Shown piece by piece: positions 1-64,000 of a stretch of 64,000 bases of DNA (its first letter is position 1; the number at the start of each line of letters is the position of its first letter). The stretch covers positions 62,001-126,000 of the forward strand of contig JAKQSI010000065.1 of the NCBI GenBank assembly GCA_029570205.1, read 5' to 3'. Origin of the DNA: Candidatus Omnitrophota bacterium (lineage in GTDB: Bacteria > Hinthialibacterota > Hinthialibacteria > Hinthialibacterales > JAKPRU01). The position numbers were made by a program, and so were the translations under genes. The notes under the pieces were generated by a model. It saw nothing but the letters and a program-made list of their open reading frames with translations, did no database searches and had not been told where the DNA came from.

Positions 1-240
1 TTTTTTGACATCATTCTCGATGTCGAACACGCCCTTAGGCATTCGGAACTTAAGGAACTGCGTTCGACGCATCAATTCCGCCTGCAACTCCAGAAACGTA
101 TTCTCTTCATCGTCAGTGATTCCATTGGCTTCCTTATTCACGCCAATGTTGAAATACTCCATAAACTTGCTCCAGAGTTGCTGATATTCCGTCAGCCGGC
201 GGGTTAGGAATGCTCCACGGTCTTTCGGATCCATCTTCAT
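1..240 (-). CDS. Partial helical protein, paralogue-like to the 4054-4452 protein
   Basis: Eighty codons are visible, open from an ATG at 240 to the window edge; the C-terminus lies outside. A GGAGG ribosome site sits about 8-9 bases upstream of the start. The predicted protein begins MKMDPKDRGAFLTRR and is charged and helical. Its stretch with LWSKFMEYFN, then DDEENTFLELQAEL, then RRTQFLKF parallels LEQWQKLNAMF, DEEEFLKLKSLV and RRHQYLLEYL in the 132-residue protein at 4054-4452, so I infer the two are paralogues. No known family is recognised. It is the most downstream gene seen in the minus-strand cluster that begins at 5693. Confidence 0.7.
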   Translation of the reverse strand, partial: MKMDPKDRGAFLTRRLTEYQQLWSKFMEYFNIGVNKEANGITDDEENTFLELQAELMRRTQFLKFRMPKGVFDIENDVKK

Positions 241-273
241 CTGCCCAAACCTCCCGGGTTCGAGAGCCTATGA

Positions 274-399
274 TCACGACTTGCGGAAAATGCCCAGCGA
301 GCTGCCCAGGTAGATCGCAAATATGACGACACCGGTCTCCACCACCAATTCTACCGCGGTGACCAGATCCATTTCTGCACCCAGACCTAGCAGATCCAT
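274..399 (-). CDS. Small single-span membrane protein, 41 residues
   Basis: This short reading frame sits between the partial gene at 1-240 and the large lipoprotein gene. It starts at ATG 399; an in-frame second ATG lies at 372. The peptide has an acidic N-terminus (MDLLGLGAEMDL), one hydrophobic segment (about residues 12-36, with VVIFAIYLG) and a basic end FRKS. A purine-rich AAGGGAG lies about 10 bases before the start. The layout (acidic outside, basic end inside) fits a one-span membrane peptide. No family is recognised. Being in line with its neighbours in a minus-strand cluster supports it, but it is short and could be spurious. Confidence 0.5.
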   Translation of the reverse strand: MDLLGLGAEMDLVTAVELVVETGVVIFAIYLGSSLGIFRKS

Positions 400-497
400 C
401 CTTGGGATGCTCCCTTCATGTCTATACATTCGGCTGATCGCGGTTCGAAATAACCGTTATGCTGCGGGGACCGAGACTCCGGAACAAGTCTGACCGA

Positions 498-3400
498 TCA
501 GTTCAGCGGCCCTTTCCAGAACTTCCGCGAGACATTTTCCTCGAAATTACGCAGCTTCCAGTCGAACCGTTCCCAGAGGTTGTCCTTTCTTTTCTGCTCA
601 ATAATGTAATTGATTTCTTTGTTCAGGCGCAGGGTTTTCTCCAAGTGAGAATACGCCCCTCTCAACGCCTCTTCCCGATATCCCGTATCGAATTTGTCCG
701 TCTCCCCGAATGCAGCAAATCCTTCTGCCGCCTTTCGGAAGTGGCGAAACGACTCCATGGCCAGGTCTTTCAGGCCGTTCAATGTCTTTGGCGGATTATC
801 CGCTTTCACATTCTGCTCCAGGAGCTCGGCAGCCGCCAACAATCGTTTTGCTGTCAGAGGCTTCTGGAGTCCTCTGTAGATATCGGAAACCGTCGGGTCG
901 TCGGTTGTTGTCTCCGTGGCTCGTGCCGCAATCAGGACTTCCTTGTTCAGTCTGGCAATGTAATCGAAGTCCAACATGAGGTCCTTCATCTCTTTGAGAC
1001 GGACACTCAAACGCTCCTTGTATTCATCTTCCGCCAAGGCGAGAGAGGTGTCCTCCAAGAGACCGGGAGCAACGGATTCGAGGCGGCTGAGATGCTCATA
1101 AATCCCATTGCAGTCCCCCGCCTGAATTTCATTTCGAAGCCACTGAAGGTCTATGACGGCCTTTTCAAACCGGTCAGGATAGTACTTCCTTGCTCCGGCT
1201 TTCTCGGCCTGCTGAAGAATCTCATTTGCCTGGGTTGTGCGCTGCATGGCGTTCTCTTGAGCCAATTCAGGGAACTTTGCCAAATCGGCCGCGGCGGTGT
1301 CCGCCTGCGCCATCAATTCCTTGTAATCGTACTTGTCGCCCGGACTGTTCAATTTCTTTATGAGCGATTGGATTTCCTTGCTTCGACCCGCAAGGATCTT
1401 CGCTGAGCCGGTTTGTTCCCGTTCTTTCAGTTGGGTTTGAAGAGCCTCGGCCCGCACCTGGAGGTTGTGGCGTTGTACCCCATCCAGCAGGGATCGGGCA
1501 TCCGCCAGGGCCTCGTCGGCAGCCGCGTATGCCTCCACAAAGGAATGCAGCTCTGTAAGCCGTCGGACCTCCGCAATAACGGACACGAAATCGCTTTTCT
1601 GTGCCCGTCCCCAGTCGTCCATGGCGATATTGCCGACTGTCTGGGTAATTGTATTCAGCTCTTCTATTATTTGATTGAGCTGATTGGTCATTTCTTTCCA
1701 GGATTCTTCTGCGGCTTTCCTGGCATCATCGGCGGCGGCATAGCATTCGGCCCATTTGCCGTCGATTTCATAAACTCGCGCCTGCGCCAAACTTGCAGAA
1801 AACCGCCGGGCCAATGCCGGAACATGCACACTTGCCTGAAGCAGAGTCATCTGCTGCTCGGTTCCGGCCAACTCGATCAGGAGCTGTTTGCTTCGCTGAC
1901 GCCAGGCGAATTCCTCGGCAGAGGCAGCCAATTCGGTCGCCTGTTTTGCGGCTTGATTGGCCCGGTCGAAGTTCTGGGCTTCCTGAGCGGCTTTTGCTTC
2001 GTTCAGCAGCGCCAGAGCTCTATCAATTTCTTCCCGGTCATAATCTCTCGCCTGTGCCTCCAGAGCCGAATCGCAGGCTTTCTGGGCGGTGATGACCCGG
2101 TCATTGAGGGCCACATCCGCCATCTCCAGAGCCTCCGCAGAGGCTTTCCACGCGACTTGGTAATCTTTTGCAGTGGACAACAGTTCGCCTGCCTTCCGTC
2201 GCATCTCTCTGGCCCGGCCGTATTCCAGCGGGGAAAGGGTTGGGGAATTTGCCCTCTCGGCGAGACTGAGCAGTTCATCCGCCCTGCGCAAGTTTTTCGC
2301 CGCCCTCAATTGATAGGCAGTCGATTCGGCTTCCGCAGCCAATTGTGCTGCTTTCTCGGCATTATCCGCCGCCTTCCGATAGGATTCCTTTGCCAATAGA
2401 TCACGTGCGCTTTGCAGAGCGTTCTGCGCCTTTTGGAAAGTGTCTTTGGCCCAGGTTTCGGCCTCCGCCTCTTCAGCCTGAGCGATACGGGACTCCGTTT
2501 GGGTGATGGCCTCTTCCACTCCGACACGCAGCCGCTCAAACAATTTCTCGACAGCCGGTAGTTTAGCAGGAGACTGCTCAATCACCTGCTGGTATTGTCC
2601 GGAGTTGGCCATTTCTTTCAGGGCATTCACTTCCGCAGCAACCTGGCCGAATTCCGGTTGGGCGTATTGTTCCGCGCCTTCTTCGCGAGCCTTGTTCAGA
2701 CGGGCCAGAACTGCCCCCAGTTCCTGCTGGGCGTGACCGCGCAAGGCCGCTGCACCCAGGCCGGAAGCGATATTTTGGGCTTTTTTTGCCTGACTGTATG
2801 CAGTAAGGAAATCTCCCGCCGCAAGCGCGTCTCTTGCCGACTGGATTGCGGCGTTTGCCGCCGCCAATTCCGATGCCGCGTATTTCTGGACCTCCGCCCC
2901 CTGGGCCTGCTCGATCCCCGCTGCGGCGGCATCCAGAAACTTCTGCACGTTTGCCCCCAGGGAATCCCTGGCTTGACGAAGGAACCCGTTTACCTGCTCT
3001 GCTGCGGCAAACGCTTCTGAGTGCTGACCCGCCTGGAGGGATTGCTTTGCCTGGCCCAGCGCTGTCTCTGCCTGTCCCAGGAAGGTGGCGTATTCCGGCA
3101 CATCCTGCACTTCCAGCGCCTTTGCGCTGATCAGCGCTGCTTCTGCCTGCGCCACATATTCCCCGGCAGCAGCCTGCCGGGTTTTCGCAACAATCTCCTC
3201 CAATCCGCTGATAATGCCGGTCGCGGAGTCGATCACGCCCGACCAGTTCCCGGCCGTGTAGGCATTCTGCAATTCATCCACTGACGGCTGAATGGCGGTC
3301 AATTCGTTCGGAAAATGCTGATTTGCGTTCAGGCGCTGGCATTCATCGATCAGGCTCAAAATCTGCTTCTGCAATTCTTCTGCCTGTGGTTTCAGGTGAG

Positions 3401-3944
3401 CCAATTTTGCTGCCTCGCTGCGTTCTTTCAGCTTCTGCGCATCCGCGATGGCTGCCTGGATGTCTTCCTCCTTTATGGAAGTTTGCAGTTCCACCCGGCG
3501 GGCCTGAAGCGCTTCCAGATCCGTTTGCAATGCCGTCACCGTGGCTTGGTCCACCACGCCTTCTTGGACGGCCTTCTCGATCCCTGCGGCGATCTCGTCC
3601 AATAGTCCTTGGAGCTCCCTCTGGATTCCTTCAATCTTCTCGCGCACTTGGGGAACCGTTGTGATCGCCTGCTGGAATCGAGCAATCGCTTCCTGCGACA
3701 ATTGAATGGCTTCATCGTGATTTCCCGCGTTGGTTGCCTGTTCGGCTTGGGCAAGCAGATTATTTGCCTGGCTATAGATTTCCGGTGTATATCGAGGCGC
3801 CATATTTTCCTGGGCTTGCGCTTGGGCGGCTCGGGCCTCCTCAATCGCTTTCCGGGCTTTCCGACCCTTGCATCCGGTGGTCAGACCCAGAAGGATAATC
3901 AGACTTAGACAGGCAATACTCCAACGGTTCGGGGTAAGCTTCAT
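498..3944 (-). CDS. Large lipoprotein built of helical repeats
   Basis: The 1148-residue product starts at MKLTPNRW (3944), preceded by GAGGAG about 10 bases upstream; an earlier in-frame ATG at 3992 has no such support. Residues 5-24 form a hydrophobic signal ending in LTTGC, a lipobox, so the mature protein should be lipid-anchored. The rest is almost entirely alpha-helical, rich in Ala, Glu, Gln and Lys. Motifs such as AEQATNAGNHDEAIQLSQEA, AKQSLQAGQHSEAFAAAEQ and ARDALAAGDFLTAYSQAKKA recur about every 35-100 residues, resembling degenerate TPR or DUF4398-type repeats. It may be a periplasm-facing scaffold. The function is unknown; it belongs to the cluster led by the Gly-Met-rich protein at 4551-5693. 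Confidence 0.85.
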   Translation of the reverse strand: MKLTPNRWSIACLSLIILLGLTTGCKGRKARKAIEEARAAQAQAQENMAPRYTPEIYSQANNLLAQAEQATNAGNHDEAIQLSQEAIARFQQAITTVPQVREKIEGIQRELQGLLDEIAAGIEKAVQEGVVDQATVTALQTDLEALQARRVELQTSIKEEDIQAAIADAQKLKERSEAAKLAHLKPQAEELQKQILSLIDECQRLNANQHFPNELTAIQPSVDELQNAYTAGNWSGVIDSATGIISGLEEIVAKTRQAAAGEYVAQAEAALISAKALEVQDVPEYATFLGQAETALGQAKQSLQAGQHSEAFAAAEQVNGFLRQARDSLGANVQKFLDAAAAGIEQAQGAEVQKYAASELAAANAAIQSARDALAAGDFLTAYSQAKKAQNIASGLGAAALRGHAQQELGAVLARLNKAREEGAEQYAQPEFGQVAAEVNALKEMANSGQYQQVIEQSPAKLPAVEKLFERLRVGVEEAITQTESRIAQAEEAEAETWAKDTFQKAQNALQSARDLLAKESYRKAADNAEKAAQLAAEAESTAYQLRAAKNLRRADELLSLAERANSPTLSPLEYGRAREMRRKAGELLSTAKDYQVAWKASAEALEMADVALNDRVITAQKACDSALEAQARDYDREEIDRALALLNEAKAAQEAQNFDRANQAAKQATELAASAEEFAWRQRSKQLLIELAGTEQQMTLLQASVHVPALARRFSASLAQARVYEIDGKWAECYAAADDARKAAEESWKEMTNQLNQIIEELNTITQTVGNIAMDDWGRAQKSDFVSVIAEVRRLTELHSFVEAYAAADEALADARSLLDGVQRHNLQVRAEALQTQLKEREQTGSAKILAGRSKEIQSLIKKLNSPGDKYDYKELMAQADTAAADLAKFPELAQENAMQRTTQANEILQQAEKAGARKYYPDRFEKAVIDLQWLRNEIQAGDCNGIYEHLSRLESVAPGLLEDTSLALAEDEYKERLSVRLKEMKDLMLDFDYIARLNKEVLIAARATETTTDDPTVSDIYRGLQKPLTAKRLLAAAELLEQNVKADNPPKTLNGLKDLAMESFRHFRKAAEGFAAFGETDKFDTGYREEALRGAYSHLEKTLRLNKEINYIIEQKRKDNLWERFDWKLRNFEENVSRKFWKGPLN

Positions 3945-4053
3945 GACAGCGCTACTCCTCTGTGTTTCGTAACCGATTCGGTTCCCATTCATACGACCGA
4001 ATCGCTTTTTGAGATGTCCAATCGATTTCGCCGATCCCGGCGAACGGGTCCTG

Positions 4054-4452
4054 TCAGGAAGGAAGCGGTATCTGCTCCTCCAGGTGGACCATCAGGTATC
4101 CTAACGCACTATTTAAGGCCAGGAAGGTAACATGCCACTGGCCTCGCAGCTTCTTGTAAAAATCCCAGTGGATGCCTTGCAGATTCCTCAAGGTCACCAT
4201 ATCCGACAGAAGCGGTGTGATCGGCTGCCCCATTTCATATTCCTCGCCCAGATACTCCAGAAGATATTGATGCCGACGCGCCACAAGCGACTTCAATTTC
4301 AGGAACTCTTCCTCATCCTGCTGGGTAATTTCCTCCTGGCGGTATGCTCGCTGGAACATCGCATTCAGCTTCTGCCATTGTTCCAGAAATTTTTGCACTG
4401 CTGCCATCCGGAACTCGATCTCTTCACGTTCACGTTCGTTCCAACTGGCCAT
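4054..4452 (-). CDS. Small soluble helical protein, unrecognised
   Basis: The 132-residue product (MASWNERERE start) is charged and helical, with no signal peptide or membrane span. The middle part (QQDEEEFLKLKSLVARRHQ) resembles the truncated product at 1-240, which suggests an old duplication within the cluster. It lies between the Gly-Met-rich exported protein (98 bases upstream) and the large lipoprotein (109 bases downstream), all on the minus strand. I recognise no domain; a cytoplasmic or periplasmic partner of the neighbouring repeat protein is only a guess. Confidence 0.75.
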   Translation of the reverse strand: MASWNEREREEIEFRMAAVQKFLEQWQKLNAMFQRAYRQEEITQQDEEEFLKLKSLVARRHQYLLEYLGEEYEMGQPITPLLSDMVTLRNLQGIHWDFYKKLRGQWHVTFLALNSALGYLMVHLEEQIPLPS

Positions 4453-4550
4453 TTGTACGCGAACCGAACCTCCATCTGGTGACAGAGAAGAGCGGGGTCA
4501 AGTCCCCGCCAACTCTCTAAATCCGTTTTTATGCGTGAGGACTCCACAGA

Positions 4551-5693
4551 TCAGGGAGCCTCTTCCGCTCCTCCTCCGGCTTCTGCCTGACCTCCTCCGC
4601 CTTCTGCCGCGCCTTCTCCACCGGCAATCGATGCGGCCTCCCGAGCGCGATCCACAGCATACATTCCGGCTGGGCCACCCCCTCCTCCACCCATGTATCC
4701 GCCACCGCTGCCGTACCCCACCATACCCAACCCCTGCTGGTTCTGAAGCACTTGAACATTCAGCTCGAAGCGGTATGTCTCGTCATCATACGGCTGCCCG
4801 TCGGGGCCGATAAACTGCCCCAGAAAGTTCTGCGTCCAATCCTCCACCTTGGAGGTCAGGTTCGCCACAAGGATTTCCTTCTTCATCACACCCGATTCAA
4901 CGCTTTCCGCAGTAACCGGAACCCGGAAAAACTCTATCGGATTCTTTCGTTTTACCGTCCGCTGGTTTGCCCACGCTTCCCGAGCATATCCGAGAACTTC
5001 CAACAGGAGATTATTTTGTGCCATGCGGATCGTCTGATCGATCTGCTCCACCAGCTTGGGATCACGCGCCTCGGCTTTGTTCTTTTCCAGAACCGCGATC
5101 GTGAACTCCGTCAGGCGCTGTTTAAACTGCTCCGGGTCCAGCTGTTGGTCATAAAGGACTTCCCGATTGTCCAAAAGAGCCTTCGCCCGGGCTTTCTCCA
5201 ACATGGCGAAGGAGCCTTGGTCCATGACCGTCATCACGGCATCAACCAGCACCTTCTCCAACATTTTTTTATAGCGAATTGCGAACGGACCAAGATACTT
5301 GTCCCGGATTTCCTCGATGTTGCTCGGAACGCCGTCGAACGGGACCTCGTCGCCGTGAGTACCGTCATCGTAGTACTTCCCGGCAACCTCATCCACCGGA
5401 ACCTGCTTGGCATACACGCGATAATCAATCAAGTCCCCGTACACAGCGCAATAAATTGCCTCGCCTTCCTTCACAATAACAAAATTTGGAACCTGAGCTC
5501 CGGCCCCCCCGCCGTATCCCCCCATTCCGAATCCATATCCTCCCATGCCCATGCCGCCCATTCCCATTCCCATTCCCATGCCGCCCATTCCCATGCCGCC
5601 CATTCCCATACCACCGCCATATTGGGCAGAAGCCGGAACAGCAACAGATAGAATGAGAATTGCGAGGGTTGGGAGCTTTCGAAAACGTATCAT
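4551..5693 (-). CDS. Exported protein with Gly-Met-rich low-complexity segments
   Basis: 380 residues. A signal peptide (MIRFRKLPTLAILILS, cut after ASA around residue 23) is followed by about 45 residues of GMGMGG-type repeats, a globular core of about 250 residues (from VPNFVIVKEGEAIYCAVYGD), and a Gly/Ala/Glu-rich tail containing GGGYMGGGGGG. The core holds mixed helices (EKARAKALLDNREVL, IRMAQNNLLLEVLGYAREAW) and no family I recognise. It is the first gene after the promoter at 5777-5805 and probably heads the cluster. Gly-Met repeats are uncommon; they could form a flexible linker, a metal (copper) binder through Met, or an adhesive surface. These roles are inference. Confidence 0.8.
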   Translation of the reverse strand: MIRFRKLPTLAILILSVAVPASAQYGGGMGMGGMGMGGMGMGMGMGGMGMGGYGFGMGGYGGGAGAQVPNFVIVKEGEAIYCAVYGDLIDYRVYAKQVPVDEVAGKYYDDGTHGDEVPFDGVPSNIEEIRDKYLGPFAIRYKKMLEKVLVDAVMTVMDQGSFAMLEKARAKALLDNREVLYDQQLDPEQFKQRLTEFTIAVLEKNKAEARDPKLVEQIDQTIRMAQNNLLLEVLGYAREAWANQRTVKRKNPIEFFRVPVTAESVESGVMKKEILVANLTSKVEDWTQNFLGQFIGPDGQPYDDETYRFELNVQVLQNQQGLGMVGYGSGGGYMGGGGGGPAGMYAVDRAREAASIAGGEGAAEGGGGQAEAGGGAEEAP

Positions 5694-5776
5694 GGTTTGA
5701 TCCTGTTGTGAAAAAGGATTTTATGCCGCCATGAGGTTTGGCGGGATGCAAACAGGGCTATCCAAATCCACAAGAA

Positions 5777-5805
5777 AAAGTAACATGGTGCGGAAAAAGT
5801 GTCAA
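5777..5805 (-). promoter_or_regulatory. Sigma-70-type promoter for the 5693-1 cluster
   Basis: Read on the minus strand: TTGACA (5800-5805), a 17-base spacer, then TACTTT (5777-5782). The -35 box is a consensus match and the spacing is ideal. The predicted start of transcription near 5770 gives a leader of about 77 bases to the ATG at 5693. The -35 box overlaps the last codons of the upstream panE-like gene. Confidence 0.6.
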
Positions 5806-5813
5806 CTTGACAC
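5799..5813. promoter_or_regulatory. Palindrome overlapping the -35 box, possible operator
   Basis: A perfect 15-base palindrome, GTGTCAA-C-TTGACAC, covers the -35 element of the promoter above. It is also at the stop codon of the panE-like gene. A dimeric repressor bound here would block the promoter; the idea rests only on the symmetry and position. Confidence 0.4.
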
Positions 5814-6791
5814 CACTTTCTGCCGTCCAAGCCCCTCCTTCTCGCGGTATCGTATCAAGCGCACAACCAGACGGTTGGCAGGAACTTCAATCCCTTTTTC
5901 TTCCGCCAGACAGACAATTCTGCCGTTCAGGGCGTCGATCTCTGTTCGACGTCCGAACTCCAGGTCACGCAGCATGGACGGATAATGGCCCCGTGTGGGC
6001 GGAACCATTTGACCGTAGAACACCTCCTCATAAGCCGCAGGGTCCGACCAGAACAGAGAGACCCTGTGCGCCATCGCCACGGCAAACGCTTCTTCAATCA
6101 GTTCATTCATGATCTCCCGTGTCGATTCGTGATCTGCCAGATCCCCGTATGTGGCTCCGAGAAGCGCACCCAGTGGATTGAGAGCCACGTTGTACAAAAC
6201 CTTCGCCCAAATATATTGCTCCAACTCTTCCGTGGCGGCGACAGGGATCCCGGCGGAACGCCATTGCGCGGCGATTTCCTCGATTGCCGACATGGAAACT
6301 TCTCGCCGTAAGTGCCCCAGCCGGATTTCATCCGCATGAACCGTCACCCGCACTTCGCCCGGATGAGGAATCTCTACCCCCGTAATAACTCTGCCGCCCA
6401 GGGTTTTCTCCCAACCGATCTCCTGCGCGATGGTCTCCAGATTACCAAGACCGTTCTGTAAGGAAATGCAAAATCCAATCCCGGGAAGAAGATTTCGGAT
6501 TTCACCTGCCGCCGATGCCGTATCGAAACATTTTGTTGTAATTAGAACCCAATCCCACAAACGGGGAGCATTGGGAATATCCGAGAGAGACTCAAACGCC
6601 TCCAGCGGGCCGGAGACACGATGTTCACCCCAAACCCCACTGATGGTCAGACCCGAAGCACGCAACGCCTCCACAATTCTTCGCCGGGCGATGAAAGTGA
6701 CGTGATACCCCGCCTTCGCCAATAGACCACCCACCAGGCAGCCCACTGCCCCGGCGCCGAAAACCAGCACGGATTTCCCTGCGGCGCTCAT
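5802..6791 (-). CDS. panE: 2-dehydropantoate 2-reductase-like oxidoreductase
   Basis: 329 residues from ATG 6791. The N-terminal Rossmann fold shows KSVLVFGAGAVGCLVGGLLA (residues 6-25), an NADP-binding GxGxxG motif typical of ApbA/PanE. The C-terminal half keeps the family pattern WAKVLYNVALNPLGALLG with the catalytic Lys and an Asn. The family reduces ketopantoate to pantoate for coenzyme A synthesis, but many homologues act on other 2-oxo acids. The start overlaps the stop of the kinase gene as ATGA (6788-6791), implying translational coupling. Being last in a sugar-related operon makes the exact substrate open. Confidence 0.85.
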   Translation of the reverse strand: MSAAGKSVLVFGAGAVGCLVGGLLAKAGYHVTFIARRRIVEALRASGLTISGVWGEHRVSGPLEAFESLSDIPNAPRLWDWVLITTKCFDTASAAGEIRNLLPGIGFCISLQNGLGNLETIAQEIGWEKTLGGRVITGVEIPHPGEVRVTVHADEIRLGHLRREVSMSAIEEIAAQWRSAGIPVAATEELEQYIWAKVLYNVALNPLGALLGATYGDLADHESTREIMNELIEEAFAVAMAHRVSLFWSDPAAYEEVFYGQMVPPTRGHYPSMLRDLEFGRRTEIDALNGRIVCLAEEKGIEVPANRLVVRLIRYREKEGLGRQKVVSS

Positions 6792-8380
6792 GATTCTCCA
6801 ATAAAATCCGCTCCGGCAACCGAGATGCAGACTTCCATAAAGGGTTCCCGACCAAGCGGACGATAGTATTCGCGATTTAAGGTGTTGCAGAGATTCTCCA
6901 CGGCCTCCTCTCGAACCAGAACCAGAATGCATCCTCCCAGGCCCGCACCGGTCAATCCGGCTCCGGCCACCCCCTCCACCCGCGAACAGATATCCACCAT
7001 CCGGTCCAGGTCCGGCACACTGCAACGGTAGCCACCGGGCTGGTACTGCAATGCGGCCCGTTCCATCCGCCCCGGGTCGCCGGACCGGCAATCCTGAATC
7101 CTCGCCTCCAGGTATTCGTCTTCATAAGGGCTTCGGTACGGCTCGGATATGCCGTCGTGGGTTCGTGAAACACGGTCGCCGTCATGCGAAAGGTACATCA
7201 ATCGTCCCGCCGTTTCGACATCGCCTCGATCCAGCAGATCGGCAAACACCTCCGCCCGCCGGCATTCGGCAAGACCGAATAACAGGATTTCTCTCAACGG
7301 ATAAGGCTGAGATGACCTTCCGAATGTTGAAAAAATCTTCTCTATCTCGTCTCTCCGAGAAGGCAAGTCCCGCAATAATTCTTCGGGAGTGATCTCAACC
7401 GGAACTGTTTTGAGGATTTCATAAATCGTTCCTTCGTCTACCCCCAGTGTAACCGGGTGAATATCCCGAAGGTGTTGCAGGCAGTCTGCGTACTCAGGAA
7501 ATCTCTCTTTGACCCATAAAAGGGACAGAGCATAGCCGCTTACCCGCAGGTTGAATGTTTCGCGTGCGCCTGCCGATTTCTGTGCCTCGATCCGCGAATG
7601 ACACACCACAACCGAATATCCTTTCGGCAGCGGGGCATACCGATATTCCATGGGGAAAAAGCGGAGGTGGGTCACCAGGCCGCGCTTGCACAGGAGCATG
7701 GCTCCCTGGTCACCCGCGCCGCCCCGTGTCCCGACAAACCATTCCCCTTCCGCGCACAGGGGGACCATTTCCTCATTAGACAGTCCCAAATTGTTTACGC
7801 GGTTCGCGATCATCATCGTGCCGACCACCAGGGATGAGGATGAGGACAATCCCGCGCCCGGAGGAATATCCCCATAAACGCACAAGTCAAATCCACGGAT
7901 GTTTCGGTCGGGGAAATGGTCCTGAATTTTCAGGGCCGCGGCTTTCAGGTAATTGGACCAATGACCCTTTTCGAGACGCACCCCCTCAATAAATCGCATC
8001 CAATTCCCTCTCGATTCGGGGGGCAGCCATTCGCCGATGGAGAACTCGGTTTCGGGGTAACTCGGGTTCACGTTACAGGCGGTGATTCGGTCATCCTCTC
8101 GCGGGGATGTCACCAGAAACGTTTCACGCGCAAACGTCAGATAGTTCAGAAACCCGCCCCGGTGATCCACATGAACCCCCATCAGGTTGACTCGGGCAGG
8201 CACTCTAACCAGGAGAACCTTGCGGTCTCCCCACTGCTCCAAGGCAAAAGAGACCAAACGGGCAAGTAAATCCGACCGGCTTTTCAACAGAGAACCGTCT
8301 TCGCCATAGTGCCGGTGCAGCGAAGACCATGCAATCCCCGATTGAATCCGGCTTGCAAGATGAGTCAAACGCATCAACAT
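6788..8380 (-). CDS. galK: Galactokinase-like GHMP sugar kinase
   Basis: About 530 residues from an ATG near 8380 preceded by AGGAG; a TTG further upstream (8506) lies inside a repeat and the neighbouring gene and is rejected. GHMP signatures are clear: ARVNLMGVHVDHRGGFLNY near residue 62, the ATP loop PPGAGLSSSSSLVVG near residue 193 and GAGLTGAGLGGCILVLV near the C-terminus. The galactokinase N-motif normally reads GEHTDY; here Glu is Val and Tyr is His, and the protein is about 150 residues longer than E. coli GalK. It probably phosphorylates galactose or a related sugar or uronate at C1. A galT gene lies far away at 59709-60755. Confidence 0.75.
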   Translation of the reverse strand: MLMRLTHLASRIQSGIAWSSLHRHYGEDGSLLKSRSDLLARLVSFALEQWGDRKVLLVRVPARVNLMGVHVDHRGGFLNYLTFARETFLVTSPREDDRITACNVNPSYPETEFSIGEWLPPESRGNWMRFIEGVRLEKGHWSNYLKAAALKIQDHFPDRNIRGFDLCVYGDIPPGAGLSSSSSLVVGTMMIANRVNNLGLSNEEMVPLCAEGEWFVGTRGGAGDQGAMLLCKRGLVTHLRFFPMEYRYAPLPKGYSVVVCHSRIEAQKSAGARETFNLRVSGYALSLLWVKERFPEYADCLQHLRDIHPVTLGVDEGTIYEILKTVPVEITPEELLRDLPSRRDEIEKIFSTFGRSSQPYPLREILLFGLAECRRAEVFADLLDRGDVETAGRLMYLSHDGDRVSRTHDGISEPYRSPYEDEYLEARIQDCRSGDPGRMERAALQYQPGGYRCSVPDLDRMVDICSRVEGVAGAGLTGAGLGGCILVLVREEAVENLCNTLNREYYRPLGREPFMEVCISVAGADFIGES

Positions 8381-8427
8381 TCGGCATTCTCTCTCCTGTG
8401 ACTGAAACACGTTGCACGGCCAGGAAA

Positions 8428-8477
8428 CCCCTAATGTCCTCTTCTCCCTCCTGGAGACGCTTGGGGTGAGGGGGGGT
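8428..8477. repeat. Dispersed palindromic repeat, copy A
   Basis: Between the methyltransferase stop and the kinase start there is a CTCCCTCC/GGAG-type hairpin flanked by CCCC and GGGGTGAGGGGGG. Read in reverse it matches the copy at 47021-47070 (CCCTCACCCCAA, then GGGAGAAGAG). It is the more diverged branch of the repeat family described in the findings. Confidence 0.5.
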
Positions 8478-8486
8478 AACATTGCC

Positions 8487-9236
8487 TTACACTCTTCGAC
8501 ACACAAAATGAATCCGCTCGGCTTTCGGTTGCACCGGTTCCTCGGTCGTATTGTGATACGTTCCCAGGACCTTGAATCCGGCGTCTTTCAGCCAGGTTTT
8601 CAATGCAGGGGTGGAATACACTCGCTGGTCGTGCTTCTCCACGTATTTCTGATAACTCGAACCGTTTCTTTCAAAGATCGTAATACGAGAAGAGCAGATC
8701 TTGGTTTCAATGCTGTATTCATTCTCCCAGATATAGGAGAAATTATCGAAATTCTCGGCGAATGTGTACCCGGCGAAATTCTCCACGAGATTGTATTCCG
8801 TGGCGACATCAAAGATGAACGCCCCGCCGGATTTCAGATGCGAGTGAACATTCTGAAAGCAGGAGATCACCCCGTCCTCTTCAAGAACGTAGTTCAGGCT
8901 GTCATACAGGCAGGTCACCAGGTCGAAATCCCGATCCACCCCTTTCTGGGCGAAGGACTGCATTTTCCCCAAATAGATGGGGAAATGAACGCCCACAAGG
9001 TCCATTTTTCTTTTGGCCTCGCGGATCATATCCGGCGAACCGTCAATCCCCACCACCTCATATCCTTTCCGAGCAAAAAGAAGCGCATGACCGCCGGACC
9101 CGCACGCCAGGTCCAGTATCTTCCGGACTTTGAATCCGTGCCGCTCGCACAGATTCTCAATATGCTGCACCCAGGACGGATAATCCACCTGTCGCATGAT
9201 TCGATCATAAATCCGTGCAAATGCTTCATACATCAT
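8487..9236 (-). CDS. SAM-dependent methyltransferase, class I
   Basis: 249 residues from the MM start at 9236. Motif I is KILDLACGSGGHALLFA (about residues 39-55), followed by motif II GYEVVGIDGSPDMI, post-I aspartate, and FDLVTCLYDSLNYVLEE with GGAFIFDVATEYN. This is the standard Rossmann methyltransferase fold, closest in feel to small-molecule methyltransferases (Methyltransf_25/11). The substrate cannot be read from sequence; the position between a GT4 enzyme and a sugar kinase suggests a sugar or glycan precursor. Part of the minus operon 11160-5802, with 64 bases to the upstream gene. Confidence 0.85.
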   Translation of the reverse strand: MMYEAFARIYDRIMRQVDYPSWVQHIENLCERHGFKVRKILDLACGSGGHALLFARKGYEVVGIDGSPDMIREAKRKMDLVGVHFPIYLGKMQSFAQKGVDRDFDLVTCLYDSLNYVLEEDGVISCFQNVHSHLKSGGAFIFDVATEYNLVENFAGYTFAENFDNFSYIWENEYSIETKICSSRITIFERNGSSYQKYVEKHDQRVYSTPALKTWLKDAGFKVLGTYHNTTEEPVQPKAERIHFVCRRV

Positions 9237-9300
9237 GGGTATTCGATCTCCAGTTCGTAAAATGGGATGATCTCCCCGAATGCGGCTCCGCGCTAGTCCA

Positions 9301-11160
9301 CTATCGCGAATACAATGCCTTTTCATAAAGAGCCAGCAGGCATTGAACGTGTTCTTCCATGGTAAGCGCCGGGGGGACACCCTTTCGCAACTCGTCAAGA
9401 ATCTCCGGGCTGTTGCAGATTCGATTCACCACTTCTCGGAGGCTGCGCCAGTCTCTGTGATGGAATTGCAAACCACAAACACCGTCAGGGACAAACTCCG
9501 CCATCCCTCCGACATTGGCGGTCACCACCGGTATCCCCGCCTGGAACGCTTCATGCACAGTCAGCGGCGAATTCTCCCACCAAATGGACGGAACCACGAT
9601 CACGTCCACATCCGCAAGAACATCGCAAACGCGGTCGCAATCGTAGCGTCCCTTGAACTCGATCGCGGATGAACCCGCCGCCAGGGAGTGTAAGAGCCGT
9701 TCGTATTCGGGATAACCGTCATACCCCGGAAAAAAGCCATATATCCGAAGAATTCCTTTTGACGGATCGATGTCTCGAAACGCCCGGATCAAGAGATCCA
9801 CACCTTTCGGCGGTATCCAGGTTCCGATATATGCAAATCGAACAGGGCGGTGGACAGGGCGGGCAAGATCAGGCGTCCTCTCCATCGGCGGGAATCCGTT
9901 GTCCAGGTACACGATCTTCTCGGAGTCAAGTCCATGGCGGATAAAAAAGTCTCGAAGGAAGCGGGAAGGCGAAATGAACAGGTCCACATTCTGAAAGACC
10001 TCGCGGGTGAATCGCTGACGGTGACGAATACCGGCTGTGGCGCGTGGGCTGAATCGAGTCACCCACCCGGAGACATACTGGGCCAGGAAATGTATAACCC
10101 TCTCCCTCAGGATTGCGGGACTCGCCATACCCCTCTCCCCCAGGATTGGGGGAGATACAGAGGGGGTTGACTTCCCAAAATCTTCACACAACCGCAAATC
10201 CCCCCAACCGGCCGTGCAGAAATCCAGGCAACCGCCCGGCCCCGGAGCAGTGAACAAGGTCATTTCAACTTCCCGTCCACGCCAGGGAGACAAATCAATT
10301 TCAACAGGATGCCAGCCCCGGTCCGCAGGCTTGTGTTTTGCGTCCAGATACTGCTCGAAAACAGGTTCGCCGTCTACCTCCACCGCAAACTCAACCCCCT
10401 CGCCTTGTTTGTCATAAGTGGATGAGTGCATCGCAATCGAGAAACACAAGCGGGCCTGCTCCGGCACACGAATTTTCCTGCGAATCGTGGACGGCGGATG
10501 GGCTTGAATTGTCGGTACCGGCCGTCCGTCGAGATCGAACATCGTTTCCGCGACAAACCGCTTGTCGGGTGTTTCTACCGATGCGCCCTGCAATGTTCCG
10601 ACAAGATCTTTTCGGGCGGATTTCGTCCATGTTCTCAATCGGGATGCCAGGGACGAGAGAGGTCCTTTCAACAGCTGCGGTGCAAGACAGTTCCGGCATC
10701 CGTGCAATGTCGGACCGTCACATCGCTCCAATGCCGGGGTGAGCATCTGCCCGCGCTGGCAGAGAAGCCAATAATCATGCAGTGTCATTACCGTGGCAAT
10801 GCCTCGCCATTTCGCCTCTCTGGGAAGGTCCATCGAGAGATTGGTGAGATGGTGGAAATGCACAATATCCGGAGCGACCTTCCCCAGCCAGTGGCTGAAA
10901 ATCGCCGCCACTGCCCGGTTCAGGTAGGTCCGCTCGAATTGTCGGCTGAATCGGTGGGTATGGTTGATCCGCGCAACGGGAATGCCGTCGAATGTCTCCT
11001 CAATCACACGGTATTCCTCATCGGCAGGATTGTTGTATCGGTAAAAAACGAGAACCTCATGCCCCCTGCTTCGGAGGAATCGCGCGGTGTGATAGACACA
11101 GGCCTCCGAACCGGCCCAGCTGAATGGGGGAAAAGTATGATTGACCAGAACGATTTTCAT
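9301..11160 (-). CDS. GT4 glycosyltransferase with an inserted beta-rich domain and a translated repeat
   Basis: 619 residues from ATG 11160 (MKIVLVNHTFPPFSWAGSE). The N-terminal GT-B Rossmann domain (about 1-180, with APDIVHFHHLTNLSMDLP) and the C-terminal domain (about 390-619, with VRFAYIGTWIPPKGVDLLI and the nucleotide-sugar loop PSIWWENSPLTVHEAFQAG) are typical of family GT4, which uses UDP- or GDP-sugars with retention. Between them lies an extra segment: about residues 200-328 look like a beta-sandwich (VEFAVEVDGEPVFEQ, GWHPVEIDLSPWRGREVEM), and about 330-355 are encoded by dispersed repeat copy B. Ordinary GT4 enzymes are about 370-420 residues, so the insert explains the size. First gene of the minus operon with methyltransferase, kinase and panE-like genes. 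Confidence 0.85.
   Translation of the reverse strand: MKIVLVNHTFPPFSWAGSEACVYHTARFLRSRGHEVLVFYRYNNPADEEYRVIEETFDGIPVARINHTHRFSRQFERTYLNRAVAAIFSHWLGKVAPDIVHFHHLTNLSMDLPREAKWRGIATVMTLHDYWLLCQRGQMLTPALERCDGPTLHGCRNCLAPQLLKGPLSSLASRLRTWTKSARKDLVGTLQGASVETPDKRFVAETMFDLDGRPVPTIQAHPPSTIRRKIRVPEQARLCFSIAMHSSTYDKQGEGVEFAVEVDGEPVFEQYLDAKHKPADRGWHPVEIDLSPWRGREVEMTLFTAPGPGGCLDFCTAGWGDLRLCEDFGKSTPSVSPPILGERGMASPAILRERVIHFLAQYVSGWVTRFSPRATAGIRHRQRFTREVFQNVDLFISPSRFLRDFFIRHGLDSEKIVYLDNGFPPMERTPDLARPVHRPVRFAYIGTWIPPKGVDLLIRAFRDIDPSKGILRIYGFFPGYDGYPEYERLLHSLAAGSSAIEFKGRYDCDRVCDVLADVDVIVVPSIWWENSPLTVHEAFQAGIPVVTANVGGMAEFVPDGVCGLQFHHRDWRSLREVVNRICNSPEILDELRKGVPPALTMEEHVQCLLALYEKALYSR
10096..10170. repeat. Dispersed palindromic repeat, copy B, inside a coding sequence
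   Basis: Two hairpins in tandem: CTCCCCCA-ATCC-TGGGGGAG and a weaker CTCCCTCA/GGGAG pair, flanked by AACCC and GGGTTGA. Read in reverse it matches copy C (15242-15329) over the first 34 bases with one mismatch. It is in frame with the GT4 gene and encodes SPPILGERGMASPAILRERV. Confidence 0.8.
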
Positions 11161-11273
11161 GGGTTCGTCATCTGTTCCGTGGAGATATCTGATGGTACAA
11201 TAGGGTGTATCGGTACGATTCAAAAGGACAAGGGTCCGTCGCGAAAAGTCGGGCCGAGGAGGATGTGCATATT

Positions 11274-11726
11274 GTGACGAAAGCGCGGAAGACAGAAGCG
11301 GTTGCCCGCGAAATGTATGAAGAAAGTCGGGAAATTGCTGTGGCGGCAGCGGAGGCCTTGTTTGAAGGAAAAGGGGAAGACATCGCTCTTCTGGATCTCT
11401 CCGCCCTGCCGGCCTGCGCGGATTTCTTTGTGATCGCCACAGGAAACTCTGTGGTACACATGAGATCCCTCACGGAGCGCGTAATGGAATTGCTCGCAAG
11501 ACTTGGTTTTCGGAATGCAAAAATCGAAGGGGAGGAAAGTACCGCATGGATTCTGCTGGATTATCCGTCCGTGCTGGTTCATGTCTTCTCCTCGGAAGCG
11601 CGGAACTTTTATGGGCTGGAGCGCTTGTGGGGAGATGCGGAAATAGTGGACTGGCAACAGGAGTTCGGTCCGGATGGGCAGATAGAATATATCGATGCAG
11701 GAATTCGCCCGCAATCCGGTGTATAA
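11274..11726 (+). CDS. rsfS: Ribosomal silencing factor RsfS (Iojap/DUF143)
   Basis: About 150 residues from GTG 11274, which follows a GAGGAGG site by 11 bases; ATG 11313 is the alternative. The family core is plain: KGEDIALLDLSALPACADFF, VIATGNSVVHMRSLTERVM, then GEESTAWILLDYPSVLVHVF and ARNFYGLERLWGDA. RsfS binds L14 on the large ribosomal subunit and blocks subunit joining when nutrients are scarce. It is divergent from the GT4 operon and followed 69 bases later by the YvyF-like gene. Confidence 0.93.
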   Translation: MTKARKTEAVAREMYEESREIAVAAAEALFEGKGEDIALLDLSALPACADFFVIATGNSVVHMRSLTERVMELLARLGFRNAKIEGEESTAWILLDYPSVLVHVFSSEARNFYGLERLWGDAEIVDWQQEFGPDGQIEYIDAGIRPQSGV

Positions 11727-11795
11727 TGCGCCGAGAGTAGATCAAGGTTGGGTGAGTGGAGTCGGGCCGCACCCGATCAGGCGAGGAGAACGGAC

Positions 11796-12221
11796 GTGGC
11801 ACTCGCAAATTGCAGGAAATGCGGAAAGATATACCGAAGGATTACTGTGGACATCTGTCCACAATGTCAAAAAGAAGAAGACGAAGAACTGCGGGATGCA
11901 CAGGATTACCTGCGGAGCCATCCACGGGCGACGATCTATGAGCTGGTGGACGAACTTGATATCGAGCAGCCTCTCATCGGAAAGTGGGTCGAGGAGGGAA
12001 GACTGACTCTCATCAAGGACCTCGAAGAGGAAGCCAGCGTACCCAGATGCGCCGGCTGCGGACGCGAAATCAAAGAGGGACAAACCTATTGTCGTACCTG
12101 TCTGTTCAAAAAACTTCAAAGTAAAGGACCCCAGAAGAACACGGAACCCGAAAAAGAACCGGTCCATGAAAAGCCGGAGATTCAATCATCGGGAATGCAT
12201 TACAAACGACATATCCCATAG
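11796..12221 (+). CDS. YvyF-like flagellar-region zinc protein
   Basis: 141 residues from GTG 11796, preceded by AGGAG; an in-frame ATG at 11748 lacks a ribosome site. The N-terminus has a zinc pair CRKCGKIYRR...CPQC, followed by a helical part RDAQDYLRSHPRATIYELVD and WVEEGRLTLIKD, the pattern of the TIGR03826/YvyF family found in Firmicutes flagellar operons. A second zinc pair CAGCGREIKEGQTYC...C follows, then a polar tail. The role is unclear in any species; here it is not beside flagellar genes, though a FliK-like protein is encoded at 39077-40435. Confidence 0.65.
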   Translation: MALANCRKCGKIYRRITVDICPQCQKEEDEELRDAQDYLRSHPRATIYELVDELDIEQPLIGKWVEEGRLTLIKDLEEEASVPRCAGCGREIKEGQTYCRTCLFKKLQSKGPQKNTEPEKEPVHEKPEIQSSGMHYKRHIP

Positions 12222-12232
12222 CCCCCACAGTG

Positions 12233-14008
12233 TCACAATTCTCGCCCACCATACTCCAAAAACAATCCGCACCAATCGGCCAGGTCGTCTTTGTTTCCGT
12301 CTCCCGCATCCTCCACAATCAGGACCAGTTCGTGCTTCCCTGACAGCGGAATCTCTATTTTCTGCGCGGCAGAATGCGCAGTGAATGGCGAGCTGCGGAA
12401 CACTTCTTTCCCGTCCAGCTCCACGACAAAGATAACACTCGTTCGCTCATAGCCGCCGATTACAGAAGCATCGGGACCGATCCAACCGCTCATCCGTTGC
12501 GCATTCTCCGGCACATCGAATACAATCCGCGACGAAGCATGAGTCCCGATCCCACGGGCATATACACGATTGCCGACTTGGAGCAAATGGCCGTTTATCG
12601 AACGATCCCGCTGTGGGTCTTTCCATTCCTGTGTCCAGGAACGCATCGGGTACGCCGACAACGGCAGCGGAGCGGTTCTCCTCTCGATCAGAGCCGCCAT
12701 CAAAATGAACCCCAATGCGGCAAGCAGCGCCCATCTCACACGATCTGTTCGCGACCACTGCTTCCCGATCCAGAATGCCGCTGCCGACAGCCCCACAACA
12801 GCCATAACATCGCTGCTCCCAGCATGAACCTCTGAAAGAGAGACTGTCCGGCTGTCGGGAGGACACACCGCTATCAGGTTCAGCAGGAAAAAAATACTCA
12901 AAACTGTATAGCCGATTCGACGACCGGAACCGCCGATGGTCGCAAGCGGTACGGCAAATACGAAAAACGGGAATAAATAACGTTCATGAATTCGTGTCGG
13001 AAAAAAGAAAAACGCAAGCGAAATGACCGATAATGCCCACCAGAACCCCGACCATTCTTCATCGCGCCAATAACAGAATCGAATGATGATAAACACATAG
13101 GAAATCAAAAACAGGAATAATCCGAATCGGTGATAAGAAAACCACAAGAGAATACTGTCCGCGGGTAGATCGCCGTCCGAACCGAACAGGAAAAGAAACG
13201 GAAGTTGATCGGAAACGGAAGGGTCCGCGTGAAGCTGCCAGAGATTCCACGCCCCGTAAGTCAACTGTGTCCCCCACTGCATCGGTTCCCAGAAACAGGA
13301 CCGAATCAGCAAAGATAGTTGTTGGGTGAAATAAAACGGAAGCAGCAACACGGCCATCGAGATCAACAATCCCAGTCCCATCATGCAAAACGCGCGATAT
13401 TTCCTTTCAAAAAGCGGAAATAGAAAAAACAGCGGCAGCAACGGTAACGCCTGCATTTTCATTCCCAGCGCCGCCCCGCAGAATATCCCACCCGCAAAAG
13501 GTAACGTTTGCAACAGAACGGCGGCAAGAACCAGGAAAAATGAAAAGATCGTGTCGGTCTGCCCGAAATGCGAACCGATATAAATTACCGCCGGGTTCAG
13601 CCAGAAAAATGCAAAACCCAACAAACCATAAGATGATCCAAATCTTTTTTTCAAGTAATAGAGAAGACAGAAGGCTGTCCCCAAATCTGCGAGGATATTG
13701 ACGCTCTTTATGAGAACTAAAAATCCGGTTGTCTGAAACGGATTCTCGGAGAACAGGCGGGCGAACTTTCCCAGTATTTGCAGAATATAAAAATAAACCG
13801 GCGGATAATTTACTACACCGCCTGCAATTTGGTCCGTGTGGGCATAGATAGACGGAACCGAATGCTCAGATAGATATTCGGCGCAGGATCGGTAATACAG
13901 CATATCCTGCTGAAATCCGGGCCGGAAAATGTACGGAAAGCGGCACACCAGGCCGATTAAAAACAGGCCCAGGAGTACTCGATTCCAACCGAGTTTCGGC
14001 TCATTCAT
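12233..14008 (-). CDS. GT-C membrane glycosyltransferase with C-terminal NPCBM domain
   Basis: 591 residues. Residues 1 to about 450 contain some 10-12 membrane spans. The first loop has PGFQQDMLYYRSCAEYL, the acidic motif placement usual for polyprenyl-phosphate-sugar-dependent GT-C enzymes, and later NYPPVYFYILQ and RIHERYLFPFFV. The last 120 residues form an NPCBM-like module: DRSINGHLLQVGNRVYARGI, GTHASSRIVFDVP, KHELVLIVEDAGDGNKDD and LADWCG, a sugar-binding fold known from glycosidases. It would transfer a lipid-linked sugar on the outer face of the membrane while the NPCBM part binds the acceptor. The start overlaps the preceding SGNH stop by 8 bases; last gene of the minus operon 18474-12233. 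Confidence 0.8.
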   Translation of the reverse strand: MNEPKLGWNRVLLGLFLIGLVCRFPYIFRPGFQQDMLYYRSCAEYLSEHSVPSIYAHTDQIAGGVVNYPPVYFYILQILGKFARLFSENPFQTTGFLVLIKSVNILADLGTAFCLLYYLKKRFGSSYGLLGFAFFWLNPAVIYIGSHFGQTDTIFSFFLVLAAVLLQTLPFAGGIFCGAALGMKMQALPLLPLFFLFPLFERKYRAFCMMGLGLLISMAVLLLPFYFTQQLSLLIRSCFWEPMQWGTQLTYGAWNLWQLHADPSVSDQLPFLFLFGSDGDLPADSILLWFSYHRFGLFLFLISYVFIIIRFCYWRDEEWSGFWWALSVISLAFFFFPTRIHERYLFPFFVFAVPLATIGGSGRRIGYTVLSIFFLLNLIAVCPPDSRTVSLSEVHAGSSDVMAVVGLSAAAFWIGKQWSRTDRVRWALLAALGFILMAALIERRTAPLPLSAYPMRSWTQEWKDPQRDRSINGHLLQVGNRVYARGIGTHASSRIVFDVPENAQRMSGWIGPDASVIGGYERTSVIFVVELDGKEVFRSSPFTAHSAAQKIEIPLSGKHELVLIVEDAGDGNKDDLADWCGLFLEYGGREL

Positions 14009-15353
14009 CGGGACTGGTTCCGGTTCGCGCCCTGATTTCCTTTAATCGATTGAAAATGATCCCGGAAATCAATTCGTTTCCGGTCGGATTTGTATGCACA
14101 ATATCTTCAAACACAGTATTTTGACTCTCCGAAAACGGGGAAATATCGCCGACATTCAATACGGAAATCCCCTGCTGTTCGAGAACATTCGCGGATCGTT
14201 TGATGAATTCCCCATACAGAATATGAAAATCATTACCGTAATCGGAATAATTTTCCCTCAAGAATGTTTCCATGTGCAATACAATCTGTTTTTCCTCTTC
14301 CGTGTGGAACTGCTTTTGCCCCAGATCCGGCTGAAATACCAACAGGAAAACCACATTCCGGGCACGACACAAATCGCGAAACTTCAGAATAATCCCCGTG
14401 TAGACATCCACAAGATCCTGTAGATAATCCGAGGAGGGGGGTATTGTTTCAGCCGTTCGGTCCGGTATAGGAGGAACTGCATTGTTCGGCTTGAAAAGGC
14501 TCTTTCGAATTTCGGAATAAGCGCGACTTCTGTGAAGTAATGCCCCAAAAAAACGGGCGGTCGCGCTGGAGATTTGTGTCTGTGATTTGTAATTCGCGAG
14601 AAGCTCGGTCTCAATCTGGGTCAGCACGAACAGATTGGACCGCAGTTCCTCGCGGGTTTTCTGATGGCCGAGGGCGTACTTATGAAACCAGGCCCCGAAA
14701 AAATCGTTCCACCCGTCGTAGACTACAATCAGGTCCGGCTGCAAGTCGATCAGTTCCGTAACCGTGTATGCAAGTTCCTGTCCTGCAAGGAACCCGCACA
14801 CCCCCGCATTGATCCATTCGGCGCCGCTGTTGCGCCGCTGAAGGCATGCGACAAGGGTCTCCATGTCGCTGTGCGCACCCAATCCGAAAACCGCCGATCC
14901 CCCTACCATGATGGCGCGCGGTTTCGGTCCCCGCACGGGATCGACTTCCGGCCCTCGAAACCCCAGAGAATTGATCGTGAACGTCTCCGTCTTTTGATTC
15001 GGCAGGTTCTTGTACAGTGTGAACGGGGAAATCGCCAGTTTCAGCGGCCCCTCGGCGGTGGAAATGCGTTGTCCGTTATGCGTATAAAAGCAAAGCGCAT
15101 ACGGATTGATCTCAACCTTGGATTCCCGAACACGGAAGAAAACCTCTACGCACACAAAACCAACCAGGAGGCCGGCAAGCAAGAGAATTCCGCGAAGGAA
15201 CCATTCGGAGATCGAACGGGATTTGTGCGGGATTGGCGAATTCAACCCCCTCTGTATCTCCCCCACTCCTGGGGGAGAGTGTTTAGTCGTTTCCCTCCCC
15301 AAGATTGGAGAGGAGCAGGGTTGGGTTGAGAAATTTCCCTGGAGATCATCCAT
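14001..15353 (-). CDS. Membrane-anchored SGNH/GDSL hydrolase-like protein
   Basis: 450 residues. After a repeat-derived N-terminus (residues about 9-37) there is one membrane span (about 52-70, LRGILLLAGLLVGFVCVEVF), then a large extracytoplasmic SGNH domain. Visible blocks are PRAIMVGGSAVFGLG (Ser of block I as GGSA), AEWINAGVCGFLAGQELA (block II), DLIVVYDGWNDFFGA (block III, Asn) and VFEDIVHTNPTGNELIS (block V, His with HTN instead of HPN). Such enzymes add or remove acetyl groups on glycans. The start ATG 15353 overlaps the stop of the preceding SGNH gene by 8 bases, supporting translation of the repeat. A downstream TTG start cannot be excluded. Confidence 0.8.
   Translation of the reverse strand: MDDLQGNFSTQPCSSPILGRETTKHSPPGVGEIQRGLNSPIPHKSRSISEWFLRGILLLAGLLVGFVCVEVFFRVRESKVEINPYALCFYTHNGQRISTAEGPLKLAISPFTLYKNLPNQKTETFTINSLGFRGPEVDPVRGPKPRAIMVGGSAVFGLGAHSDMETLVACLQRRNSGAEWINAGVCGFLAGQELAYTVTELIDLQPDLIVVYDGWNDFFGAWFHKYALGHQKTREELRSNLFVLTQIETELLANYKSQTQISSATARFFGALLHRSRAYSEIRKSLFKPNNAVPPIPDRTAETIPPSSDYLQDLVDVYTGIILKFRDLCRARNVVFLLVFQPDLGQKQFHTEEEKQIVLHMETFLRENYSDYGNDFHILYGEFIKRSANVLEQQGISVLNVGDISPFSESQNTVFEDIVHTNPTGNELISGIIFNRLKEIRARTGTSPDE
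15242..15329. repeat. Dispersed palindromic repeat, copy C, inside a coding sequence
   Basis: Begins TCAACCCCCTCTG, with hairpin one CTCCCCCA-CTCC-TGGGGGAG, a short spacer, hairpin two CTCCCCAAGATTGGAGAG, and ends GGGTTGGGTTGA. It is the longest complete copy and its outer TCAACCC/GGGTTGA ends are complementary. It lies in frame at the start of the SGNH gene and encodes SSPILGRETTKHSPPGVGEI; the insertion orientation relative to the gene is opposite to copy B. Confidence 0.8.
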
Positions 15354-16401
15354 TCGCTTTGCTCCAAAAGCCCTGCTGTTTCAGTATATCCGCCAGGAAC
15401 TCGGCAATGATCCGATGACCGAATATCCCCGGATGCCCATCCAGCGGGTGTACCCGCAACTGTTCGGCATTATATCGGCTTAAAGCCTTGAATGCGGATA
15501 CAGGAGCAAGGCCGTTCTCCACACACGCGGATGATAGCCGATCATAGCTGACTTTGTACGGGTGATTCTTAAAATCCGCCAGCACCGGCAGGATCACCGG
15601 CACGACAGGAACTGCATTGGAGTCCGACCAGGCCCGTAACTCCGCCAATGCCTTCTTGCACTCCTCCCAGCCGGGATTGTTGAAAATTTCCTCTGTTTGA
15701 TACCGAACGGCCTCACTCAGAATCTTGCGATAACGTGCGGTAAAAGGGAATAATGCGCGGCGAACCGCATTGTACGTGTAGCAGACCGTATCCGCCGGAG
15801 CCAACTCCCCGTACCGTTGCGAAAGGCGGACCCAGATATCTTCCGGCGCGGGAAGCAGATTTCCCTCCGAATCGAGGGTCCGCGTGCTTTCCGGATCATT
15901 GATTACGAGGAAAAGCAGCACAAGATCGGGATGATATCGGTATCCCTCTACTTCCAGGAACCGCACTTCCTGGACCGTATTGTATCCCGGTACGCCGGTG
16001 TTGATCGCCTCAAATTCGTTGTTTTCCCGCTCGGTGAGCAGTCTTTCCAGCACGGCCGGAAACGCTTCAGGCTGTGCAACCCCAAATCCGAATACAACGG
16101 AATCTCCCAGGCACAGGATCCGATAAACGTTTTCCCGACGGTCATAGATCAGGAATTCCGACTCCCGCAAGCCCCGGCTGTTGATCCGTACCGTTGCGCC
16201 ATAAACGGGGCCATCAAAACCCGGTTTGAGACGGTAGGAAATCTTCGGGTCGGGATCGGGAACGAACAACCCCCGGTCGCCGGTTGTGTGCGGATTAGGC
16301 GATCCCATATTCCATGTTCGACAAAGAACCTCCGAAAACACGAGGGCGGAGACCAGCGCAACGGCGATGGCAAGAATCTTGAAGATCTGCTCACGCCCCA
16401 T
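15346..16401 (-). CDS. Membrane-anchored SGNH/GDSL hydrolase
   Basis: 351 residues from ATG 16401, which has GGAGG seven bases upstream; an in-frame ATG at 16461 would overlap the GT2 gene by 71 bases. A span at about residues 5-24 (IFKILAIAVALVSALVFSEV) anchors it. SGNH blocks: YRILCLGDSVVFGFG (GDS), FEAINTGVPGYNTVQEV (block II), DLVLLFLVINDPEST (block III, Asn) and HPLDGHPGIFGHRIIAEFL (block V, D-x-H). It has better-kept catalytic residues than its neighbour at 14001-15353, with which it probably forms a duplicated pair. Likely role: trimming or transfer of acyl groups on an exported glycan. Confidence 0.87.
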   Translation of the reverse strand: MGREQIFKILAIAVALVSALVFSEVLCRTWNMGSPNPHTTGDRGLFVPDPDPKISYRLKPGFDGPVYGATVRINSRGLRESEFLIYDRRENVYRILCLGDSVVFGFGVAQPEAFPAVLERLLTERENNEFEAINTGVPGYNTVQEVRFLEVEGYRYHPDLVLLFLVINDPESTRTLDSEGNLLPAPEDIWVRLSQRYGELAPADTVCYTYNAVRRALFPFTARYRKILSEAVRYQTEEIFNNPGWEECKKALAELRAWSDSNAVPVVPVILPVLADFKNHPYKVSYDRLSSACVENGLAPVSAFKALSRYNAEQLRVHPLDGHPGIFGHRIIAEFLADILKQQGFWSKANG

Positions 16402-17350
16402 GCGATACGCCTCCGAGAGCGTCGGTCCGCGTGGCCGGTGGGGTATGAGCCAGCCAGTCATATCGCCTTCGCCTGGGCATACCCGGCAAGGTCAACAACT
16501 GCCACAAAGGTCGAGCCGCGTAAACCTCCAGAAACTTCATCCAGCTCAAATACGGAAACCGCGCGCGGGTCCGTTGCGGATGAAACAGGTACTTGGACAC
16601 CGATGCGGCCCAGTCCCTCACCCCCTCAATCTTCAGCAGATAATACAAACGCAGACTTTCATGGTAGCGGTGATATTGCACCGGATTCCGCTCGGTTCGT
16701 CCGTGTTCGTCATAATGGTGAAGTATCTTGACTTCCGGGTCGATCAACAGCTGCCTGCCTTCCGCCAGAATCCGTGCGGAAAGGTCCGCGTCTTCATACA
16801 GGTAAAAATAGTATGGGTCGAATCCGCCCAAGCGGATGAATACATCGCTGCGAAACATCGCAAAACAGGTGGATAGAGCCTTCACATCCTCTCTGGGTAG
16901 AACCGAGGCCTTGGGATCGTGGAATCCTTCGGCGTCCATGCAGGGTGACCAGCACCAGATTTTCTCCGCCAATCGGTCGGAATAGAGAACCCCCCCGGCT
17001 CCGGCGTAAGTCGGGTCTCCAGCCAGTTTCCGCGCAAGTCGCATCAGGGCGCCTTCGGTCAGGATCTCCGCGTCCGAGTCCATGAACAGCAGCATTTCAC
17101 CGCCTGATGCCAGTACGCCCTGATTCCGAGCCACGCAGGCTCCCAGGTTCCGGCTGTTATAGAGATAGCGCACGGGAAACGGCAACCCCGAGAGCATTCC
17201 TTCCGTATTGTCTGTTGAACCGTTATCGACAACCACAATCTCCAGGCGAGGGTATTCCTGCCTGACCAGGGAGTCGATAGCGGCCTGAAGCAAGTCGCAC
17301 CGATTCCAGGTCACCAGGATTGCCGATATGGAAGGCGGGGGCAGGCTCAT
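16391..17350 (-). CDS. GT2 family glycosyltransferase
   Basis: 319 residues. The GT-A fold starts SISAILVTWNRCDLLQAAID and has VVVDNGSTDNTEGML, the metal-binding LLFMDSDAEILTEGAL (DxD) and the acceptor region FDPYYFYLYEDADLSARI with the ED motif of rhamnosyl- and related transferases. These enzymes work on the cytoplasmic side with nucleotide sugars. The C-terminal 90 residues are basic, with no membrane span. It overlaps the downstream SGNH gene by 11 bases and follows the radical SAM gene by 23 bases, consistent with one transcript. Confidence 0.9.
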   Translation of the reverse strand: MSLPPPSISAILVTWNRCDLLQAAIDSLVRQEYPRLEIVVVDNGSTDNTEGMLSGLPFPVRYLYNSRNLGACVARNQGVLASGGEMLLFMDSDAEILTEGALMRLARKLAGDPTYAGAGGVLYSDRLAEKIWCWSPCMDAEGFHDPKASVLPREDVKALSTCFAMFRSDVFIRLGGFDPYYFYLYEDADLSARILAEGRQLLIDPEVKILHHYDEHGRTERNPVQYHRYHESLRLYYLLKIEGVRDWAASVSKYLFHPQRTRARFPYLSWMKFLEVYAARPLWQLLTLPGMPRRRRYDWLAHTPPATRTDALGGVSHGA

Positions 17351-17373
17351 TGGTTAATATGGTTAATACAGGT

Positions 17374-18474
17374 CTATCCGCCGGACTCAGCAGACCCGAA
17401 TGCCGGGGTCTGTCCGGTTTGCTCTAACCATTGTTGATGACTGGTGAGAAGAAAGCAACTATGGGTACACCTGCATGACACAATTTTTTTCCTTCTTTGT
17501 TCGGCTTCCGGTCCGTTCCAGAGTGCATTCAGGTCGAACCGGCAGTCCGTCAAGTTGCCGAACGGCCGGGTAAATTCGCAGGCTGCAACGGAGCCGTCGC
17601 TATAAACCACCCCGGCGGTCCGCCCGGCAGAAAGGCACGGAAACGGTGGCTTCCCGCCCCGATACAAATCCACCTGGATTCGGAGCTGCTCCATCCACTG
17701 GCTGAATTGTCCCCCCTCCCGAAGATCGACCGCTGCGATTCTCTCCACGAGGTCCGGCAAATCCTCCAATGGCGGCAATCCGCAGTCGTGCGGGTTTTCG
17801 TCCGCCCGAATCTCAGCCGGAATGCCCCACGAGCTATAGTCCACCCCCCGAACAAAATCATACACGTGTGGGATGCGAAGACCGCTCAGTAAATCCGCCA
17901 GCGGCTCGATTTCCGTCACATTTTCGCGATGGATATCGGTCAGGGCAACCACCCGAAAATGGGGCGTGCTGTCCTGACGTTCACGGCAGGCTTGAAGAGC
18001 CGTGACAGCACGGTCAAAACTCCCCGGTGAATGACGCAGGCGCTCGTGGGTGTCTTTCAAACCATCTAGCGAAACTTGAAAGGTCATAAAGGCGCCCGAT
18101 TGAAGATCTGCGAACCGATCAAGAATCTCCAGCATCCGATCCGGCATGGAGCCGTTTGTATCCACCTGCACGTGGAAAGTCCGGTTTTCCAGGCAGAACG
18201 ACTTGATAATTTCCCATAAATCCTCTCGTAGAAACGGTTCTCCGCCGGTCACCGCAACCGTGCGAAGCCGGGGAATCGAGCGTGCCAGGGTGGAGATTTG
18301 TTCGAGAGTCAATTCTGGTCCGGGGTGGTCCACCCGTTGCCGGAACATGCAGTGATTGCACCGCATGTTACACCGATCCGTCACAAAGAAGATCAGGTCT
18401 TTCAGGCACGGTTCGGGATAACGCGCGGTTGCGCTTCCTCGAGCCGACACGAACCGGGAAAAGAGTCTCCGCAT
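17374..18474 (-). CDS. Radical SAM protein with SPASM-like C-terminal cysteines
   Basis: 366 residues. CNMRCNHC (C35, C39, C42) is the radical SAM iron-sulphur motif, followed by TVAVTGGEPFLRED and FQVSLDGLKDTHERLRHSPG, the usual barrel elements. The C-terminal third has CLSAGRTAGVVYSDGSVAAC, then CRCTHSCFL, as in SPASM domains that hold auxiliary clusters. Family members modify peptides, or act in cofactor and glycan pathways (for example with polysaccharide operons). It leads the operon of GT2, SGNH, SGNH and GT-C genes, so a glycan-related reaction seems more likely than peptide maturation; no small precursor peptide is visible nearby. Confidence 0.87.
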   Translation of the reverse strand: MRRLFSRFVSARGSATARYPEPCLKDLIFFVTDRCNMRCNHCMFRQRVDHPGPELTLEQISTLARSIPRLRTVAVTGGEPFLREDLWEIIKSFCLENRTFHVQVDTNGSMPDRMLEILDRFADLQSGAFMTFQVSLDGLKDTHERLRHSPGSFDRAVTALQACRERQDSTPHFRVVALTDIHRENVTEIEPLADLLSGLRIPHVYDFVRGVDYSSWGIPAEIRADENPHDCGLPPLEDLPDLVERIAAVDLREGGQFSQWMEQLRIQVDLYRGGKPPFPCLSAGRTAGVVYSDGSVAACEFTRPFGNLTDCRFDLNALWNGPEAEQRRKKIVSCRCTHSCFLLTSHQQWLEQTGQTPAFGSAESGG

Positions 18475-18707
18475 GGGGTTACTGACTGGACTGACGCTCT
18501 CTCTGAATAATGCTGCTTATTGTATCAGCATATCGAAGTCGGGCGGACTGTTCTCCCTGCCAGGAACGTCCGAACCTTGATTCGTCTGATTCCCCGATTC
18601 CTTTGACTTATCCTTTCTTCATCAAGCCAATCCTTTAATCATGCGAATCAGGGTTCAGACAAGGAGGGACATTGAGGGGCGGAGATTCCTCCCCCCACCA
18701 AGCAAAA

Positions 18708-18733
18708 GGGGCGTGGAATGAATTCCACGCCCC
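18708..18733 (-). terminator. Rho-independent terminator after the exported protein
   Basis: Stem of 12 perfect base pairs (GGGGCGTGGAAT with ATTCCACGCCCC) and a 2-base loop, 25 bases beyond the stop at 18759. On the minus strand it is followed by TTTTGCTT. The rest of 18475-18707 shows no gene. Confidence 0.8.
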
Positions 18734-18758
18734 TCGATTTACCGACTCTGCGCCACGA

Positions 18759-20333
18759 TTACAGAGCATACAGATCGGCGTCAAAGTACGCATCCAGATC
18801 CTGGACCTGAAGAACCTTCAGATCGTCGGCCAGAAGCGCATCCTGACCGCCTCTAAAGCCCTGAACCGTTACCCAGATCATTGCGGAGTTTCCGACATTA
18901 CCGCTCACCGAGATCGGTGACCAGTTCGCGAAGTTGCCCTCGAAGGCACCGCCGATAGAACGGTCAACACCACTGCCGGCGGCATTAAAGGCGGTCATAA
19001 CAAGATCATAGTGGCCATTGCCCTTGACCCAAGCGCGGGCTGTAATCGCGCCCGGATCCGGATCGACCAACAATGTGATATTGTCGTAACCGTCTCCTGC
19101 TTCACCAAGAGCAACGCTCTTGCCGGAAGCGCCAAAGTTGTTCTGGGTGGACAGACTCACTTTACCCGGGGCCGCATTCGGGGCATTCGGGCTGAGAACA
19201 TTGACATCGGTCACGGCATTGAGGTTGCCATCAATGACGGGGCCGGTAGTCGAGAACAGACCCGAATGTAGATCCACTTCGTTTGCACCCACCGACAGAT
19301 CCGCAATGGCCGGAGCCTTGTAGATCTTCAGGTTGCTGAAAGTGGCCTTTCCGCCTGCTGCAACCAGAAGCGGAATCAGAGAATTCGCCGGCGGATCATA
19401 GGTGCACATAAGTGTCATCTTCTGACCCGCTACAGCGGATCCTCCAGCACCAGGGTTCTCGTAGACCAGGTTATTGAAGTCCCAACCTCCATTGAGTACT
19501 GCGAGAGCGACCGGCATTCCTGTTGTGCCGGGAACGACATCAACGGAAATTGTTACTTCGCCGGCGCCAACGGCCACCTCAGACAGAGGAACTTGCGCCA
19601 CAGCGGCGGAGCCATCCACCAGCTGACCCTGATCCAAGTTACCCGCGTAATTCGTGCCCACGGATATGCTTTTGCTCGCCAGAACGGAAGCACCGTCCAA
19701 ATTGTTACCTATCTGGCTGATGAAAGTAACAATCACGGGACCTATGAAGTTCTGATCTGCGGTAAGGGTATAAACCCCATTCGCACCGATCGTCGCCGTC
19801 AAGCCACCGGCCTGAAGTGTCGGGCCGTCAGACTGCGCGATCAAGGACGTATTCCGGATCCGAAGACCCTGATCATACGCGCTTGTTACGTTTGCGAATG
19901 TGATCCACCAAACCGGAGCGGAACCACCAGCGGGGGAACCGCCGCCCGTGGGAGCGCCCTCGGGAGCGCCCACGAGACCTTGAGCAGAGTTCACAGCAAC
20001 ACCGGGACGGAGGACGTTCACGAAGGGATTAGCGCTGGCCCCATCGAGAACGGCACCGTTCTGAACCAGGAACGAGGAAACCTTGACCTTGTGGCTGACA
20101 GTGATTCCACCAACGGTATACTGCTCTGCCCGAACGCCTATTGTCGCGGAACCGGCGATATTTACCGGACCACCGGCATTGCCCGAGAAATAGTCGTTCA
20201 GGTCGAAAGCATTGTTCAACGGAGTTGCCGGTAACAAACGAATGTCCGGAGGATCCGTCGCCACATCCGTCGCGGCGAACGCACTGCCGACCATGACCAA
20301 GGTAACCAGAACTAGAACCGAGAATTGTCTCAT
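18759..20333 (-). CDS. Exported protein, probably abundant, unrecognised
   Basis: 524 residues. A signal peptide (MRQFSVLVLVTLVMVGSAFA) precedes a mature chain rich in Ala, Gly, Val, Asn and Asp and nearly free of Cys and Lys, typical of beta-rich surface proteins. It contains repeated-feel phrases such as GPVIVTFISQIGNNLDGASV, GWDFNNLVYENPG, KVSLSTQNNFGASGKSVALG and ARAWVKGNGHYDLVM, the last part resembling a jelly-roll carbohydrate-binding fold. No sorting signal is present at the end (DAYFDADLYAL). It has its own consensus promoter, a long leader and a strong terminator, which suggests a single-gene, well-expressed transcript. The role, for example surface layer or glycan binding, is inference. 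Confidence 0.85.
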   Translation of the reverse strand: MRQFSVLVLVTLVMVGSAFAATDVATDPPDIRLLPATPLNNAFDLNDYFSGNAGGPVNIAGSATIGVRAEQYTVGGITVSHKVKVSSFLVQNGAVLDGASANPFVNVLRPGVAVNSAQGLVGAPEGAPTGGGSPAGGSAPVWWITFANVTSAYDQGLRIRNTSLIAQSDGPTLQAGGLTATIGANGVYTLTADQNFIGPVIVTFISQIGNNLDGASVLASKSISVGTNYAGNLDQGQLVDGSAAVAQVPLSEVAVGAGEVTISVDVVPGTTGMPVALAVLNGGWDFNNLVYENPGAGGSAVAGQKMTLMCTYDPPANSLIPLLVAAGGKATFSNLKIYKAPAIADLSVGANEVDLHSGLFSTTGPVIDGNLNAVTDVNVLSPNAPNAAPGKVSLSTQNNFGASGKSVALGEAGDGYDNITLLVDPDPGAITARAWVKGNGHYDLVMTAFNAAGSGVDRSIGGAFEGNFANWSPISVSGNVGNSAMIWVTVQGFRGGQDALLADDLKVLQVQDLDAYFDADLYAL

Positions 20334-20508
20334 TCGTTATTTCCCCCCTTTCTAAGGGTTAGATTTTTGTTTGGTGATACACCAAATCCAAATACAAAGG
20401 TCGCCTTCCGTACAAACCTCCTTTCGCCGGCTTTGCGGAGCAGGCTTTCCAACCAAACTCCATACGAGAAGAAGCACAAAAGGAAGAGCAACGTTGATGC
20501 TCTCCTTA

Positions 20509-20538
20509 AATATACGGGCAAAGACCAGGTTTTGTCAA
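20509..20538 (-). promoter_or_regulatory. Strong sigma-70-type promoter with long leader
   Basis: On the minus strand: TTGACA (20533-20538), 18 bases, TATATT (20509-20514). Transcription would start near 20502, giving a leader of about 170 bases before ATG 20333. The leader has a GAAAGGGGGGAAA ribosome site close to the start and G/C-rich patches that could fold (CTCC pairing GGAG around 20420-20450). I could not match it to a known riboswitch. Confidence 0.7.
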
Positions 20539-20979
20539 GACGGTTTTCGAATAAAATACCCCATATTTTTGCACTTTTTTTAATTCGCCCCCTTAATTGG
20601 TCAAGAATTGCAAAATTTGCCGTATCCCTGTCGCTCGGTCTTTTCCTATCCCAATCCATAATCCATTGAAAAACAAAAACTTATGAACAATCTTCACTTT
20701 TCCGTCGGGTGCAACCATACCCCCAACTGAACGAATCGCGGAAAAAACCCCTTAAAAAGTCACACGAATTCCTCGCTCGAATTATTGTGGAAGACAAAAA
20801 CTCTCCTGTCTTCCCGGCCATTCACAAATGCAATAACCTGTTTCAGTTTAAGCCAATAAGATGCCAAACATGGACGATTTATTGCCCTTCTATTCTTTTA
20901 ACATGCGCGGTTCGGCAGAAATCTACCTCAAAATCAGAGAATGAACTTCAAAAGTTCTCCCCCAACCTTTGAAAAAGAT
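20539..20979. other. AT-rich intergenic region without a gene
   Basis: Between the promoter above and the stop of the GT-C gene at 20980. The region is more A/T-rich than its surroundings, with no plausible reading frame. A short GAACTT-TTG-AAGTTC inverted repeat near 20943-20957 might end the GT-C transcript, but no clear T-run follows. Confidence 0.4.
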
Positions 20980-22653
20980 TCAAAAGGGATTCTGCATAAA
21001 ATCTTGTTTCTGTCTTTGCATAATCACCATCGGAACCGCCCCGATTCCTCCACCCCAAGGACATTTTATCTCATAAACCACCTGCCATTTTGATGTCCAA
21101 TCGGGATCGCCACCGAATCCCGTCATGAATTTCTCGATTTCCCCACGCATATCTGCCAAGTATCCGATTTTCTCACGGTCCAGGTATTCCGCAAGCCGCT
21201 TCTCCACAATGGCGGGAATCACGGAATCGTTCATGACTCCGTCCAGATTGACCGTGGGACGATGGGAGTAATAGCTGATAATCCCGGCGTTGAAACTGCC
21301 GATGACAGCATCCGGCGGGCTGTGCCTCTCGATACACCGCGCAAGATCATACAACCCCGCATGAAGGGAATGATATCGACAGGTCGCAAAACCCTTCTGA
21401 AACGCGAAAACTCCCGCGATACCACCTGATAAAATAAAAATGAATAGGGTGAGCAGGGCCTTCCGGAAGCAAAGTTCGCGTTGCGCCTGCTGTTCGCACG
21501 ACACCTGCACCGCTGCTGCGCCGAAGATCAATAAAGGTATAAAAGCCGGATACAGGCAGCGAATGTCCGGCTGCCCGAAAGAAATATAGAATCCAATGTG
21601 AACACCGGCATAAACCGGAATCCACCACAGATCTTTCATCGCAGGAGACCGTCGGACTTTCCAGATCAATCCGACAAAAAAGCACACACCGACAAACAGC
21701 GCTGTCGCGCCCAATGCCAGAATCGGACTTTCGGGATTGGGCACAAACGGCCAGATCCCCAGCAGATTGCCGATATCGTTTGCCGGATCGACAAGATTAT
21801 CCACACGGCTTTTAACCAGGCGTTGAATGACAGTCAACGCACCGGACTCCGGATCGGGAGTCGGCGCCGCCCAGGCGTTGATCGCACGCGCGCTGTTCGG
21901 AAGCCATGTGCCTGAATGGACTAAACTGAACACAAACCAGGGAATCAACGTGATTACCGAAATCGCTCCCGCCACAAACGCCCGCAGAAACTGAGCGGGA
22001 ATCCGCGCCCACCCTGCCGAAAATGTCACCCACAGCAGAACCACTCCCCCAAGAAGAAACGCATCCATCCGCGACCAATACGCAAGTCCCAGAAGCAGCC
22101 CAAGAACAACCGACTTCCGCCGGGTATCAATCCCGCCGGAAAGAATCAAATACACGGTCATAAGAGAAATGCAGAATCCGTTGAGCGCTGTTTCCAACCC
22201 GCCCAGTGCGGCAGCCATAATCCGATAATTGCATAAGAACCAGGCCACAAATGCCGTCGCCAGAATCGGCCCGGCTCGGCGATCCATACAGCGATAGATC
22301 ATATAACCTGTTGCAATCAGGAATCCCGCACAAACCGTCAGCACAAGGTGCATTGCAAGAACATCCCGCGAACCGACCGCCAGATGCACCAGCCCGCAGA
22401 TCAGCATCCAGAGAGGATGAAAACCATTTGTGGGATGCTTTCCATCCAGAGTTACTCCCTGACCCTGCACGGCATTCCGCGCAGTAGTCATATAATAGTG
22501 CATATCCTCGATCACAAAGTGCGAAAGACCAACCCGAAGCGGCAGCCAAGCCATCCCCACGGCAATAAGCGCACCGATACCGGCGATCGACAGAAAAATC
22601 CGCCGCCAGACCGCATGGCCGCATTCCAATTTCGCGTGGTCCTTTTCATTCAC
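20980..22653 (-). CDS. GT-C-like polytopic membrane glycosyltransferase
   Basis: 557 residues with roughly 11-12 membrane spans. After the first span the loop reads HFVIEDMHYYMTTARNAVQG, with acidic residues where GT-C enzymes bind metal and polyprenyl-phosphate sugar, followed by HPTNGFHPLWMLICGLVHL, a phrase I associate with uncharacterised GT-C (PMT/ArnT-like) proteins. The C-terminal 130 residues are soluble (HSPPDAVIGSFNAGIISYYS). It would use lipid-linked sugars at the outer membrane leaflet face. It stands alone, with 525 bases of empty sequence upstream and 646 downstream. Confidence 0.75.
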   Translation of the reverse strand: MNEKDHAKLECGHAVWRRIFLSIAGIGALIAVGMAWLPLRVGLSHFVIEDMHYYMTTARNAVQGQGVTLDGKHPTNGFHPLWMLICGLVHLAVGSRDVLAMHLVLTVCAGFLIATGYMIYRCMDRRAGPILATAFVAWFLCNYRIMAAALGGLETALNGFCISLMTVYLILSGGIDTRRKSVVLGLLLGLAYWSRMDAFLLGGVVLLWVTFSAGWARIPAQFLRAFVAGAISVITLIPWFVFSLVHSGTWLPNSARAINAWAAPTPDPESGALTVIQRLVKSRVDNLVDPANDIGNLLGIWPFVPNPESPILALGATALFVGVCFFVGLIWKVRRSPAMKDLWWIPVYAGVHIGFYISFGQPDIRCLYPAFIPLLIFGAAAVQVSCEQQAQRELCFRKALLTLFIFILSGGIAGVFAFQKGFATCRYHSLHAGLYDLARCIERHSPPDAVIGSFNAGIISYYSHRPTVNLDGVMNDSVIPAIVEKRLAEYLDREKIGYLADMRGEIEKFMTGFGGDPDWTSKWQVVYEIKCPWGGGIGAVPMVIMQRQKQDFMQNPF

Positions 22654-23178
22654 CCGGCGCCTCTATAGCCCCCTCAAACCCACCCTGCACCTTTCCCAGT
22701 CTTGACGCCCCGGCAAAAAGTCGACGGCGTGAACTCGAAAGAATGATAGGAACAATTGAGAAAAAAGTGAGGGGGAATGGGAGCGGTGCGCTTTGCGGTA
22801 AGGCTGAAAGTGTTGGGAATGAACATTCTCCGGTGCGGACAGGCGGTTTTGGAAGAAATCCAATGGCGTGGAAAGCCTTCTCTCAGTGCCTGCGGTCGAG
22901 AATGGCCCCCATTGCGCGTTCGGACTTGGCTCTCGCACCTGGTGGCACAGAGGAAAAGAAAAAACTCCCTTTTATAGACGGAACCCGTTTGACACTTTTT
23001 ACCGGAGCATCAGCGGTTGAGGGTCTCCGCAAAAGGGCAATCGTACCGGCCTTATCACCGCACCGTGTGACCCGATATCCCCACTGCAAGCAGAAATACA
23101 GAAAGTAGCGCCGATAATAAAGACTAACATCAATACAATCAATCACTTACGAACATTCATGGCGAATTGGGGCAAGGA
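22654..23178. other. Intergenic region without a convincing gene
   Basis: No reading frame here has a ribosome site or recognisable product. A plus-strand frame of 121 codons (22743-23108) encodes low-complexity basic sequence and is not believed. The region should hold the promoter of the GT-C gene at 22653 and the end of the Tat-exported gene at 23179, but I see no clear boxes. Confidence 0.4.
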
Positions 23179-25797
23179 TCAACCGCCGGCAGGCCACCAT
23201 TCGGGATCACGCCGCTTAATCAGCCCCTGCTCGATGGCGATGGCATACATGGGACCGAATACACCGATTAGCGTTCCCTCGTACCCGTTCGGAACTCCCT
23301 CCCAGGAGCGGAATTCATGTCCCTCTCCCATACCGCCATTGAAAATACCGCGCTCGAATCCTTCATTCATTTCATCGGCCAGTTTGCGCGCGCGGTCTTT
23401 CAGTCCGCAGATCGAAAGCGCCCGGAGATAATAGGTCGCAGGCCACCCGCTGAGGCTTCCATCGGTGTATTTCTCGAAGGTCGGTTCTACAACCCCGGTG
23501 ATTCGGGGGAGCATGTGGTCCGTTTCTTTGATCGGCAAGAGATTGCAGGGGAAGCCCACTCGGTATGATGGCGGCCCGACACGGTCCCGTAGTTCCTCCA
23601 GTTTCTCCATCGCCTTTCGCGCAACGGTTGGTTCGATCACCCCAAACGCCAGCGCGGCTCCGTTCACCCAGGTGTAGGCTGCATCGTGCAGTTCCCCATC
23701 CCGGCTGCGCCATCCGGCCACCCAACCGGTTTCAGGGTTGATCAGTTGATTTGCATAAACACTCCGGATTCCTTCCGCAAGGTCTCTGCATCGTTTCGCC
23801 AAATCACCCTGTTTCAGATCGGTCATCAGCGCTGCCGCATTTCGAAACGCCCGGTATGCCCAGGCATTAACATAAGCGTCGATATGCCCAAATCCGACCA
23901 CATCCATGGAGTTTGTACTCCAGCGATAAGAGCCGGAATTCCCCGACAAATCCTTGCAGACCAACAGTCCTTCTTTCCCGATTTCCTGTTCCATCCGATG
24001 AATGGTTTCGGTCAGTCCGGGTTCGATCTCACGCAGCCAGTTCAGATTTGGTTCTGTCTGATGGATTCGTCCGGCAGCGCCGACCAGAATGGGATCGGAA
24101 TCCAGGTACAGGTTGCGCCAGTATCCGTATCCGCCACCGTCCTTGAACGCTCGGCCGATGGTATACCGGGCCAGGTCCAGCGGGTTGGGCATGTCAGCCT
24201 GGCGGCGGGTGTGTGCCGCGATCTCAATCGGTGGCCCCTGCGACAGGTGGCAGTTCACCGAGGCGGAGTGGTTAGAGAATCCGCGGTATTCCGGTCGAAA
24301 GCAGGAAAACACAGTCGCCCAATGTCTCCGAATGCCTGCGCTCGGTTTCGGAGAGCCTTCCACAAAATCGGGTTCGAGATTCGACATCGCGAGTTCGAAC
24401 GTGGCTTTCTGTGTTCCGGCCGGCAGACAGAGGCACTCATCGGGAGCAGGATGTTTTGCCAGGACAAATCCCCCTGTGACAACTTGTGCGTTACGGTAAC
24501 TTTCCACCTGAACCCGCGTCTCGCCGTCATGTTCCAGCATTTTGCAGGAGAGGCATCCGACCCCATCGGTGGCCCACTGGAACGGCAATTGGATGTCTCC
24601 GTTTCGTCCGGGTTTGAGAGTAGGCAGCGCTGCCGCACCGGTGATCCCGGCTTGCAGGTCCCAATTCAGACGCCATGCCTCCGCCTCCAGGACCGGCATG
24701 TCTTTCTCGCAGGTCTGGCTCAATTCAATGAGAATGCGATCCGGTTGCACTGTAAACGTCGCGTCTACGGTTACCCCCGGAACTGCCTGCAAATTCCGAT
24801 AGAAAACATGGTTGTTCTGCACGGAGACCTCGCCGGTCCAGCGATGCGCGCCGTAATCCTGCCCGAACGTACGGAGAATCGGGCCGCTCAGTCCGTTTCC
24901 GTAAAAGGCATGGTCGCGTGGCCCGGTCTTGGCAACCAGCAAGCGGTTGTTCATGGCTTGGCCTTCTCCCAGAATATCCCAGCCCAGGTGATAGAGCATC
25001 GGGCGCCGAAGCGAGAAACCGACGGTGAGATGTTTTCCCTCAAACAGAAGCATTTCCGGCAGGTCACGGACCTGCATTCCATCCGGCGCTTTCGGCGAGA
25101 ATTCGGCTGCCTTCAGAATGGGAGTGTAGCTCGGCCAGGGCGGTTCGGGACCGGTAAACTCTCCGTAAGCGCGCAGCTCATTCAATGCTCCGAATGGGAC
25201 ATTCAGTATGCCGCCGTTGCATTCTCCATGATTGGGCCAAACCGGATGTTCCCGGTCGCATTCCACACGAAGCGACTCCGTTACGATCCCGTCCAGTTCA
25301 ATCCGGTGCGGCGGTTTCTGAAGAACTCGGTCGAAATAGGCGTCCATCTCCTCTGCGCTCATTCCCTGGTTCAGCCCTTCGCCGCGAATCTCCGGTTCTT
25401 CGGGTAAGTCAACCTCGCGGACTGTCTCCCACCGGCGGGTTGTTTCATTGAGTGTGGAAATGATGATATGCGCGGGATGGACCGGCACTTTGGGAATCCA
25501 GCGACCATAAACAATTCTTCCGAGTTCCAGTCGGTCGATTCGTGTGGGTCTCAGGAACCGGAGATACCGCACCGCTGTTTGCCCGTCGACCTCGATACCC
25601 AGACGGGGATGTTGAATCGGGCGGATGGCCGCATGGGTGATGGGATAGTACTTCAGTGGTTTCTGCTCGGCTTGTTTATCGGCAGCCGGTTCCGCGTGAG
25701 ATGTGCCGCTCTGAAATGATCCCACGGCGGCCAGGGTCGCCACCGCCGTGCCGGTTTTTACAAAGTTGCGTCTGGAGAAATTCCGTTTTGTTCCCAT
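23179..25797 (-). CDS. Tat-exported glycosidase-like protein, alpha/alpha-barrel type
   Basis: 872 residues from ATG 25797. A twin-arginine signal (SRRNFVKTGTAVATLAAVG) predicts folded export. Residues about 40-180 form a beta-rich module (TAVRYLRFLRPTRIDRLELG), about 200-480 a second beta domain, and 530-870 a helical part with YGYWRNLYLDSDPILVGAAG, SYRWSTNSMDVVGFGHIDAY and EPTFEKYTDGSLSGWPATYY, like the (alpha/alpha)6 barrels of several glycoside hydrolases. I cannot name the family. The divergent neighbour region carries a GH78 rhamnosidase, so breakdown of a rhamnose-containing plant or microbial glycan is a reasonable guess. Confidence 0.75.
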   Translation of the reverse strand: MGTKRNFSRRNFVKTGTAVATLAAVGSFQSGTSHAEPAADKQAEQKPLKYYPITHAAIRPIQHPRLGIEVDGQTAVRYLRFLRPTRIDRLELGRIVYGRWIPKVPVHPAHIIISTLNETTRRWETVREVDLPEEPEIRGEGLNQGMSAEEMDAYFDRVLQKPPHRIELDGIVTESLRVECDREHPVWPNHGECNGGILNVPFGALNELRAYGEFTGPEPPWPSYTPILKAAEFSPKAPDGMQVRDLPEMLLFEGKHLTVGFSLRRPMLYHLGWDILGEGQAMNNRLLVAKTGPRDHAFYGNGLSGPILRTFGQDYGAHRWTGEVSVQNNHVFYRNLQAVPGVTVDATFTVQPDRILIELSQTCEKDMPVLEAEAWRLNWDLQAGITGAAALPTLKPGRNGDIQLPFQWATDGVGCLSCKMLEHDGETRVQVESYRNAQVVTGGFVLAKHPAPDECLCLPAGTQKATFELAMSNLEPDFVEGSPKPSAGIRRHWATVFSCFRPEYRGFSNHSASVNCHLSQGPPIEIAAHTRRQADMPNPLDLARYTIGRAFKDGGGYGYWRNLYLDSDPILVGAAGRIHQTEPNLNWLREIEPGLTETIHRMEQEIGKEGLLVCKDLSGNSGSYRWSTNSMDVVGFGHIDAYVNAWAYRAFRNAAALMTDLKQGDLAKRCRDLAEGIRSVYANQLINPETGWVAGWRSRDGELHDAAYTWVNGAALAFGVIEPTVARKAMEKLEELRDRVGPPSYRVGFPCNLLPIKETDHMLPRITGVVEPTFEKYTDGSLSGWPATYYLRALSICGLKDRARKLADEMNEGFERGIFNGGMGEGHEFRSWEGVPNGYEGTLIGVFGPMYAIAIEQGLIKRRDPEWWPAGG

Positions 25798-26042
25798 GTT
25801 TGTTCCGCCTGTCCTTTTCCAGGTGAGTTTTTGTCCGGGCAGTAGGATAGCACAAGTCTCCATCGGAATGATGGCAATGATGGAAGGGCAGATCGAACCA
25901 AGGCGGCGGCTGCGCCGTTGCACTCCATGGGCGCAGAATCGGCTGGGGCGCACCCTCTAATGGTTGATACGGAAGGAAATCCGGTTAATGGAGAAAAGTT
26001 TCAGCCGACGAGAGCAGCATCGCGAAACGGCCGGCAAGCGTG

Positions 26043-26048
26043 TATAAT
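26043..26048 (+). promoter_or_regulatory. Possible -10 box for the toxin-antitoxin pair
   Basis: TATAAT, preceded directly by TG, 37 bases before the toxin start at 26085. No good -35 box lies 16-18 bases upstream, so the promoter may be weak or activator-dependent. Confidence 0.4.
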
Positions 26049-26084
26049 TTTGAAGGGGCGAAGTCGGTACCGGGAGGTCAGAAC

Positions 26085-26555
26085 ATGAGGCCGCTTCGGG
26101 TGTATGCGGATACCTTAGTATATGGAGGGGTATTTGATGAAGAGTTTCGGGATACCAGCCGGTTATTCTTTGACCAGGTGCGCGCCGGGATATTTCAATT
26201 GGTCACATCGGATCTGGTTTACGATGAATTGAGGGATGCTCCAGAAGAGGTGAGAAACCTGTTTTCCGAAATGCAGGATATATCGGAGAACGCTGAGATA
26301 TCACAGGAGGTTGTGCTTCTCCAGGAGGAGTATTTGAAAGCAGGTATTGTTGGACCCCAGTGGGAAACCGATGCATTACATGTTGCATTGGCAACAATTT
26401 CCCAATGTCAGGTCCTTGTGAGTTGGAATTTCAAGCATCTTGTCAATTATCAGAAAATTACCTTATACAATGCCATCAATGCCATGAACCATTATGGAAA
26501 CCTTGCGATTTATACTCCGCAGGAGGTGGTTATCCATGACAACGAAGACCTGTGA
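26085..26555 (+). CDS. PIN-domain toxin, VapC-like
   Basis: 156 residues from ATG 26085, with GGAGG 8 bases upstream. PIN features are VYADTLVYGGVFDEEFRDTS (first acidic residue), DLVYDELRDAPEEVR (second), TDALHVALATISQCQVLVSW (third) and NFKHLVNYQK (conserved Asn). These residues bind metal in the RNA-cleaving active site of VapC-type toxins. The antitoxin-like gene starts at 26536 inside the toxin's last 20 bases. Toxin-first order is the reverse of classic vapBC. Confidence 0.85.
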   Translation: MRPLRVYADTLVYGGVFDEEFRDTSRLFFDQVRAGIFQLVTSDLVYDELRDAPEEVRNLFSEMQDISENAEISQEVVLLQEEYLKAGIVGPQWETDALHVALATISQCQVLVSWNFKHLVNYQKITLYNAINAMNHYGNLAIYTPQEVVIHDNEDL

Positions 26556-26709
26556 TTGTGTCGAGATGAAAAGAAAAGCCGCCCTTAGAATCCATGAGCA
26601 ACTCGAAGGAATGAACGTCGAGGAGAAGATCGCCTATTGGCAAAAAAGGCATATAGAAATTCGAAGGGAACAAGAGGAAGAGCGCAAAAAGGCGAAGAAT
26701 GCAGGTTGA
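26536..26709 (+). CDS. Small antitoxin-like partner of the PIN toxin
   Basis: 57 residues from ATG 26536, preceded by AGGAGG about 9 bases upstream. The sequence CDCVEMKRKAALRIHEQLEG then EEKIAYWQKRHIEIRREQEE is a short helical protein of a type I recall next to PIN toxins in cyanobacteria and other phyla. There is no DNA-binding domain visible. It overlaps the toxin gene by 20 bases, which implies coupled translation; neutralising the toxin by binding is inferred from context. Confidence 0.75.
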   Translation: MTTKTCDCVEMKRKAALRIHEQLEGMNVEEKIAYWQKRHIEIRREQEEERKKAKNAG

Positions 26710-26776
26710 CGACTCATCCCTCCATTTCTGATTCCCTCCCTTGCTATTCCGGTACGCGCCCGCAATCCATCTCAAA

Positions 26777-26795
26777 GCGGGAGCTGCGCTCCCGC
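26777..26795. repeat. REP-like hairpin
   Basis: Perfect 8-bp stem, GCGGGAGC-TGC-GCTCCCGC, 67 bases after the antitoxin stop. No T-run follows, so it is more like a REP element or mRNA-protecting hairpin than a terminator. Confidence 0.55.
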
Positions 26796-26893
26796 ACTCC
26801 AAGGACAGACAATCAAGACATTTTGATCCCACTCCACTATGATTGAATAATCTTTATTCCAGAAGAATCCAGAAAATCAGTGAGAATATCGTC

Positions 26894-29800
26894 ATGAGAA
26901 ATGGAATCCTCTTTGCATCCTCCACCATGTTTCTCTGTTGCACCTGTGTCACTGTCACAGCGGAAAAAGCGGCCCGATCTTCCGCGCCGCATTCCATGCT
27001 GTGCGAATATCTGGAGAATCCACCGGCGATTGAGGAAAGCGCCCCGCGCCTTTTCTGGCAACTCCCGAAACAGATTAAGAAACAGACCGCTTACCAGGTC
27101 CTGGTCGCGAGCGATCTGAGCCTTCTGAATGACAAGCAGGCGGATGCCTGGAATTCCGGGCGTGTGGAGTCCGATCAGTCCATTCAGGTTCCCTATGCCG
27201 GGAATCCACTGGAGAGTGGGCGACGGTATTATTGGAAGGTTCGCGTGTGGGGCATTGGCCCGGAACCGTCGCAATACAGCCAGCCCGCTTTCTGGCAAAT
27301 GGGACTTCTTGAGCCGTCCGACTGGAAAGCGAAATGGATCGCATTGCCCGGACTTTTGCCGGATAATATCCCCGCCCACCTCGGATATCACAGCAGACTC
27401 GAATCCTCGCCCAGCCATCAAAAATGGATTCAGATCGGTCTCAAAGATCAAATGGAATTCGACACGGTTAAGATCTACCCGGTTCAAGCCTTTCGTGATA
27501 TCAAACAAGAGGGTTTCCTGTTTCCGGTCCGGTTTCGCCTGGATGTTTCCAACGATTCGGCATTTTTCAGCTATCGAACCGTTCTTGACCTCACAAAGGA
27601 AGATCAGCCGAATCCGGGGAGTGCGGTTCAGGTCTACAAATTCCCCAAAGAGTCCGCTCGATATGTTCGTTTGACCGTAACCCGCCTGGCGCAACGGGAT
27701 GAAAACAACTACGGATTCGCCGTGTCCGAAATGGAAATCTTGTTGGGGGACAAGGTTCTCTCTACAGGTTGTCGCACAACAGCCTTGGATACGATTGAAT
27801 CCGATGCGTGGTCGGTGGAGCATATTGCCGATGGGGTGAAGGGGAGCCGTGAGATATCTTTTGCACCGCCCTCTCCATCGCCGATGTTTCGCAAAGAGTT
27901 TGAAATACCGTTTGAAGTACAGAAGGCGATGGTGTACGCCTCCGCGCTCGGTCTTTATGAAATGCGGATCAACGGGAAACGCGTGGGCAAGAATATCCTC
28001 GCGCCGGAATGGACGGACTATGACGAACGGGTTCAATACCAGGCTTATGATGTGACGGATCTTCTTCGATCCGGTTCGAATGCTGTCGCCGCGTTGTTGG
28101 GTGAAGGCTGGTATGCCGGTCTCGTCGGATTGATGAGTCCCCGGCAGTATGGATGTCAGCTCGGATGGATCTGCCAATTGGAGATCACAGCCGCGGATGG
28201 ACGGCATATCACGGTGATTTCCGATTCAAGTTGGCGGGTAACGAATCAAGGCCCCGTCCGCGCTGCCGATATCATCCGGGGCGAAATCCTTGATGCCCGC
28301 CGTAACATACCCGGATGGGATTCGCCGGGATTCGATGATGCCGCATGGACCGAGGTAGAGGTTCTGAACCGGCCCTCCATCCGATTGACTGCACAGCCCA
28401 ACGAGCCGATCCGAATCACCAGGGAACTTTCTCCCGTTGCTGTAACCGAGCCCAAACCGGGAGTTTATGTGTTCGATTTCGGCCAGAACCTGGTGGGCTG
28501 GTGCCGAATGAAAATCCGTGGAAGAGAAGGGCAGGAAATTCGCTTGCGCCATGCGGAGGTTCTGAGTCCGGATGGCATGGTTTATACGGAGAATCTGCGC
28601 GAAAACAATCGTCGAGATCCGGTCAAACTCTATCAAGCGGATCTCTATATTTGTGGTGGAGAACAGGAAGAGACTTTCGAGCCGCATTTCACTTATCACG
28701 GCTTTCGATACGTAGAACTCCGGGGGCTTGAGAAACCGCCTGTGTTGGGCGATCTCACGGCCTGCGTGATTCATTCCGCCGTGCCGATTGCGGGGCATTT
28801 TGAATGCTCCGAGCCGATGCTGAATCGCCTGATGGAAAATATCGTCTGGACGCAACGCGGGAATATGCACAGCATCCCGACGGACTGCCCGCAGCGGGAT
28901 GAACGTCTCGGCTGGATGGGGGATGCGCAGATTTTCTCCCAGGCAGCCTGTTTCAACATGAATATGGCCGGATTCTTTACAAAATGGTGCCGGGATATTC
29001 GTGAGGCACAGGCGGATAATGGAGCCTATTCCGATTTCTCACCGAATCCGCTGAAAAAAAGGAATCAGTTCCTGGCTTCGCCGGGCTGGGCGGATGCGGG
29101 AGTAATTGTTCCGTGGCGTGTCTATACGAATTATGGAGATACCCGCATTCTGGAACGACATTACGATTCAGCCAAACGGTGGGTGGAGTATGTCCGCGAT
29201 CACAGCACAGACTTGATTTGGACATCGGGGCGGGGAAATGATTACGGCGATTGGCTGAACGGCGATACGCTGGTGTTGGAAAACTGGCCTCGCAAGGGAG
29301 CGGATACGCCGAGAGAGATTTACTCGACCTCCTTTTTTGCTTACTCCACCGAGATTGTCGCGAAAATGGCGGCGGTTCTCGGCCGCTCAAAAGATGCTCA
29401 AGAGTACTCCAATCTCTCCAATCAAATTAAACAATCCTTTGTTCGCCATTATGTGAAAGAGGACGGACGAATCGAGAGCGACACGCAGACTGTTTACGCA
29501 TTAGCGCTTCATTTCGACCTTCTGCCGGTGAACCTGCGCCCCGTTGCACTGGACCATCTGCTGCGGAAGATCGGGGAATATAACAATCATGTCGCGACAG
29601 GAATCCATGGGACAAATCGGATGATGCTCGAATTAGCCGACCGGGGTCATGCGGACCTTGCTTATCAGTTGCTGAACAATCGGACCATTCCCTCCTGGGG
29701 ATACCCAATCGACCAGGGCGCAACAACCATTTGGGAACGATGGGATGGATGGGTGGAAGGAAGAGGATTTCAGGATCCGGGAATGAATTCATTCAACCAC

Positions 29801-30178
29801 TATGCGATCGGGGCGGTCGGCGAGTGGATGTATCGCAACATTCTGGGTATTTGCCCCGTCTCGGAAGAGCCGGGGTATCGGCATTTCTTCCTTCGCCCGC
29901 GACCGGGGGGTGGCCTGACTTACGCGCGAGGGAAAGTCGAAACGCTCTATGGAGACATTGTTTCCTCCTGGAAGATCGAAAACGGGGGTCTCACCTATCA
30001 ATGCAGTGTTCCGCCCAACACGACGGCGACGTTGATTTTACCGACCACCGACAGCGGCACACCGCTGCAAGTCCGCGGACAAATGCCGAATTCGGTCGAG
30101 CCGCAAAGAGATTCGTTTGTCGTGTTTCTTGCGGCAGGAGACTATCGTTTTTCGGCAAGGTATTCGGACAGGGAATAA
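26894..30178 (+). CDS. Secreted GH78 alpha-L-rhamnosidase
   Basis: 1094 residues from ATG 26894. A signal peptide (MRNGILFASSTMFLCCTC) is followed by a fibronectin-like module (RLFWQLPKQIKKQTAYQVL), an inserted discoidin-like module near residues 155-290 (ARYVRLTVTRLAQRDENNYG), the Bac_rhamnosid N-domain (LYEMRINGKRVGKNILAPEW) and the catalytic (alpha/alpha)6 barrel. Catalytic signatures are DCPQRDERLGWMGDAQIF (acid) and TTIWERWDGW (base). It should release terminal L-rhamnose from plant or bacterial glycans in the periplasm or outside. The discoidin insert probably binds substrate. Gene stands alone, 184 bases after the toxin-antitoxin pair. Confidence 0.93.
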   Translation: MRNGILFASSTMFLCCTCVTVTAEKAARSSAPHSMLCEYLENPPAIEESAPRLFWQLPKQIKKQTAYQVLVASDLSLLNDKQADAWNSGRVESDQSIQVPYAGNPLESGRRYYWKVRVWGIGPEPSQYSQPAFWQMGLLEPSDWKAKWIALPGLLPDNIPAHLGYHSRLESSPSHQKWIQIGLKDQMEFDTVKIYPVQAFRDIKQEGFLFPVRFRLDVSNDSAFFSYRTVLDLTKEDQPNPGSAVQVYKFPKESARYVRLTVTRLAQRDENNYGFAVSEMEILLGDKVLSTGCRTTALDTIESDAWSVEHIADGVKGSREISFAPPSPSPMFRKEFEIPFEVQKAMVYASALGLYEMRINGKRVGKNILAPEWTDYDERVQYQAYDVTDLLRSGSNAVAALLGEGWYAGLVGLMSPRQYGCQLGWICQLEITAADGRHITVISDSSWRVTNQGPVRAADIIRGEILDARRNIPGWDSPGFDDAAWTEVEVLNRPSIRLTAQPNEPIRITRELSPVAVTEPKPGVYVFDFGQNLVGWCRMKIRGREGQEIRLRHAEVLSPDGMVYTENLRENNRRDPVKLYQADLYICGGEQEETFEPHFTYHGFRYVELRGLEKPPVLGDLTACVIHSAVPIAGHFECSEPMLNRLMENIVWTQRGNMHSIPTDCPQRDERLGWMGDAQIFSQAACFNMNMAGFFTKWCRDIREAQADNGAYSDFSPNPLKKRNQFLASPGWADAGVIVPWRVYTNYGDTRILERHYDSAKRWVEYVRDHSTDLIWTSGRGNDYGDWLNGDTLVLENWPRKGADTPREIYSTSFFAYSTEIVAKMAAVLGRSKDAQEYSNLSNQIKQSFVRHYVKEDGRIESDTQTVYALALHFDLLPVNLRPVALDHLLRKIGEYNNHVATGIHGTNRMMLELADRGHADLAYQLLNNRTIPSWGYPIDQGATTIWERWDGWVEGRGFQDPGMNSFNHYAIGAVGEWMYRNILGICPVSEEPGYRHFFLRPRPGGGLTYARGKVETLYGDIVSSWKIENGGLTYQCSVPPNTTATLILPTTDSGTPLQVRGQMPNSVEPQRDSFVVFLAAGDYRFSARYSDRE

Positions 30179-30264
30179 CAGGTCGCTTCCCATCAAGCCG
30201 CGCTCCAGTAAACCCAGACGAACTTCAGGCTTGGCTCGTCTCTTCACATTTTCTTGTCATATTG

Positions 30265-30432
30265 TCAGGAAAGAATGCGGTCTTCGATATGAAGCCGGAT
30301 GGCATCGGCGAGATTCGCTCGAGCTTCCTCATAGGTTTCCCCGCTGGTGTAACATCCCTGTAATTCAGGGCAAAAGGCACAGTATCCGTTTTCGTCTTTC
30401 TCGATTACGGCTACAAAATGGCAGGCTTTCAT
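30265..30432 (-). CDS. HicB-like antitoxin, apparently without HicA
   Basis: 55 residues from ATG 30432. MKACHFVAVIEKDENGYCAF then CPELQGCYTSGETYEEARAN and LADAIRLHIEDRILS is the HicB N-terminal partial RNase H fold (DUF1902/UPF0150 type). Members usually neutralise a HicA mRNA interferase. No HicA-like frame is seen on either side: the upstream bases encode only a short basic peptide whose stop overlaps this ATG. It may be a solitary relic or a translation-linked regulator. The gene converges with the GH78 gene, 86 bases away. Confidence 0.8.
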   Translation of the reverse strand: MKACHFVAVIEKDENGYCAFCPELQGCYTSGETYEEARANLADAIRLHIEDRILS

Positions 30433-30613
30433 AGTAAGAGTTCCTTTCCCTGTTTTGCACGATCACGCACGGCGATTCCTCTGATTCTTCTCTTGTGCCG
30501 TTGACCAAGCATACGAGCGCGGTATCTCCCGGTCAATGCGGGAAGGCTGGACGGTGTTTCCGCGTCAGGCCATTCTGTACACCAATCAACCTGATGATCC
30601 ATGGAGAACGACA

Positions 30614-31162
30614 ATGGACCGATCACATGAAGTAGAAGGACTGTTGACGGTGGCGAAGTTGATGTGCGCCGCCGCGCGAACTGCACCGAAGGCAAAAGGA
30701 CGGGATCTTCTCACCACCGGCATCCTGGAAGGCGAACCAAAACGAAAGGTTTCCGCCAAAATGCGGGAGATCGGCGAGAAGACAAAACAAGTGTTCTTTA
30801 TCCGGGACGCGGCAAATCTGGATGCGGCCCCGGCTGCCGTACTGCTGGGAACCGCCATGGAGACTATGGGCCTGGATTTCTACTGCGGCCTCTGCGGGCA
30901 TCCGTCCTGCAAGGCAACCCGGGAGTCCGGCGGGACGTGTGTCTTCAACGGCCATGATTTGGGCATCGCTGTCGGCTCGGCGGTTTCGGTCGCCGCCGCA
31001 CACCACATCGACTGCCGAGTGATGTACAGCCTCGGGATGGCCGCGCGCGACCTGGGACTTCCCGCGCCCGACCTGCGTATTGTCATAGGCATTCCCCTGT
31101 CCGTCACGGGAAAGAATATTTTCTTCGACCGGGAGAATCCGAAAAGACCGGACGAATCCTGA
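30614..31162 (+). CDS. DUF2148 ferredoxin-domain protein
   Basis: 182 residues from ATG 30614. The family pattern is clear: LLTVAKLMCAAARTAPKAKG at the start, then GLDFYCGLCGHPSCKATRES with C-x2-C-x4-C and a further Cys in GTCVFNG, a likely iron-sulphur site, and GIAVGSAVSVAAAHHIDCRV. DUF2148 proteins are common in anaerobes and archaea; their function is unknown, perhaps electron transfer or metal sensing. The end lies 10 bases from the stop of the convergent GAF gene. Confidence 0.88.
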   Translation: MDRSHEVEGLLTVAKLMCAAARTAPKAKGRDLLTTGILEGEPKRKVSAKMREIGEKTKQVFFIRDAANLDAAPAAVLLGTAMETMGLDFYCGLCGHPSCKATRESGGTCVFNGHDLGIAVGSAVSVAAAHHIDCRVMYSLGMAARDLGLPAPDLRIVIGIPLSVTGKNIFFDRENPKRPDES

Positions 31163-31172
31163 TCGTGTCCGG

Positions 31173-33167
31173 TTACCCTGTGTGGATTTGAGGATTCGAT
31201 GCGCCAAGGATTTCTTCGAGAGCCTTGATGACCACCGGGTCGTAGAAGGTTCCGGCGCGACGGTGGAGAACCTCCACGGCTTCCTGGGGGGTGAGTACTT
31301 TCCGATCTGCCCTCATACCGGAGCAGGTCATGGCAACGTAAGCCGTTGCCACGGCAAGGATGCGTGATGCGATGGGGATCTGATTCCCTGCCAGTCCTTC
31401 AGGTTCCCCGCTCCCGTCATAGTGTTCGCCCACGACAGAAACAATCCGCTGAACCCGCTCCGACAGGCCGAGGCTCTGGATAAAGTCGCAGCTGATTTTT
31501 AGGTCCACACGGGGAAAAGACGCGGGGTCGGACTGAAACATATTTGCGGATCGCAGCAGGCTTGCGCGACATAGAAGAGAAGCATACAGCAGATCGTTCC
31601 GGTCGCGTTCGGGAAGTCGCAGATGCCGGGCAAGCCGGTCGCTGAAATCGGCGATTTCCACAGTCCATCCGGTCGTTGTCGGATCGCCCCGTTCGAGCAG
31701 ATTGGCCATTCCCCGCAAGGTGTTGATCGCGAGATGACGCTCGCCTTCCCGCACAAAGGCATTATGAATGGCGAGAATGATCTGCTCGGCAATCGTAATC
31801 AATGTCTCGCGGTCTCCCGGCGTAAACAGGTCCTTGCGACCGGAAAGCATCAATACTCCCTCCAGGTCTTCATCCACCAGGGGAACCGCCAGATAGGAAC
31901 GTTCGGGATACCGGCTCCCGTCTTTACGCCAGGGCGGGCAGGATTCCGGAATGGGATTGTAAATGATGGCCTGATAGCTCTCGGCAACCCAGCCGATCAA
32001 TCCATCACCCGGCTTGACCGGACGAGACCCGACCTCGTTTTCGTCCAGCCCCAGTGTGAATCGGGGAATCAGGTTCTCCCGCCGGTTGTCATAGAGAAAC
32101 AACGCGCATTTCCCTGCTTTCAATAACTGTCGTGCCTGCTGGGATACCCGGCAAATAAGGTCCTGTACGGTGTCTGTGCTGCCGATGAGGCGGTGGATTG
32201 TGTGGATAGTAGCAAGCGCCGTGCGGCGTTCGTTCAGCCGCTTGAATATCACAGCGTTATCCAGGGCGGTTGCCCCCCCGGCGCTCAACAGGTCCAGCAG
32301 ACGATATCGAGAAGGGGAAAAAGCGGGGGGCTGTGCGACACCGGTTGCAAACAGGCCGACAAAATACTCGTTTCGGAAAAAAGGAACGACCAGGATCTTC
32401 TTGTCGGCCCAGTCCGGCCAATTCGCCCGAATCCAGACCGCCAGCGGATCATCCGCATCCAGACATTGAGCGCCCTTTTGAAACAGGCGGGCAATCTGTT
32501 TTGCATAGCTGATCCGACCGATAGCGGGCGGTCGACACTGAAACGTCTCCAGATCCACCCCCTCCGCATGGGCAACAAAAAACATCCCATCCTCATCCGC
32601 CAGGAAGATCAGTCCGCTATCCACAGAAATGGTCCGAAAGATCTCGTCCATCACTCGACGCAGGAGAGTATTCAGATCCAAAACTGTAATCGTCTCGGAC
32701 CAGAGACTGCGCACGATCTCCAGGTCATCGTTCCCTTCCAGCGTATGGCTGAGCAGGTTCAGGTATCCGCTCAACAGGGTGAGAATCCCGCCGAGAAGAT
32801 GAGCCTGACTCTCGGGAACATGACACAGCCCAATCCCTCCGAGGGATCGGCTGCGATACGAAAAGACAGCCATGCCCTGGCAGAATCCGGGACAGCAGGG
32901 AACGACTTCCCCCGGTGAAGGAGGCTTCCGGTGCAATTCCTGCGCCTTTTCAATCTGAAGGTTGCGCAGGTTTTCGTTCAAAAGGGCTTCACTGCAGAAC
33001 GGTGTGGTGGGAGCCGCCGGGAACGGAATCCTCCCCAGGGTCTCATCGCTGACCCACCAGACCGCCTCCGGCAAAACATTCCGAAGACTATTGTACAGCG
33101 ACACGATATGCGGATTCGCCGCAATATCCAGAAGCCGCAAGTATAACGCCGGTTCCGACAGGGCCAT
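31173..33167 (-). CDS. GAF-domain protein with a degraded HD-GYP domain
   Basis: 664 residues. Two GAF domains are recognisable at about 165-325 (FRTISVDSGLIFLADEDGMF) and 335-480 (LLKAGKCALFLYDNRREN; SRYPERSYLAVPLVDEDLEG). The C-terminal 180 residues align with HD-GYP phosphodiesterases: GMANLLERGDPTTTGWTVEI, VVGEHYDGSGEPEGLAGNQI and IASRILAVATAYVAMTCSGM. In active enzymes the first metal His, the HD pair and the GYP triplet are present; here the positions read W, LLCRASLL (no HD) and GEP. It is probably a non-catalytic cyclic-di-GMP effector or structural module rather than a phosphodiesterase. Confidence 0.82.
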   Translation of the reverse strand: MALSEPALYLRLLDIAANPHIVSLYNSLRNVLPEAVWWVSDETLGRIPFPAAPTTPFCSEALLNENLRNLQIEKAQELHRKPPSPGEVVPCCPGFCQGMAVFSYRSRSLGGIGLCHVPESQAHLLGGILTLLSGYLNLLSHTLEGNDDLEIVRSLWSETITVLDLNTLLRRVMDEIFRTISVDSGLIFLADEDGMFFVAHAEGVDLETFQCRPPAIGRISYAKQIARLFQKGAQCLDADDPLAVWIRANWPDWADKKILVVPFFRNEYFVGLFATGVAQPPAFSPSRYRLLDLLSAGGATALDNAVIFKRLNERRTALATIHTIHRLIGSTDTVQDLICRVSQQARQLLKAGKCALFLYDNRRENLIPRFTLGLDENEVGSRPVKPGDGLIGWVAESYQAIIYNPIPESCPPWRKDGSRYPERSYLAVPLVDEDLEGVLMLSGRKDLFTPGDRETLITIAEQIILAIHNAFVREGERHLAINTLRGMANLLERGDPTTTGWTVEIADFSDRLARHLRLPERDRNDLLYASLLCRASLLRSANMFQSDPASFPRVDLKISCDFIQSLGLSERVQRIVSVVGEHYDGSGEPEGLAGNQIPIASRILAVATAYVAMTCSGMRADRKVLTPQEAVEVLHRRAGTFYDPVVIKALEEILGASNPQIHTG

Positions 33168-33312
33168 GTTTGCTGATTATCAACTCCGTGACTCTCGTTG
33201 TCCGCCGTGACTCATCCTACCATGATACGGGTTCCGTCGAGTTTGTTCCAGTTCTATTCTCCCGAGAAATCTCGGTCACAACCATCGCGCCGAGGAGTTT
33301 TGCGAGATCCGG

Positions 33313-33393
33313 TCAACCCCCACCTGACCTCCCCCGATCTTCGGGACAGGAAACTATTCCCCAGAGTTTGGGGGAGACAGAGAGAGAGGGTTG
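33313..33393. repeat. Dispersed palindromic repeat, copy D
   Basis: Starts TCAACCCCCACCTGACC, contains CTCCCCCGATCTTCGGG and CTATTCCCCAGAGTTTGGGG, and ends GAGGGTTG. Its first 33 bases match the copy at 48588-48642 with one mismatch. It sits between the GAF gene and glnD; the rest of 33168-33472 shows no gene. Confidence 0.75.
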
Positions 33394-33472
33394 TGCGTAT
33401 CTCCACTCCTTCGTCTGCGATGTGTGTGGTGACGCTTTCTTCACCCAATCACCGGCCCCGCCCTCCTGAAAC

Positions 33473-36061
33473 TCATAGAGTGGCACGGATACGGTTTTTG
33501 AGATTTTCCCGCCGAACGGGATCGATGATCTTGTTCCCATCCTGGTCCGTTACGTAAAAAACGTCTACCGCACGGCTGCCCTCTGTAAGGACCCGCGCGA
33601 ACAGAATATTCATTCCCATCTCTGAAATCGCCGATGAAATCGCCTGAAGAAGCCCTGCGCGATCCACGGCCACAACATCCACCACCGAACATCGCCCGCC
33701 GGCATCATCGTAAATATCAACTTTCGGTTCGAAACTGGCCCGTTTGGGGCGGGGGCCGTATCGATCCGGTGGAATGGGGGGAAGCGCACCCTCGGAAACG
33801 AGCAGACGTTGTAATCGCTCACGCAAAAGCTGTTTGCGCATCTCGTTTACCGGCCCGCCTCCCAGCAGATCGGAGATGAGGATGTTGTTGCAAACCACAC
33901 CGTCCTCCCGTGTGTTCAAGCGAGCGCCGAAGATGGAAAAGTTCTCCAGCATGATTGCCGTGGCCATACGGTTGAACAGCCCGACTCGGTCGCGTGCCAC
34001 CACAAACACTTCGAGCATGGATTCATTCGCTTGAGCCTGAAAGCCGATCCTGGGTGTTGTCCCGTCGAATTGTTGAATCAGATCGAGGTGCGCACGAATA
34101 GTCGAGATGGGTTGAAACCACGCATAACTGTCGGGAAGAAGTTCCAGGTGTTTTCGCACAAACTCTTCCGGGTAGTCCTTTGCCAGCGTGCGGATCACCT
34201 CCTCGCGACGTTCCTGCACGGATTCGCCACTCGGACCCGGCAGCGTTTTTCCTTCCAGTACCTGTTGTGTTGAAAGATACAGGTGCACTAACAGGTGATT
34301 CTTCCATTCGTTCAGGAAATCTTCGGAGATCGCCTTGGTATCCACGTGGGTCAGCAGATACAACAAGTCAAGGCGGCGTTTGTTGTCGATCCGTTCGGCA
34401 AACTCGGTCACCACCTCCGGCGCTGTCAAATCATGCCGCTGGGCCGTGTGAGACAGCAACAGATGGTTGGCGACCAGAAAGCGAATATCGGAGCGATCCT
34501 TTTCCGAAAAAAGAAGCCGAGAGGCCATTCTGTCCGCCAGGTCCGAGCCGATTTCGCAATGGTCCCCGCCGCTTCCCTTCCCGATATCATGACAAAACAC
34601 CGCCAGTCGCAACACCTCGCGAGAGACACCTTTTTGCCAAAGCGCTACTCGTTCGTCTGTGAATTCCAGCGTGTCTTCGTGCAGAGTCTCCAGATGATGC
34701 AATGCCAACAGCGTGTGTTCGTCCACGGTATATCGGTGGATCAGATCATTTCGGACCAGGTTCTCAATCCCGCGCCATTCCGGGAATAACCGGTGGAGAA
34801 TGCCGAGCCGTCTCATAATTCGCAATACCGGAACAATTCGTCCCGGCCAATCAAGAATCATTCGGACCTTGCGGACCGTATCCTCCTGAGATCCAAATGC
34901 CTCATCAATGAGGCGACGATTCTCGTGGACGGCCGCCGCGGCCGACTGGGTCAATGTCGCCCGCGATTTCACCGCATGGACAAAGATGTCCAGGATGCGT
35001 TGCGGATTGTTCTCAAAAAAATGCACATCCCAGGGAGTGTCGATTTCATTGTTCTGCAGCGAGAGACCGTCCCCCAGGTCCAATCGCCGAACCCGTCCGA
35101 TCCACCGCTCCCACATGGGACGGGGGGTTGTCTGACGGGTTATATGATCGGCGAATTCCTGTACTACCAGGGCTGCGCGATAGTACTCCCGCATCAGGAT
35201 TTCTTCCGCCAAACGATTCTCCTGATCTTTAAACCCCAGCCGCTTGGCCAATTCATGCTGCAAGTCCATTGAAATCAGGTTGGTTTTCTTGCGTGTGAAA
35301 AAATGCAGTTCGGTGCGGAGACGCCAGAGAAACTCCAGCGCATCCTGGAGACCGTTATATTGACGACTGTAAATCATCCCCAGACGAAACAATTCGGCCA
35401 GGGTCACCTTATGGCCTCGAAGAAATGAAGCGAGCCACAATCCGTGGTGGTAGTCTCGCAGACCCCCCGGACTGTCTTTCAGATTGGGTTCCTGAACGTT
35501 GATCGTGTTGCCGTAACGGGCCAGGCGCGCTTTTCGTTCGGCGATTTTCTCACTCATGAATTTCTTTCCATTCCAGGCAAGAATCCTGGAGATCTGGTTA
35601 TAGAATGCCTCATAATTCTGTAGATTGCCCCAGATCAAGCGTCCCTCCACCATGGCAGTGAGAGACGGAAGATCTTCCCGCGCCATCTGCCGGGCCGTGT
35701 CGAAATCGCGGGTCACATTCCCGATCTGCAAGCGTGCGTCAAATAGATGACGTAACATGGCCGAAACCAACTGTTCGTCTTCCCGGCACGGATCTTCGGG
35801 AAAGAGAAACATTACATCGATGTCCGATTGCGGGTGCATCTCCTTGCGCCCGTACCCGCCCAGCGCCACCAGGCACATCCGTTTCCCCACTTCCTCCAAA
35901 TGCATCCCCAATTCTCGTGCTTTTTCCTGTAGTACACCGATCAGCAGATTATCCGTCGCCTGTGTAATCTGCGACAGGATTTCACTACCGCCCGCGCCAT
36001 TGCGATGGTTTTTCTCGGCGGATTGAAGCGCCTCACGATAATTCTCAACCGAGGATGTCAT
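33473..36061 (-). CDS. glnD: Bifunctional PII uridylyltransferase/uridylyl-removing enzyme
   Basis: 862 residues from ATG 36061. The nucleotidyltransferase motif ALGGYGRKEMHPQSDIDVMF lies at about 66-85, followed by the GlnE-like helical region, an HD domain (FCHDIGKGSGGDHCEIGSDL near residue 480) and two ACT domains (EVFVVARDRVGLFNRMATAI and VDVVAVDRAGLLQAISSAIS). GlnD senses glutamine and adds or removes UMP on PII. All catalytic motifs are present and the length is usual. It has 116 bases to the divergent GT4 gene; no PII gene is in the window. Confidence 0.93.
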   Translation of the reverse strand: MTSSVENYREALQSAEKNHRNGAGGSEILSQITQATDNLLIGVLQEKARELGMHLEEVGKRMCLVALGGYGRKEMHPQSDIDVMFLFPEDPCREDEQLVSAMLRHLFDARLQIGNVTRDFDTARQMAREDLPSLTAMVEGRLIWGNLQNYEAFYNQISRILAWNGKKFMSEKIAERKARLARYGNTINVQEPNLKDSPGGLRDYHHGLWLASFLRGHKVTLAELFRLGMIYSRQYNGLQDALEFLWRLRTELHFFTRKKTNLISMDLQHELAKRLGFKDQENRLAEEILMREYYRAALVVQEFADHITRQTTPRPMWERWIGRVRRLDLGDGLSLQNNEIDTPWDVHFFENNPQRILDIFVHAVKSRATLTQSAAAAVHENRRLIDEAFGSQEDTVRKVRMILDWPGRIVPVLRIMRRLGILHRLFPEWRGIENLVRNDLIHRYTVDEHTLLALHHLETLHEDTLEFTDERVALWQKGVSREVLRLAVFCHDIGKGSGGDHCEIGSDLADRMASRLLFSEKDRSDIRFLVANHLLLSHTAQRHDLTAPEVVTEFAERIDNKRRLDLLYLLTHVDTKAISEDFLNEWKNHLLVHLYLSTQQVLEGKTLPGPSGESVQERREEVIRTLAKDYPEEFVRKHLELLPDSYAWFQPISTIRAHLDLIQQFDGTTPRIGFQAQANESMLEVFVVARDRVGLFNRMATAIMLENFSIFGARLNTREDGVVCNNILISDLLGGGPVNEMRKQLLRERLQRLLVSEGALPPIPPDRYGPRPKRASFEPKVDIYDDAGGRCSVVDVVAVDRAGLLQAISSAISEMGMNILFARVLTEGSRAVDVFYVTDQDGNKIIDPVRRENLKNRIRATL

Positions 36062-36177
36062 AACTGCATTGGAATGAACGCACATTCGTACGGAAAAGCG
36101 CCGTCCTGTCGGCGGGAATCGGAAATTCCAGGTTCGGAGATGTCGCCGGATGTCACTTATCGTTTCGAGGAATTCCT

Positions 36178-37368
36178 ATGATAGGATACCCGGTACGTGA
36201 GGCACATTCAAACTCGGTCATGTATCGGCTCATCAGGATGTCCGAAATGCGGCGAATTCTTTACATGCGAATTGATGGATGTTTTGGCGGACCGGAACGG
36301 TATATCCTCTGCCTTTTCAAACACTTAGATTTGTCGAGGTATCAACCGCATCTTGCCCCGCTGGTTTGCGAAGACAAACTGGCTCAGGCCGCGCGAGCAA
36401 TGGGAGTTCCTGTTTCGCCCATTCCCATGTCTTCCAGACTCGCTGTCCGCTCCGCCCGGAAACGCCTGATCTCCATTATTGAAGAAAATGATATCAACCT
36501 GATTCACACGTTCGGAATTCGCTCGAATCTGGTTGCAGGGCCTGTGGCCAGGGAACTTGGCATTCCGTGGGTGGCCCGCGTGCCGAATTTGAACTACACC
36601 GACTATCGCAACCGCCTTCTGGGATGGTTCTTTCACAAAATCAACAATCGCCTGCTTCGCAAGGCCGATGCGGTACAGGTCATCTCCACCCCGCTTCGAG
36701 ACTATTTTCAGTCGCTGCCTCGGCCCCCAAGACGAATCGAGTTGATCCCTAACAGAATCGACTTCCCTGTCCCGGTGAGTGAAGAAACCCGCAGGCAGGC
36801 ACGGGAGTTTTTCGGGATCGGTAAGGATCAAACGGTCATCGGCTCGCTGGGCCGGATCGAACCGATCAAGGGATATGATCTTCTTTTCGATTGCCTGGTG
36901 GAATTGCCGAGTCACTCTGTGGTGTTGCTGGGAGGGGAAGGGTCCCAGGCGGGGCTATTGAAGAAGAAGGCAGAAAGCGCAGGTCTGGCAAATCGCTTTT
37001 ATTTGGCCGGGTTTATCGAAGATACGCGGTTTTTCCTGGCTGCCTGCGATATCTATGTGCAGCCGTCTCGTTCCGAAGGAGTCCCAATGGCGCTTCTGGA
37101 GGCGATGGCCGCCGGGCTGCCGGTTGTGGCCGGCCGGGTGGGCGGAATCGGCGATGTGATCCGAAACGGACAGGATGGTTTTCTGATTCTTCCGGAAGAT
37201 CGGATGGCGCTCCGAAACTACCTGGTGAAACTATGTCGAGATCCCGGGATACGCGAGGATTTCGGAGGCCGCGCGAAACGGCGAATCGAACAGATCGGTT
37301 CTGCGGAAGACATGACGCGACAGGTAGAAGCCCTTTATGATGACCTCTTATTGAGTTCCTCCCGATAG
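36178..37368 (+). CDS. GT4 glycosyltransferase
   Basis: 396 residues from ATG 36178 (GAGGA about 6 bases upstream); ATG 36238 is an alternative. Two GT-B Rossmann domains are seen: ILYMRIDGCFGGPERYILCL with ENDINLIHTFGIRSNLVAGP at the N-side, and VIGSLGRIEPIKGYDLLFDC with QPSRSEGVPMALLEAMAAG (E-x7-E) at the C-side. It uses a nucleotide sugar to extend a lipid-linked or capsule glycan. The stop is 4 bases from the start of the WecG-fusion gene, so they form an operon. Confidence 0.9.
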   Translation: MIGYPVREAHSNSVMYRLIRMSEMRRILYMRIDGCFGGPERYILCLFKHLDLSRYQPHLAPLVCEDKLAQAARAMGVPVSPIPMSSRLAVRSARKRLISIIEENDINLIHTFGIRSNLVAGPVARELGIPWVARVPNLNYTDYRNRLLGWFFHKINNRLLRKADAVQVISTPLRDYFQSLPRPPRRIELIPNRIDFPVPVSEETRRQAREFFGIGKDQTVIGSLGRIEPIKGYDLLFDCLVELPSHSVVLLGGEGSQAGLLKKKAESAGLANRFYLAGFIEDTRFFLAACDIYVQPSRSEGVPMALLEAMAAGLPVVAGRVGGIGDVIRNGQDGFLILPEDRMALRNYLVKLCRDPGIREDFGGRAKRRIEQIGSAEDMTRQVEALYDDLLLSSSR

Positions 37369-37372
37369 GAGA

Positions 37373-39028
37373 ATGCGGATGCGGAATCGCGCCGACCGCG
37401 TGGAAATTCTGGGCATAGACCTCGATCCGGTCACACAGGAAGAGGCGGTGGAATGCGCACTTGCTTTTGTGGAAGAAGGCGGACCACACCAGATTTGGAC
37501 GCCCTCTATTTCTCACCTCATGCTATGCCGTCGCGACCCCGATTTCGCGAAGGTGAGCCGGGATGCCGATCTTGTGGTTGCGGACGGAATGCCTGTTGTC
37601 TGGATGTCTCGCCTGAACCGGACCCCACTGCCGGAAAGGGTAACCGGCGCTGATTTGCTGCCGGCTCTCTGCCGGGCCGCTGCGGGGCGGGGATACCGTG
37701 TGTTCTTTCTCGGCGCGGAAGAGGGAGTCGCAGACGAGGTCGCTCGCCGTATGGCGGAGAAATATCCCGGACTGATGGTCGCGGGGACTTACTCTCCACC
37801 CGTAAACTTTGAAAACGATCCCATTGAAAACGAACAAACCATTCGACGAGTTGTGGAATCAAAACCGGACATTCTGTTTGTTGCCCTTGGAACTCCACGC
37901 CAGGAAAAATGGATTCGACGATATCGGGAACAACTGGGGGTTCCGGTGATGATCGGTGTCGGGGCCGCGTTCAATTTTGCCGCCGGTCGGGAACGCCGTG
38001 CGCCGGTCTGTCTTCAACGCTGGGGCCTGGAATCTCTTTGGCGCATGATCCGGCGCCCAAAGGAGATCTTGGGAAGAATCCTCCGAAATGCGCCCCTGTT
38101 CTTTCTGCTGATGCTGGATCAAAGGACCTATCGTTCCCAGAAAAGCCTTCTGCGGCGAATTCGCCCCGTGTTTTTGGCATTGCTGGATGCCTTGGTGGCA
38201 GCAGGCGGATTTGTCCTCGCGTATCTGCTGTACTTCCGATGGCTGGCCCCGGATCGGGATCCATTCCCCAACACGGCGTTCACGGAGATCCCGGCCTACT
38301 CTACCCTGGTGCCGTTCGTTGTAATTATCAATTTCCTGGTAATCCTGGGAACGGGCTTATACCGACGTGGCTCGTATAGGACTTTTCCGGCGCTCATCCG
38401 TCGGACAGCGGTTGCCGCATCGGCAACCTGGGTGTTGTTGATCGCCTTCACGTTTGTCTCCAAAGAGATTTTTATCCCTTATCTGCTTGGATATTCACGG
38501 GGGTTTTTCGCGCTGTTCGGTGTTGTGAACTTCGCGGGACTGACCCTGGTCCGTACCGTTGTCCGTATACTCGAAACCGGCCTTCATAAACTGGGGCTGA
38601 TCGCGGATCGGCTCGTTCTCATTGGAGATCGACGCGCCTGTGAAGCCTTTGCCTCGCCCTTATTGAAACAGCCCGCTTTCGGTCAAATCCCTCTGGGGCG
38701 CATTCATTTCTCAACCGAGGGCGACCATTCGGAAGAGACCCTGCCGGACCTGGGAAACCTCAATGAATTGAGAAAGATTGTCGCCGCGCGCAAAATCGAT
38801 GAGGTTGTACTTGTAGATGCTTCCTGCACAACGGAGGAGATCCGTCTCATTGTAGAGATTTGCGGCGAGTTCAAAGTCCGCCTCAGCTTCCTGCCAAAAA
38901 TCCCCAGCGAAATCGAGCAGGTCTTTCGGATTCGCGAAATCGGCAATCGACGGCTGTTAACCGTGTCCGGAAAGGACCTGAACAAGATCCGTGGCATGAA
39001 TTCGGCAGGCTATAGTCCCGATGTGTGA
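37373..39028 (+). CDS. WecG/TagA-family glycosyltransferase fused to a headless polyprenyl-phosphate sugar transferase N-domain
   Basis: 551 residues. Residues about 8-235 are a WecG/TagA/CpsF (GT26) domain: VEILGIDLDPVTQEEAVECA, DADLVVADGMPVVWMSRL, RVTGADLLPALC, ILFVALGTPRQEKWIRRY and GVGAAFNFAAGRERRAP. From about 255 to 395 there are four or five membrane spans, then a CoA-binding-like Rossmann domain (LVLIGDRRACEAFASPLLKQ, KIDEVVLVDASCTTEEIRLI). That order is the N-terminal half of WcaJ/WbaP-type enzymes. The chain ends at KDLNKIRGMNSAG, where the catalytic domain (transmembrane helix, then the KR..D motif) would begin; no such domain follows. The fusion is unusual. Confidence 0.85.
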   Translation: MRMRNRADRVEILGIDLDPVTQEEAVECALAFVEEGGPHQIWTPSISHLMLCRRDPDFAKVSRDADLVVADGMPVVWMSRLNRTPLPERVTGADLLPALCRAAAGRGYRVFFLGAEEGVADEVARRMAEKYPGLMVAGTYSPPVNFENDPIENEQTIRRVVESKPDILFVALGTPRQEKWIRRYREQLGVPVMIGVGAAFNFAAGRERRAPVCLQRWGLESLWRMIRRPKEILGRILRNAPLFFLLMLDQRTYRSQKSLLRRIRPVFLALLDALVAAGGFVLAYLLYFRWLAPDRDPFPNTAFTEIPAYSTLVPFVVIINFLVILGTGLYRRGSYRTFPALIRRTAVAASATWVLLIAFTFVSKEIFIPYLLGYSRGFFALFGVVNFAGLTLVRTVVRILETGLHKLGLIADRLVLIGDRRACEAFASPLLKQPAFGQIPLGRIHFSTEGDHSEETLPDLGNLNELRKIVAARKIDEVVLVDASCTTEEIRLIVEICGEFKVRLSFLPKIPSEIEQVFRIREIGNRRLLTVSGKDLNKIRGMNSAGYSPDV

Positions 39029-39076
39029 CAATATTGGTCTTATTCGTTCCGTTCTCTTCTACAGAACCGCCAATTT

Positions 39077-40435
39077 TCACACCTTCAAATCCAATCCTCT
39101 TGGTTTGTGGGCAGGCGCCGTGGTCTCGGGGGCTATCTGGCGCAAGGTCGAAGGCACAATACCATGAACCACCCCCACGGAAGCAACCCGAAATCCCGCG
39201 TCGGCTAAAGCCTTCTTCAACGTGTCCATTTCCGGCTCGACCTGTTTTTTCAATTCCGCGCTGGAAACGGTAATGGTGACGCTCAACATTCCTTCCCGGA
39301 GATTGAAATCGATCCTGATCGGCCCGAACTGGGAGAGATCCAGGCGAACGGACAGCACACCGCCATCTTCTCGATTCTTCGAGTGCTGACGATACAGCAG
39401 TTCAAGCGTTCGATTCTCACGCTCCAGCGTAACGGGGATCTGAAAAAAATACACAGGCGGGCACTCAGGGTCTTCATCCGGGAGATTGTGCAGGTTCTGC
39501 CCGGCAAGGGATTCATATAAATTGTTTACTTGCTGAAGCAATAACGAGAAAGGAACCTCATCGCCGAGAATCTGCATCTGCTGAAGTTGCAAAAGATACA
39601 AATACAAATCGTAAAGAGAAATCCCCAGCCGCGAGCCGTGCGCCCCGGACAACAGGACCGCTTCAGGGCTGGTAGACTGCCCCCGAACGGATTTCTCGAG
39701 TTTCTCTGCCAGGTCATCCCGGTCCTTTTCCGAGTCCCCGTCCTTCAGGTTGACAAACTCCTGTCTCAGGTTCCGCCGCCGTTCCGCCAGTTCATCCCGA
39801 CGTTGGATGGCAACAACGCGGTCTTGAATAGCATCGAGCTGTCGTTCCAACTTTCCCAATCCTTCGTCCAGCTCGGCCAGCTTCTCGCCGATTTTCGTTC
39901 GATTATCCAAGACTCTTTGCACAGACTCTATCATGGAAGCGCTGATCGGCATTCCTTTGTTGATAAGAAAGGACAGTGTGGATACGTCCGTTGCGGACAG
40001 TTGAGGCAACAGGGCGGCAAGGGTTCGAATCGCTTCGGCAGAGAGGGGGATCTGCGAGTTCAGGAGAGAATGTGCCACCACCTGAGCCGCCGCGTTTGCA
40101 GGAGCGCCCAGGTTGGCCAGCACAGAAACCAGCGACCTGGGTGTGGATTGCCCGATCAGGCTTTCCACAGGCACGGACGCACTCTGATTACCGAACTGGA
40201 TTTGCAGTTTCCCCCCGATCAGTTGGGCCGTAAACGATTGTCCCACGGACACTTGGGCGGTTCCGAGGTTCACGGTGAACTGACGTCCCGCCAACATCAC
40301 CGTCGCTCGACCCCCGCCCTCATCGGCAATCACCTGGCCGCTGATCGGTCGCCCTTCGGCGATTCTGGACAAATTGAGTTCCAGAATCCTCGAAAAAGGC
40401 GTCTGAAAATCCGGGGGCAGTGAATTGAAAACCAT
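39077..40435 (-). CDS. FliK-like hook-length control protein
   Basis: 452 residues. The N-terminal half has beta-strands (GQVIADEGGGRATVMLAGRQ, SFTAQLIGGKLQIQF) and a helical/coiled segment near 180-250 (KLAELDEGLGKLERQLDAIQ). The C-terminal 120 residues match the flagellar hook-length control C-domain style: LSVRLDLSQFGPIRIDFNLR, SVTITVSSAELKKQVEPEMD and LKKALADAGFRVASVGV. FliK measures hook length and triggers the export switch. It stands alone here, convergent with the WecG gene and upstream of no flagellar operon, so it could be a divergent FliK-like protein. Confidence 0.65.
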   Translation of the reverse strand: MVFNSLPPDFQTPFSRILELNLSRIAEGRPISGQVIADEGGGRATVMLAGRQFTVNLGTAQVSVGQSFTAQLIGGKLQIQFGNQSASVPVESLIGQSTPRSLVSVLANLGAPANAAAQVVAHSLLNSQIPLSAEAIRTLAALLPQLSATDVSTLSFLINKGMPISASMIESVQRVLDNRTKIGEKLAELDEGLGKLERQLDAIQDRVVAIQRRDELAERRRNLRQEFVNLKDGDSEKDRDDLAEKLEKSVRGQSTSPEAVLLSGAHGSRLGISLYDLYLYLLQLQQMQILGDEVPFSLLLQQVNNLYESLAGQNLHNLPDEDPECPPVYFFQIPVTLERENRTLELLYRQHSKNREDGGVLSVRLDLSQFGPIRIDFNLREGMLSVTITVSSAELKKQVEPEMDTLKKALADAGFRVASVGVVHGIVPSTLRQIAPETTAPAHKPRGLDLKV

Positions 40436-40560
40436 AATCGTTCCTCGACCCCTTCATGGTACATTCAATGAACATCCCTTCTCCAGTATCGGCAGCTCGG
40501 CAGGGACTTGAGTATTCCCGTTGGTCCTGTTTGTCCCATCTTCCTTACAGTTCCACCTTA

Positions 40561-40638
40561 TTCCCTCTCTCCCTGGGAGAGATACAAAACTTCCCCCTGT
40601 CCGTCCATAAACAGGGGAGGGAGAAAAGATTCTTCCCC
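40561..40638. repeat. Dispersed palindromic repeat, copy F
   Basis: CCCTCTCTCCCTGGGAGAG hairpin followed by CCCCCTGTCCG...AAACAGGGGAGGG, both with an outer CCCT/GGG pattern. It is a diverged member; it lies between the FliK-like and RNase G genes and its edge is 10-20 bases from the RNase G stop at 40652. Confidence 0.55.
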
Positions 40639-40651
40639 TTGTTTATGACCT

Positions 40652-41929
40652 TCACTCGAATTGAAGCAGTGGAATGAACCCCGCGCCTTTGCAGTGAGGG
40701 CAGGGAGAGGAAAGTCGCTGCCGAAGGCTTCTTCCGGTGCGCTGCCGTGTAATCTGGACAAGACCGATTTCCGTGAATTGCAGGGTATCGGACGGTGTGC
40801 GGTCATGAGCCATCTCCCGTTCCAGGGCACGGTACACATTGTCACGGTGACGTTTGAGCCGCATATCAATGAAGTCGATCACGATGATTCCGCCGATCTG
40901 TCGAAGCCGGAGCTGTTTGGGGATCTCGACGGCCGCCTCCATGTTGGTCTTATAGATGGTCTCATCCAAACCCGAACCACCGCTGAATTTCCCGCTGTTG
41001 ACGTCAATAGCGGTCAGGGCCTCCATTTCCTCAATAATGAGCGTTCCCCCCGATTCCAACCGGACTCGATTGCTGAAGATTTCCTTGAGTCGTTCCAGGA
41101 CACCGGACTTTCGCCAGACTTCCTTGGGATCGATCTTCTGAACCAGGCGATCCACATCGGTGCGTGGAGCGATGACCCGCAAGAACTGGCAGACCCTGTT
41201 ACGGTGTTCCTCACACCCGACCAGGATGGCACTGACCTCCTTTTGATAGTGGTCCCGCAGGGCACGTTCGACCACGCCTAACTCCTTGTGAAGCAGTCGG
41301 ATACCTTCGGTTCTCTCGTATTCCCGCTGGATCCGTTTCCATAGGCGGTGAACGTATTCCGCATCCCCTTTCAGATCGCTCTTGCTGCGCCCGGAAGCGG
41401 CGGTGCGAATGATATACCCGCCCTCTTTCTGAAAAACCTCCTCGGCAATCTCATGCAGGCGCTTCCGTTCCTTTTCCTGGGTAATCTGGCGGGAAATATG
41501 GACTCCGCGCCCGTACGGCATATAAACCACATACCGCCCCGGAAGAGAAATCTTGGTTGTCAAAGACGGTCCTTTCTCGCCGAGGGCTTCCTTTTCCACC
41601 TGAACCATCAACTGGTCCCCTTCGCGCAGCAGGCTCTCGATTGTTCGCCGACCTCCCCGATGGCCCTCCCGGTCTACAAGGCGATACACCAGGTTGTCGA
41701 TGGACAGGAATCCGTTCTTCAGCACGCCGATATCGAGAAAGGCTGCCTGCAGATGCGGCACAACCGCGTTCACAATACCCTTGTATATATTTCCTGCTGT
41801 GCTGCCTCCGGTCGGGAGGTTTTCCTGGACCAGGAGATCCGTCAGCTGATTCTTGCGAGTAACAGCGACAATCTCATAACCCTCCATTCGATTCATGGCG
41901 ATCAGAAGTGGCGAAGAAGAGGAAGGCAT
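40652..41929 (-). CDS. rng: Ribonuclease G/E family endoribonuclease
   Basis: 425 residues. An S1-like RNA-binding part (GNIYKGIVNAVVPHLQAAFL, FLSIDNLVYRL) precedes the catalytic core with TLIIEEMEALTAIDVNSG and GGIIVIDFIDM, holding the two metal-binding aspartates. The C-terminus carries CPHCKGAGF, the zinc link. Length is that of RNase G rather than RNase E. It trims 5S/16S rRNA and decays mRNA. ATG 41929 has a weak ribosome site; ATG 41896 is an alternative start. Upstream bases 41930-42114 are shared with the divergent RsbU-like gene. Confidence 0.92.
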   Translation of the reverse strand: MPSSSSPLLIAMNRMEGYEIVAVTRKNQLTDLLVQENLPTGGSTAGNIYKGIVNAVVPHLQAAFLDIGVLKNGFLSIDNLVYRLVDREGHRGGRRTIESLLREGDQLMVQVEKEALGEKGPSLTTKISLPGRYVVYMPYGRGVHISRQITQEKERKRLHEIAEEVFQKEGGYIIRTAASGRSKSDLKGDAEYVHRLWKRIQREYERTEGIRLLHKELGVVERALRDHYQKEVSAILVGCEEHRNRVCQFLRVIAPRTDVDRLVQKIDPKEVWRKSGVLERLKEIFSNRVRLESGGTLIIEEMEALTAIDVNSGKFSGGSGLDETIYKTNMEAAVEIPKQLRLRQIGGIIVIDFIDMRLKRHRDNVYRALEREMAHDRTPSDTLQFTEIGLVQITRQRTGRSLRQRLSSPCPHCKGAGFIPLLQFE

Positions 41930-42114
41930 ACTTTTTACCGTACCCAGTCAGGCTAGCATGTTCGGCACCGCTAGGATGCAAGTGTGATTGATTCTATAAT
42001 ATAAATCAAGACAGAAAGACGATCCAAGCGATCTGAGCCATAAAATACCGATCCGATGAGTCAGGGTCCGCCCATGTACCGGACCTTGCGGCGATGCGAT
42101 TCCCCGGGTGAATT

Positions 42115-44202
42115 ATGCCTTTTCTGGTAGCAAACCTTGTATTGGTCCTTGTAATTCTGCTGTTCTTGCGGCATCTGCGCCGGTTTCAACATCAACAGTA
42201 TCCCGCCCGCCGCTCGGTTTTTCCACCGCTATTAACGCCGGATCAATTTCGCATGTTGCTGATCGGGCTTCTCCTGTGGGGAGTCTCCCTGGTGATGCGA
42301 TTGATCCAATGGAAGGTTTCCTATCCGTTCTTCACCCGGTTGCTGGAACTGTTTTTCGCGCTGATTTTCACCGCCGCGACCATGTTCATCGCGCTTGGCC
42401 TGATGTATTTCGCAGCATTCCCCATCCGTGAGGGTAGAAGCGCGCCAAGTTTCCGCCATATCGATCTGCTTCAACGAGTGGGGCTGTGGGTTCTGGGGGG
42501 CGCATTCGTAATTGGGCTGTTTCCGGGCCGGCCGCACACCGGCTGTCTGGTTTTTCTCACGTTGTGGCAGTTGTTCATGCTGGCGTATACCTATTACAAT
42601 CTTCGATACAGCGAGAATACATTGCGGGGATCCGTCATCATCACGCTGGTTCTCTGGGCGCTTTTCAGCGTATTCGCGTGGACAAACCTATGGCAGTTCG
42701 AGACGCTGCTGCTGATCTCTCTTGTTTACTTTTTCCAAAAAGCCTGTTTTCTGCACACGGAGGATACACAACAGCGCGGGGAATCATTCCGGCGGGAAGT
42801 CGAGGTGATGATTTCATTTCTCCAGAAAGTGACCGGAGCGGATGAAAGCCTGATCGAGGAGGCTCCGGAAGGAGACCGCTGGTCCGGCAGTTTGAACCTG
42901 GATCGCGTACTTGAAACGACACTGAATTTCTCACTGGGTCTGACCGAAGCCTCTGCGGGAGCCATTTTTCTGTTACAGAAGTACCATCCCGGTGAAGAGG
43001 ATCATTCTCACGGGGATACCCATATCCGGGCACGGGTTGTGGAAGGTCCATATCCGCCCGTGACGGATGTTTCCAGGCTTCAGCATGTTGCCATGCGTCA
43101 GCGATACCTGAACGAACTGGTCTTATCGGAGCGCGTTCCGGTACAGGGCAGCCTGGTCGGCCGGGCGATTGGAACCGGGGAGACTTTGTTTATCCCGGAT
43201 GCGATCAACGATCCGACCATTCTTCAGCAATCGGAGGATTTTTTGAAAATCCGAAGTCTTCTGGTGGTTCCGCTGAAAGTCCGCGAGGAAATTGTCGGGG
43301 CGGTCTCGGTAATCAACCCCAAATCGGGAATGTTCACCGACGAAGATCGTGTTCTTCTGGAAGCCATGGCGGAACAGGCGGCGATCACCATCGGGAGCGC
43401 TGTGATGCACCGCGAGTTGCAGGAAAAAGAACGGCTGGAGCGAGAGATGGAGCTGGCGAGCGAAGTCCAGCGTCTGCTTCTCCCGGCCACCACACCGGAC
43501 ATCCCCGGATTCTCATTCGGAGCGTACGGGCTGGCGGCGCGACAGGTGGGTGGGGATTACTATGATTTTATCTGGGTGGACGATGTGCGTCTGGCGCTGG
43601 TGGTTGCGGATGTTTCGGGAAAAGGCGTACCGGGGGCGCTGACCATGGCGATGGTTCGCAGCGCGTTGCGGGCGCTGTCCCGGCACGCGGATGGCGCGCG
43701 GGACCTGTTGATCCGCCTCAATGAATTCATCGCTCACGATATCCGGCGGGACATGTTTATCAGCATGATGATCGCCGTCCTGAATACGGAGACCGGTCAG
43801 TTGGAAATCGCCCGCGCCGGCCATGATCCGCTCATTTTGCTCCGAGAGGGCGAAAAACAGCCCCATTTGATCCAGCCGGACGGTATCGTGCTGGGTCTTG
43901 TGGGCGGACAGACATTCGCAGACTACACCAAGGAAGAGATCATCGACCTGGAAAGCGGCGATATTGTGGTTTTCTACACGGATGGAATTACCGAGGCCAT
44001 GAATCCCGACGGTCAGGAATACTCATTGAAACGATTCATCGGGAATATCATTCAAATGCGGCATGAAGATCCCACCGGGCTGATCCAGGCGGTCAACAAG
44101 GACTTGGCGAGATTTGCATCGGGTGTACCCCAGCATGACGATCTTACGTTGCTGGTTCTCAAAGTCGGACCGAGACGCTTGCAGGAGGTCTCCGCCGCCT
44201 GA
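42115..44202 (+). CDS. RsbU/SpoIIE-type serine phosphatase with membrane and GAF domains
   Basis: 695 residues. Residues 1 to about 205 hold five or six membrane spans; a GAF domain covers about 260-435 (ATLNFSLGLTEASAGAIFLL, SLLVVPLKVREEIVGAVSVI); the PP2C domain runs from about 470 to 690. Its metal-binding motifs are QVGGDYYDFIWVDD, LALVVADVSGKGVPGALTMA and VVFYTDGITEAMNPDGQEYS. Such phosphatases dephosphorylate a STAS protein and so release a sigma factor. The STAS gene begins 94 bases after the stop. A TATAAT at 41995-42000 lies upstream, without a good -35 box. Confidence 0.92.
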   Translation: MPFLVANLVLVLVILLFLRHLRRFQHQQYPARRSVFPPLLTPDQFRMLLIGLLLWGVSLVMRLIQWKVSYPFFTRLLELFFALIFTAATMFIALGLMYFAAFPIREGRSAPSFRHIDLLQRVGLWVLGGAFVIGLFPGRPHTGCLVFLTLWQLFMLAYTYYNLRYSENTLRGSVIITLVLWALFSVFAWTNLWQFETLLLISLVYFFQKACFLHTEDTQQRGESFRREVEVMISFLQKVTGADESLIEEAPEGDRWSGSLNLDRVLETTLNFSLGLTEASAGAIFLLQKYHPGEEDHSHGDTHIRARVVEGPYPPVTDVSRLQHVAMRQRYLNELVLSERVPVQGSLVGRAIGTGETLFIPDAINDPTILQQSEDFLKIRSLLVVPLKVREEIVGAVSVINPKSGMFTDEDRVLLEAMAEQAAITIGSAVMHRELQEKERLEREMELASEVQRLLLPATTPDIPGFSFGAYGLAARQVGGDYYDFIWVDDVRLALVVADVSGKGVPGALTMAMVRSALRALSRHADGARDLLIRLNEFIAHDIRRDMFISMMIAVLNTETGQLEIARAGHDPLILLREGEKQPHLIQPDGIVLGLVGGQTFADYTKEEIIDLESGDIVVFYTDGITEAMNPDGQEYSLKRFIGNIIQMRHEDPTGLIQAVNKDLARFASGVPQHDDLTLLVLKVGPRRLQEVSAA

Positions 44203-44296
44203 CACAAAAAAAACGAAAAATCGCTCTGTGTTGAGGAGACTTTGTGGTATGATACCCCCAGATGAAAATGTAACCACCCCCCATTCGGAGGACTCC

Positions 44297-44707
44297 ATGT
44301 GGAAGAAATTCGACATATCGACGGACAGCCGAGAAATCGGGGGGAAACCCATCCAGATTGTTCGCGTGGACGGATACCTCGACTCCAGTACGTTTCCCCA
44401 CTTGCAGGAACGTCTTTCGGGCTTGATCGGCCAGAAGAATTATCGGTTTATTGTGGATCTCCGGCATTTAAACTACATCTCCAGCGCAGGTCTCGGGGTA
44501 CTGATGGGAATGCTGCAAGAGGTCCGAGAGCATAACGGGGACCTGAAAATCGCCAACATGTCCGATAAGATTCGGAATCTGTTCGATATGCTCGGATTTT
44601 CCCGTCTGGTGAGAATTCACGGCACGATAGAGGAGGCTTTGGAGGCATTCGGCAAGGAAATGTCGGAGTCCGGGAAGGGCGGCGAATCTCCGGAGGACAG
44701 CTATTAA
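44297..44707 (+). CDS. Anti-anti-sigma STAS protein
   Basis: 136 residues from ATG 44297, with GGAGG 5 bases upstream. The fold is that of SpoIIAA/RsbV: VRVDGYLDSSTFPHLQERLS, VDLRHLNYISSAGLGVLMGM (Ser of the phosphorylation site, SS) and IRNLFDMLGFSRLVRIHG. When unphosphorylated it binds the kinase encoded at 44930-45385; the upstream phosphatase would remove the phosphate. It has an added acidic tail of about 20 residues. Confidence 0.92.
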   Translation: MWKKFDISTDSREIGGKPIQIVRVDGYLDSSTFPHLQERLSGLIGQKNYRFIVDLRHLNYISSAGLGVLMGMLQEVREHNGDLKIANMSDKIRNLFDMLGFSRLVRIHGTIEEALEAFGKEMSESGKGGESPEDSY

Positions 44708-44895
44708 GTTCGGTCAGGATTTTGAAAAAAGGTCTGATCGGACAGAAAAAGAAAATAAAAACGAGCGTGGAAACGTATTACAAGTAGAGAGAAAGGAGAG
44801 ACGGATCGGGATTTTTATGTTCAGGAGCTGAGCGTTCTGCCCTTCTAAAAGGCGGCACGACCAGGAGCGGCGTTCGAGGGCGGATTTCGGGTCTG

Positions 44896-44914
44896 CCGGA
44901 AACACCTTTTCCGG
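44896..44914 (+). promoter_or_regulatory. Hairpin just before the RsbW-like gene
   Basis: CCGGAAA-CACCT-TTTCCGG forms a 7-bp stem that ends 3 bases before the GGAGG ribosome site of the gene at 44930. It could tune translation. Nothing else is clear in 44708-44895 apart from an A-rich stretch. Confidence 0.4.
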
Positions 44915-44929
44915 CGTGGAGGTTCCCGA

Positions 44930-45385
44930 ATGGAACTGTCGGCCAAATCGGTTCGTGTGGAGCTGCCCGCTGCGACCCACTATCTTGTGCTTGTCCGCCA
45001 GTTTATTTCCAGCCTGGCAGGCCACATCGGATTCTCCAAGGCGGATGTCGCGAAGATTGAACTGGCGCTGGACGAAGCCTGTTCCAATTCCATCCGCGCC
45101 ATCCGCAAGATCGAAGGCGAATCCCCCGTGACACATCTCCTGCTGGATGTCGAATACGATTGCCGAAGTATCGCCATCACCGTATATGATAACGGTCGCG
45201 ATTTCTCCCGGAATCTCCAGAGTGAAACTCCACTGCAAGACCTGATCGCCAGTATGAAAACATCCGGCTACGGTCTCCAGATCATCAAAACCTGTATGGA
45301 TGAAGTGATTTACAACCACGTCCCGGAACGGGGAAACCTGCTCCGCCTGGTGAAATACATCGAACCGACACCCCACACAACATAG
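44930..45385 (+). CDS. RsbW/SpoIIAB-like anti-sigma kinase
   Basis: 151 residues from ATG 44930, with GGAGG 7 bases upstream. The GHKL ATPase boxes are all visible: IELALDEACSNSIRAI (N box with Glu and Asn), VYDNGRDFSR (G1) and TSGYGLQIIKTCMDEV (G2). Such kinases hold a sigma factor or phosphorylate the STAS protein. The gene lies in the same direction as the phosphatase and STAS genes, so these three form a partner-switching module. The sigma target is not proven; a sigma-70 factor is encoded at 48656-49489. Confidence 0.9.
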   Translation: MELSAKSVRVELPAATHYLVLVRQFISSLAGHIGFSKADVAKIELALDEACSNSIRAIRKIEGESPVTHLLLDVEYDCRSIAITVYDNGRDFSRNLQSETPLQDLIASMKTSGYGLQIIKTCMDEVIYNHVPERGNLLRLVKYIEPTPHTT

Positions 45386-45408
45386 GGCTTACAGAGGGCA
45401 ATCCTCGA

Positions 45409-45780
45409 TCAGCGCCCGAACTGGCTGAGCATGGCAATCTGGAACTCGCTGCCCGTCATAAACGAATACGCCACCAAGCCTGCCATCACGCAAACCGCCA
45501 CCGACAAAACAATCCTCAGAACCGCCCTGCCCAAAACCGCCATACGACCGGCAGGCGTCGGGGCCAATCTCGGCATGTCCATAGCCGGCAAAGAATCCAT
45601 GGAGTTAAAAGGAAAACCGACCGGCAAGATGCGCGGAATGTCCGGCGGGATCGTGCCGGGGATCAGCGGTGGAATATACCCGGCCCGCAGGGCCTGGACT
45701 GACCAAAGATGCCATGGCGACCGCTTCGCCATGATATACGCCTCGCGACGGCACAACAAATCTCGTTCGTACGCAGTCAT
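45409..45780 (-). CDS. Small membrane protein, unrecognised
   Basis: 123 residues, convergent with the RsbW-like gene (23 bases between stops). The N-terminal half is polar with a Pro-rich stretch (YIPPLIPGTIPPDIPRILP); one membrane span lies near residues 86-110 (RIVLSVAVCVMAGLVAYSFM). The start MTAYERDLLCR has no obvious strong ribosome site. Nothing known matches. The bases 45781-46065 beyond it show no gene. Confidence 0.6.
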   Translation of the reverse strand: MTAYERDLLCRREAYIMAKRSPWHLWSVQALRAGYIPPLIPGTIPPDIPRILPVGFPFNSMDSLPAMDMPRLAPTPAGRMAVLGRAVLRIVLSVAVCVMAGLVAYSFMTGSEFQIAMLSQFGR

Positions 45781-46065
45781 AGTCCTTGTCCCTCAGATAG
45801 AAATCGCCTCAAATCCTGAACCGCAGGGAATCGCCGAGATGCAATTCCCAACCTGCCAAAGAAGCAGTTTCTTCGAGAGAGAAGCAAAGTCGATGCCACA
45901 AGATCTACCCTGAACTCGATTTCATAAGTTCTTGAGATAGAATCTCTTACGAGATCAGACGAAATAGATAAGGGAATCTGCCAGGAAGGATTTGCCGGAT
46001 AAGGAAGAATTGGGGGGTGCGGATTGAAAGGAGCGGACAGAGATGGGGAGCGAGAGGGTAGGAAA

Positions 46066-46983
46066 ATGGAGAGGATGATGAAAGGGCCGAGTCTCCGACT
46101 TTTCGCGCATACCTGCGAACATATCGTCGAGCTGAGCGAGGAAATTGCGCTTACTGTGACCAGTCCGCCGTATTGGAATGCTATCGACTACGAACAGCAC
46201 AGCCTCGATCCCAGTCAATGGTACCGAACAAGGGATGAATCTCCCTACGAGGATTACCTCCACTTCTTGGATCGCTGCTTTGCCGAGGTCCTGCGGGTGA
46301 CGAAACCCGGCGGGTTCTGCGCGGTGGTGATCGGGACGGTGTTGCTGGAGGGTCGTCATTATCCGCTCCCGTTTGATTTCACCGGCCGCATGGTCCGGCT
46401 GGGTTGGCGGTTTCACCAGGATATCGTGTGGTACAAAGTCACCGGCGGAGTCAAACGTGCCGGGGTGTTTATTCAAAAACAGCTTCCGGGATATTTTTAT
46501 CCGAACATCATGACGGAGTATATCTTAATTTTCAGCAAAGAGGGCGAGGCGATTTACAGACAGGTGGATGAAGAGGTTCGAGCAAAGGCACAACAACCCA
46601 TTGATGATCTGTTCAAGAGAGAGATTGCAAATACGGTCTGGCATATCCCACCCGTACCGCCGAATCACCTGCCGCATCCCTGCCCGTTCCCGGAAGAGAT
46701 CCCGTTTCGGCTGATCAATCTCTATTCCTATCCCGGCGATACGATCCTGGACCCGTTTCTGGGAATCGGCACGACACTGAAAGTGGCGCGATACCTGGGG
46801 CGGAACGGCGTGGGCTATGAGATCCGACCGGAATACCTGGAGACGGCTCGACAGATGATTCTCGAGCCGCCTGCGCTGCGCAAGGAGCAGTTGTTTTCGA
46901 AATTCGAGACGCATCCGGTCGATTTTCCACAGATCCCGGAGGCTGAGTTCCCGCTGCTGGACAGGGAAGAGGAGGATTCATAG
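46066..46983 (+). CDS. DNA methyltransferase, beta type, without a restriction partner
   Basis: 305 residues from ATG 46066 (a TTG 42 bases earlier is the alternative). The catalytic motif IV TSPPYWNAIDY is at about residue 31 and the SAM motif LDPFLGIGTTLKVARYLGRN near 235, the beta-class order used by N4-cytosine and some N6-adenine enzymes; TSPPY favours N4-cytosine. A target-recognition region with YPNIMTEYILIFSKEG and ANTVWHIPPVPPNHLP lies between. No endonuclease or specificity gene is adjacent, so it may regulate or protect as an orphan methyltransferase. Confidence 0.88.
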   Translation: MERMMKGPSLRLFAHTCEHIVELSEEIALTVTSPPYWNAIDYEQHSLDPSQWYRTRDESPYEDYLHFLDRCFAEVLRVTKPGGFCAVVIGTVLLEGRHYPLPFDFTGRMVRLGWRFHQDIVWYKVTGGVKRAGVFIQKQLPGYFYPNIMTEYILIFSKEGEAIYRQVDEEVRAKAQQPIDDLFKREIANTVWHIPPVPPNHLPHPCPFPEEIPFRLINLYSYPGDTILDPFLGIGTTLKVARYLGRNGVGYEIRPEYLETARQMILEPPALRKEQLFSKFETHPVDFPQIPEAEFPLLDREEEDS

Positions 46984-47020
46984 GGAGATTTATGTTCGGA
47001 TGGTATGCTGAACTGCTTTT

Positions 47021-47070
47021 CTCCCTCACCCCAACTTTCTGCCGAAGAGAGAGGGAGAAGAGCGTGAGGG
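47021..47070. repeat. Dispersed palindromic repeat, copy G
   Basis: CTCCCTCACCCCAACTTTC...GAGAGGGAGAAGAGCGTGAGGG. The outer CCCTCAC/GTGAGGG and inner CTTTCT/AGAGAG arms pair. It lies between the methyltransferase gene and serS, and matches copy A in reverse. Confidence 0.6.
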
Positions 47071-47153
47071 CGCCTGCCTCTACGGTGTCGTAATCAAATC
47101 GCAGGGGCAACCCCCCGTGGTTGCCCTTTCATGTACAGGTGTGACTGAGAATC

Positions 47154-48431
47154 ATGCTGGACCTTCGTTTTATCCTGGAAAATCGCGCGCTAGTCGAAGA
47201 GAACACACGGAACCGGAAAATGTCTGCCGACTTTGACCGGCTCGAACAGCTGGCCGCGCGACGGTCTGCGCTCATCCAAGAGGTTGACAATATCCGGCGA
47301 CGACAAAACGAAATCGCCGAACTGTTTCGGCAGAAAATGGAGCCGGAACAACGTCAGCATCTCTCTGAGGAAGCCAGGGAACTGAAGCCGAAAGTCTCCG
47401 CGCTGGAAACCGAACTGCGCGAAATCGAATCGGCAATCCGCGAGGAACAAGGCAAAATCCCCAATCTCACACACCCCGATGCGCCTGCCGGTGAGAGTGA
47501 CGAGCAGAATCGCGAATGCCGAATTGTCGGCGATATACCGCAATTCGATTTCAAACCGAAAGATCATGTAATCCTCGGAGAAGAACTGGACCTCATCGAT
47601 TTCGATGCCGGGGCGAAAGTGACCGGCCAGAACTTCTATTTTCTCAAGCGGGATGCGGTTCTGTTGGATTTTGCGCTGGCGCAATATGCGCTCCACATTC
47701 TGATCGAGGATGGATTTGTTCCGCATATCACGCCCGATCTGGCGCGACCGGAAATCCTGGAAGGAACCGGCTATATCCCGCGCGGGGCGGAAACCCAGAT
47801 TTACTCCCTGTCCGACCATAGTTTGTGCCTGATCGCAACCGCCGAGATTACACTGGGCGGAATGTACTCGAACGAAATCGTCCCAGAGGATCATCTGCCC
47901 ATGAAACTGGCAGGGGTATCGCATTGTTTCCGGACGGAGGCCGGTGCGCACGGACGGGCCTCGCGGGGGCTGTACCGGGTTCACCAATTCAACAAAGTAG
48001 AGATGTTTATTTACTGCACGCCCGAAGATTCCGACAATCAGCATCCGCACATGGTAGCGTTAGAAGAAAAGATTTTCTCCGGTTTGGGAATCCCATATCG
48101 GGTAGTCGATTGCTGTACCGGGGACTTGGGCGGTCCTGCATACCGGAAGTTTGACCTGGAGGCCTGGATGCCGGGTCGCGGGGATGGCGGCGAGTGGGGT
48201 GAAGTAACCAGCGCCTCCAATTGTACCGACTACCAGTCTCGACGATTGAATATCCGTTACCGTCCCGCAGGCGGCAAACCCCGGCTGGTTCATACATTAA
48301 ACGGAACCGCTGTCGCTACCAGCCGGGCGATCATCGCGGTGATGGAAAACTACCAGCAGAAAGACGGCTCCATCCTGATCCCTCGGGCATTGCAGGGGTA
48401 CATGGGGAAAGAAAGGATTTTGCCGGTATGA
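47154..48431 (+). CDS. serS: Seryl-tRNA synthetase
   Basis: 425 residues. The N-terminal coiled-coil arm (about 25-105) is followed by the class II core: motif 2 in SHCFRTEAGAHGRASRGLYR and VHQFNKVEMFIYC, motif 3 in NGTAVATSRAIIAVMENYQQ. The end IPRALQGYMGKERILPV is typical. It charges tRNA-Ser with serine (and tRNA-Sec where present). Length and motifs are normal. It is convergent with the sigma factor gene, 224 bases apart across repeat H. Confidence 0.97.
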   Translation: MLDLRFILENRALVEENTRNRKMSADFDRLEQLAARRSALIQEVDNIRRRQNEIAELFRQKMEPEQRQHLSEEARELKPKVSALETELREIESAIREEQGKIPNLTHPDAPAGESDEQNRECRIVGDIPQFDFKPKDHVILGEELDLIDFDAGAKVTGQNFYFLKRDAVLLDFALAQYALHILIEDGFVPHITPDLARPEILEGTGYIPRGAETQIYSLSDHSLCLIATAEITLGGMYSNEIVPEDHLPMKLAGVSHCFRTEAGAHGRASRGLYRVHQFNKVEMFIYCTPEDSDNQHPHMVALEEKIFSGLGIPYRVVDCCTGDLGGPAYRKFDLEAWMPGRGDGGEWGEVTSASNCTDYQSRRLNIRYRPAGGKPRLVHTLNGTAVATSRAIIAVMENYQQKDGSILIPRALQGYMGKERILPV

Positions 48432-48587
48432 GCTGCCGAAAATAGTTGCAGCATCGGCCCAACCATGCGAGTGACAGATGATCCGCTGGGCTTCTTCTGC
48501 TTCCCCCAAGTTCTGCGGAATACGAGGGGGGGGTGATTCGAGATTGCAGGATTTCCGCATCAACCCCAGCCTGGGCTTTCTGAGGAA

Positions 48588-48642
48588 TCAACCCCCACCT
48601 CACCTCCCCCGATCTTCGGGGGAGGAAGAAGGACTTCCGGGG
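48588..48642. repeat. Dispersed palindromic repeat, copy H
   Basis: TCAACCCCCACCTCACC, then CTCCCCCGATCTTCGGGGGAG as a perfect 8-bp stem, then GAAGGACTTCCGGGG. The first 33 bases match copy D with one mismatch. It lies between serS and the sigma factor gene. Confidence 0.75.
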
Positions 48643-48655
48643 ATGAAATATGACC

Positions 48656-49489
48656 TCACGCCACGCTGAGGAATCCCTCCAGCAGGTAGATATCATCTGC
48701 TGTGCGAAGTTTCTGCAGCGCCTGCTGCTGAATCTGGCGGACTCCCTCTGCGGAAAGACCGAGTCGCAGCCCCACCTGGCGCAAACTGGTCGGCTCTACC
48801 AGTCCGCTCAACCCGAACCGGTGCAGAATCACCGCGCGTTCCTTCGGAGTCAGGCATTCCAGCACCCGGAAAATCCGATCCCGTAGCTCCTCGAGCCAGA
48901 CCTTCCGATGAATCGCGCCTTTGATATGAAAATGCAGCAGGTCCTCAAGCGATGTGCCTTCCTCATCGGCGCAGTCAATCGAAAGAAATGTGCCGGATAA
49001 CGCCAGAATGGATTCGGCTTTGTTCTCCGGTATTCCTATCTCTGCGGAGATTTCCTCCAGCGTCGGCAGTCGTCCGTTGCTTTTCGAAAACGTGTGTTCG
49101 AAACTTTTGATTTTCTTCAATAGGGAAATCTTGTTGACCGGGATATTGACCGGTCGCGATTTGTATTCGATTCCCCGCTGCATGTAGAGCCGTATCCACC
49201 AGCTCGCGTACGAGATCAACCGGCAGTTGCGACCCGGATCGAACCGCTCCAGCGCCTCGATCAGCCCCAGGTTGCCCTCCTGGATCAGGTCAACCAGCGG
49301 CAATCCCTGGCCGCGCATCCGGAGCGCGAGACGGATAATGAATCGCTGGTTGCTCTCGATCAGCCGATCCCGGGCCTTCTTGCTGCCTCGACGGTACCGA
49401 CGAATCAATTTCCGCTCTTCTTCCACCGTGAGCGGAGTATCATTTGCGCCATGAAGCAACCGTTTGAAATTGATCCCTTCAAAGGACAT
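48656..49489 (-). CDS. Alternative sigma-70 factor (regions 2-4)
   Basis: 277 residues from ATG 49489, with GGGAGG 8 bases upstream. Region 2 is complete (LIESNQRFIIRLALRMRGQG, PLVDLIQEGNLGLIEALERF, CRLISYASWWIRLYMQRGIE), region 3 is present (GRLPTLEEISAEIGIPENKA), and region 4 ends the protein (LTPKERAVILHRFGLSGLVE, SAEGVRQIQQQALQKLR). It lacks the long region 1.1 of RpoD, so it is a group 2 or 3 factor, like RpoS or a general-stress sigma. It may be the target of the partner-switching module at 42115-45385. Confidence 0.92.
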   Translation of the reverse strand: MSFEGINFKRLLHGANDTPLTVEEERKLIRRYRRGSKKARDRLIESNQRFIIRLALRMRGQGLPLVDLIQEGNLGLIEALERFDPGRNCRLISYASWWIRLYMQRGIEYKSRPVNIPVNKISLLKKIKSFEHTFSKSNGRLPTLEEISAEIGIPENKAESILALSGTFLSIDCADEEGTSLEDLLHFHIKGAIHRKVWLEELRDRIFRVLECLTPKERAVILHRFGLSGLVEPTSLRQVGLRLGLSAEGVRQIQQQALQKLRTADDIYLLEGFLSVA

Positions 49490-49690
49490 TTTTGAACCTC
49501 CCCGGGAGGACCCCCGTTCTATGAACCGACAAACCTTGCCTGTTCCTCCCTGCTTCTTAAGTAGCAAAGACCGAATAGAAGTTGGAAAATGTGACAACTT
49601 TTTACATTTGGCGGCTTTTCCGGCGAGCACGACTCCAGCGGGGCCGGTGATTTGGAAAAAGAAAGCTAGGTCTCGCGGTGGCGCCCAACC

Positions 49691-49738
49691 CGTCATCGCG
49701 AGGAGCAGCCCGGAGTCTGCGAAGGGCTGCGACGCCCA
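49691..49738. repeat. Palindromic repeat of the GTCATnGCGAGGAGC type
   Basis: CGTCATCGCGAGGAGC followed by a 7-bp inverted repeat GCAGCCC (49705-49711) with GGGCTGC (49724-49730). Similar elements occur in many bacterial and metagenomic genomes. It directly precedes the tandem array, so the intergenic block 49691-50102 is a compound repeat. Bases 49490-49690 contain no gene. Confidence 0.55.
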
Positions 49739-49766
49739 TCGACAGGCACGGAGGCCTGTCCCACCA

Positions 49767-50102
49767 GTAGGCCAGGCGTCCCTGCCTGGCAGCTAAGTAG
49801 GCCAGGCGTCTCTGCCTGGCAGCTAAGTAGGCCAGGCGTCTCTGCCTGGCAGCTAAGTAGGCCAGGCGTCTCTGCCTGGCAGCTAAGTAGGCCAGGCGTC
49901 CCTGCCTGGCAGCTAAGTAGGCCAGGCGTCTCTGCCTGGCAGCTAAGTAGGCCAGGCGTCCCTGTCTGGCAGCTAAGTAGGCCAGGCGTCCCTGCCTGGC
50001 AGTTACCCAGTAGGCCAGGCGTCTCTGCCTGGCAGCTAAGTAGGCCAGGCGTCCCTGCCTGGCAGTTACCCAGTAGGCCAGGCGTCTCTGCCTGGCAGCT
50101 AA
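49767..50102. repeat. Tandem array of 11 palindromic 30-bp units
   Basis: The unit GTAGGCCAGGCGTCTCTGCC...TGGCAGCTAA recurs at 30-base steps from 49767; eleven copies of GCCAGGCGTC are seen (49771, 49801, 49831, 49861, 49891, 49921, 49951, 49981 and three more). Two intervals are 33 bases long, with AGTTACCCA in place of AGCTAA. Each core, CCAGGC-GTCTCT-GCCTGG, is a 6-bp inverted repeat, so every unit can fold. Sites differ by C or T at one place (CCCTG or TCTG). On the plus strand each unit reads VGQASLPGS then stop. Confidence 0.9.
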
Positions 50103-50155
50103 CCTATCCGCCGGAAATCCGATAAAAGAATCTCAGCGGGAGCAATACATTTTGT

Positions 50156-50184
50156 TTGACACGGGGTAGCCGGATGTGGATAAT
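50156..50184 (+). promoter_or_regulatory. Sigma-70-type promoter for the second STAS gene
   Basis: TTGACA (50156-50161), 17 bases, GATAAT (50179-50184). The transcript would start near 50191, leaving a 36-base leader to ATG 50227. It lies directly after the tandem repeat array. Confidence 0.7.
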
Positions 50185-50226
50185 CGGGGTCATCCAGCTC
50201 GATTGTTCCTGAAGCGAAGGCAGCCA

Positions 50227-50550
50227 ATGTCAATCGAAGGTCTTGTTGTGAAGGTGCACCATGAGGATGACCACTGCACGGTTTCCGTGCTGGGAGATGT
50301 CCTTGTCTCCAATGCCAAGGGGTTGGAGCGTCACTTAGATGAGGTGCTGGAAAGCGGCGCACAGACCATTGTCCTCGACATTACGGGGGTAAGGTACATG
50401 GACAGTTTCGGTATCGGAGCGGTGGTTCAGACCCAGTCCAAAGTTGACCGGAAACACGGGAAGTTCCGCGTTCTGGTGAATGAATCCCTTGCCCGCCTTT
50501 TCACGAAAAGCCATCTGGATCAGTACATTGAAATCTCGCTGAAAGAGTAA
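50227..50550 (+). CDS. Second STAS anti-anti-sigma protein
   Basis: 107 residues from ATG 50227, with GAAGG upstream. The SpoIIAA fold is clear: CTVSVLGDVLVSNAKGLERH, IVLDITGVRYMDSFGIGAVV (phosphorylation-site Ser) and VNESLARLFTKSHLDQYIEI. Unlike the STAS protein at 44297, it stands outside the phosphatase/kinase group, 21 bases from the convergent DUF6807 gene. It may bind the same kinase or another one, giving a second input. Confidence 0.9.
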   Translation: MSIEGLVVKVHHEDDHCTVSVLGDVLVSNAKGLERHLDEVLESGAQTIVLDITGVRYMDSFGIGAVVQTQSKVDRKHGKFRVLVNESLARLFTKSHLDQYIEISLKE

Positions 50551-50571
50551 CCTCCCAATTTCAGGTTCCGT

Positions 50572-51804
50572 TCACTTCCCCCCTGTCGAGCCGGACGGCT
50601 CCAGTCTCGGCGGACTCAGATAGGCTGCGCAGGCCGCGCTGACCTTGCCCGGCTCCGTCTGGCCGCGATGAATCCATATTCGATATCCCAAGTGAACCGG
50701 CTCGCCCGGTTTCAATTCAAAAAACTCTGTGCCGGGAAAATCCACACCCAGAAAACCGTACGGACGCAAACACCAGCCGGACGGAAACAAGGGATTTTTC
50801 TCATTCTGAAAAATGGACACCCCGGACCAGCGTTCCCCATTTCCGAACTGTGCGGAGAAATCGCCCCAGGGAGACGGAACCATGTTGCTGTTTTCCGAAA
50901 CCACGCCGTTCACTGTTGTAATGACCTGCTCCAAACGCGGCGCGGCACGGAAATTGAATCCACTATACCCTTTCTTGATCTCACCCGCGATCCGGGCCGG
51001 TTGTCCGAGCGCCTCCAGGGTCAGATCGACATCCACAATCCTCCCCACTTTCCCGGCAGGATAAACCGTGATTTGTGCACGCTCATCCACCGCTTTCACT
51101 CCCGATTCCAGAATGTACCAGCCCGTCCGAATCCCCAGGACCGCGCAGACCGGGCCGGTTTCTCGAATCTCCCATTTCTCGAAGCGGCTTTTCATCCCCG
51201 CCAGAGTCCACGGATCATAAGTCTTATCGCCGATGGTGACACGCTGCCAGGCCCAGAACAGGCCACGATGATGATAATGATCCTTCGGGAAATCACCCGA
51301 AACCGTTTCCCCGTCCAGCCCCATGATCGGATGCACATAGCAGGATCGGCGACGGTCTTCCGGGACACCTTCGGGCAGTATATCCCCGTAGTTGTAACCG
51401 AGAACCGGATTCTCCCCTTCGAAAATGTCGAGTGTTGTCCCGTTGCGGTCTTCGAAACGGAATCGACTTTCGGCAGATTGCGGCACAGCCTCCAGTCGGC
51501 ATTCTCTCGCGAACGCCTCGCCGGTAAGCAGCGCGATCCATCGGTCACCGACTTTCTGGACCGGCCGAGTGTATAATTTCCCCTCTGGCCAGGAGTAAAC
51601 CAGCGCCATCGGCTTACCTTCCGCTTGCATGGATTCCGGCTTCAGCGGTACTTGCACCGGGATTTCCAGAGAAAGGTAATCCGCCGGTTCCAGATCGGAG
51701 ACAACTCGGAAGCAGGGAGATGCGGTATCCGCTTCAGATCCGGGAAGGAATCCGATGAGGAGGAGGGATTGCAGGATCAGGATGGGAAAGACTCGATGGG
51801 GCAT
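50572..51804 (-). CDS. Exported DUF6807 (PmoA-like) protein
   Basis: 410 residues from ATG 51804, preceded by GGAG. A signal peptide covers about 1-25 (ILILQSLLLIGFLPGSEA). The family signature is RSCYVHPIMGLDGETVSGDF then PKDHYHHRGLFWAWQRV, a His-rich block, with VDVDLTLEA and KGYSGFNFRAAPR further on. Members are annotated as PmoA-like from an old name; I know no proven activity, and the His cluster suggests metal or sugar binding. The context (GH78, MLE-type enzyme) fits breakdown of plant or microbial carbohydrate. Confidence 0.88.
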   Translation of the reverse strand: MPHRVFPILILQSLLLIGFLPGSEADTASPCFRVVSDLEPADYLSLEIPVQVPLKPESMQAEGKPMALVYSWPEGKLYTRPVQKVGDRWIALLTGEAFARECRLEAVPQSAESRFRFEDRNGTTLDIFEGENPVLGYNYGDILPEGVPEDRRRSCYVHPIMGLDGETVSGDFPKDHYHHRGLFWAWQRVTIGDKTYDPWTLAGMKSRFEKWEIRETGPVCAVLGIRTGWYILESGVKAVDERAQITVYPAGKVGRIVDVDLTLEALGQPARIAGEIKKGYSGFNFRAAPRLEQVITTVNGVVSENSNMVPSPWGDFSAQFGNGERWSGVSIFQNEKNPLFPSGWCLRPYGFLGVDFPGTEFFELKPGEPVHLGYRIWIHRGQTEPGKVSAACAAYLSPPRLEPSGSTGGK

Positions 51805-51850
51805 AAGGGGATCTCCTTCAGGAATCATTGACAAGATTTTGTCTCAGAGT

Positions 51851-52039
51851 TCAGAAATTCCGCTTCAATCCAGCCTGCTCACAGACCGCATCTGCCGTAA
51901 TTCGATCGATTTCTCTGTGTCTCTTGACGGGAACCGCCTTAAAACCGTTTGTGTAAATGGAATGATTCCCGCCTTCGCGAAGCAGATAAAAACCATTTTT
52001 CTCCAGGTACCGAATGAGGTCACGCCTTTTAACGGACAT
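51851..52039 (-). CDS. hicA: HicA mRNA interferase toxin
   Basis: 62 residues. SVKRRDLIRYLEKNGFYLLR then EGGNHSIYTNGFKAVPVKRH is the HicA double-stranded-RNA-binding-like fold with the catalytic His in GGNHSIY. Such toxins cut mRNA. The partner gene hicB lies two bases upstream, in the order antitoxin then toxin. Confidence 0.92.
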   Translation of the reverse strand: MSVKRRDLIRYLEKNGFYLLREGGNHSIYTNGFKAVPVKRHREIDRITADAVCEQAGLKRNF

Positions 52040-52041
52040 GC

Positions 52042-52260
52042 TCAGACCTCGACCGGCAATTGCTCAATCAGAGATCCCCCAACCGGGATCTCCTTCTCCA
52101 GTTGTTGATATGCAAGGATCATCTCCCGTAAAGCATCCTGCAGCATTTCCCGGCATTCCTCCAGAGTCGCACCTTCCGTAATGACTTCAGGCCATTCGAT
52201 CAGCTGGCCCATATAGCCACGACTGATCTTTGTGTATTTCGCGGTATATGTGCTCAACAT
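52042..52260 (-). CDS. hicB: HicB antitoxin
   Basis: 72 residues from ATG 52260, with AGGAG upstream. YTAKYTKISRGYMGQLIEWP then EVITEGATLEECREMLQDAL is the HicB partial RNase H fold. The C-terminus is short and shows no DNA-binding domain, so autoregulation would differ from ribbon-helix-helix or HTH types of HicB. It forms a pair with hicA (2-base gap). Confidence 0.9.
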   Translation of the reverse strand: MLSTYTAKYTKISRGYMGQLIEWPEVITEGATLEECREMLQDALREMILAYQQLEKEIPVGGSLIEQLPVEV

Positions 52261-52353
52261 CGCTTTTCTCCTGACCGCGTGATACCCCTCGCCCTCCCCG
52301 ATTCTATGGCATACCACTCCAATGTCCCGTCCCAATACTCCCGTTCCCGATCT

Positions 52354-52395
52354 CTACTTCTTCGGGCACTTGGCGCACTTCATGCATTCGGCACA
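52354..52395 (-). other. In-frame cysteine-rich extension after the Dabb stop
   Basis: Directly after the TAG at 52396-52398 the same frame continues for 13 codons, CAECMKCAKCPKK, to a second TAG at 52354-52356. Upstream of the first stop the frame reads VPVCCCNCQCGK. The two parts together make a cysteine-rich tail with C-x2-C spacing. Either a nonsense change truncated the tail or the stop is read through. Confidence 0.6.
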
Positions 52396-52863
52396 CTATT
52401 TACCACATTGACAATTACAGCAGCACACCGGAACGGATTCGTAATCCACTACAAAAGTCTCTTCCAGTATCGGCCCCAACTTCTCTACAAGGGCTTTGTG
52501 TGCCGGGTGCGGCAGGTACTCATCACGCCCTTGTCGATCCTTGAATGTCACTATATAGCAATGCGTGAATCCCCTGCTTAACCCTTCCGGGCTGATATTC
52601 GGTCCCATTTCGATCCCGATAATAAACGGCATTTCATTCTTGAGATTTGCGAATGCCTGGTTGATTTTCTCGATGTCCTCCGGGGTGGCGGTACTCTTAT
52701 ACTTGAAGCAGACCACATGCCGAACCACCGTCTGCATCGGGCATGTCTTTTCTATTGCCGCACAGCATTTGGTCTTTGATGCCGATGTGCACCCCATTCC
52801 CAGTCCGAGCAGCCCGCAGGCCACCAATACCATAACCGGGTTTGTCATCCATTTTCTGTACAT
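52396..52863 (-). CDS. Dabb-domain lipoprotein with cysteine-rich end
   Basis: 155 residues from ATG 52863, with GGAGG 10 bases upstream; a TTG three codons earlier is less likely. The signal ends in LGLGMGC, a lipobox. The Dabb (stress-responsive alpha/beta barrel) domain follows: VVRHVVCFKYKSTATPEDIE, IIGIEMGPNISPEGLSRGFT and HCYIVTFKDRQGRDEYLPHP with AHKALVEKLGPILEE. Dabb domains form dimeric ferredoxin-like barrels. The end VCCCNCQCGK is rich in Cys and may bind metal; more Cys codons follow the stop. Short neighbour gaps do not define an operon. Confidence 0.88.
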   Translation of the reverse strand: MYRKWMTNPVMVLVACGLLGLGMGCTSASKTKCCAAIEKTCPMQTVVRHVVCFKYKSTATPEDIEKINQAFANLKNEMPFIIGIEMGPNISPEGLSRGFTHCYIVTFKDRQGRDEYLPHPAHKALVEKLGPILEETFVVDYESVPVCCCNCQCGK

Positions 52864-52992
52864 TTTTTGCAATCCTCCGATTTGTCTATGTCGATTTCTT
52901 ATCTCCGCGCGATGCGGAAGAATTCCTTTAAAATGCCGGATAGTAATCTACTCCACCGATAAAGCCTCGGCAAGGATATCTCCATTGCCGGC

Positions 52993-54096
52993 TCAGACCC
53001 GAATCGCCTCAATTCGGCTCTCGTCCACCTCAATCCCCAGGCCGGGGCCGGTTTGTGCGGAGAGTTTTCCGTCTATCGGCTGCAGGCCGGGTGAGGCCAA
53101 AACCGAATGCCCCAGAAACTGCGGCCCGTTCAGCGCCGCCGGGAATTTTAATTCATAGGCAGCATACAGGGCCACACTCGCCGCAAGAGAAATGTCGGGG
53201 TCTGTCAAACCGCTGCCGAGAAACATCAGCCCGGCATCCAGAAGGATTTCCACCTGCCGTCGAGCCGAAAGCAGTCCTCCGCATCGCGCCGGTTTCATCG
53301 CCACACCGTCCAGGATATCAAGGCGCAGAAACTCGATCAAATCCGATGGGGAAACCACTCCCTCATCCAGGATAATCGGAAGAGCGCCCTGCCGTTTCAA
53401 ATCACGGTATGCGGCCAGGCGGTTCGCTTTGACAGGCTGTTCCAGCGCCGATACACCGATGTCGGCCAGTTTCGGAGCCACCCGCAGTGCCGTCGCCGGA
53501 TCGTATCCACCGTTTGCATCTGCCCAGAGAAAACCATCCGGCGCACACCTTTTCACCTGTCTGCACAATTCAAGATCGAACATCGGATCAGGTGAGACTT
53601 TGACATTGAAATCCCGGTACCCCCTCTGCCGGCCTTCGTCAATGAGAGGCTCGATTTCATCGAGTGTTCGCGGATTCAGCGTCCAGCTGAGCCGGATCTT
53701 CCCGCCGCTTCGCCTGCCCCAACGCTGTGCCGGATTCACTCCAAGGAGTTTTCCCGCCAGATCATGCAAAGCAATGTCCACTCCCGCCTTGGCAATCGGC
53801 ATCCCCGTGGAGAACGAGGGAGAAATAGCCGCGTCCATCGCACGATGAGCGCTGTCGAGATCGAACGGGTCCAGGCCGATTATAGCTGGGACGATGTATT
53901 GCTTCAGCGCGGTCACACAGGATTCCAACGTCTCATAGCTCCAGGTTGGAATCGGAACGCTCTGCCCCCAGCCCACGGTTCCATCGTCCGCCGTGATTTT
54001 GACAATTACCGCAGGTCGTCCTTCTTTCAAGAATTTAAAAAATCCGACCGTCGGATATCGGACGGGGATAATCTCGATTTGCTCGATTCGCGCCAT
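52993..54096 (-). CDS. Enolase-superfamily enzyme of the muconate lactonizing type
   Basis: 367 residues. The N-terminal capping domain (IEQIEIIPVRYPTVGFFKFL) is followed by a TIM barrel with metal ligands LWADANGGYDP (Asp), SALEQPV (Glu) and ILDEGVVSP (Asp). The catalytic Lys pair at KxK reads FNVKVSP, so the first Lys is Asn, and the second Lys, KPARCGG, is kept, the arrangement of MLE-type racemases, epimerases or lactonising enzymes. Substrate could be a muconate, dipeptide or sugar acid. It is followed on the minus strand by the Dabb gene 129 bases later. Confidence 0.85.
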   Translation of the reverse strand: MARIEQIEIIPVRYPTVGFFKFLKEGRPAVIVKITADDGTVGWGQSVPIPTWSYETLESCVTALKQYIVPAIIGLDPFDLDSAHRAMDAAISPSFSTGMPIAKAGVDIALHDLAGKLLGVNPAQRWGRRSGGKIRLSWTLNPRTLDEIEPLIDEGRQRGYRDFNVKVSPDPMFDLELCRQVKRCAPDGFLWADANGGYDPATALRVAPKLADIGVSALEQPVKANRLAAYRDLKRQGALPIILDEGVVSPSDLIEFLRLDILDGVAMKPARCGGLLSARRQVEILLDAGLMFLGSGLTDPDISLAASVALYAAYELKFPAALNGPQFLGHSVLASPGLQPIDGKLSAQTGPGLGIEVDESRIEAIRV

Positions 54097-54216
54097 TGCT
54101 GTTTCTCCTCTCCCCTCTCGTGTTCTGGGAGGAATTTCATTAAGCCCAGCGGTGAAAATATCATGACGGCGAAGCGGGGGATATTGAAAGGCAGGTTCTT
54201 GTGCCGGCCTTTCTTT

Positions 54217-54267
54217 GCCAGGCAGGGACGCCTGGCCTACTGGTGGGACAGGCCTCTGTGCCTGTCG
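54217..54267. repeat. Single inverted copy of the array unit and its leader
   Basis: In reverse orientation these 51 bases match 49740-49790 with one mismatch (CGACAGGCACnGAGGCCTG, then CCACCAGTAGGCC and the CCAGGCG...CCTGG core). They lie between the MLE-type gene and the coiled-coil gene, 11 bases beyond the stop of the latter. This ties the array to a dispersed element. Confidence 0.85.
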
Positions 54268-54277
54268 CTGCAGGCTT

Positions 54278-55297
54278 TCACTGGTCCCGTTCTCGAACCA
54301 CCATTCGGTGGGCGCTCTTGGTTTCCGATACAGTCTGACTCAACAGTTCTTCCAAGTGTCGCGTGTTTTCCCCCATGTTTCGGATCGCCGCATCGAAATG
54401 GCGGGTCTCTTGCTCCATAACAGCATTCCGGTCCCGGATGCTCTTATCCGAGGACAACTCCCCCGGCGCCTTACTCATAACAAGTTCCTCAGCCCTTCTG
54501 CATTCTGTCCTCAGAGTCTGGGCACAGGTCATAATTTTCATTCTCTGTTCGCGGGGCGTGGAGTCGCTAACTACCTCCTTGGCTTGTTTGCACAAAACCT
54601 GAGACCATTCGACATAAAGCTGGAGTTGGGTTTTCATCACGCGACGTTGTTCCCGCAAAATACCGAGCCGTGCATGAAGGGCGCTTTGGATGTCCGGGTC
54701 CAGCGCACGTCGTCTGGACTCATATTGCGCCAAGGCCTCTCGATTCTCTTCCAGCAGTTTGGCCGCAGCCTCCGTATCGCCTCGCTCCTTGGCGGCCTGA
54801 AGAGTGCGGGCCAGTTGATCCAGCCGGCTGAGAAGGGGATCCGCTTCCTTCTTCTTTTCAATCTCCTCCTCGATCCGCTGCAGCTCCGTACCGAATCGAA
54901 GGGCGTTATCTGCGGCGGATTTCAAAAGAACTTTTGTATCGCGTTCTTCCAGGGAGTTCATCTGCTCGGATTGCTTGAGCGCTTCCACCAGCCGGAAACA
55001 ATCTTCCAGGCGCGATTCGATATCCCCAATCACGCTGTTCTCGCCGTCCCGGATGGCCCGTTTCATCGCTTCCTGTTTCTTTGGAGCAGTGGTGAATGTC
55101 CGGCTGCGCTGAAGATCCAGGTTCACTTTCTGCCGAGTCGTAAAAACTCGTTTCCCGCCACGGACAGTCACAACGAGTTCATCATCATTCACGCCCAGCT
55201 CTTTGGCTTTGCTGGGCAGAATGATCTTGTCGAACTCCTCACGGAGACGTTTCAGATCCAGATCAGGATTTTCGGAAGCCAGTCTGTCGCTCGACAT
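54278..55297 (-). CDS. Coiled-coil protein, unrecognised
   Basis: 339 residues from ATG 55297 (an earlier in-frame ATG at 55315 is six codons upstream). No signal or membrane span. After a small N-terminal domain (KAKELGVNDDELVVTVRGGK) the rest is helical with heptads, for example LARTLQAAKERGDTEAAAKL and IEEEIEKKKEADPLLSRLD. I know no family match. It follows the flippase gene by 89 bases, so it might be in the same transcript, but no functional link is visible. Confidence 0.7.
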   Translation of the reverse strand: MSSDRLASENPDLDLKRLREEFDKIILPSKAKELGVNDDELVVTVRGGKRVFTTRQKVNLDLQRSRTFTTAPKKQEAMKRAIRDGENSVIGDIESRLEDCFRLVEALKQSEQMNSLEERDTKVLLKSAADNALRFGTELQRIEEEIEKKKEADPLLSRLDQLARTLQAAKERGDTEAAAKLLEENREALAQYESRRRALDPDIQSALHARLGILREQRRVMKTQLQLYVEWSQVLCKQAKEVVSDSTPREQRMKIMTCAQTLRTECRRAEELVMSKAPGELSSDKSIRDRNAVMEQETRHFDAAIRNMGENTRHLEELLSQTVSETKSAHRMVVRERDQ

Positions 55298-55386
55298 TTC
55301 ACCCTCCACACACATTTCAATCTACCCGATGTCAGGAAGGTGATCCAGGTTGCCGTTCCGAGTCCAAGAAATGCACAAGCGGAATA

Positions 55387-56814
55387 TCATGCTTTGTGGA
55401 TGGTCCGTCGGAGCCACTCGATATCCTCCCGACGGATAACCCGCAATAGAAACGCAATCAGGAAAAACGATCCCAGGTAGGGAAAAGGAAGCAGCAAAAC
55501 CCATCCGGGCGGCAATAGCCAATTGCAAAACAGCCCCGCAAGGTCCCCGGAAACCAACAACCCCAGCCACCGACCCAGCGGGGGAGTAATGCCGACCTCC
55601 GACCACAAGATGGTCAGCATCACCGCAAAAAGAAAAATCTGCGAACCGAGCGAGGCAAACGCCGCCCCCAAGTTCCCCAGGATGGGGATCATAATGTAAT
55701 TGCTGATAAAAGAAACCGCTACCGTGAGACAGGTGAAAAGCACAAGCCATCGCTGACGGTCGCAGGCTGTAAATACGGTAATAATGAAAACATTCAGCAA
55801 AGAAAAATTGAGGGTCATCCCTAAAATCCCAAGAATGGGGACCGATCCTTCCGCCTTGTTCGGAAACAGCGACAACCATCCGTCCGCCCATCCCCCCATC
55901 ATGATCGACACCGGAATCGTGATCCCCATCAACAACACCGTGGACCGCCGAAACAGAGAAGCGAACGCCTGGCGGTCCTCCACCTGAAGACGGGAAAACA
56001 CCGGGAAAACCGCGATGATATATCCTGTCAGAAGAAGACTGAGACCCTCCACCGGATACTGGGCTTTTCCGTAAATACCGATGTCCTCCAATGCCGTTCC
56101 CTGGGGCAGAAGCCACTTCAGCATCAGGGTATCCAACCGAAGATACAGCGTCGTGAAGAATCCATATAACGCCATCGGCCAGGATTCCGACAACATCCAT
56201 CCGGCCTCGCGCAAGTTGAATCGAGGACGGGCCAGGGGAACGAAACGCACCATGTAGACCATCAGGAGGATCAGCCAAAGTACATTCTCCAGTCCCATCC
56301 CCGATGCGACAATTCCCAATGGCGCTCCCACCAGAAGACAAACAAAGGTCACGGCCAACCCGATAATCCGACTGGGCATGTTCGTGTAGAAGATGTACTC
56401 CATCCTCTCCAATGCCGTAAACACCGAACGCGCCACTCCTGTAAGACACAACGCAACCGTGAATCCCGAATAAATCATGGCTACCTGGACCGAGGAGGGC
56501 GACATGAATCGAAGCAATAAAAACGGGGCTATCGCGAAAAACAGGATCGCCAACAGAATCTTCAGGAAACAGGCCGTCCAAAAAAAACGCGGCAACCGGT
56601 TCGGATCACGAGCGCCATCCCGCGAAACCAGCTGGTCCACCCCGCCATCCATAAACGCGCGTGCCACCCCCCCGATATCCGTCGCCAACTTCAGAATGCC
56701 GAACGCCTCATTCGAGAGAAAGGTTACCAGAAATACATAGCGGATCAGACCCGCGCCACGAGCGATGATCCCGAAAAGAGACATGAATATCGTGTTGCGA
56801 ACGATCCGTCTCAT
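55387..56814 (-). CDS. Polysaccharide flippase of the MurJ/Wzx superfamily
   Basis: 475 residues from ATG 56814, with about 12-14 membrane spans. IVRNTIFMSLFGIIARGAGL at the start, DIGGVARAFMDGGVDQLVSR, LDTLMLKWLLPQGTALEDIG and YPVEGLSLLLTGYIIAVFPV are typical of MATE-like lipid-linked oligosaccharide flippases. It would move a lipid-linked glycan to the outer membrane leaflet. The start overlaps the stop of the TPR gene by one base. It completes the glycan set with the GT-C and SGNH genes elsewhere in the window. Confidence 0.88.
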   Translation of the reverse strand: MRRIVRNTIFMSLFGIIARGAGLIRYVFLVTFLSNEAFGILKLATDIGGVARAFMDGGVDQLVSRDGARDPNRLPRFFWTACFLKILLAILFFAIAPFLLLRFMSPSSVQVAMIYSGFTVALCLTGVARSVFTALERMEYIFYTNMPSRIIGLAVTFVCLLVGAPLGIVASGMGLENVLWLILLMVYMVRFVPLARPRFNLREAGWMLSESWPMALYGFFTTLYLRLDTLMLKWLLPQGTALEDIGIYGKAQYPVEGLSLLLTGYIIAVFPVFSRLQVEDRQAFASLFRRSTVLLMGITIPVSIMMGGWADGWLSLFPNKAEGSVPILGILGMTLNFSLLNVFIITVFTACDRQRWLVLFTCLTVAVSFISNYIMIPILGNLGAAFASLGSQIFLFAVMLTILWSEVGITPPLGRWLGLLVSGDLAGLFCNWLLPPGWVLLLPFPYLGSFFLIAFLLRVIRREDIEWLRRTIHKA

Positions 56815-57953
56815 CAAACAGCCCCGCCGGATTCCAGGATCATGGATTGAATTCGAACAATCGGAGCGCCGGAATCTCCCCGTGGTCCCGTGTTCTGAAA
56901 GGCAATCTCCATCAGGTTCCGCCCCGGTTGAAACGGGATTTCGTGTTTCCATTCCATCCGGAGATCGGGTGTGATCTCAAAATCGTCAACCGACTCGCCG
57001 TTCAGCAAAACCGACCACCGCCCCCGGAATTCCTTTATCATCGGTTGAAGCACAACTCGCAAACCTCCCGGAAGGTTCTGCTCATTCAAATAGAGATCCG
57101 CCATCAGGCGACCATCGGAGTAAAAAATCAATCCCGTGCTGTTCTTATGCAAACCGGACGACTGCCTGGTATCGCCTTGCAGAACATCCGGGGGAGAATA
57201 AACAGGGGGAGACACCGGAACTCCCGCTTGCATTGCATAAAATCGCCCGCTGAGATCGTTCGGATAAAGAGAGACATACTTGCCGAGCAAATCCCTGGCC
57301 TGTTCAATCCGCCCGATTCCCAACAATGCTCTGCCGACAACGTATAATCCAAGCCCCGATGGTTGCACATCGTTCCTTAGCATGTTCAGAAAATGATAGT
57401 CCGCAAGAGGCTCAGGCGAGAATCGCAGAAACTCATAGAAAAACTCCCAAGCCTGCTCAATGTTATTGTTGTTCAATGCGATTTTGCCGCGTTCGTAGGC
57501 CGCCCGAAGAGCAAGTCTCCCATCGTCGATCTGCATGGTTCGGTCGAAATCCCTGTCCGCTTCAACCGCTTGTCCCCGGGCGATTCGAATCTGCCCCATA
57601 CGGAACCAGGGCCACCCGTGCAGATAATTCTCCAGAAGGTCTGTGCAAGCCTTGTAATGCTTCAGAGCCTCTTCCGGCTCCGTTTTTTCAAGGAGTTCAC
57701 CCATTCGAAACTCCGCGCCGGCCGCAACATTCCGATGGCGCAAATCGGGGTCAATCCGGCTCAGCTCCCCGAAAAATCGTGATGTATTCGACAAATCGCT
57801 CAAGTTAGGCGCCGCCCCCCCTGTCGCCGGAGTCGCTTCTGTCCGGGTTCCGCCTTCCATCAAGATAGACCAGTGCGATGATCGAGCGGCAAACAGTATC
57901 GCCGCCAGCGTGATCAGAACCGCCACGCCGAACGCAATCAACAGGTGTTTCAT
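56814..57953 (-). CDS. Membrane-anchored TPR protein with a carbohydrate-binding-like end
   Basis: 379 residues from ATG 57953 (ATG 57980 is the alternative). One membrane span at 3-23 (HLLIAFGVAVLITLAAILFA) precedes a helical TPR-like region: PEEALKHYKACTDLLENYLH, GQAVEADRDFDRTMQIDDGR, NIEQAWEFFYEFLRFSPEPL. The last 110 residues look beta-rich (GRWSVLLNGESVDDFEITPD, PFQPGRNLMEIAFQNTGPRG), in the style of sugar-binding or jelly-roll domains. It may act as an extracytoplasmic partner in the assembly of the glycan handled by the flippase. Confidence 0.75.
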   Translation of the reverse strand: MKHLLIAFGVAVLITLAAILFAARSSHWSILMEGGTRTEATPATGGAAPNLSDLSNTSRFFGELSRIDPDLRHRNVAAGAEFRMGELLEKTEPEEALKHYKACTDLLENYLHGWPWFRMGQIRIARGQAVEADRDFDRTMQIDDGRLALRAAYERGKIALNNNNIEQAWEFFYEFLRFSPEPLADYHFLNMLRNDVQPSGLGLYVVGRALLGIGRIEQARDLLGKYVSLYPNDLSGRFYAMQAGVPVSPPVYSPPDVLQGDTRQSSGLHKNSTGLIFYSDGRLMADLYLNEQNLPGGLRVVLQPMIKEFRGRWSVLLNGESVDDFEITPDLRMEWKHEIPFQPGRNLMEIAFQNTGPRGDSGAPIVRIQSMILESGGAV

Positions 57954-58105
57954 AATGAGACCATCTGGACCGGCAGTCATGGTTCCGTATCCTACCGTCT
58001 TTTTGACGGAGGGTCTGCACTCCACCTTGTTTTCAATCTTGATGTCGGCGGGAATTAACCGTATCCTCAAGAAACAGAATCTGAAAGGCTTTACGGACCC
58101 GAATC

Positions 58106-58723
58106 ATGTTCCGGCTTGTGTTGCTGGTCGCGCTTTGTTTTCTCGTACAGAGCGCCGATGGAAAAGATCTCTCCAGCTCGACTCCTCAATCCGACCGTCA
58201 TATCGAGATTCGGCCCGGCCCGCCGGGTCGTCCGGAACGACCTTCTCGTCCCGCTCCCGCGCCATCCCAAACGGTCAAATCTATTACCCCCGAAGCCGTT
58301 GCGCCTTTTCCTCCCGGCACAACCGAAATCGTCCATATCGCAAAAGTCTGGGACACAGAGCGGATCGACGGACCGAAGACGAAGCAATTCTCTTTGCTTG
58401 GCGTGCAGGGTTTTTCAAAACGCGAGGAAGATCCTTCGGTCGCGGAGTACGGACATCTTGCCTATATCCTTGTGAAAAGTCTGGTCGAACGTGAAACGGT
58501 AATTGTGGAATATGATGTCGATTCCCGCCCGATAGACGGGCGAATTCCGGTCTATCTTTTTCTCAAGGATGGAACATTCATTAACCGGGTTCTGCTTGAA
58601 AACGGTTTGGCGTTGCCGGAGGAGAAATCCGCATCACTCAAATACCGAACTCTATTCGAAAAAACCCACAAATCCGCTCAAAAACAGCGAAAAGGATACT
58701 GGAGCCACCCCGAATCAGAATAA
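58106..58723 (+). CDS. Exported degenerate nuclease-fold (SNase-like) protein
   Basis: 205 residues. A signal peptide (MFRLVLLVALCFLVQSADG) and a Pro-rich linker lead to an OB-like domain: HIAKVWDTERIDGPKTKQFS, LLGVQGFSKREEDPSVAEY, then IVEYDVDSRPIDGRIPVYLF, FINRVLLENGLALPEEKSAS. The layout follows Staphylococcal nuclease, but the Arg and Asp of the usual RLIGID-PE motif are Ser and Gln and the Glu is missing; so it may be a non-catalytic binding protein. It is divergent from the TPR gene and 14 bases from the convergent GT-C gene. Confidence 0.75.
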   Translation: MFRLVLLVALCFLVQSADGKDLSSSTPQSDRHIEIRPGPPGRPERPSRPAPAPSQTVKSITPEAVAPFPPGTTEIVHIAKVWDTERIDGPKTKQFSLLGVQGFSKREEDPSVAEYGHLAYILVKSLVERETVIVEYDVDSRPIDGRIPVYLFLKDGTFINRVLLENGLALPEEKSASLKYRTLFEKTHKSAQKQRKGYWSHPESE

Positions 58724-58737
58724 TTTATTTTTAATTT

Positions 58738-59706
58738 TTAGTTCTCCTCCCCCTCCCGTGTGAGAACCAGACCGGCAAGTAAATTCGCAAGCAGACCGAA
58801 CTGGCTGAAAAGGTCCCAGTCCCGATATCCCCAGTCCGGGTGCCAGAAGGTCATCCACAGCACACCACAACCGACCATAACGGCAAGCGCGCCAAGATAC
58901 CGGTCCCGCAAATGCCACGAATAAAGCAGAATCAGCAGCAGCGACAAGAACGGCACGCCAAACGGGGCGGCAATTCCATGAAAGAAAGAGAGCATCCGCA
59001 AATGGTCCACCGAAAAGATCAGAAAATAGTGATTCTTCGCCCAGAGACTGATCCAGGGAACCAATCGGTCGAATCCCACATCGACCCCTTCCGTTCTCAG
59101 CGCTAACGGGGTGACCACGAGAAACAGGGATGTAACAATCAAGGGCAGGGAAATGCCGATACGGTCCCGATCGTCCAGAGAACGTCCACGAAGGTAATAG
59201 AGATATCCCGGCAAGTAGAAAACCGCGAGAAGATGCGATGCAACGGCAGCGAAATACGCAGCGGAGGCTTTCCAAAGCGGCTGTCGACCCCGGTGATATT
59301 CGCGCAATTCATACAGCGATAGAATCAGAAAAAAATTCACCCAGGCATAGTTTTCCACATGACCGAAAAACACCCAGACACACCCGGCGGAAACATTCAA
59401 AACCCAAAACAGCGGAGAAGTGGAGAATCGCCACAAGACAAACAGGTATCCGGCGCCGGCCAGACTGCTGGAAATCGCGATGGCATACCAGGGGATCACA
59501 TCAAGCGGACGAAGAATCCTGTAGATCGCCTGGTGAATAAAAACCGTCAGGCAGGATCGATAGAAACATCGGATGGTGGGTTCGGCGATGAGACGCTCGA
59601 AGTAATAGCAGTCGGCCCCGATACGGTCCCAATGTCCCAACAGGAAACAAAGCGTGACGGTTGACAGGTAAAGGACAACAAGAAGAATTCGGCGCCTGGT
59701 AAGCAT
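58738..59706 (-). CDS. GT-C-like membrane protein
   Basis: 322 residues with about 8-9 membrane spans. The loops contain GADCYYFERLIAEPTIRCFY, GHVENYAWVNFFLILSL and MTFWHPDWGYRDWDLFSQFG, patterns typical of short GT-C-like or mannosyltransferase-related proteins. The first acidic loop and the HPDWGYRD segment are candidate active-site residues. It is last in the minus operon (2-base gap from galT). Confidence 0.7.
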   Translation of the reverse strand: MLTRRRILLVVLYLSTVTLCFLLGHWDRIGADCYYFERLIAEPTIRCFYRSCLTVFIHQAIYRILRPLDVIPWYAIAISSSLAGAGYLFVLWRFSTSPLFWVLNVSAGCVWVFFGHVENYAWVNFFLILSLYELREYHRGRQPLWKASAAYFAAVASHLLAVFYLPGYLYYLRGRSLDDRDRIGISLPLIVTSLFLVVTPLALRTEGVDVGFDRLVPWISLWAKNHYFLIFSVDHLRMLSFFHGIAAPFGVPFLSLLLILLYSWHLRDRYLGALAVMVGCGVLWMTFWHPDWGYRDWDLFSQFGLLANLLAGLVLTREGEEN

Positions 59707-59708
59707 CC

Positions 59709-60755
59709 CTACGATAAACCGGGGGCATTCCGCAGTGCGGAGGCTGCCCGTTCCGGCGCAACCGAGCAGAGCCGCAACCCGATCAATTCCGCCCAGTCCT
59801 GCCGACGCGGTGGAATCGGCATGATTTCAATGTGCCAATGATAATCCATCTGAATGGTCTTCCAGTATTCATGCCGGGGAACCGTGTTCGGACTGGTGTG
59901 GAGCGACAGCCCGCGTCCCCAACCGGGAAGTACAACGTCCAGCCGACGGAATGTATCCAAAAGGCTTTCCGCTATACCCGGCAGGTCCTCAATGGGGACC
60001 AGGCCGAAATCATGCAAATGACGACGAGGTAAAACATGGACCTCGAATGGAAATCGGCTCGCGAAGGGAGCAACGGTCAGGCAGGCATCGCCGGAGGCCA
60101 CCAGGCGATCTGTGAATCGTTCCTCTTCTCGAAGGATATCGCAAAACAGGCAGCGCTCCTTGTAGTTGTAATACTCTCTCGCCGAGGCCAGCTCGATTTT
60201 CAGGGACGGTGGTGTCGCCCCGGAACCGATCACCTGGCTGTGGGGATGCGCCAGATGTCCCCGCGAATCGGGAGACTCCAGACGACATGCGGAGATATAC
60301 CGCATTCGAATGTCCTTCCGAAGATCAAGAAGTCGGCCCTGAATCACAGACAGGATATTCGAAAGGCGGTCTATCGAAAAAGAGGAAAACCGGTCATTGT
60401 GACGCGGGCTTTCGATCACGATTTCATGCGCGCCGACCCCCCGCATCCGATCAAACATCCCGACTCCCTCCCGTTCTTCCCCGCCTTCCACCGTGAGAAT
60501 GGGAAGACGGTTCGGAACCACGCGGATCTGCCAACCCGAACTGTCCGGTTTCCGCCGGCTGTCCGAAGACACCGCGACAATCTCCGGTGGAGTATAGTTC
60601 TCATATCCCTCGCAAAAAGCGCATGGAACGCTGTCCGGATCATCTGCCAGCGGGATATTCAGCGTCGCCTCCCGTTCCGGATGATGGGTGATCACACACC
60701 ATCCCCCGTGGTGCGGGTCACGGCGCAGTTCGGATGGGAATTTCGGTGGTTCCAT
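59709..60755 (-). CDS. galT: Galactose-1-phosphate uridylyltransferase
   Basis: 348 residues. Zinc-type CxxC pairs CAFC (about 45-48) and CLFC, the HIT-like catalytic block GHLAHPHSQVIGS (His-x-His) and FEVHVLPRRHLHDF identify GalT. It swaps UMP between glucose-1-phosphate and galactose-1-phosphate in the Leloir pathway. The start overlaps the upstream GT-C stop by 38 bases. The only kinase candidate is at 6788-8380, on a different operon. Confidence 0.92.
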   Translation of the reverse strand: MEPPKFPSELRRDPHHGGWCVITHHPEREATLNIPLADDPDSVPCAFCEGYENYTPPEIVAVSSDSRRKPDSSGWQIRVVPNRLPILTVEGGEEREGVGMFDRMRGVGAHEIVIESPRHNDRFSSFSIDRLSNILSVIQGRLLDLRKDIRMRYISACRLESPDSRGHLAHPHSQVIGSGATPPSLKIELASAREYYNYKERCLFCDILREEERFTDRLVASGDACLTVAPFASRFPFEVHVLPRRHLHDFGLVPIEDLPGIAESLLDTFRRLDVVLPGWGRGLSLHTSPNTVPRHEYWKTIQMDYHWHIEIMPIPPRRQDWAELIGLRLCSVAPERAASALRNAPGLS

Positions 60756-62403
60756 TGATCGGCTCCGGGATTTCCTTCGTGTTTGTCGACTCTCCGGAGA
60801 TGGTATCCGTTTTCAGCGCAGGCTCGTAGGACGGCTCACGAGGACCCGACAATGCAGCCGCGCCGGAACGATGAGTCCCCGATGCGGATTTCGGTCGATA
60901 CAAGACATATCGCCGAAATGCCTGTTCGATTTCGTAAGATTCTTTTATCCTGGCAACGAATCTCTCCGTGAATCGCTCGCGGTCCACAGGCTCCTTAGAC
61001 AAATCCTTCGACAGCAGAATCAGGGCAAATTCTTTCGCGGCAATCCGTTCCAGCAGAGGGGTCTCGTCCCACAATCCCTGCCGAACCAGCTGTGTGCACA
61101 TAAACGGCTCATAAACCGGATCATGCCCCGCCAGAAGTGGAAGCCCTGCGCGTTCCGCCAGGACCGGCCCCGGTGAATTCTTTACAATCCGCTCTACATT
61201 CCGCGCCTCATGGAGGTCCTCCCGTGTCGGCGTATAAGCAAAATCCCACCGGTACGGCCAGTGCATCGTTCCCAGCAGCTGGGCCAGCAACAATATGGGC
61301 AACAGGAGATTCAGCACGGCGCGGGTGGGACGTTCCGCCACATCCACCTCCGCCAGCAAAAATCCCAGCGAAAGCGAAGTGGCCACCACCATCTCCAACA
61401 GGTAATTCGGCGCAGAACCGATTTTGCCGCACAGAAGCGCTGAAATCCACGACATCAGCAAATAATAAACCACAAGGTCTCTGCGCCTGTGAATCCAGCG
61501 ATGAACAAAGAAAAACACCGCCATTCCGCCCAGGACCGAATAGGTCACCCACCAGTGACGGAAATAGATCAGCAAATCCTCAAGGCGGTACTCATTGACG
61601 TTGTAAAGAAAGACATGCAGAAAAAAAGTCCCTCCCGAAAGGAGTTGAATCAGACCATACAAAACACAGGTCGCCACACCGACCGAGATCAACAGCGTAA
61701 AAGCCGCGCGTCTTTCTTCCCGGTAATACAAAAACAGAAATGCGGCAATCGGCCCGGCAAACATGGTTTGTTTCGTACACAGAGCTGCAACGAAACAGGC
61801 CGCCGCCAACCCCACCGACTTTCCCCGTTCCACCAGTACCAGGCCCAGGACCGAGAAAAAAATGGCCGGCATATCCACCCGCGCCAGCGCGCCCCAGTCG
61901 TAAACATGATAAAACGATAAGAAACATAATGCCGAAAGAAATGCGGGCCAACGACGCCCCGCAAGCCCCCTCATCCACAAATAAATCAGACCCGCGATGC
62001 CGAACGTCGCCGCCACACAAACCCCCCTGCCCCACAGGAAACCGGTTCCCAGAACACGGTCGCCGACAGCCAGTAAAACCGGGTAAACGGGGGGATAGTT
62101 GTCCACCAGGTACGGTGGCTCATCCAGTGTCCGATACAGGCCGCCGCCTGATGCCAGACGGTGACCCCCGTAAATCAAAAATCCCTCGCTGTTGTCCACG
62201 TCGTAGGGAAACATCAGCAACACATAAGCGTGGTAACCGAACAATCCCGCATAGAGCAGGAATCCTCCCGTAACCAGGACCTTCAGTAACCTCGGCAAGA
62301 ACTCGGACTCACCACGACCCGCCGGAAATGGGGGGACTGCATGGCTCTCCGGTCCTACAGACAATGACGGTTCAACCGAATTCGAATGAGATTGAAAATC
62401 CAT
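60718..62403 (-). CDS. GT-C membrane glycosyltransferase (ArnT/PMT-like)
   Basis: 561 residues with about 10-11 spans. The first outside loop has MFPYDVDNSEGFLIYGGHRL (acidic pair) and YLVDNYPPVYPVLLAVGDRV, as in dolichyl/polyprenyl-phosphate-sugar GT-C enzymes. A soluble C-terminal part of about 170 residues includes GPVLAERAGLPLLAGHDPVY and a Ser/Thr-rich tail. Start ATG 62403 overlaps the DPM-like gene by 49 bases. Probable donor: the lipid-linked sugar made by the adjacent GT2. Confidence 0.8.
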   Translation of the reverse strand: MDFQSHSNSVEPSLSVGPESHAVPPFPAGRGESEFLPRLLKVLVTGGFLLYAGLFGYHAYVLLMFPYDVDNSEGFLIYGGHRLASGGGLYRTLDEPPYLVDNYPPVYPVLLAVGDRVLGTGFLWGRGVCVAATFGIAGLIYLWMRGLAGRRWPAFLSALCFLSFYHVYDWGALARVDMPAIFFSVLGLVLVERGKSVGLAAACFVAALCTKQTMFAGPIAAFLFLYYREERRAAFTLLISVGVATCVLYGLIQLLSGGTFFLHVFLYNVNEYRLEDLLIYFRHWWVTYSVLGGMAVFFFVHRWIHRRRDLVVYYLLMSWISALLCGKIGSAPNYLLEMVVATSLSLGFLLAEVDVAERPTRAVLNLLLPILLLAQLLGTMHWPYRWDFAYTPTREDLHEARNVERIVKNSPGPVLAERAGLPLLAGHDPVYEPFMCTQLVRQGLWDETPLLERIAAKEFALILLSKDLSKEPVDRERFTERFVARIKESYEIEQAFRRYVLYRPKSASGTHRSGAAALSGPREPSYEPALKTDTISGESTNTKEIPEPINGTTEIPIRTAP

Positions 62404-63074
62404 TTCAGAATCAACTTTGGAGATATCTTCGACTCTCCGACACGCCGCTCCACAAAGATTATCGGAACCTCGGCGATACGGTATCCTCTTTTACGGAGAG
62501 CGTACAGTGTTTCGCCGACGATGGAGGGACCATCGGAAAGGAATCGGTCCCAGGGAAGCGAGGCCAGCGCCTCACGACGAAATGCCCGAAACCCCGACGT
62601 CGGATCCGAATACCGCAGTCCCAGCGCCAATCTGGACAACAACCCGGCAACTCGACTGTTCAAACGACGCCGGGGGCCAAATCCTTCCGTCCCGCCGCCC
62701 GGCCTATACCGGGACCCCAGTACCACATCAGCATCGTGGATCGCCTCAATGAGCTTCGGAATATCCTCCGGACGGTGCGAAAAATCCGCATCCATTTCCA
62801 CGATAATGTCGCAGTCCGTCTCCGAGGCCCGCCGAAGGCCATCCCGACCCGCCAGGCCACGCCCGCGAGGCGGCGCACGATGAATAACCTCCACCCGGCC
62901 CGGATGCTCTTTCGCCAGTTGATCGGCAATCTCCCCGGTCCCATCCGGCGACTGGTCATCCACGATCAGCAGCGAATACTCCGGCCCCATCGAAAGAATC
63001 TGCTCTCCCAATCGGTCCAGATTCCCTTTCTCGTTGTATGTCGGCAAAAAAACAAGGATTTTCCGCGAACCCAT
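62355..63074 (-). CDS. Dolichol-phosphate mannosyltransferase-like GT2
   Basis: 239 residues from ATG 63074. KILVFLPTYNEKGNLDRLGE, LLIVDDQSPDGTGEIADQ, the metal site VEMDADFSHRPEDIPKLI and VVLGSRYRPGGGTEGF, with DPTSGFRAFRREAL and GESKISPKLILKWIFNL, are classical DPM1 signs. It transfers a sugar from GDP- or UDP-sugar to polyprenyl phosphate. No C-terminal membrane domain follows, as in soluble DPM1. It heads the operon with GT-C and galT genes and likely makes the donor for the GT-C enzymes. Confidence 0.93.
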   Translation of the reverse strand: MGSRKILVFLPTYNEKGNLDRLGEQILSMGPEYSLLIVDDQSPDGTGEIADQLAKEHPGRVEVIHRAPPRGRGLAGRDGLRRASETDCDIIVEMDADFSHRPEDIPKLIEAIHDADVVLGSRYRPGGGTEGFGPRRRLNSRVAGLLSRLALGLRYSDPTSGFRAFRREALASLPWDRFLSDGPSIVGETLYALRKRGYRIAEVPIIFVERRVGESKISPKLILKWIFNLIRIRLNRHCL

Positions 63075-63172
63075 GTTCACTCTGTCAGCCCTGTCCACCC
63101 TGTCCACTGTGCCCACACCCTTTTCATCCTGTATAGTATTCTTAGAAATCTGTTCCGACGGAGGAATCATAG

Positions 63173-64000
63173 GTGAATCGAACAGTTCGAGCAATCGGCG
63201 TCTATTTCTCAGCATTTATGTTGGCGGGATTCCTGGTCGGCTGCGGAGATAGAACAAAAGACCCTGTAATTATGAAAATCAACGGAGAGAAAGTCCATAA
63301 AAGCGAATTGGATCTCCTGGGCCGCAATGTCCTGGTCAAAGCCGGTATCCAACCCGGTACGGAGGAGGGACGCCGATACCTGAAAGCACATGTTAACAAC
63401 ATGTACGATTCCCTGATTCGCCTCTATCTGATCCAACAGTCCGCCCAGGCCACCGAACCGGAACCTTCTGAAGAGGAGATCGACCGGGCCATCGAAGCGT
63501 TCAAAAACGAATTCCCGGATGCAAAAGAATATGAAAAATTCGTGGAATTGACCGGCCTGCCTGTTCCCGAATACCGCCTGATTTTCAAAAACAAACTTCT
63601 GGCGGAACGGTTTCAGCTCCGGAAACTGGAAGAGGCGCGCAAGAACCTCTCGGAAGAGGCGGTTCGCCAGTGGTATGAGCAGCATCGGGAGCAGTTTCGC
63701 GCCCCGAACGTGCTCCGGATTCGAACGATCCTCTTTGGAGTCCCCCATGGGGCCTCGCCGGAACAGCGCGTCGCCATCAAGGAAAAAGCTGAGCATGTTC
63801 GACAAACCCTGACCGGCGCGGATGAAGAAATATTCGCTACAACCGCCAGGGAAATCTCCGAAGATACTCCGACCGCCCCCAACGGCGGCGATTTGGGTTT
63901 CATCTCATTTGCCGCCGCACAGGAATCGTTTCCCGCCGGGGTCGCCGATTCGATCTTCAGCCTGAAGAAAGGCGAAATCAGCCCGGTTCTTCAAACCACC
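63173..64000 (+). CDS. SurA/PpiC-like peptidyl-prolyl isomerase lipoprotein, partial
   Basis: 276 codons to the window edge; the end is missing. GTG 63173 follows GGAGG by 8 bases. The signal ends in LVGC, a lipobox. A SurA-N-like helical region (VIMKINGEKVHKSELDLLG, RLYLIQQSAQATEPEPSEEE) leads to a parvulin domain starting about residue 175 (RAPNVLRIRTILFG, APNGGDLGFISFAAAQES). It would help fold secreted or outer-membrane proteins. Divergent from the DPM-like gene. Confidence 0.88.
   Translation, partial: MNRTVRAIGVYFSAFMLAGFLVGCGDRTKDPVIMKINGEKVHKSELDLLGRNVLVKAGIQPGTEEGRRYLKAHVNNMYDSLIRLYLIQQSAQATEPEPSEEEIDRAIEAFKNEFPDAKEYEKFVELTGLPVPEYRLIFKNKLLAERFQLRKLEEARKNLSEEAVRQWYEQHREQFRAPNVLRIRTILFGVPHGASPEQRVAIKEKAEHVRQTLTGADEEIFATTAREISEDTPTAPNGGDLGFISFAAAQESFPAGVADSIFSLKKGEISPVLQTT

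Follow-up and report, generated by a model that had tools for sequence, protein, structure and literature searches.

A dispersed palindromic repeat lies in frame within a glycosyltransferase gene of an Omnitrophota genome

A palindromic element within a GT4-type glycosyltransferase gene

The window analyzed here is a stretch of 64,000 nucleotides (G000:C20:62001-126000) from a MAG of 4.39 Mb in 131 contigs with 4% contamination, whose closest named relatives are Candidatus Omnitrophota MAGs. In this window, a GT4-type glycosyltransferase gene carries a copy of a short palindromic element, designated F1. For detection of F1 we used the covariance model R1, which describes the first hairpin unit and was built from 14 sequences, the GT4 copy not being among them. 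G000 stands for the own genome, G001 and G002 for two congeners. The features of the window are:

9301..11160, minus strand: host gene, GT4-type glycosyltransferase (uninterrupted ORF, Pfam, PDB fold matches)
10096..10170, minus strand: F1 palindromic element in the two-hairpin form, encoding STPSVSPPILGERGMASPAILRERV (residues 331-355)
10131..10170, minus strand: first F1 hairpin unit (TCAACCCCCTCTGTATCTCCCCCAATCCTGGGGGAGAGGG), R1 59.3 bits, E=4.3e-13
10098..10130, minus strand: 33-nt stretch (11 codons) with the second hairpin, edges uncertain by a few bases; missing in both congeneric orthologues (MAFFT alignment with L061 and L062)
15242..15281, plus strand: second F1 copy, R1 49.9 bits
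48588..48628, plus strand: weak F1-like copy, R1 31.0 bits

The GT4 protein consists of 619 amino acids starting from the ATG at 11160, with the stop codon at 9301-9303; use of an alternative upstream TTG at 11223 would yield 640 amino acids. The Pfam domains Glyco_transf_4 and Glyco_trans_1_4 flank the repeat on either side, which bears out the original prediction that the host gene keeps both GT-B domains, and the predicted fold resembles GT-B enzymes in the PDB, for example MshA. Purifying selection acts on the gene, with dN/dS values outside the element of 0.21 (against G002) and 0.10 (against G001). Inside the element, the values are about 0.8 and 1.1, calculated from 16 codons only.

Read in the sense of the gene (window 10170 down to 10096), the element has the sequence TCAACCCCCTCTGTATCTCCCCCAATCCTGGGGGAGAGGGGTATGGCGAGTCCCGCAATCCTGAGGGAGAGGGTT. 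The proposed in-frame translation holds with regard to the uninterrupted reading frame and the encoded peptide; the repeat itself starts a few residues earlier than first described. An AlphaFold2 model has pLDDT values below 50 at residues 327-355, a segment situated between the final strand of the extra beta domain and the helices that lead to the C-terminal domain. This low-confidence segment is consistent with the suggested position of the repeat in a linker between the two domains. Folded as single-stranded DNA, an 86-nt stretch scored better than 198 of 200 dinucleotide-shuffled versions (z=-2.4). This folding excess is modest, and the real argument for the element is its dispersed family.

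F1 is a dispersed family of short palindromes

BLAST of the repeat against its own genome returned 43 matches, and R1 detected 113 at E<=0.05, about 45 of which are strong copies. Together with the E-value of the GT4 copy itself, these counts confirm that the repeat in the glycosyltransferase gene belongs to a dispersed, multi-copy palindromic family. The aligned F1 core, TCAACCCCCTCTGTATCTCCCCCAATCTTGGGGGAGAGGG, forms a hairpin with a six-base bulge. In some copies a second hairpin follows 10-16 nt downstream, as is the case in the GT4 gene. Its initial description as a two-hairpin repeat is fair insofar as the double form recurs in several copies, but most copies have a single hairpin. Most of the strong copies are located outside conserved coding regions, and the second copy of the window (15242..15281) lies near the start of a neighbouring gene and not within a conserved protein. 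At the corresponding position G001 has no F1, and a repeat of the F3 type described below is found nearby.

At E<=0.01, R1 gave 127 matches in G001 and 96 in G002. With the same cut-off, four genomes of another family of the same order contained 48, 35, 7 and 2 matches; two additional members of this family and five genomes from other families gave no match. A search of Rfam with F1 resulted in sub-threshold matches only, and a literature search by the repeat core sequences returned nothing relevant.

The glycosyltransferase site in related genomes

The same glycosyltransferase gene is present in G002 (94% amino acid identity) and G001 (83%), in both cases with a one-hairpin F1 at the same place that is 33 nt shorter than the own copy. 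TCAACCCCCTCTGTATCTCCC is identical across all three genomes. Six orthologues from the other family (44-51% identity) do not contain the repeat. As two congeneric MAGs share the site and the other family lacks F1 there, the insertion predates the split of the genus and does not stem from an error of assembly. The insertion is therefore not recent in the own genome. The original prediction had named two ways in which it could fail, namely the same segment in unrelated genera and a frameshift caused by the assembly; the segment is missing from the six other-family orthologues, and two independent congeneric MAGs carry it at the same codons.

It had also been expected that homologues would lack exactly this segment, which turned out to be only partly true. 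The repeat is indeed absent from the six orthologues, but their native linkers are of similar length and leave no clean gap (34-41 residues in the other family, 38-42 in the congeners and 49 in the own protein; alignment, hand count). F1 may have replaced rather than lengthened the linker, the one of other genera being as long as the one-hairpin form. The second hairpin would either belong to an older full element that was trimmed in the congeners or have come with an incoming two-hairpin copy. A 33-nt tandem duplication was considered and rejected: by hand count, 8 of 33 positions are mismatched between the halves, more than expected of a duplication postdating the separation from G002.

F1 copies in other genes

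To survey the copies inside genes, the surroundings of the 44 strongest copies in the own genome were inspected. Among them, 13 matches in 12 genes lie deep inside long reading frames: MutL (two tandem matches), HypF, a UvrD/PD-(D/E)XK nuclease (AddB-like), a BpsA-like protein, GT4, a MAF/MptE-like protein, an amine oxidoreductase, a DUF4175-like protein, a second glycosyltransferase and three proteins without family assignment (L118, L129, L152). A membrane protein (L216), found among the weaker copies, is the 13th own gene. Where domain boundaries are known, F1 sits in linkers. In HypF, the insert is located between the zf-HYPF and the YrdC domain, with 33 residues in comparison to 8 in PDB 3vth, and in MutL it lies between the ATPase part (ends at 326) and MutL_C (starts at 467). 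The own BpsA protein has a 42-aa insert that is absent in the congener G001. Thus, F1 copies are found in frame inside conserved genes with intact host domains (MutL, HypF, UvrD/PD-(D/E)XK, GT4 and others), and orthologues of other lineages lack the insert in the cases of BpsA (G001), HypF (PDB) and the glycosyltransferase (other family). None of 20 F1-like copies sampled from the other family (G003-G005) was in a long conserved gene, and on this small sample the colonisation of genes looks specific to this genus.

The MutL linker contains tandem F1-type units with a 93-nt period, all in frame, with about three units in the own genome (L115) and in G001 (L159) and two in G002 (L184). In the amine oxidoreductase of G001 (L165 39-102), 24 nt (TTCGACAGGCTCAGGACAACGCCC) are located inside the F1 loop, again in frame, and a similar sequence occurs near the own F1 copies L153 and L154.

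Reading frame and phase

For 11 F1-bearing genes besides GT4, all congeneric orthologues examined are open in a single frame without stops. A Markov coding test of both flanks revealed no convincing frameshifted gene; the test is weak where the flanks hold other repeats and failed to call MutL, DUF4175 and L152, which were accepted by ORF length, family match or orthology. Two cases on the same strand in a different frame (L130 and L210) are both at gene starts.

All four genes with a sense copy read it in the STPSVSPPI frame. Of ten genes with an antisense copy, eight read it in the SPPKIGGDTEGVE frame, which is one of two that are open (the ten include L232 from G001, and the eight are seven own genes and one from G001). 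The frame that contains a stop is never used among the genic copies. This phase bias is modest (sense P=1/27, antisense two-sided P about 0.11), the sample being too small for strong statistics. Taken together, the suggested search for further genic copies and their phase showed F1 in frame in 13 own genes, mostly in one phase per strand.

Other palindromic families occupy the same sites

In G001, several F1 sites are occupied by other families, F2 or F3, or by nothing, and are still in frame. The F2 core CCCTCACCCCAACCCTCTCCC is present in exact form at the UvrD/PD-(D/E)XK nuclease site of G001; G001 further has F2-type repeats in HypF and at a single intergenic site. F3 (CCCTCCCCAAGATTGGGGAGGG-like) is found in the MAF-like gene and at two further sites of G001. 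Both are real dispersed families: F2 cores were counted 53 times in G000, 248 times in G001 and 51 times in G002 (none in a reversed control), and strand-wise matches of the nearly self-complementary F3 amount to 9, 65 and 4, respectively. F2 is commonest in G001, the species in which it holds positions that are occupied by F1 in the other two. For a phase test, the copies of F2, F3 and F4 inside genes at the fetched loci are too few.

Because the core at the G001 nuclease site is an exact F2 consensus, repeated occupation or replacement is favoured there over divergence. Tentatively, certain codon positions in the genus might serve as standing parking sites, at which one palindromic family displaces another, unrelated one while keeping the frame; this could happen through targeted insertion or through recombination among the repeats. 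Examples are F1 versus F2 in the nuclease linker and in HypF, and F1 versus F3 in the MAF-like protein. If this reading is true, linkers would be continually re-written by whichever family expands in the respective species.

Candidate mobilisers and traces of insertion

A RAYT was rejected as mobiliser of F1, as Y1_Tnp genes are rare and none of them adjoins F1 in the three genomes. G000 has three such genes and G002 two, none of them beside F1, and G001 has none despite its 127 F1 matches; accordingly, no REPtron, that is a RAYT flanked by the repeat, was found in these incomplete MAGs. One Y1 (IS200/RAYT-like) transposase gene (L114, G000:C48) adjoins a tandem array of its own repeat, which is unrelated to F1. 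Near-identical longer repeats containing F1 are present at the ends of many contigs of G001 (L187, L189-L194) and flank a ribE-like gene at L187. Identical, high-scoring copies at contig ends were considered as parts of an autonomous element, a possibility that was dropped as the locus examined contains longer repeats surrounding ribD/ribE-like genes, and no transposase was seen there. The empty sites in BpsA and C120 have diverged flanks and exhibit no evident target-site duplication or clean insertion boundary. The idea of a selfish element that tolerates linkers is plausible, because species differ in what occupies a given site and some sites are empty; no mobiliser was found to go with it.

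Discussion

The GT4 copy is very probably a tolerated, non-autonomous palindromic repeat that was inserted before the congeners diverged and was kept in frame. F1 would be a short repeat of the REP or MITE type, spread by some enzyme. Before the three sequenced congeners diverged, one copy would have been transposed into the linker that joins the extra beta-sandwich domain to the C-terminal half of the GT-B fold, and it would have been kept because it left the frame intact, brought no stop in frame and added only a flexible, Pro/Ser/Gly-rich and presumably neutral peptide. The glycosyltransferase, probably still active, stayed under selection while the insert would have drifted, by a 33-nt (11-codon) gain here or by losses in the congeners. 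The same filter may act throughout the genome, so that genic copies survive only in frame and in tolerant places.

Of the alternatives, it is unlikely that the segment has been domesticated as a functional linker or signal (a flexible hinge or an interaction motif) selected on its sequence. Retention at the same site in three species and some phase preference across genes would fit, but hairpin number and sequence of the glycosyltransferase copy vary among the species, dN/dS inside it is near 1 (few codons), and other sites are empty or held by unrelated families. We regard as slightly less likely still that the hairpin works on the level of DNA or RNA (transcription pausing, mRNA stability or a recombination site) and that its translation is incidental. 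While the hairpin potential and the position of most strong copies outside conserved coding regions agree with such a role, substitutions break the remaining hairpin in both congeneric glycosyltransferase copies and the insert is nonetheless kept; in addition, both orientations occur inside genes and no Rfam family reaches the threshold. That a GC-rich low-complexity linker resembles the repeat by coincidence, or that assembly or binning of the fragmented and slightly contaminated MAG misled us, is highly improbable given the match to a specific model (E=4e-13) and the element at the same codons in two independent MAGs.

The tolerated repeat has parallels in known systems. The palindromic elements of Rickettsia and Wolbachia (RPE/WPE; Ogata and colleagues; PMC10969869, PMC2229807, PMC3767692) are likewise dispersed palindromes in frame within protein genes, at exposed or linker positions and common to orthologues within a genus, and PMC2229807 cites evidence for translation and activity of a guanylate kinase that bears an RPE. 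The parallel to RPEs drawn in the original prediction holds as a description of behaviour (dispersed copies, in frame in own genes, in linkers, with open host genes); no sequence relation is claimed. In contrast to the 100-150 bp of RPEs, the F1 unit has about 40 nt (75 nt in the double form), and its host is an Omnitrophota bacterium with a genome of 4-6 Mb. In Rickettsia, RPEs of different groups can lie close together in orthologous genes, and PMC3767692 leaves open whether this reflects a hotspot or divergence; at F1 sites, the replacement of one family by another, clearly unrelated one at a single codon position has been documented.

Intragenic REPs of the GTAG/CGTC families (Di Nocera and colleagues 2013, PMC3733652) are located inside ORFs, many in DNA repair genes. 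Like F1, they are palindromes of 20-40 bp, singly or as dimers, partly in ORFs including DNA repair and recombination genes, and different REPs at about the same recB site in two Xanthomonas species (PMC3733652) parallel the F1/F2 case at the UvrD/PD-(D/E)XK nuclease. Unlike these REPs, F1 ends in TCAACC/GGTTGA with no obvious GTAG or CGTC tag, and no RAYT flanked by F1 was found. Translated MITEs (ERIC and the 107-bp form of Correia/NEMIS; PMC2229807) resemble F1 in being small and non-autonomous, with open frames that are fused in frame to genes, but differ in size and sequence, and no target-site duplication was seen for F1 at the two empty sites, where the flanks have diverged.

F1 shows RPE-like and intragenic-REP-like behaviour in another phylum; new are the phylum, the repeat families and a clear instance in which one family replaces another at the same codon position. 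Our literature search found no report of protein-coding palindromic repeats in Omnitrophota, and such repeats would thereby be extended to a phylum with larger, non-reduced genomes. The findings bear on the open question of RPE-4/6/7 in Rickettsia, namely whether different palindromes found at a single intragenic site have diverged from one another or reflect a hotspot that was invaded repeatedly. F1-bearing genes such as MutL and HypF make tests of protein tolerance to inserts practical.

Two further repeat tracts were observed in the window. At 49706-50098, a tandem array of a 30-nt palindromic unit, apparently another repeat family, lies next to a sigma-factor-like ORF, and an inverted copy is found at a distance of 4 kb (54216-54270). 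Short tandem repeats of the CCCAT(G/T)CC type at 5521-5617 probably encode a Gly/Met-rich protein tail.
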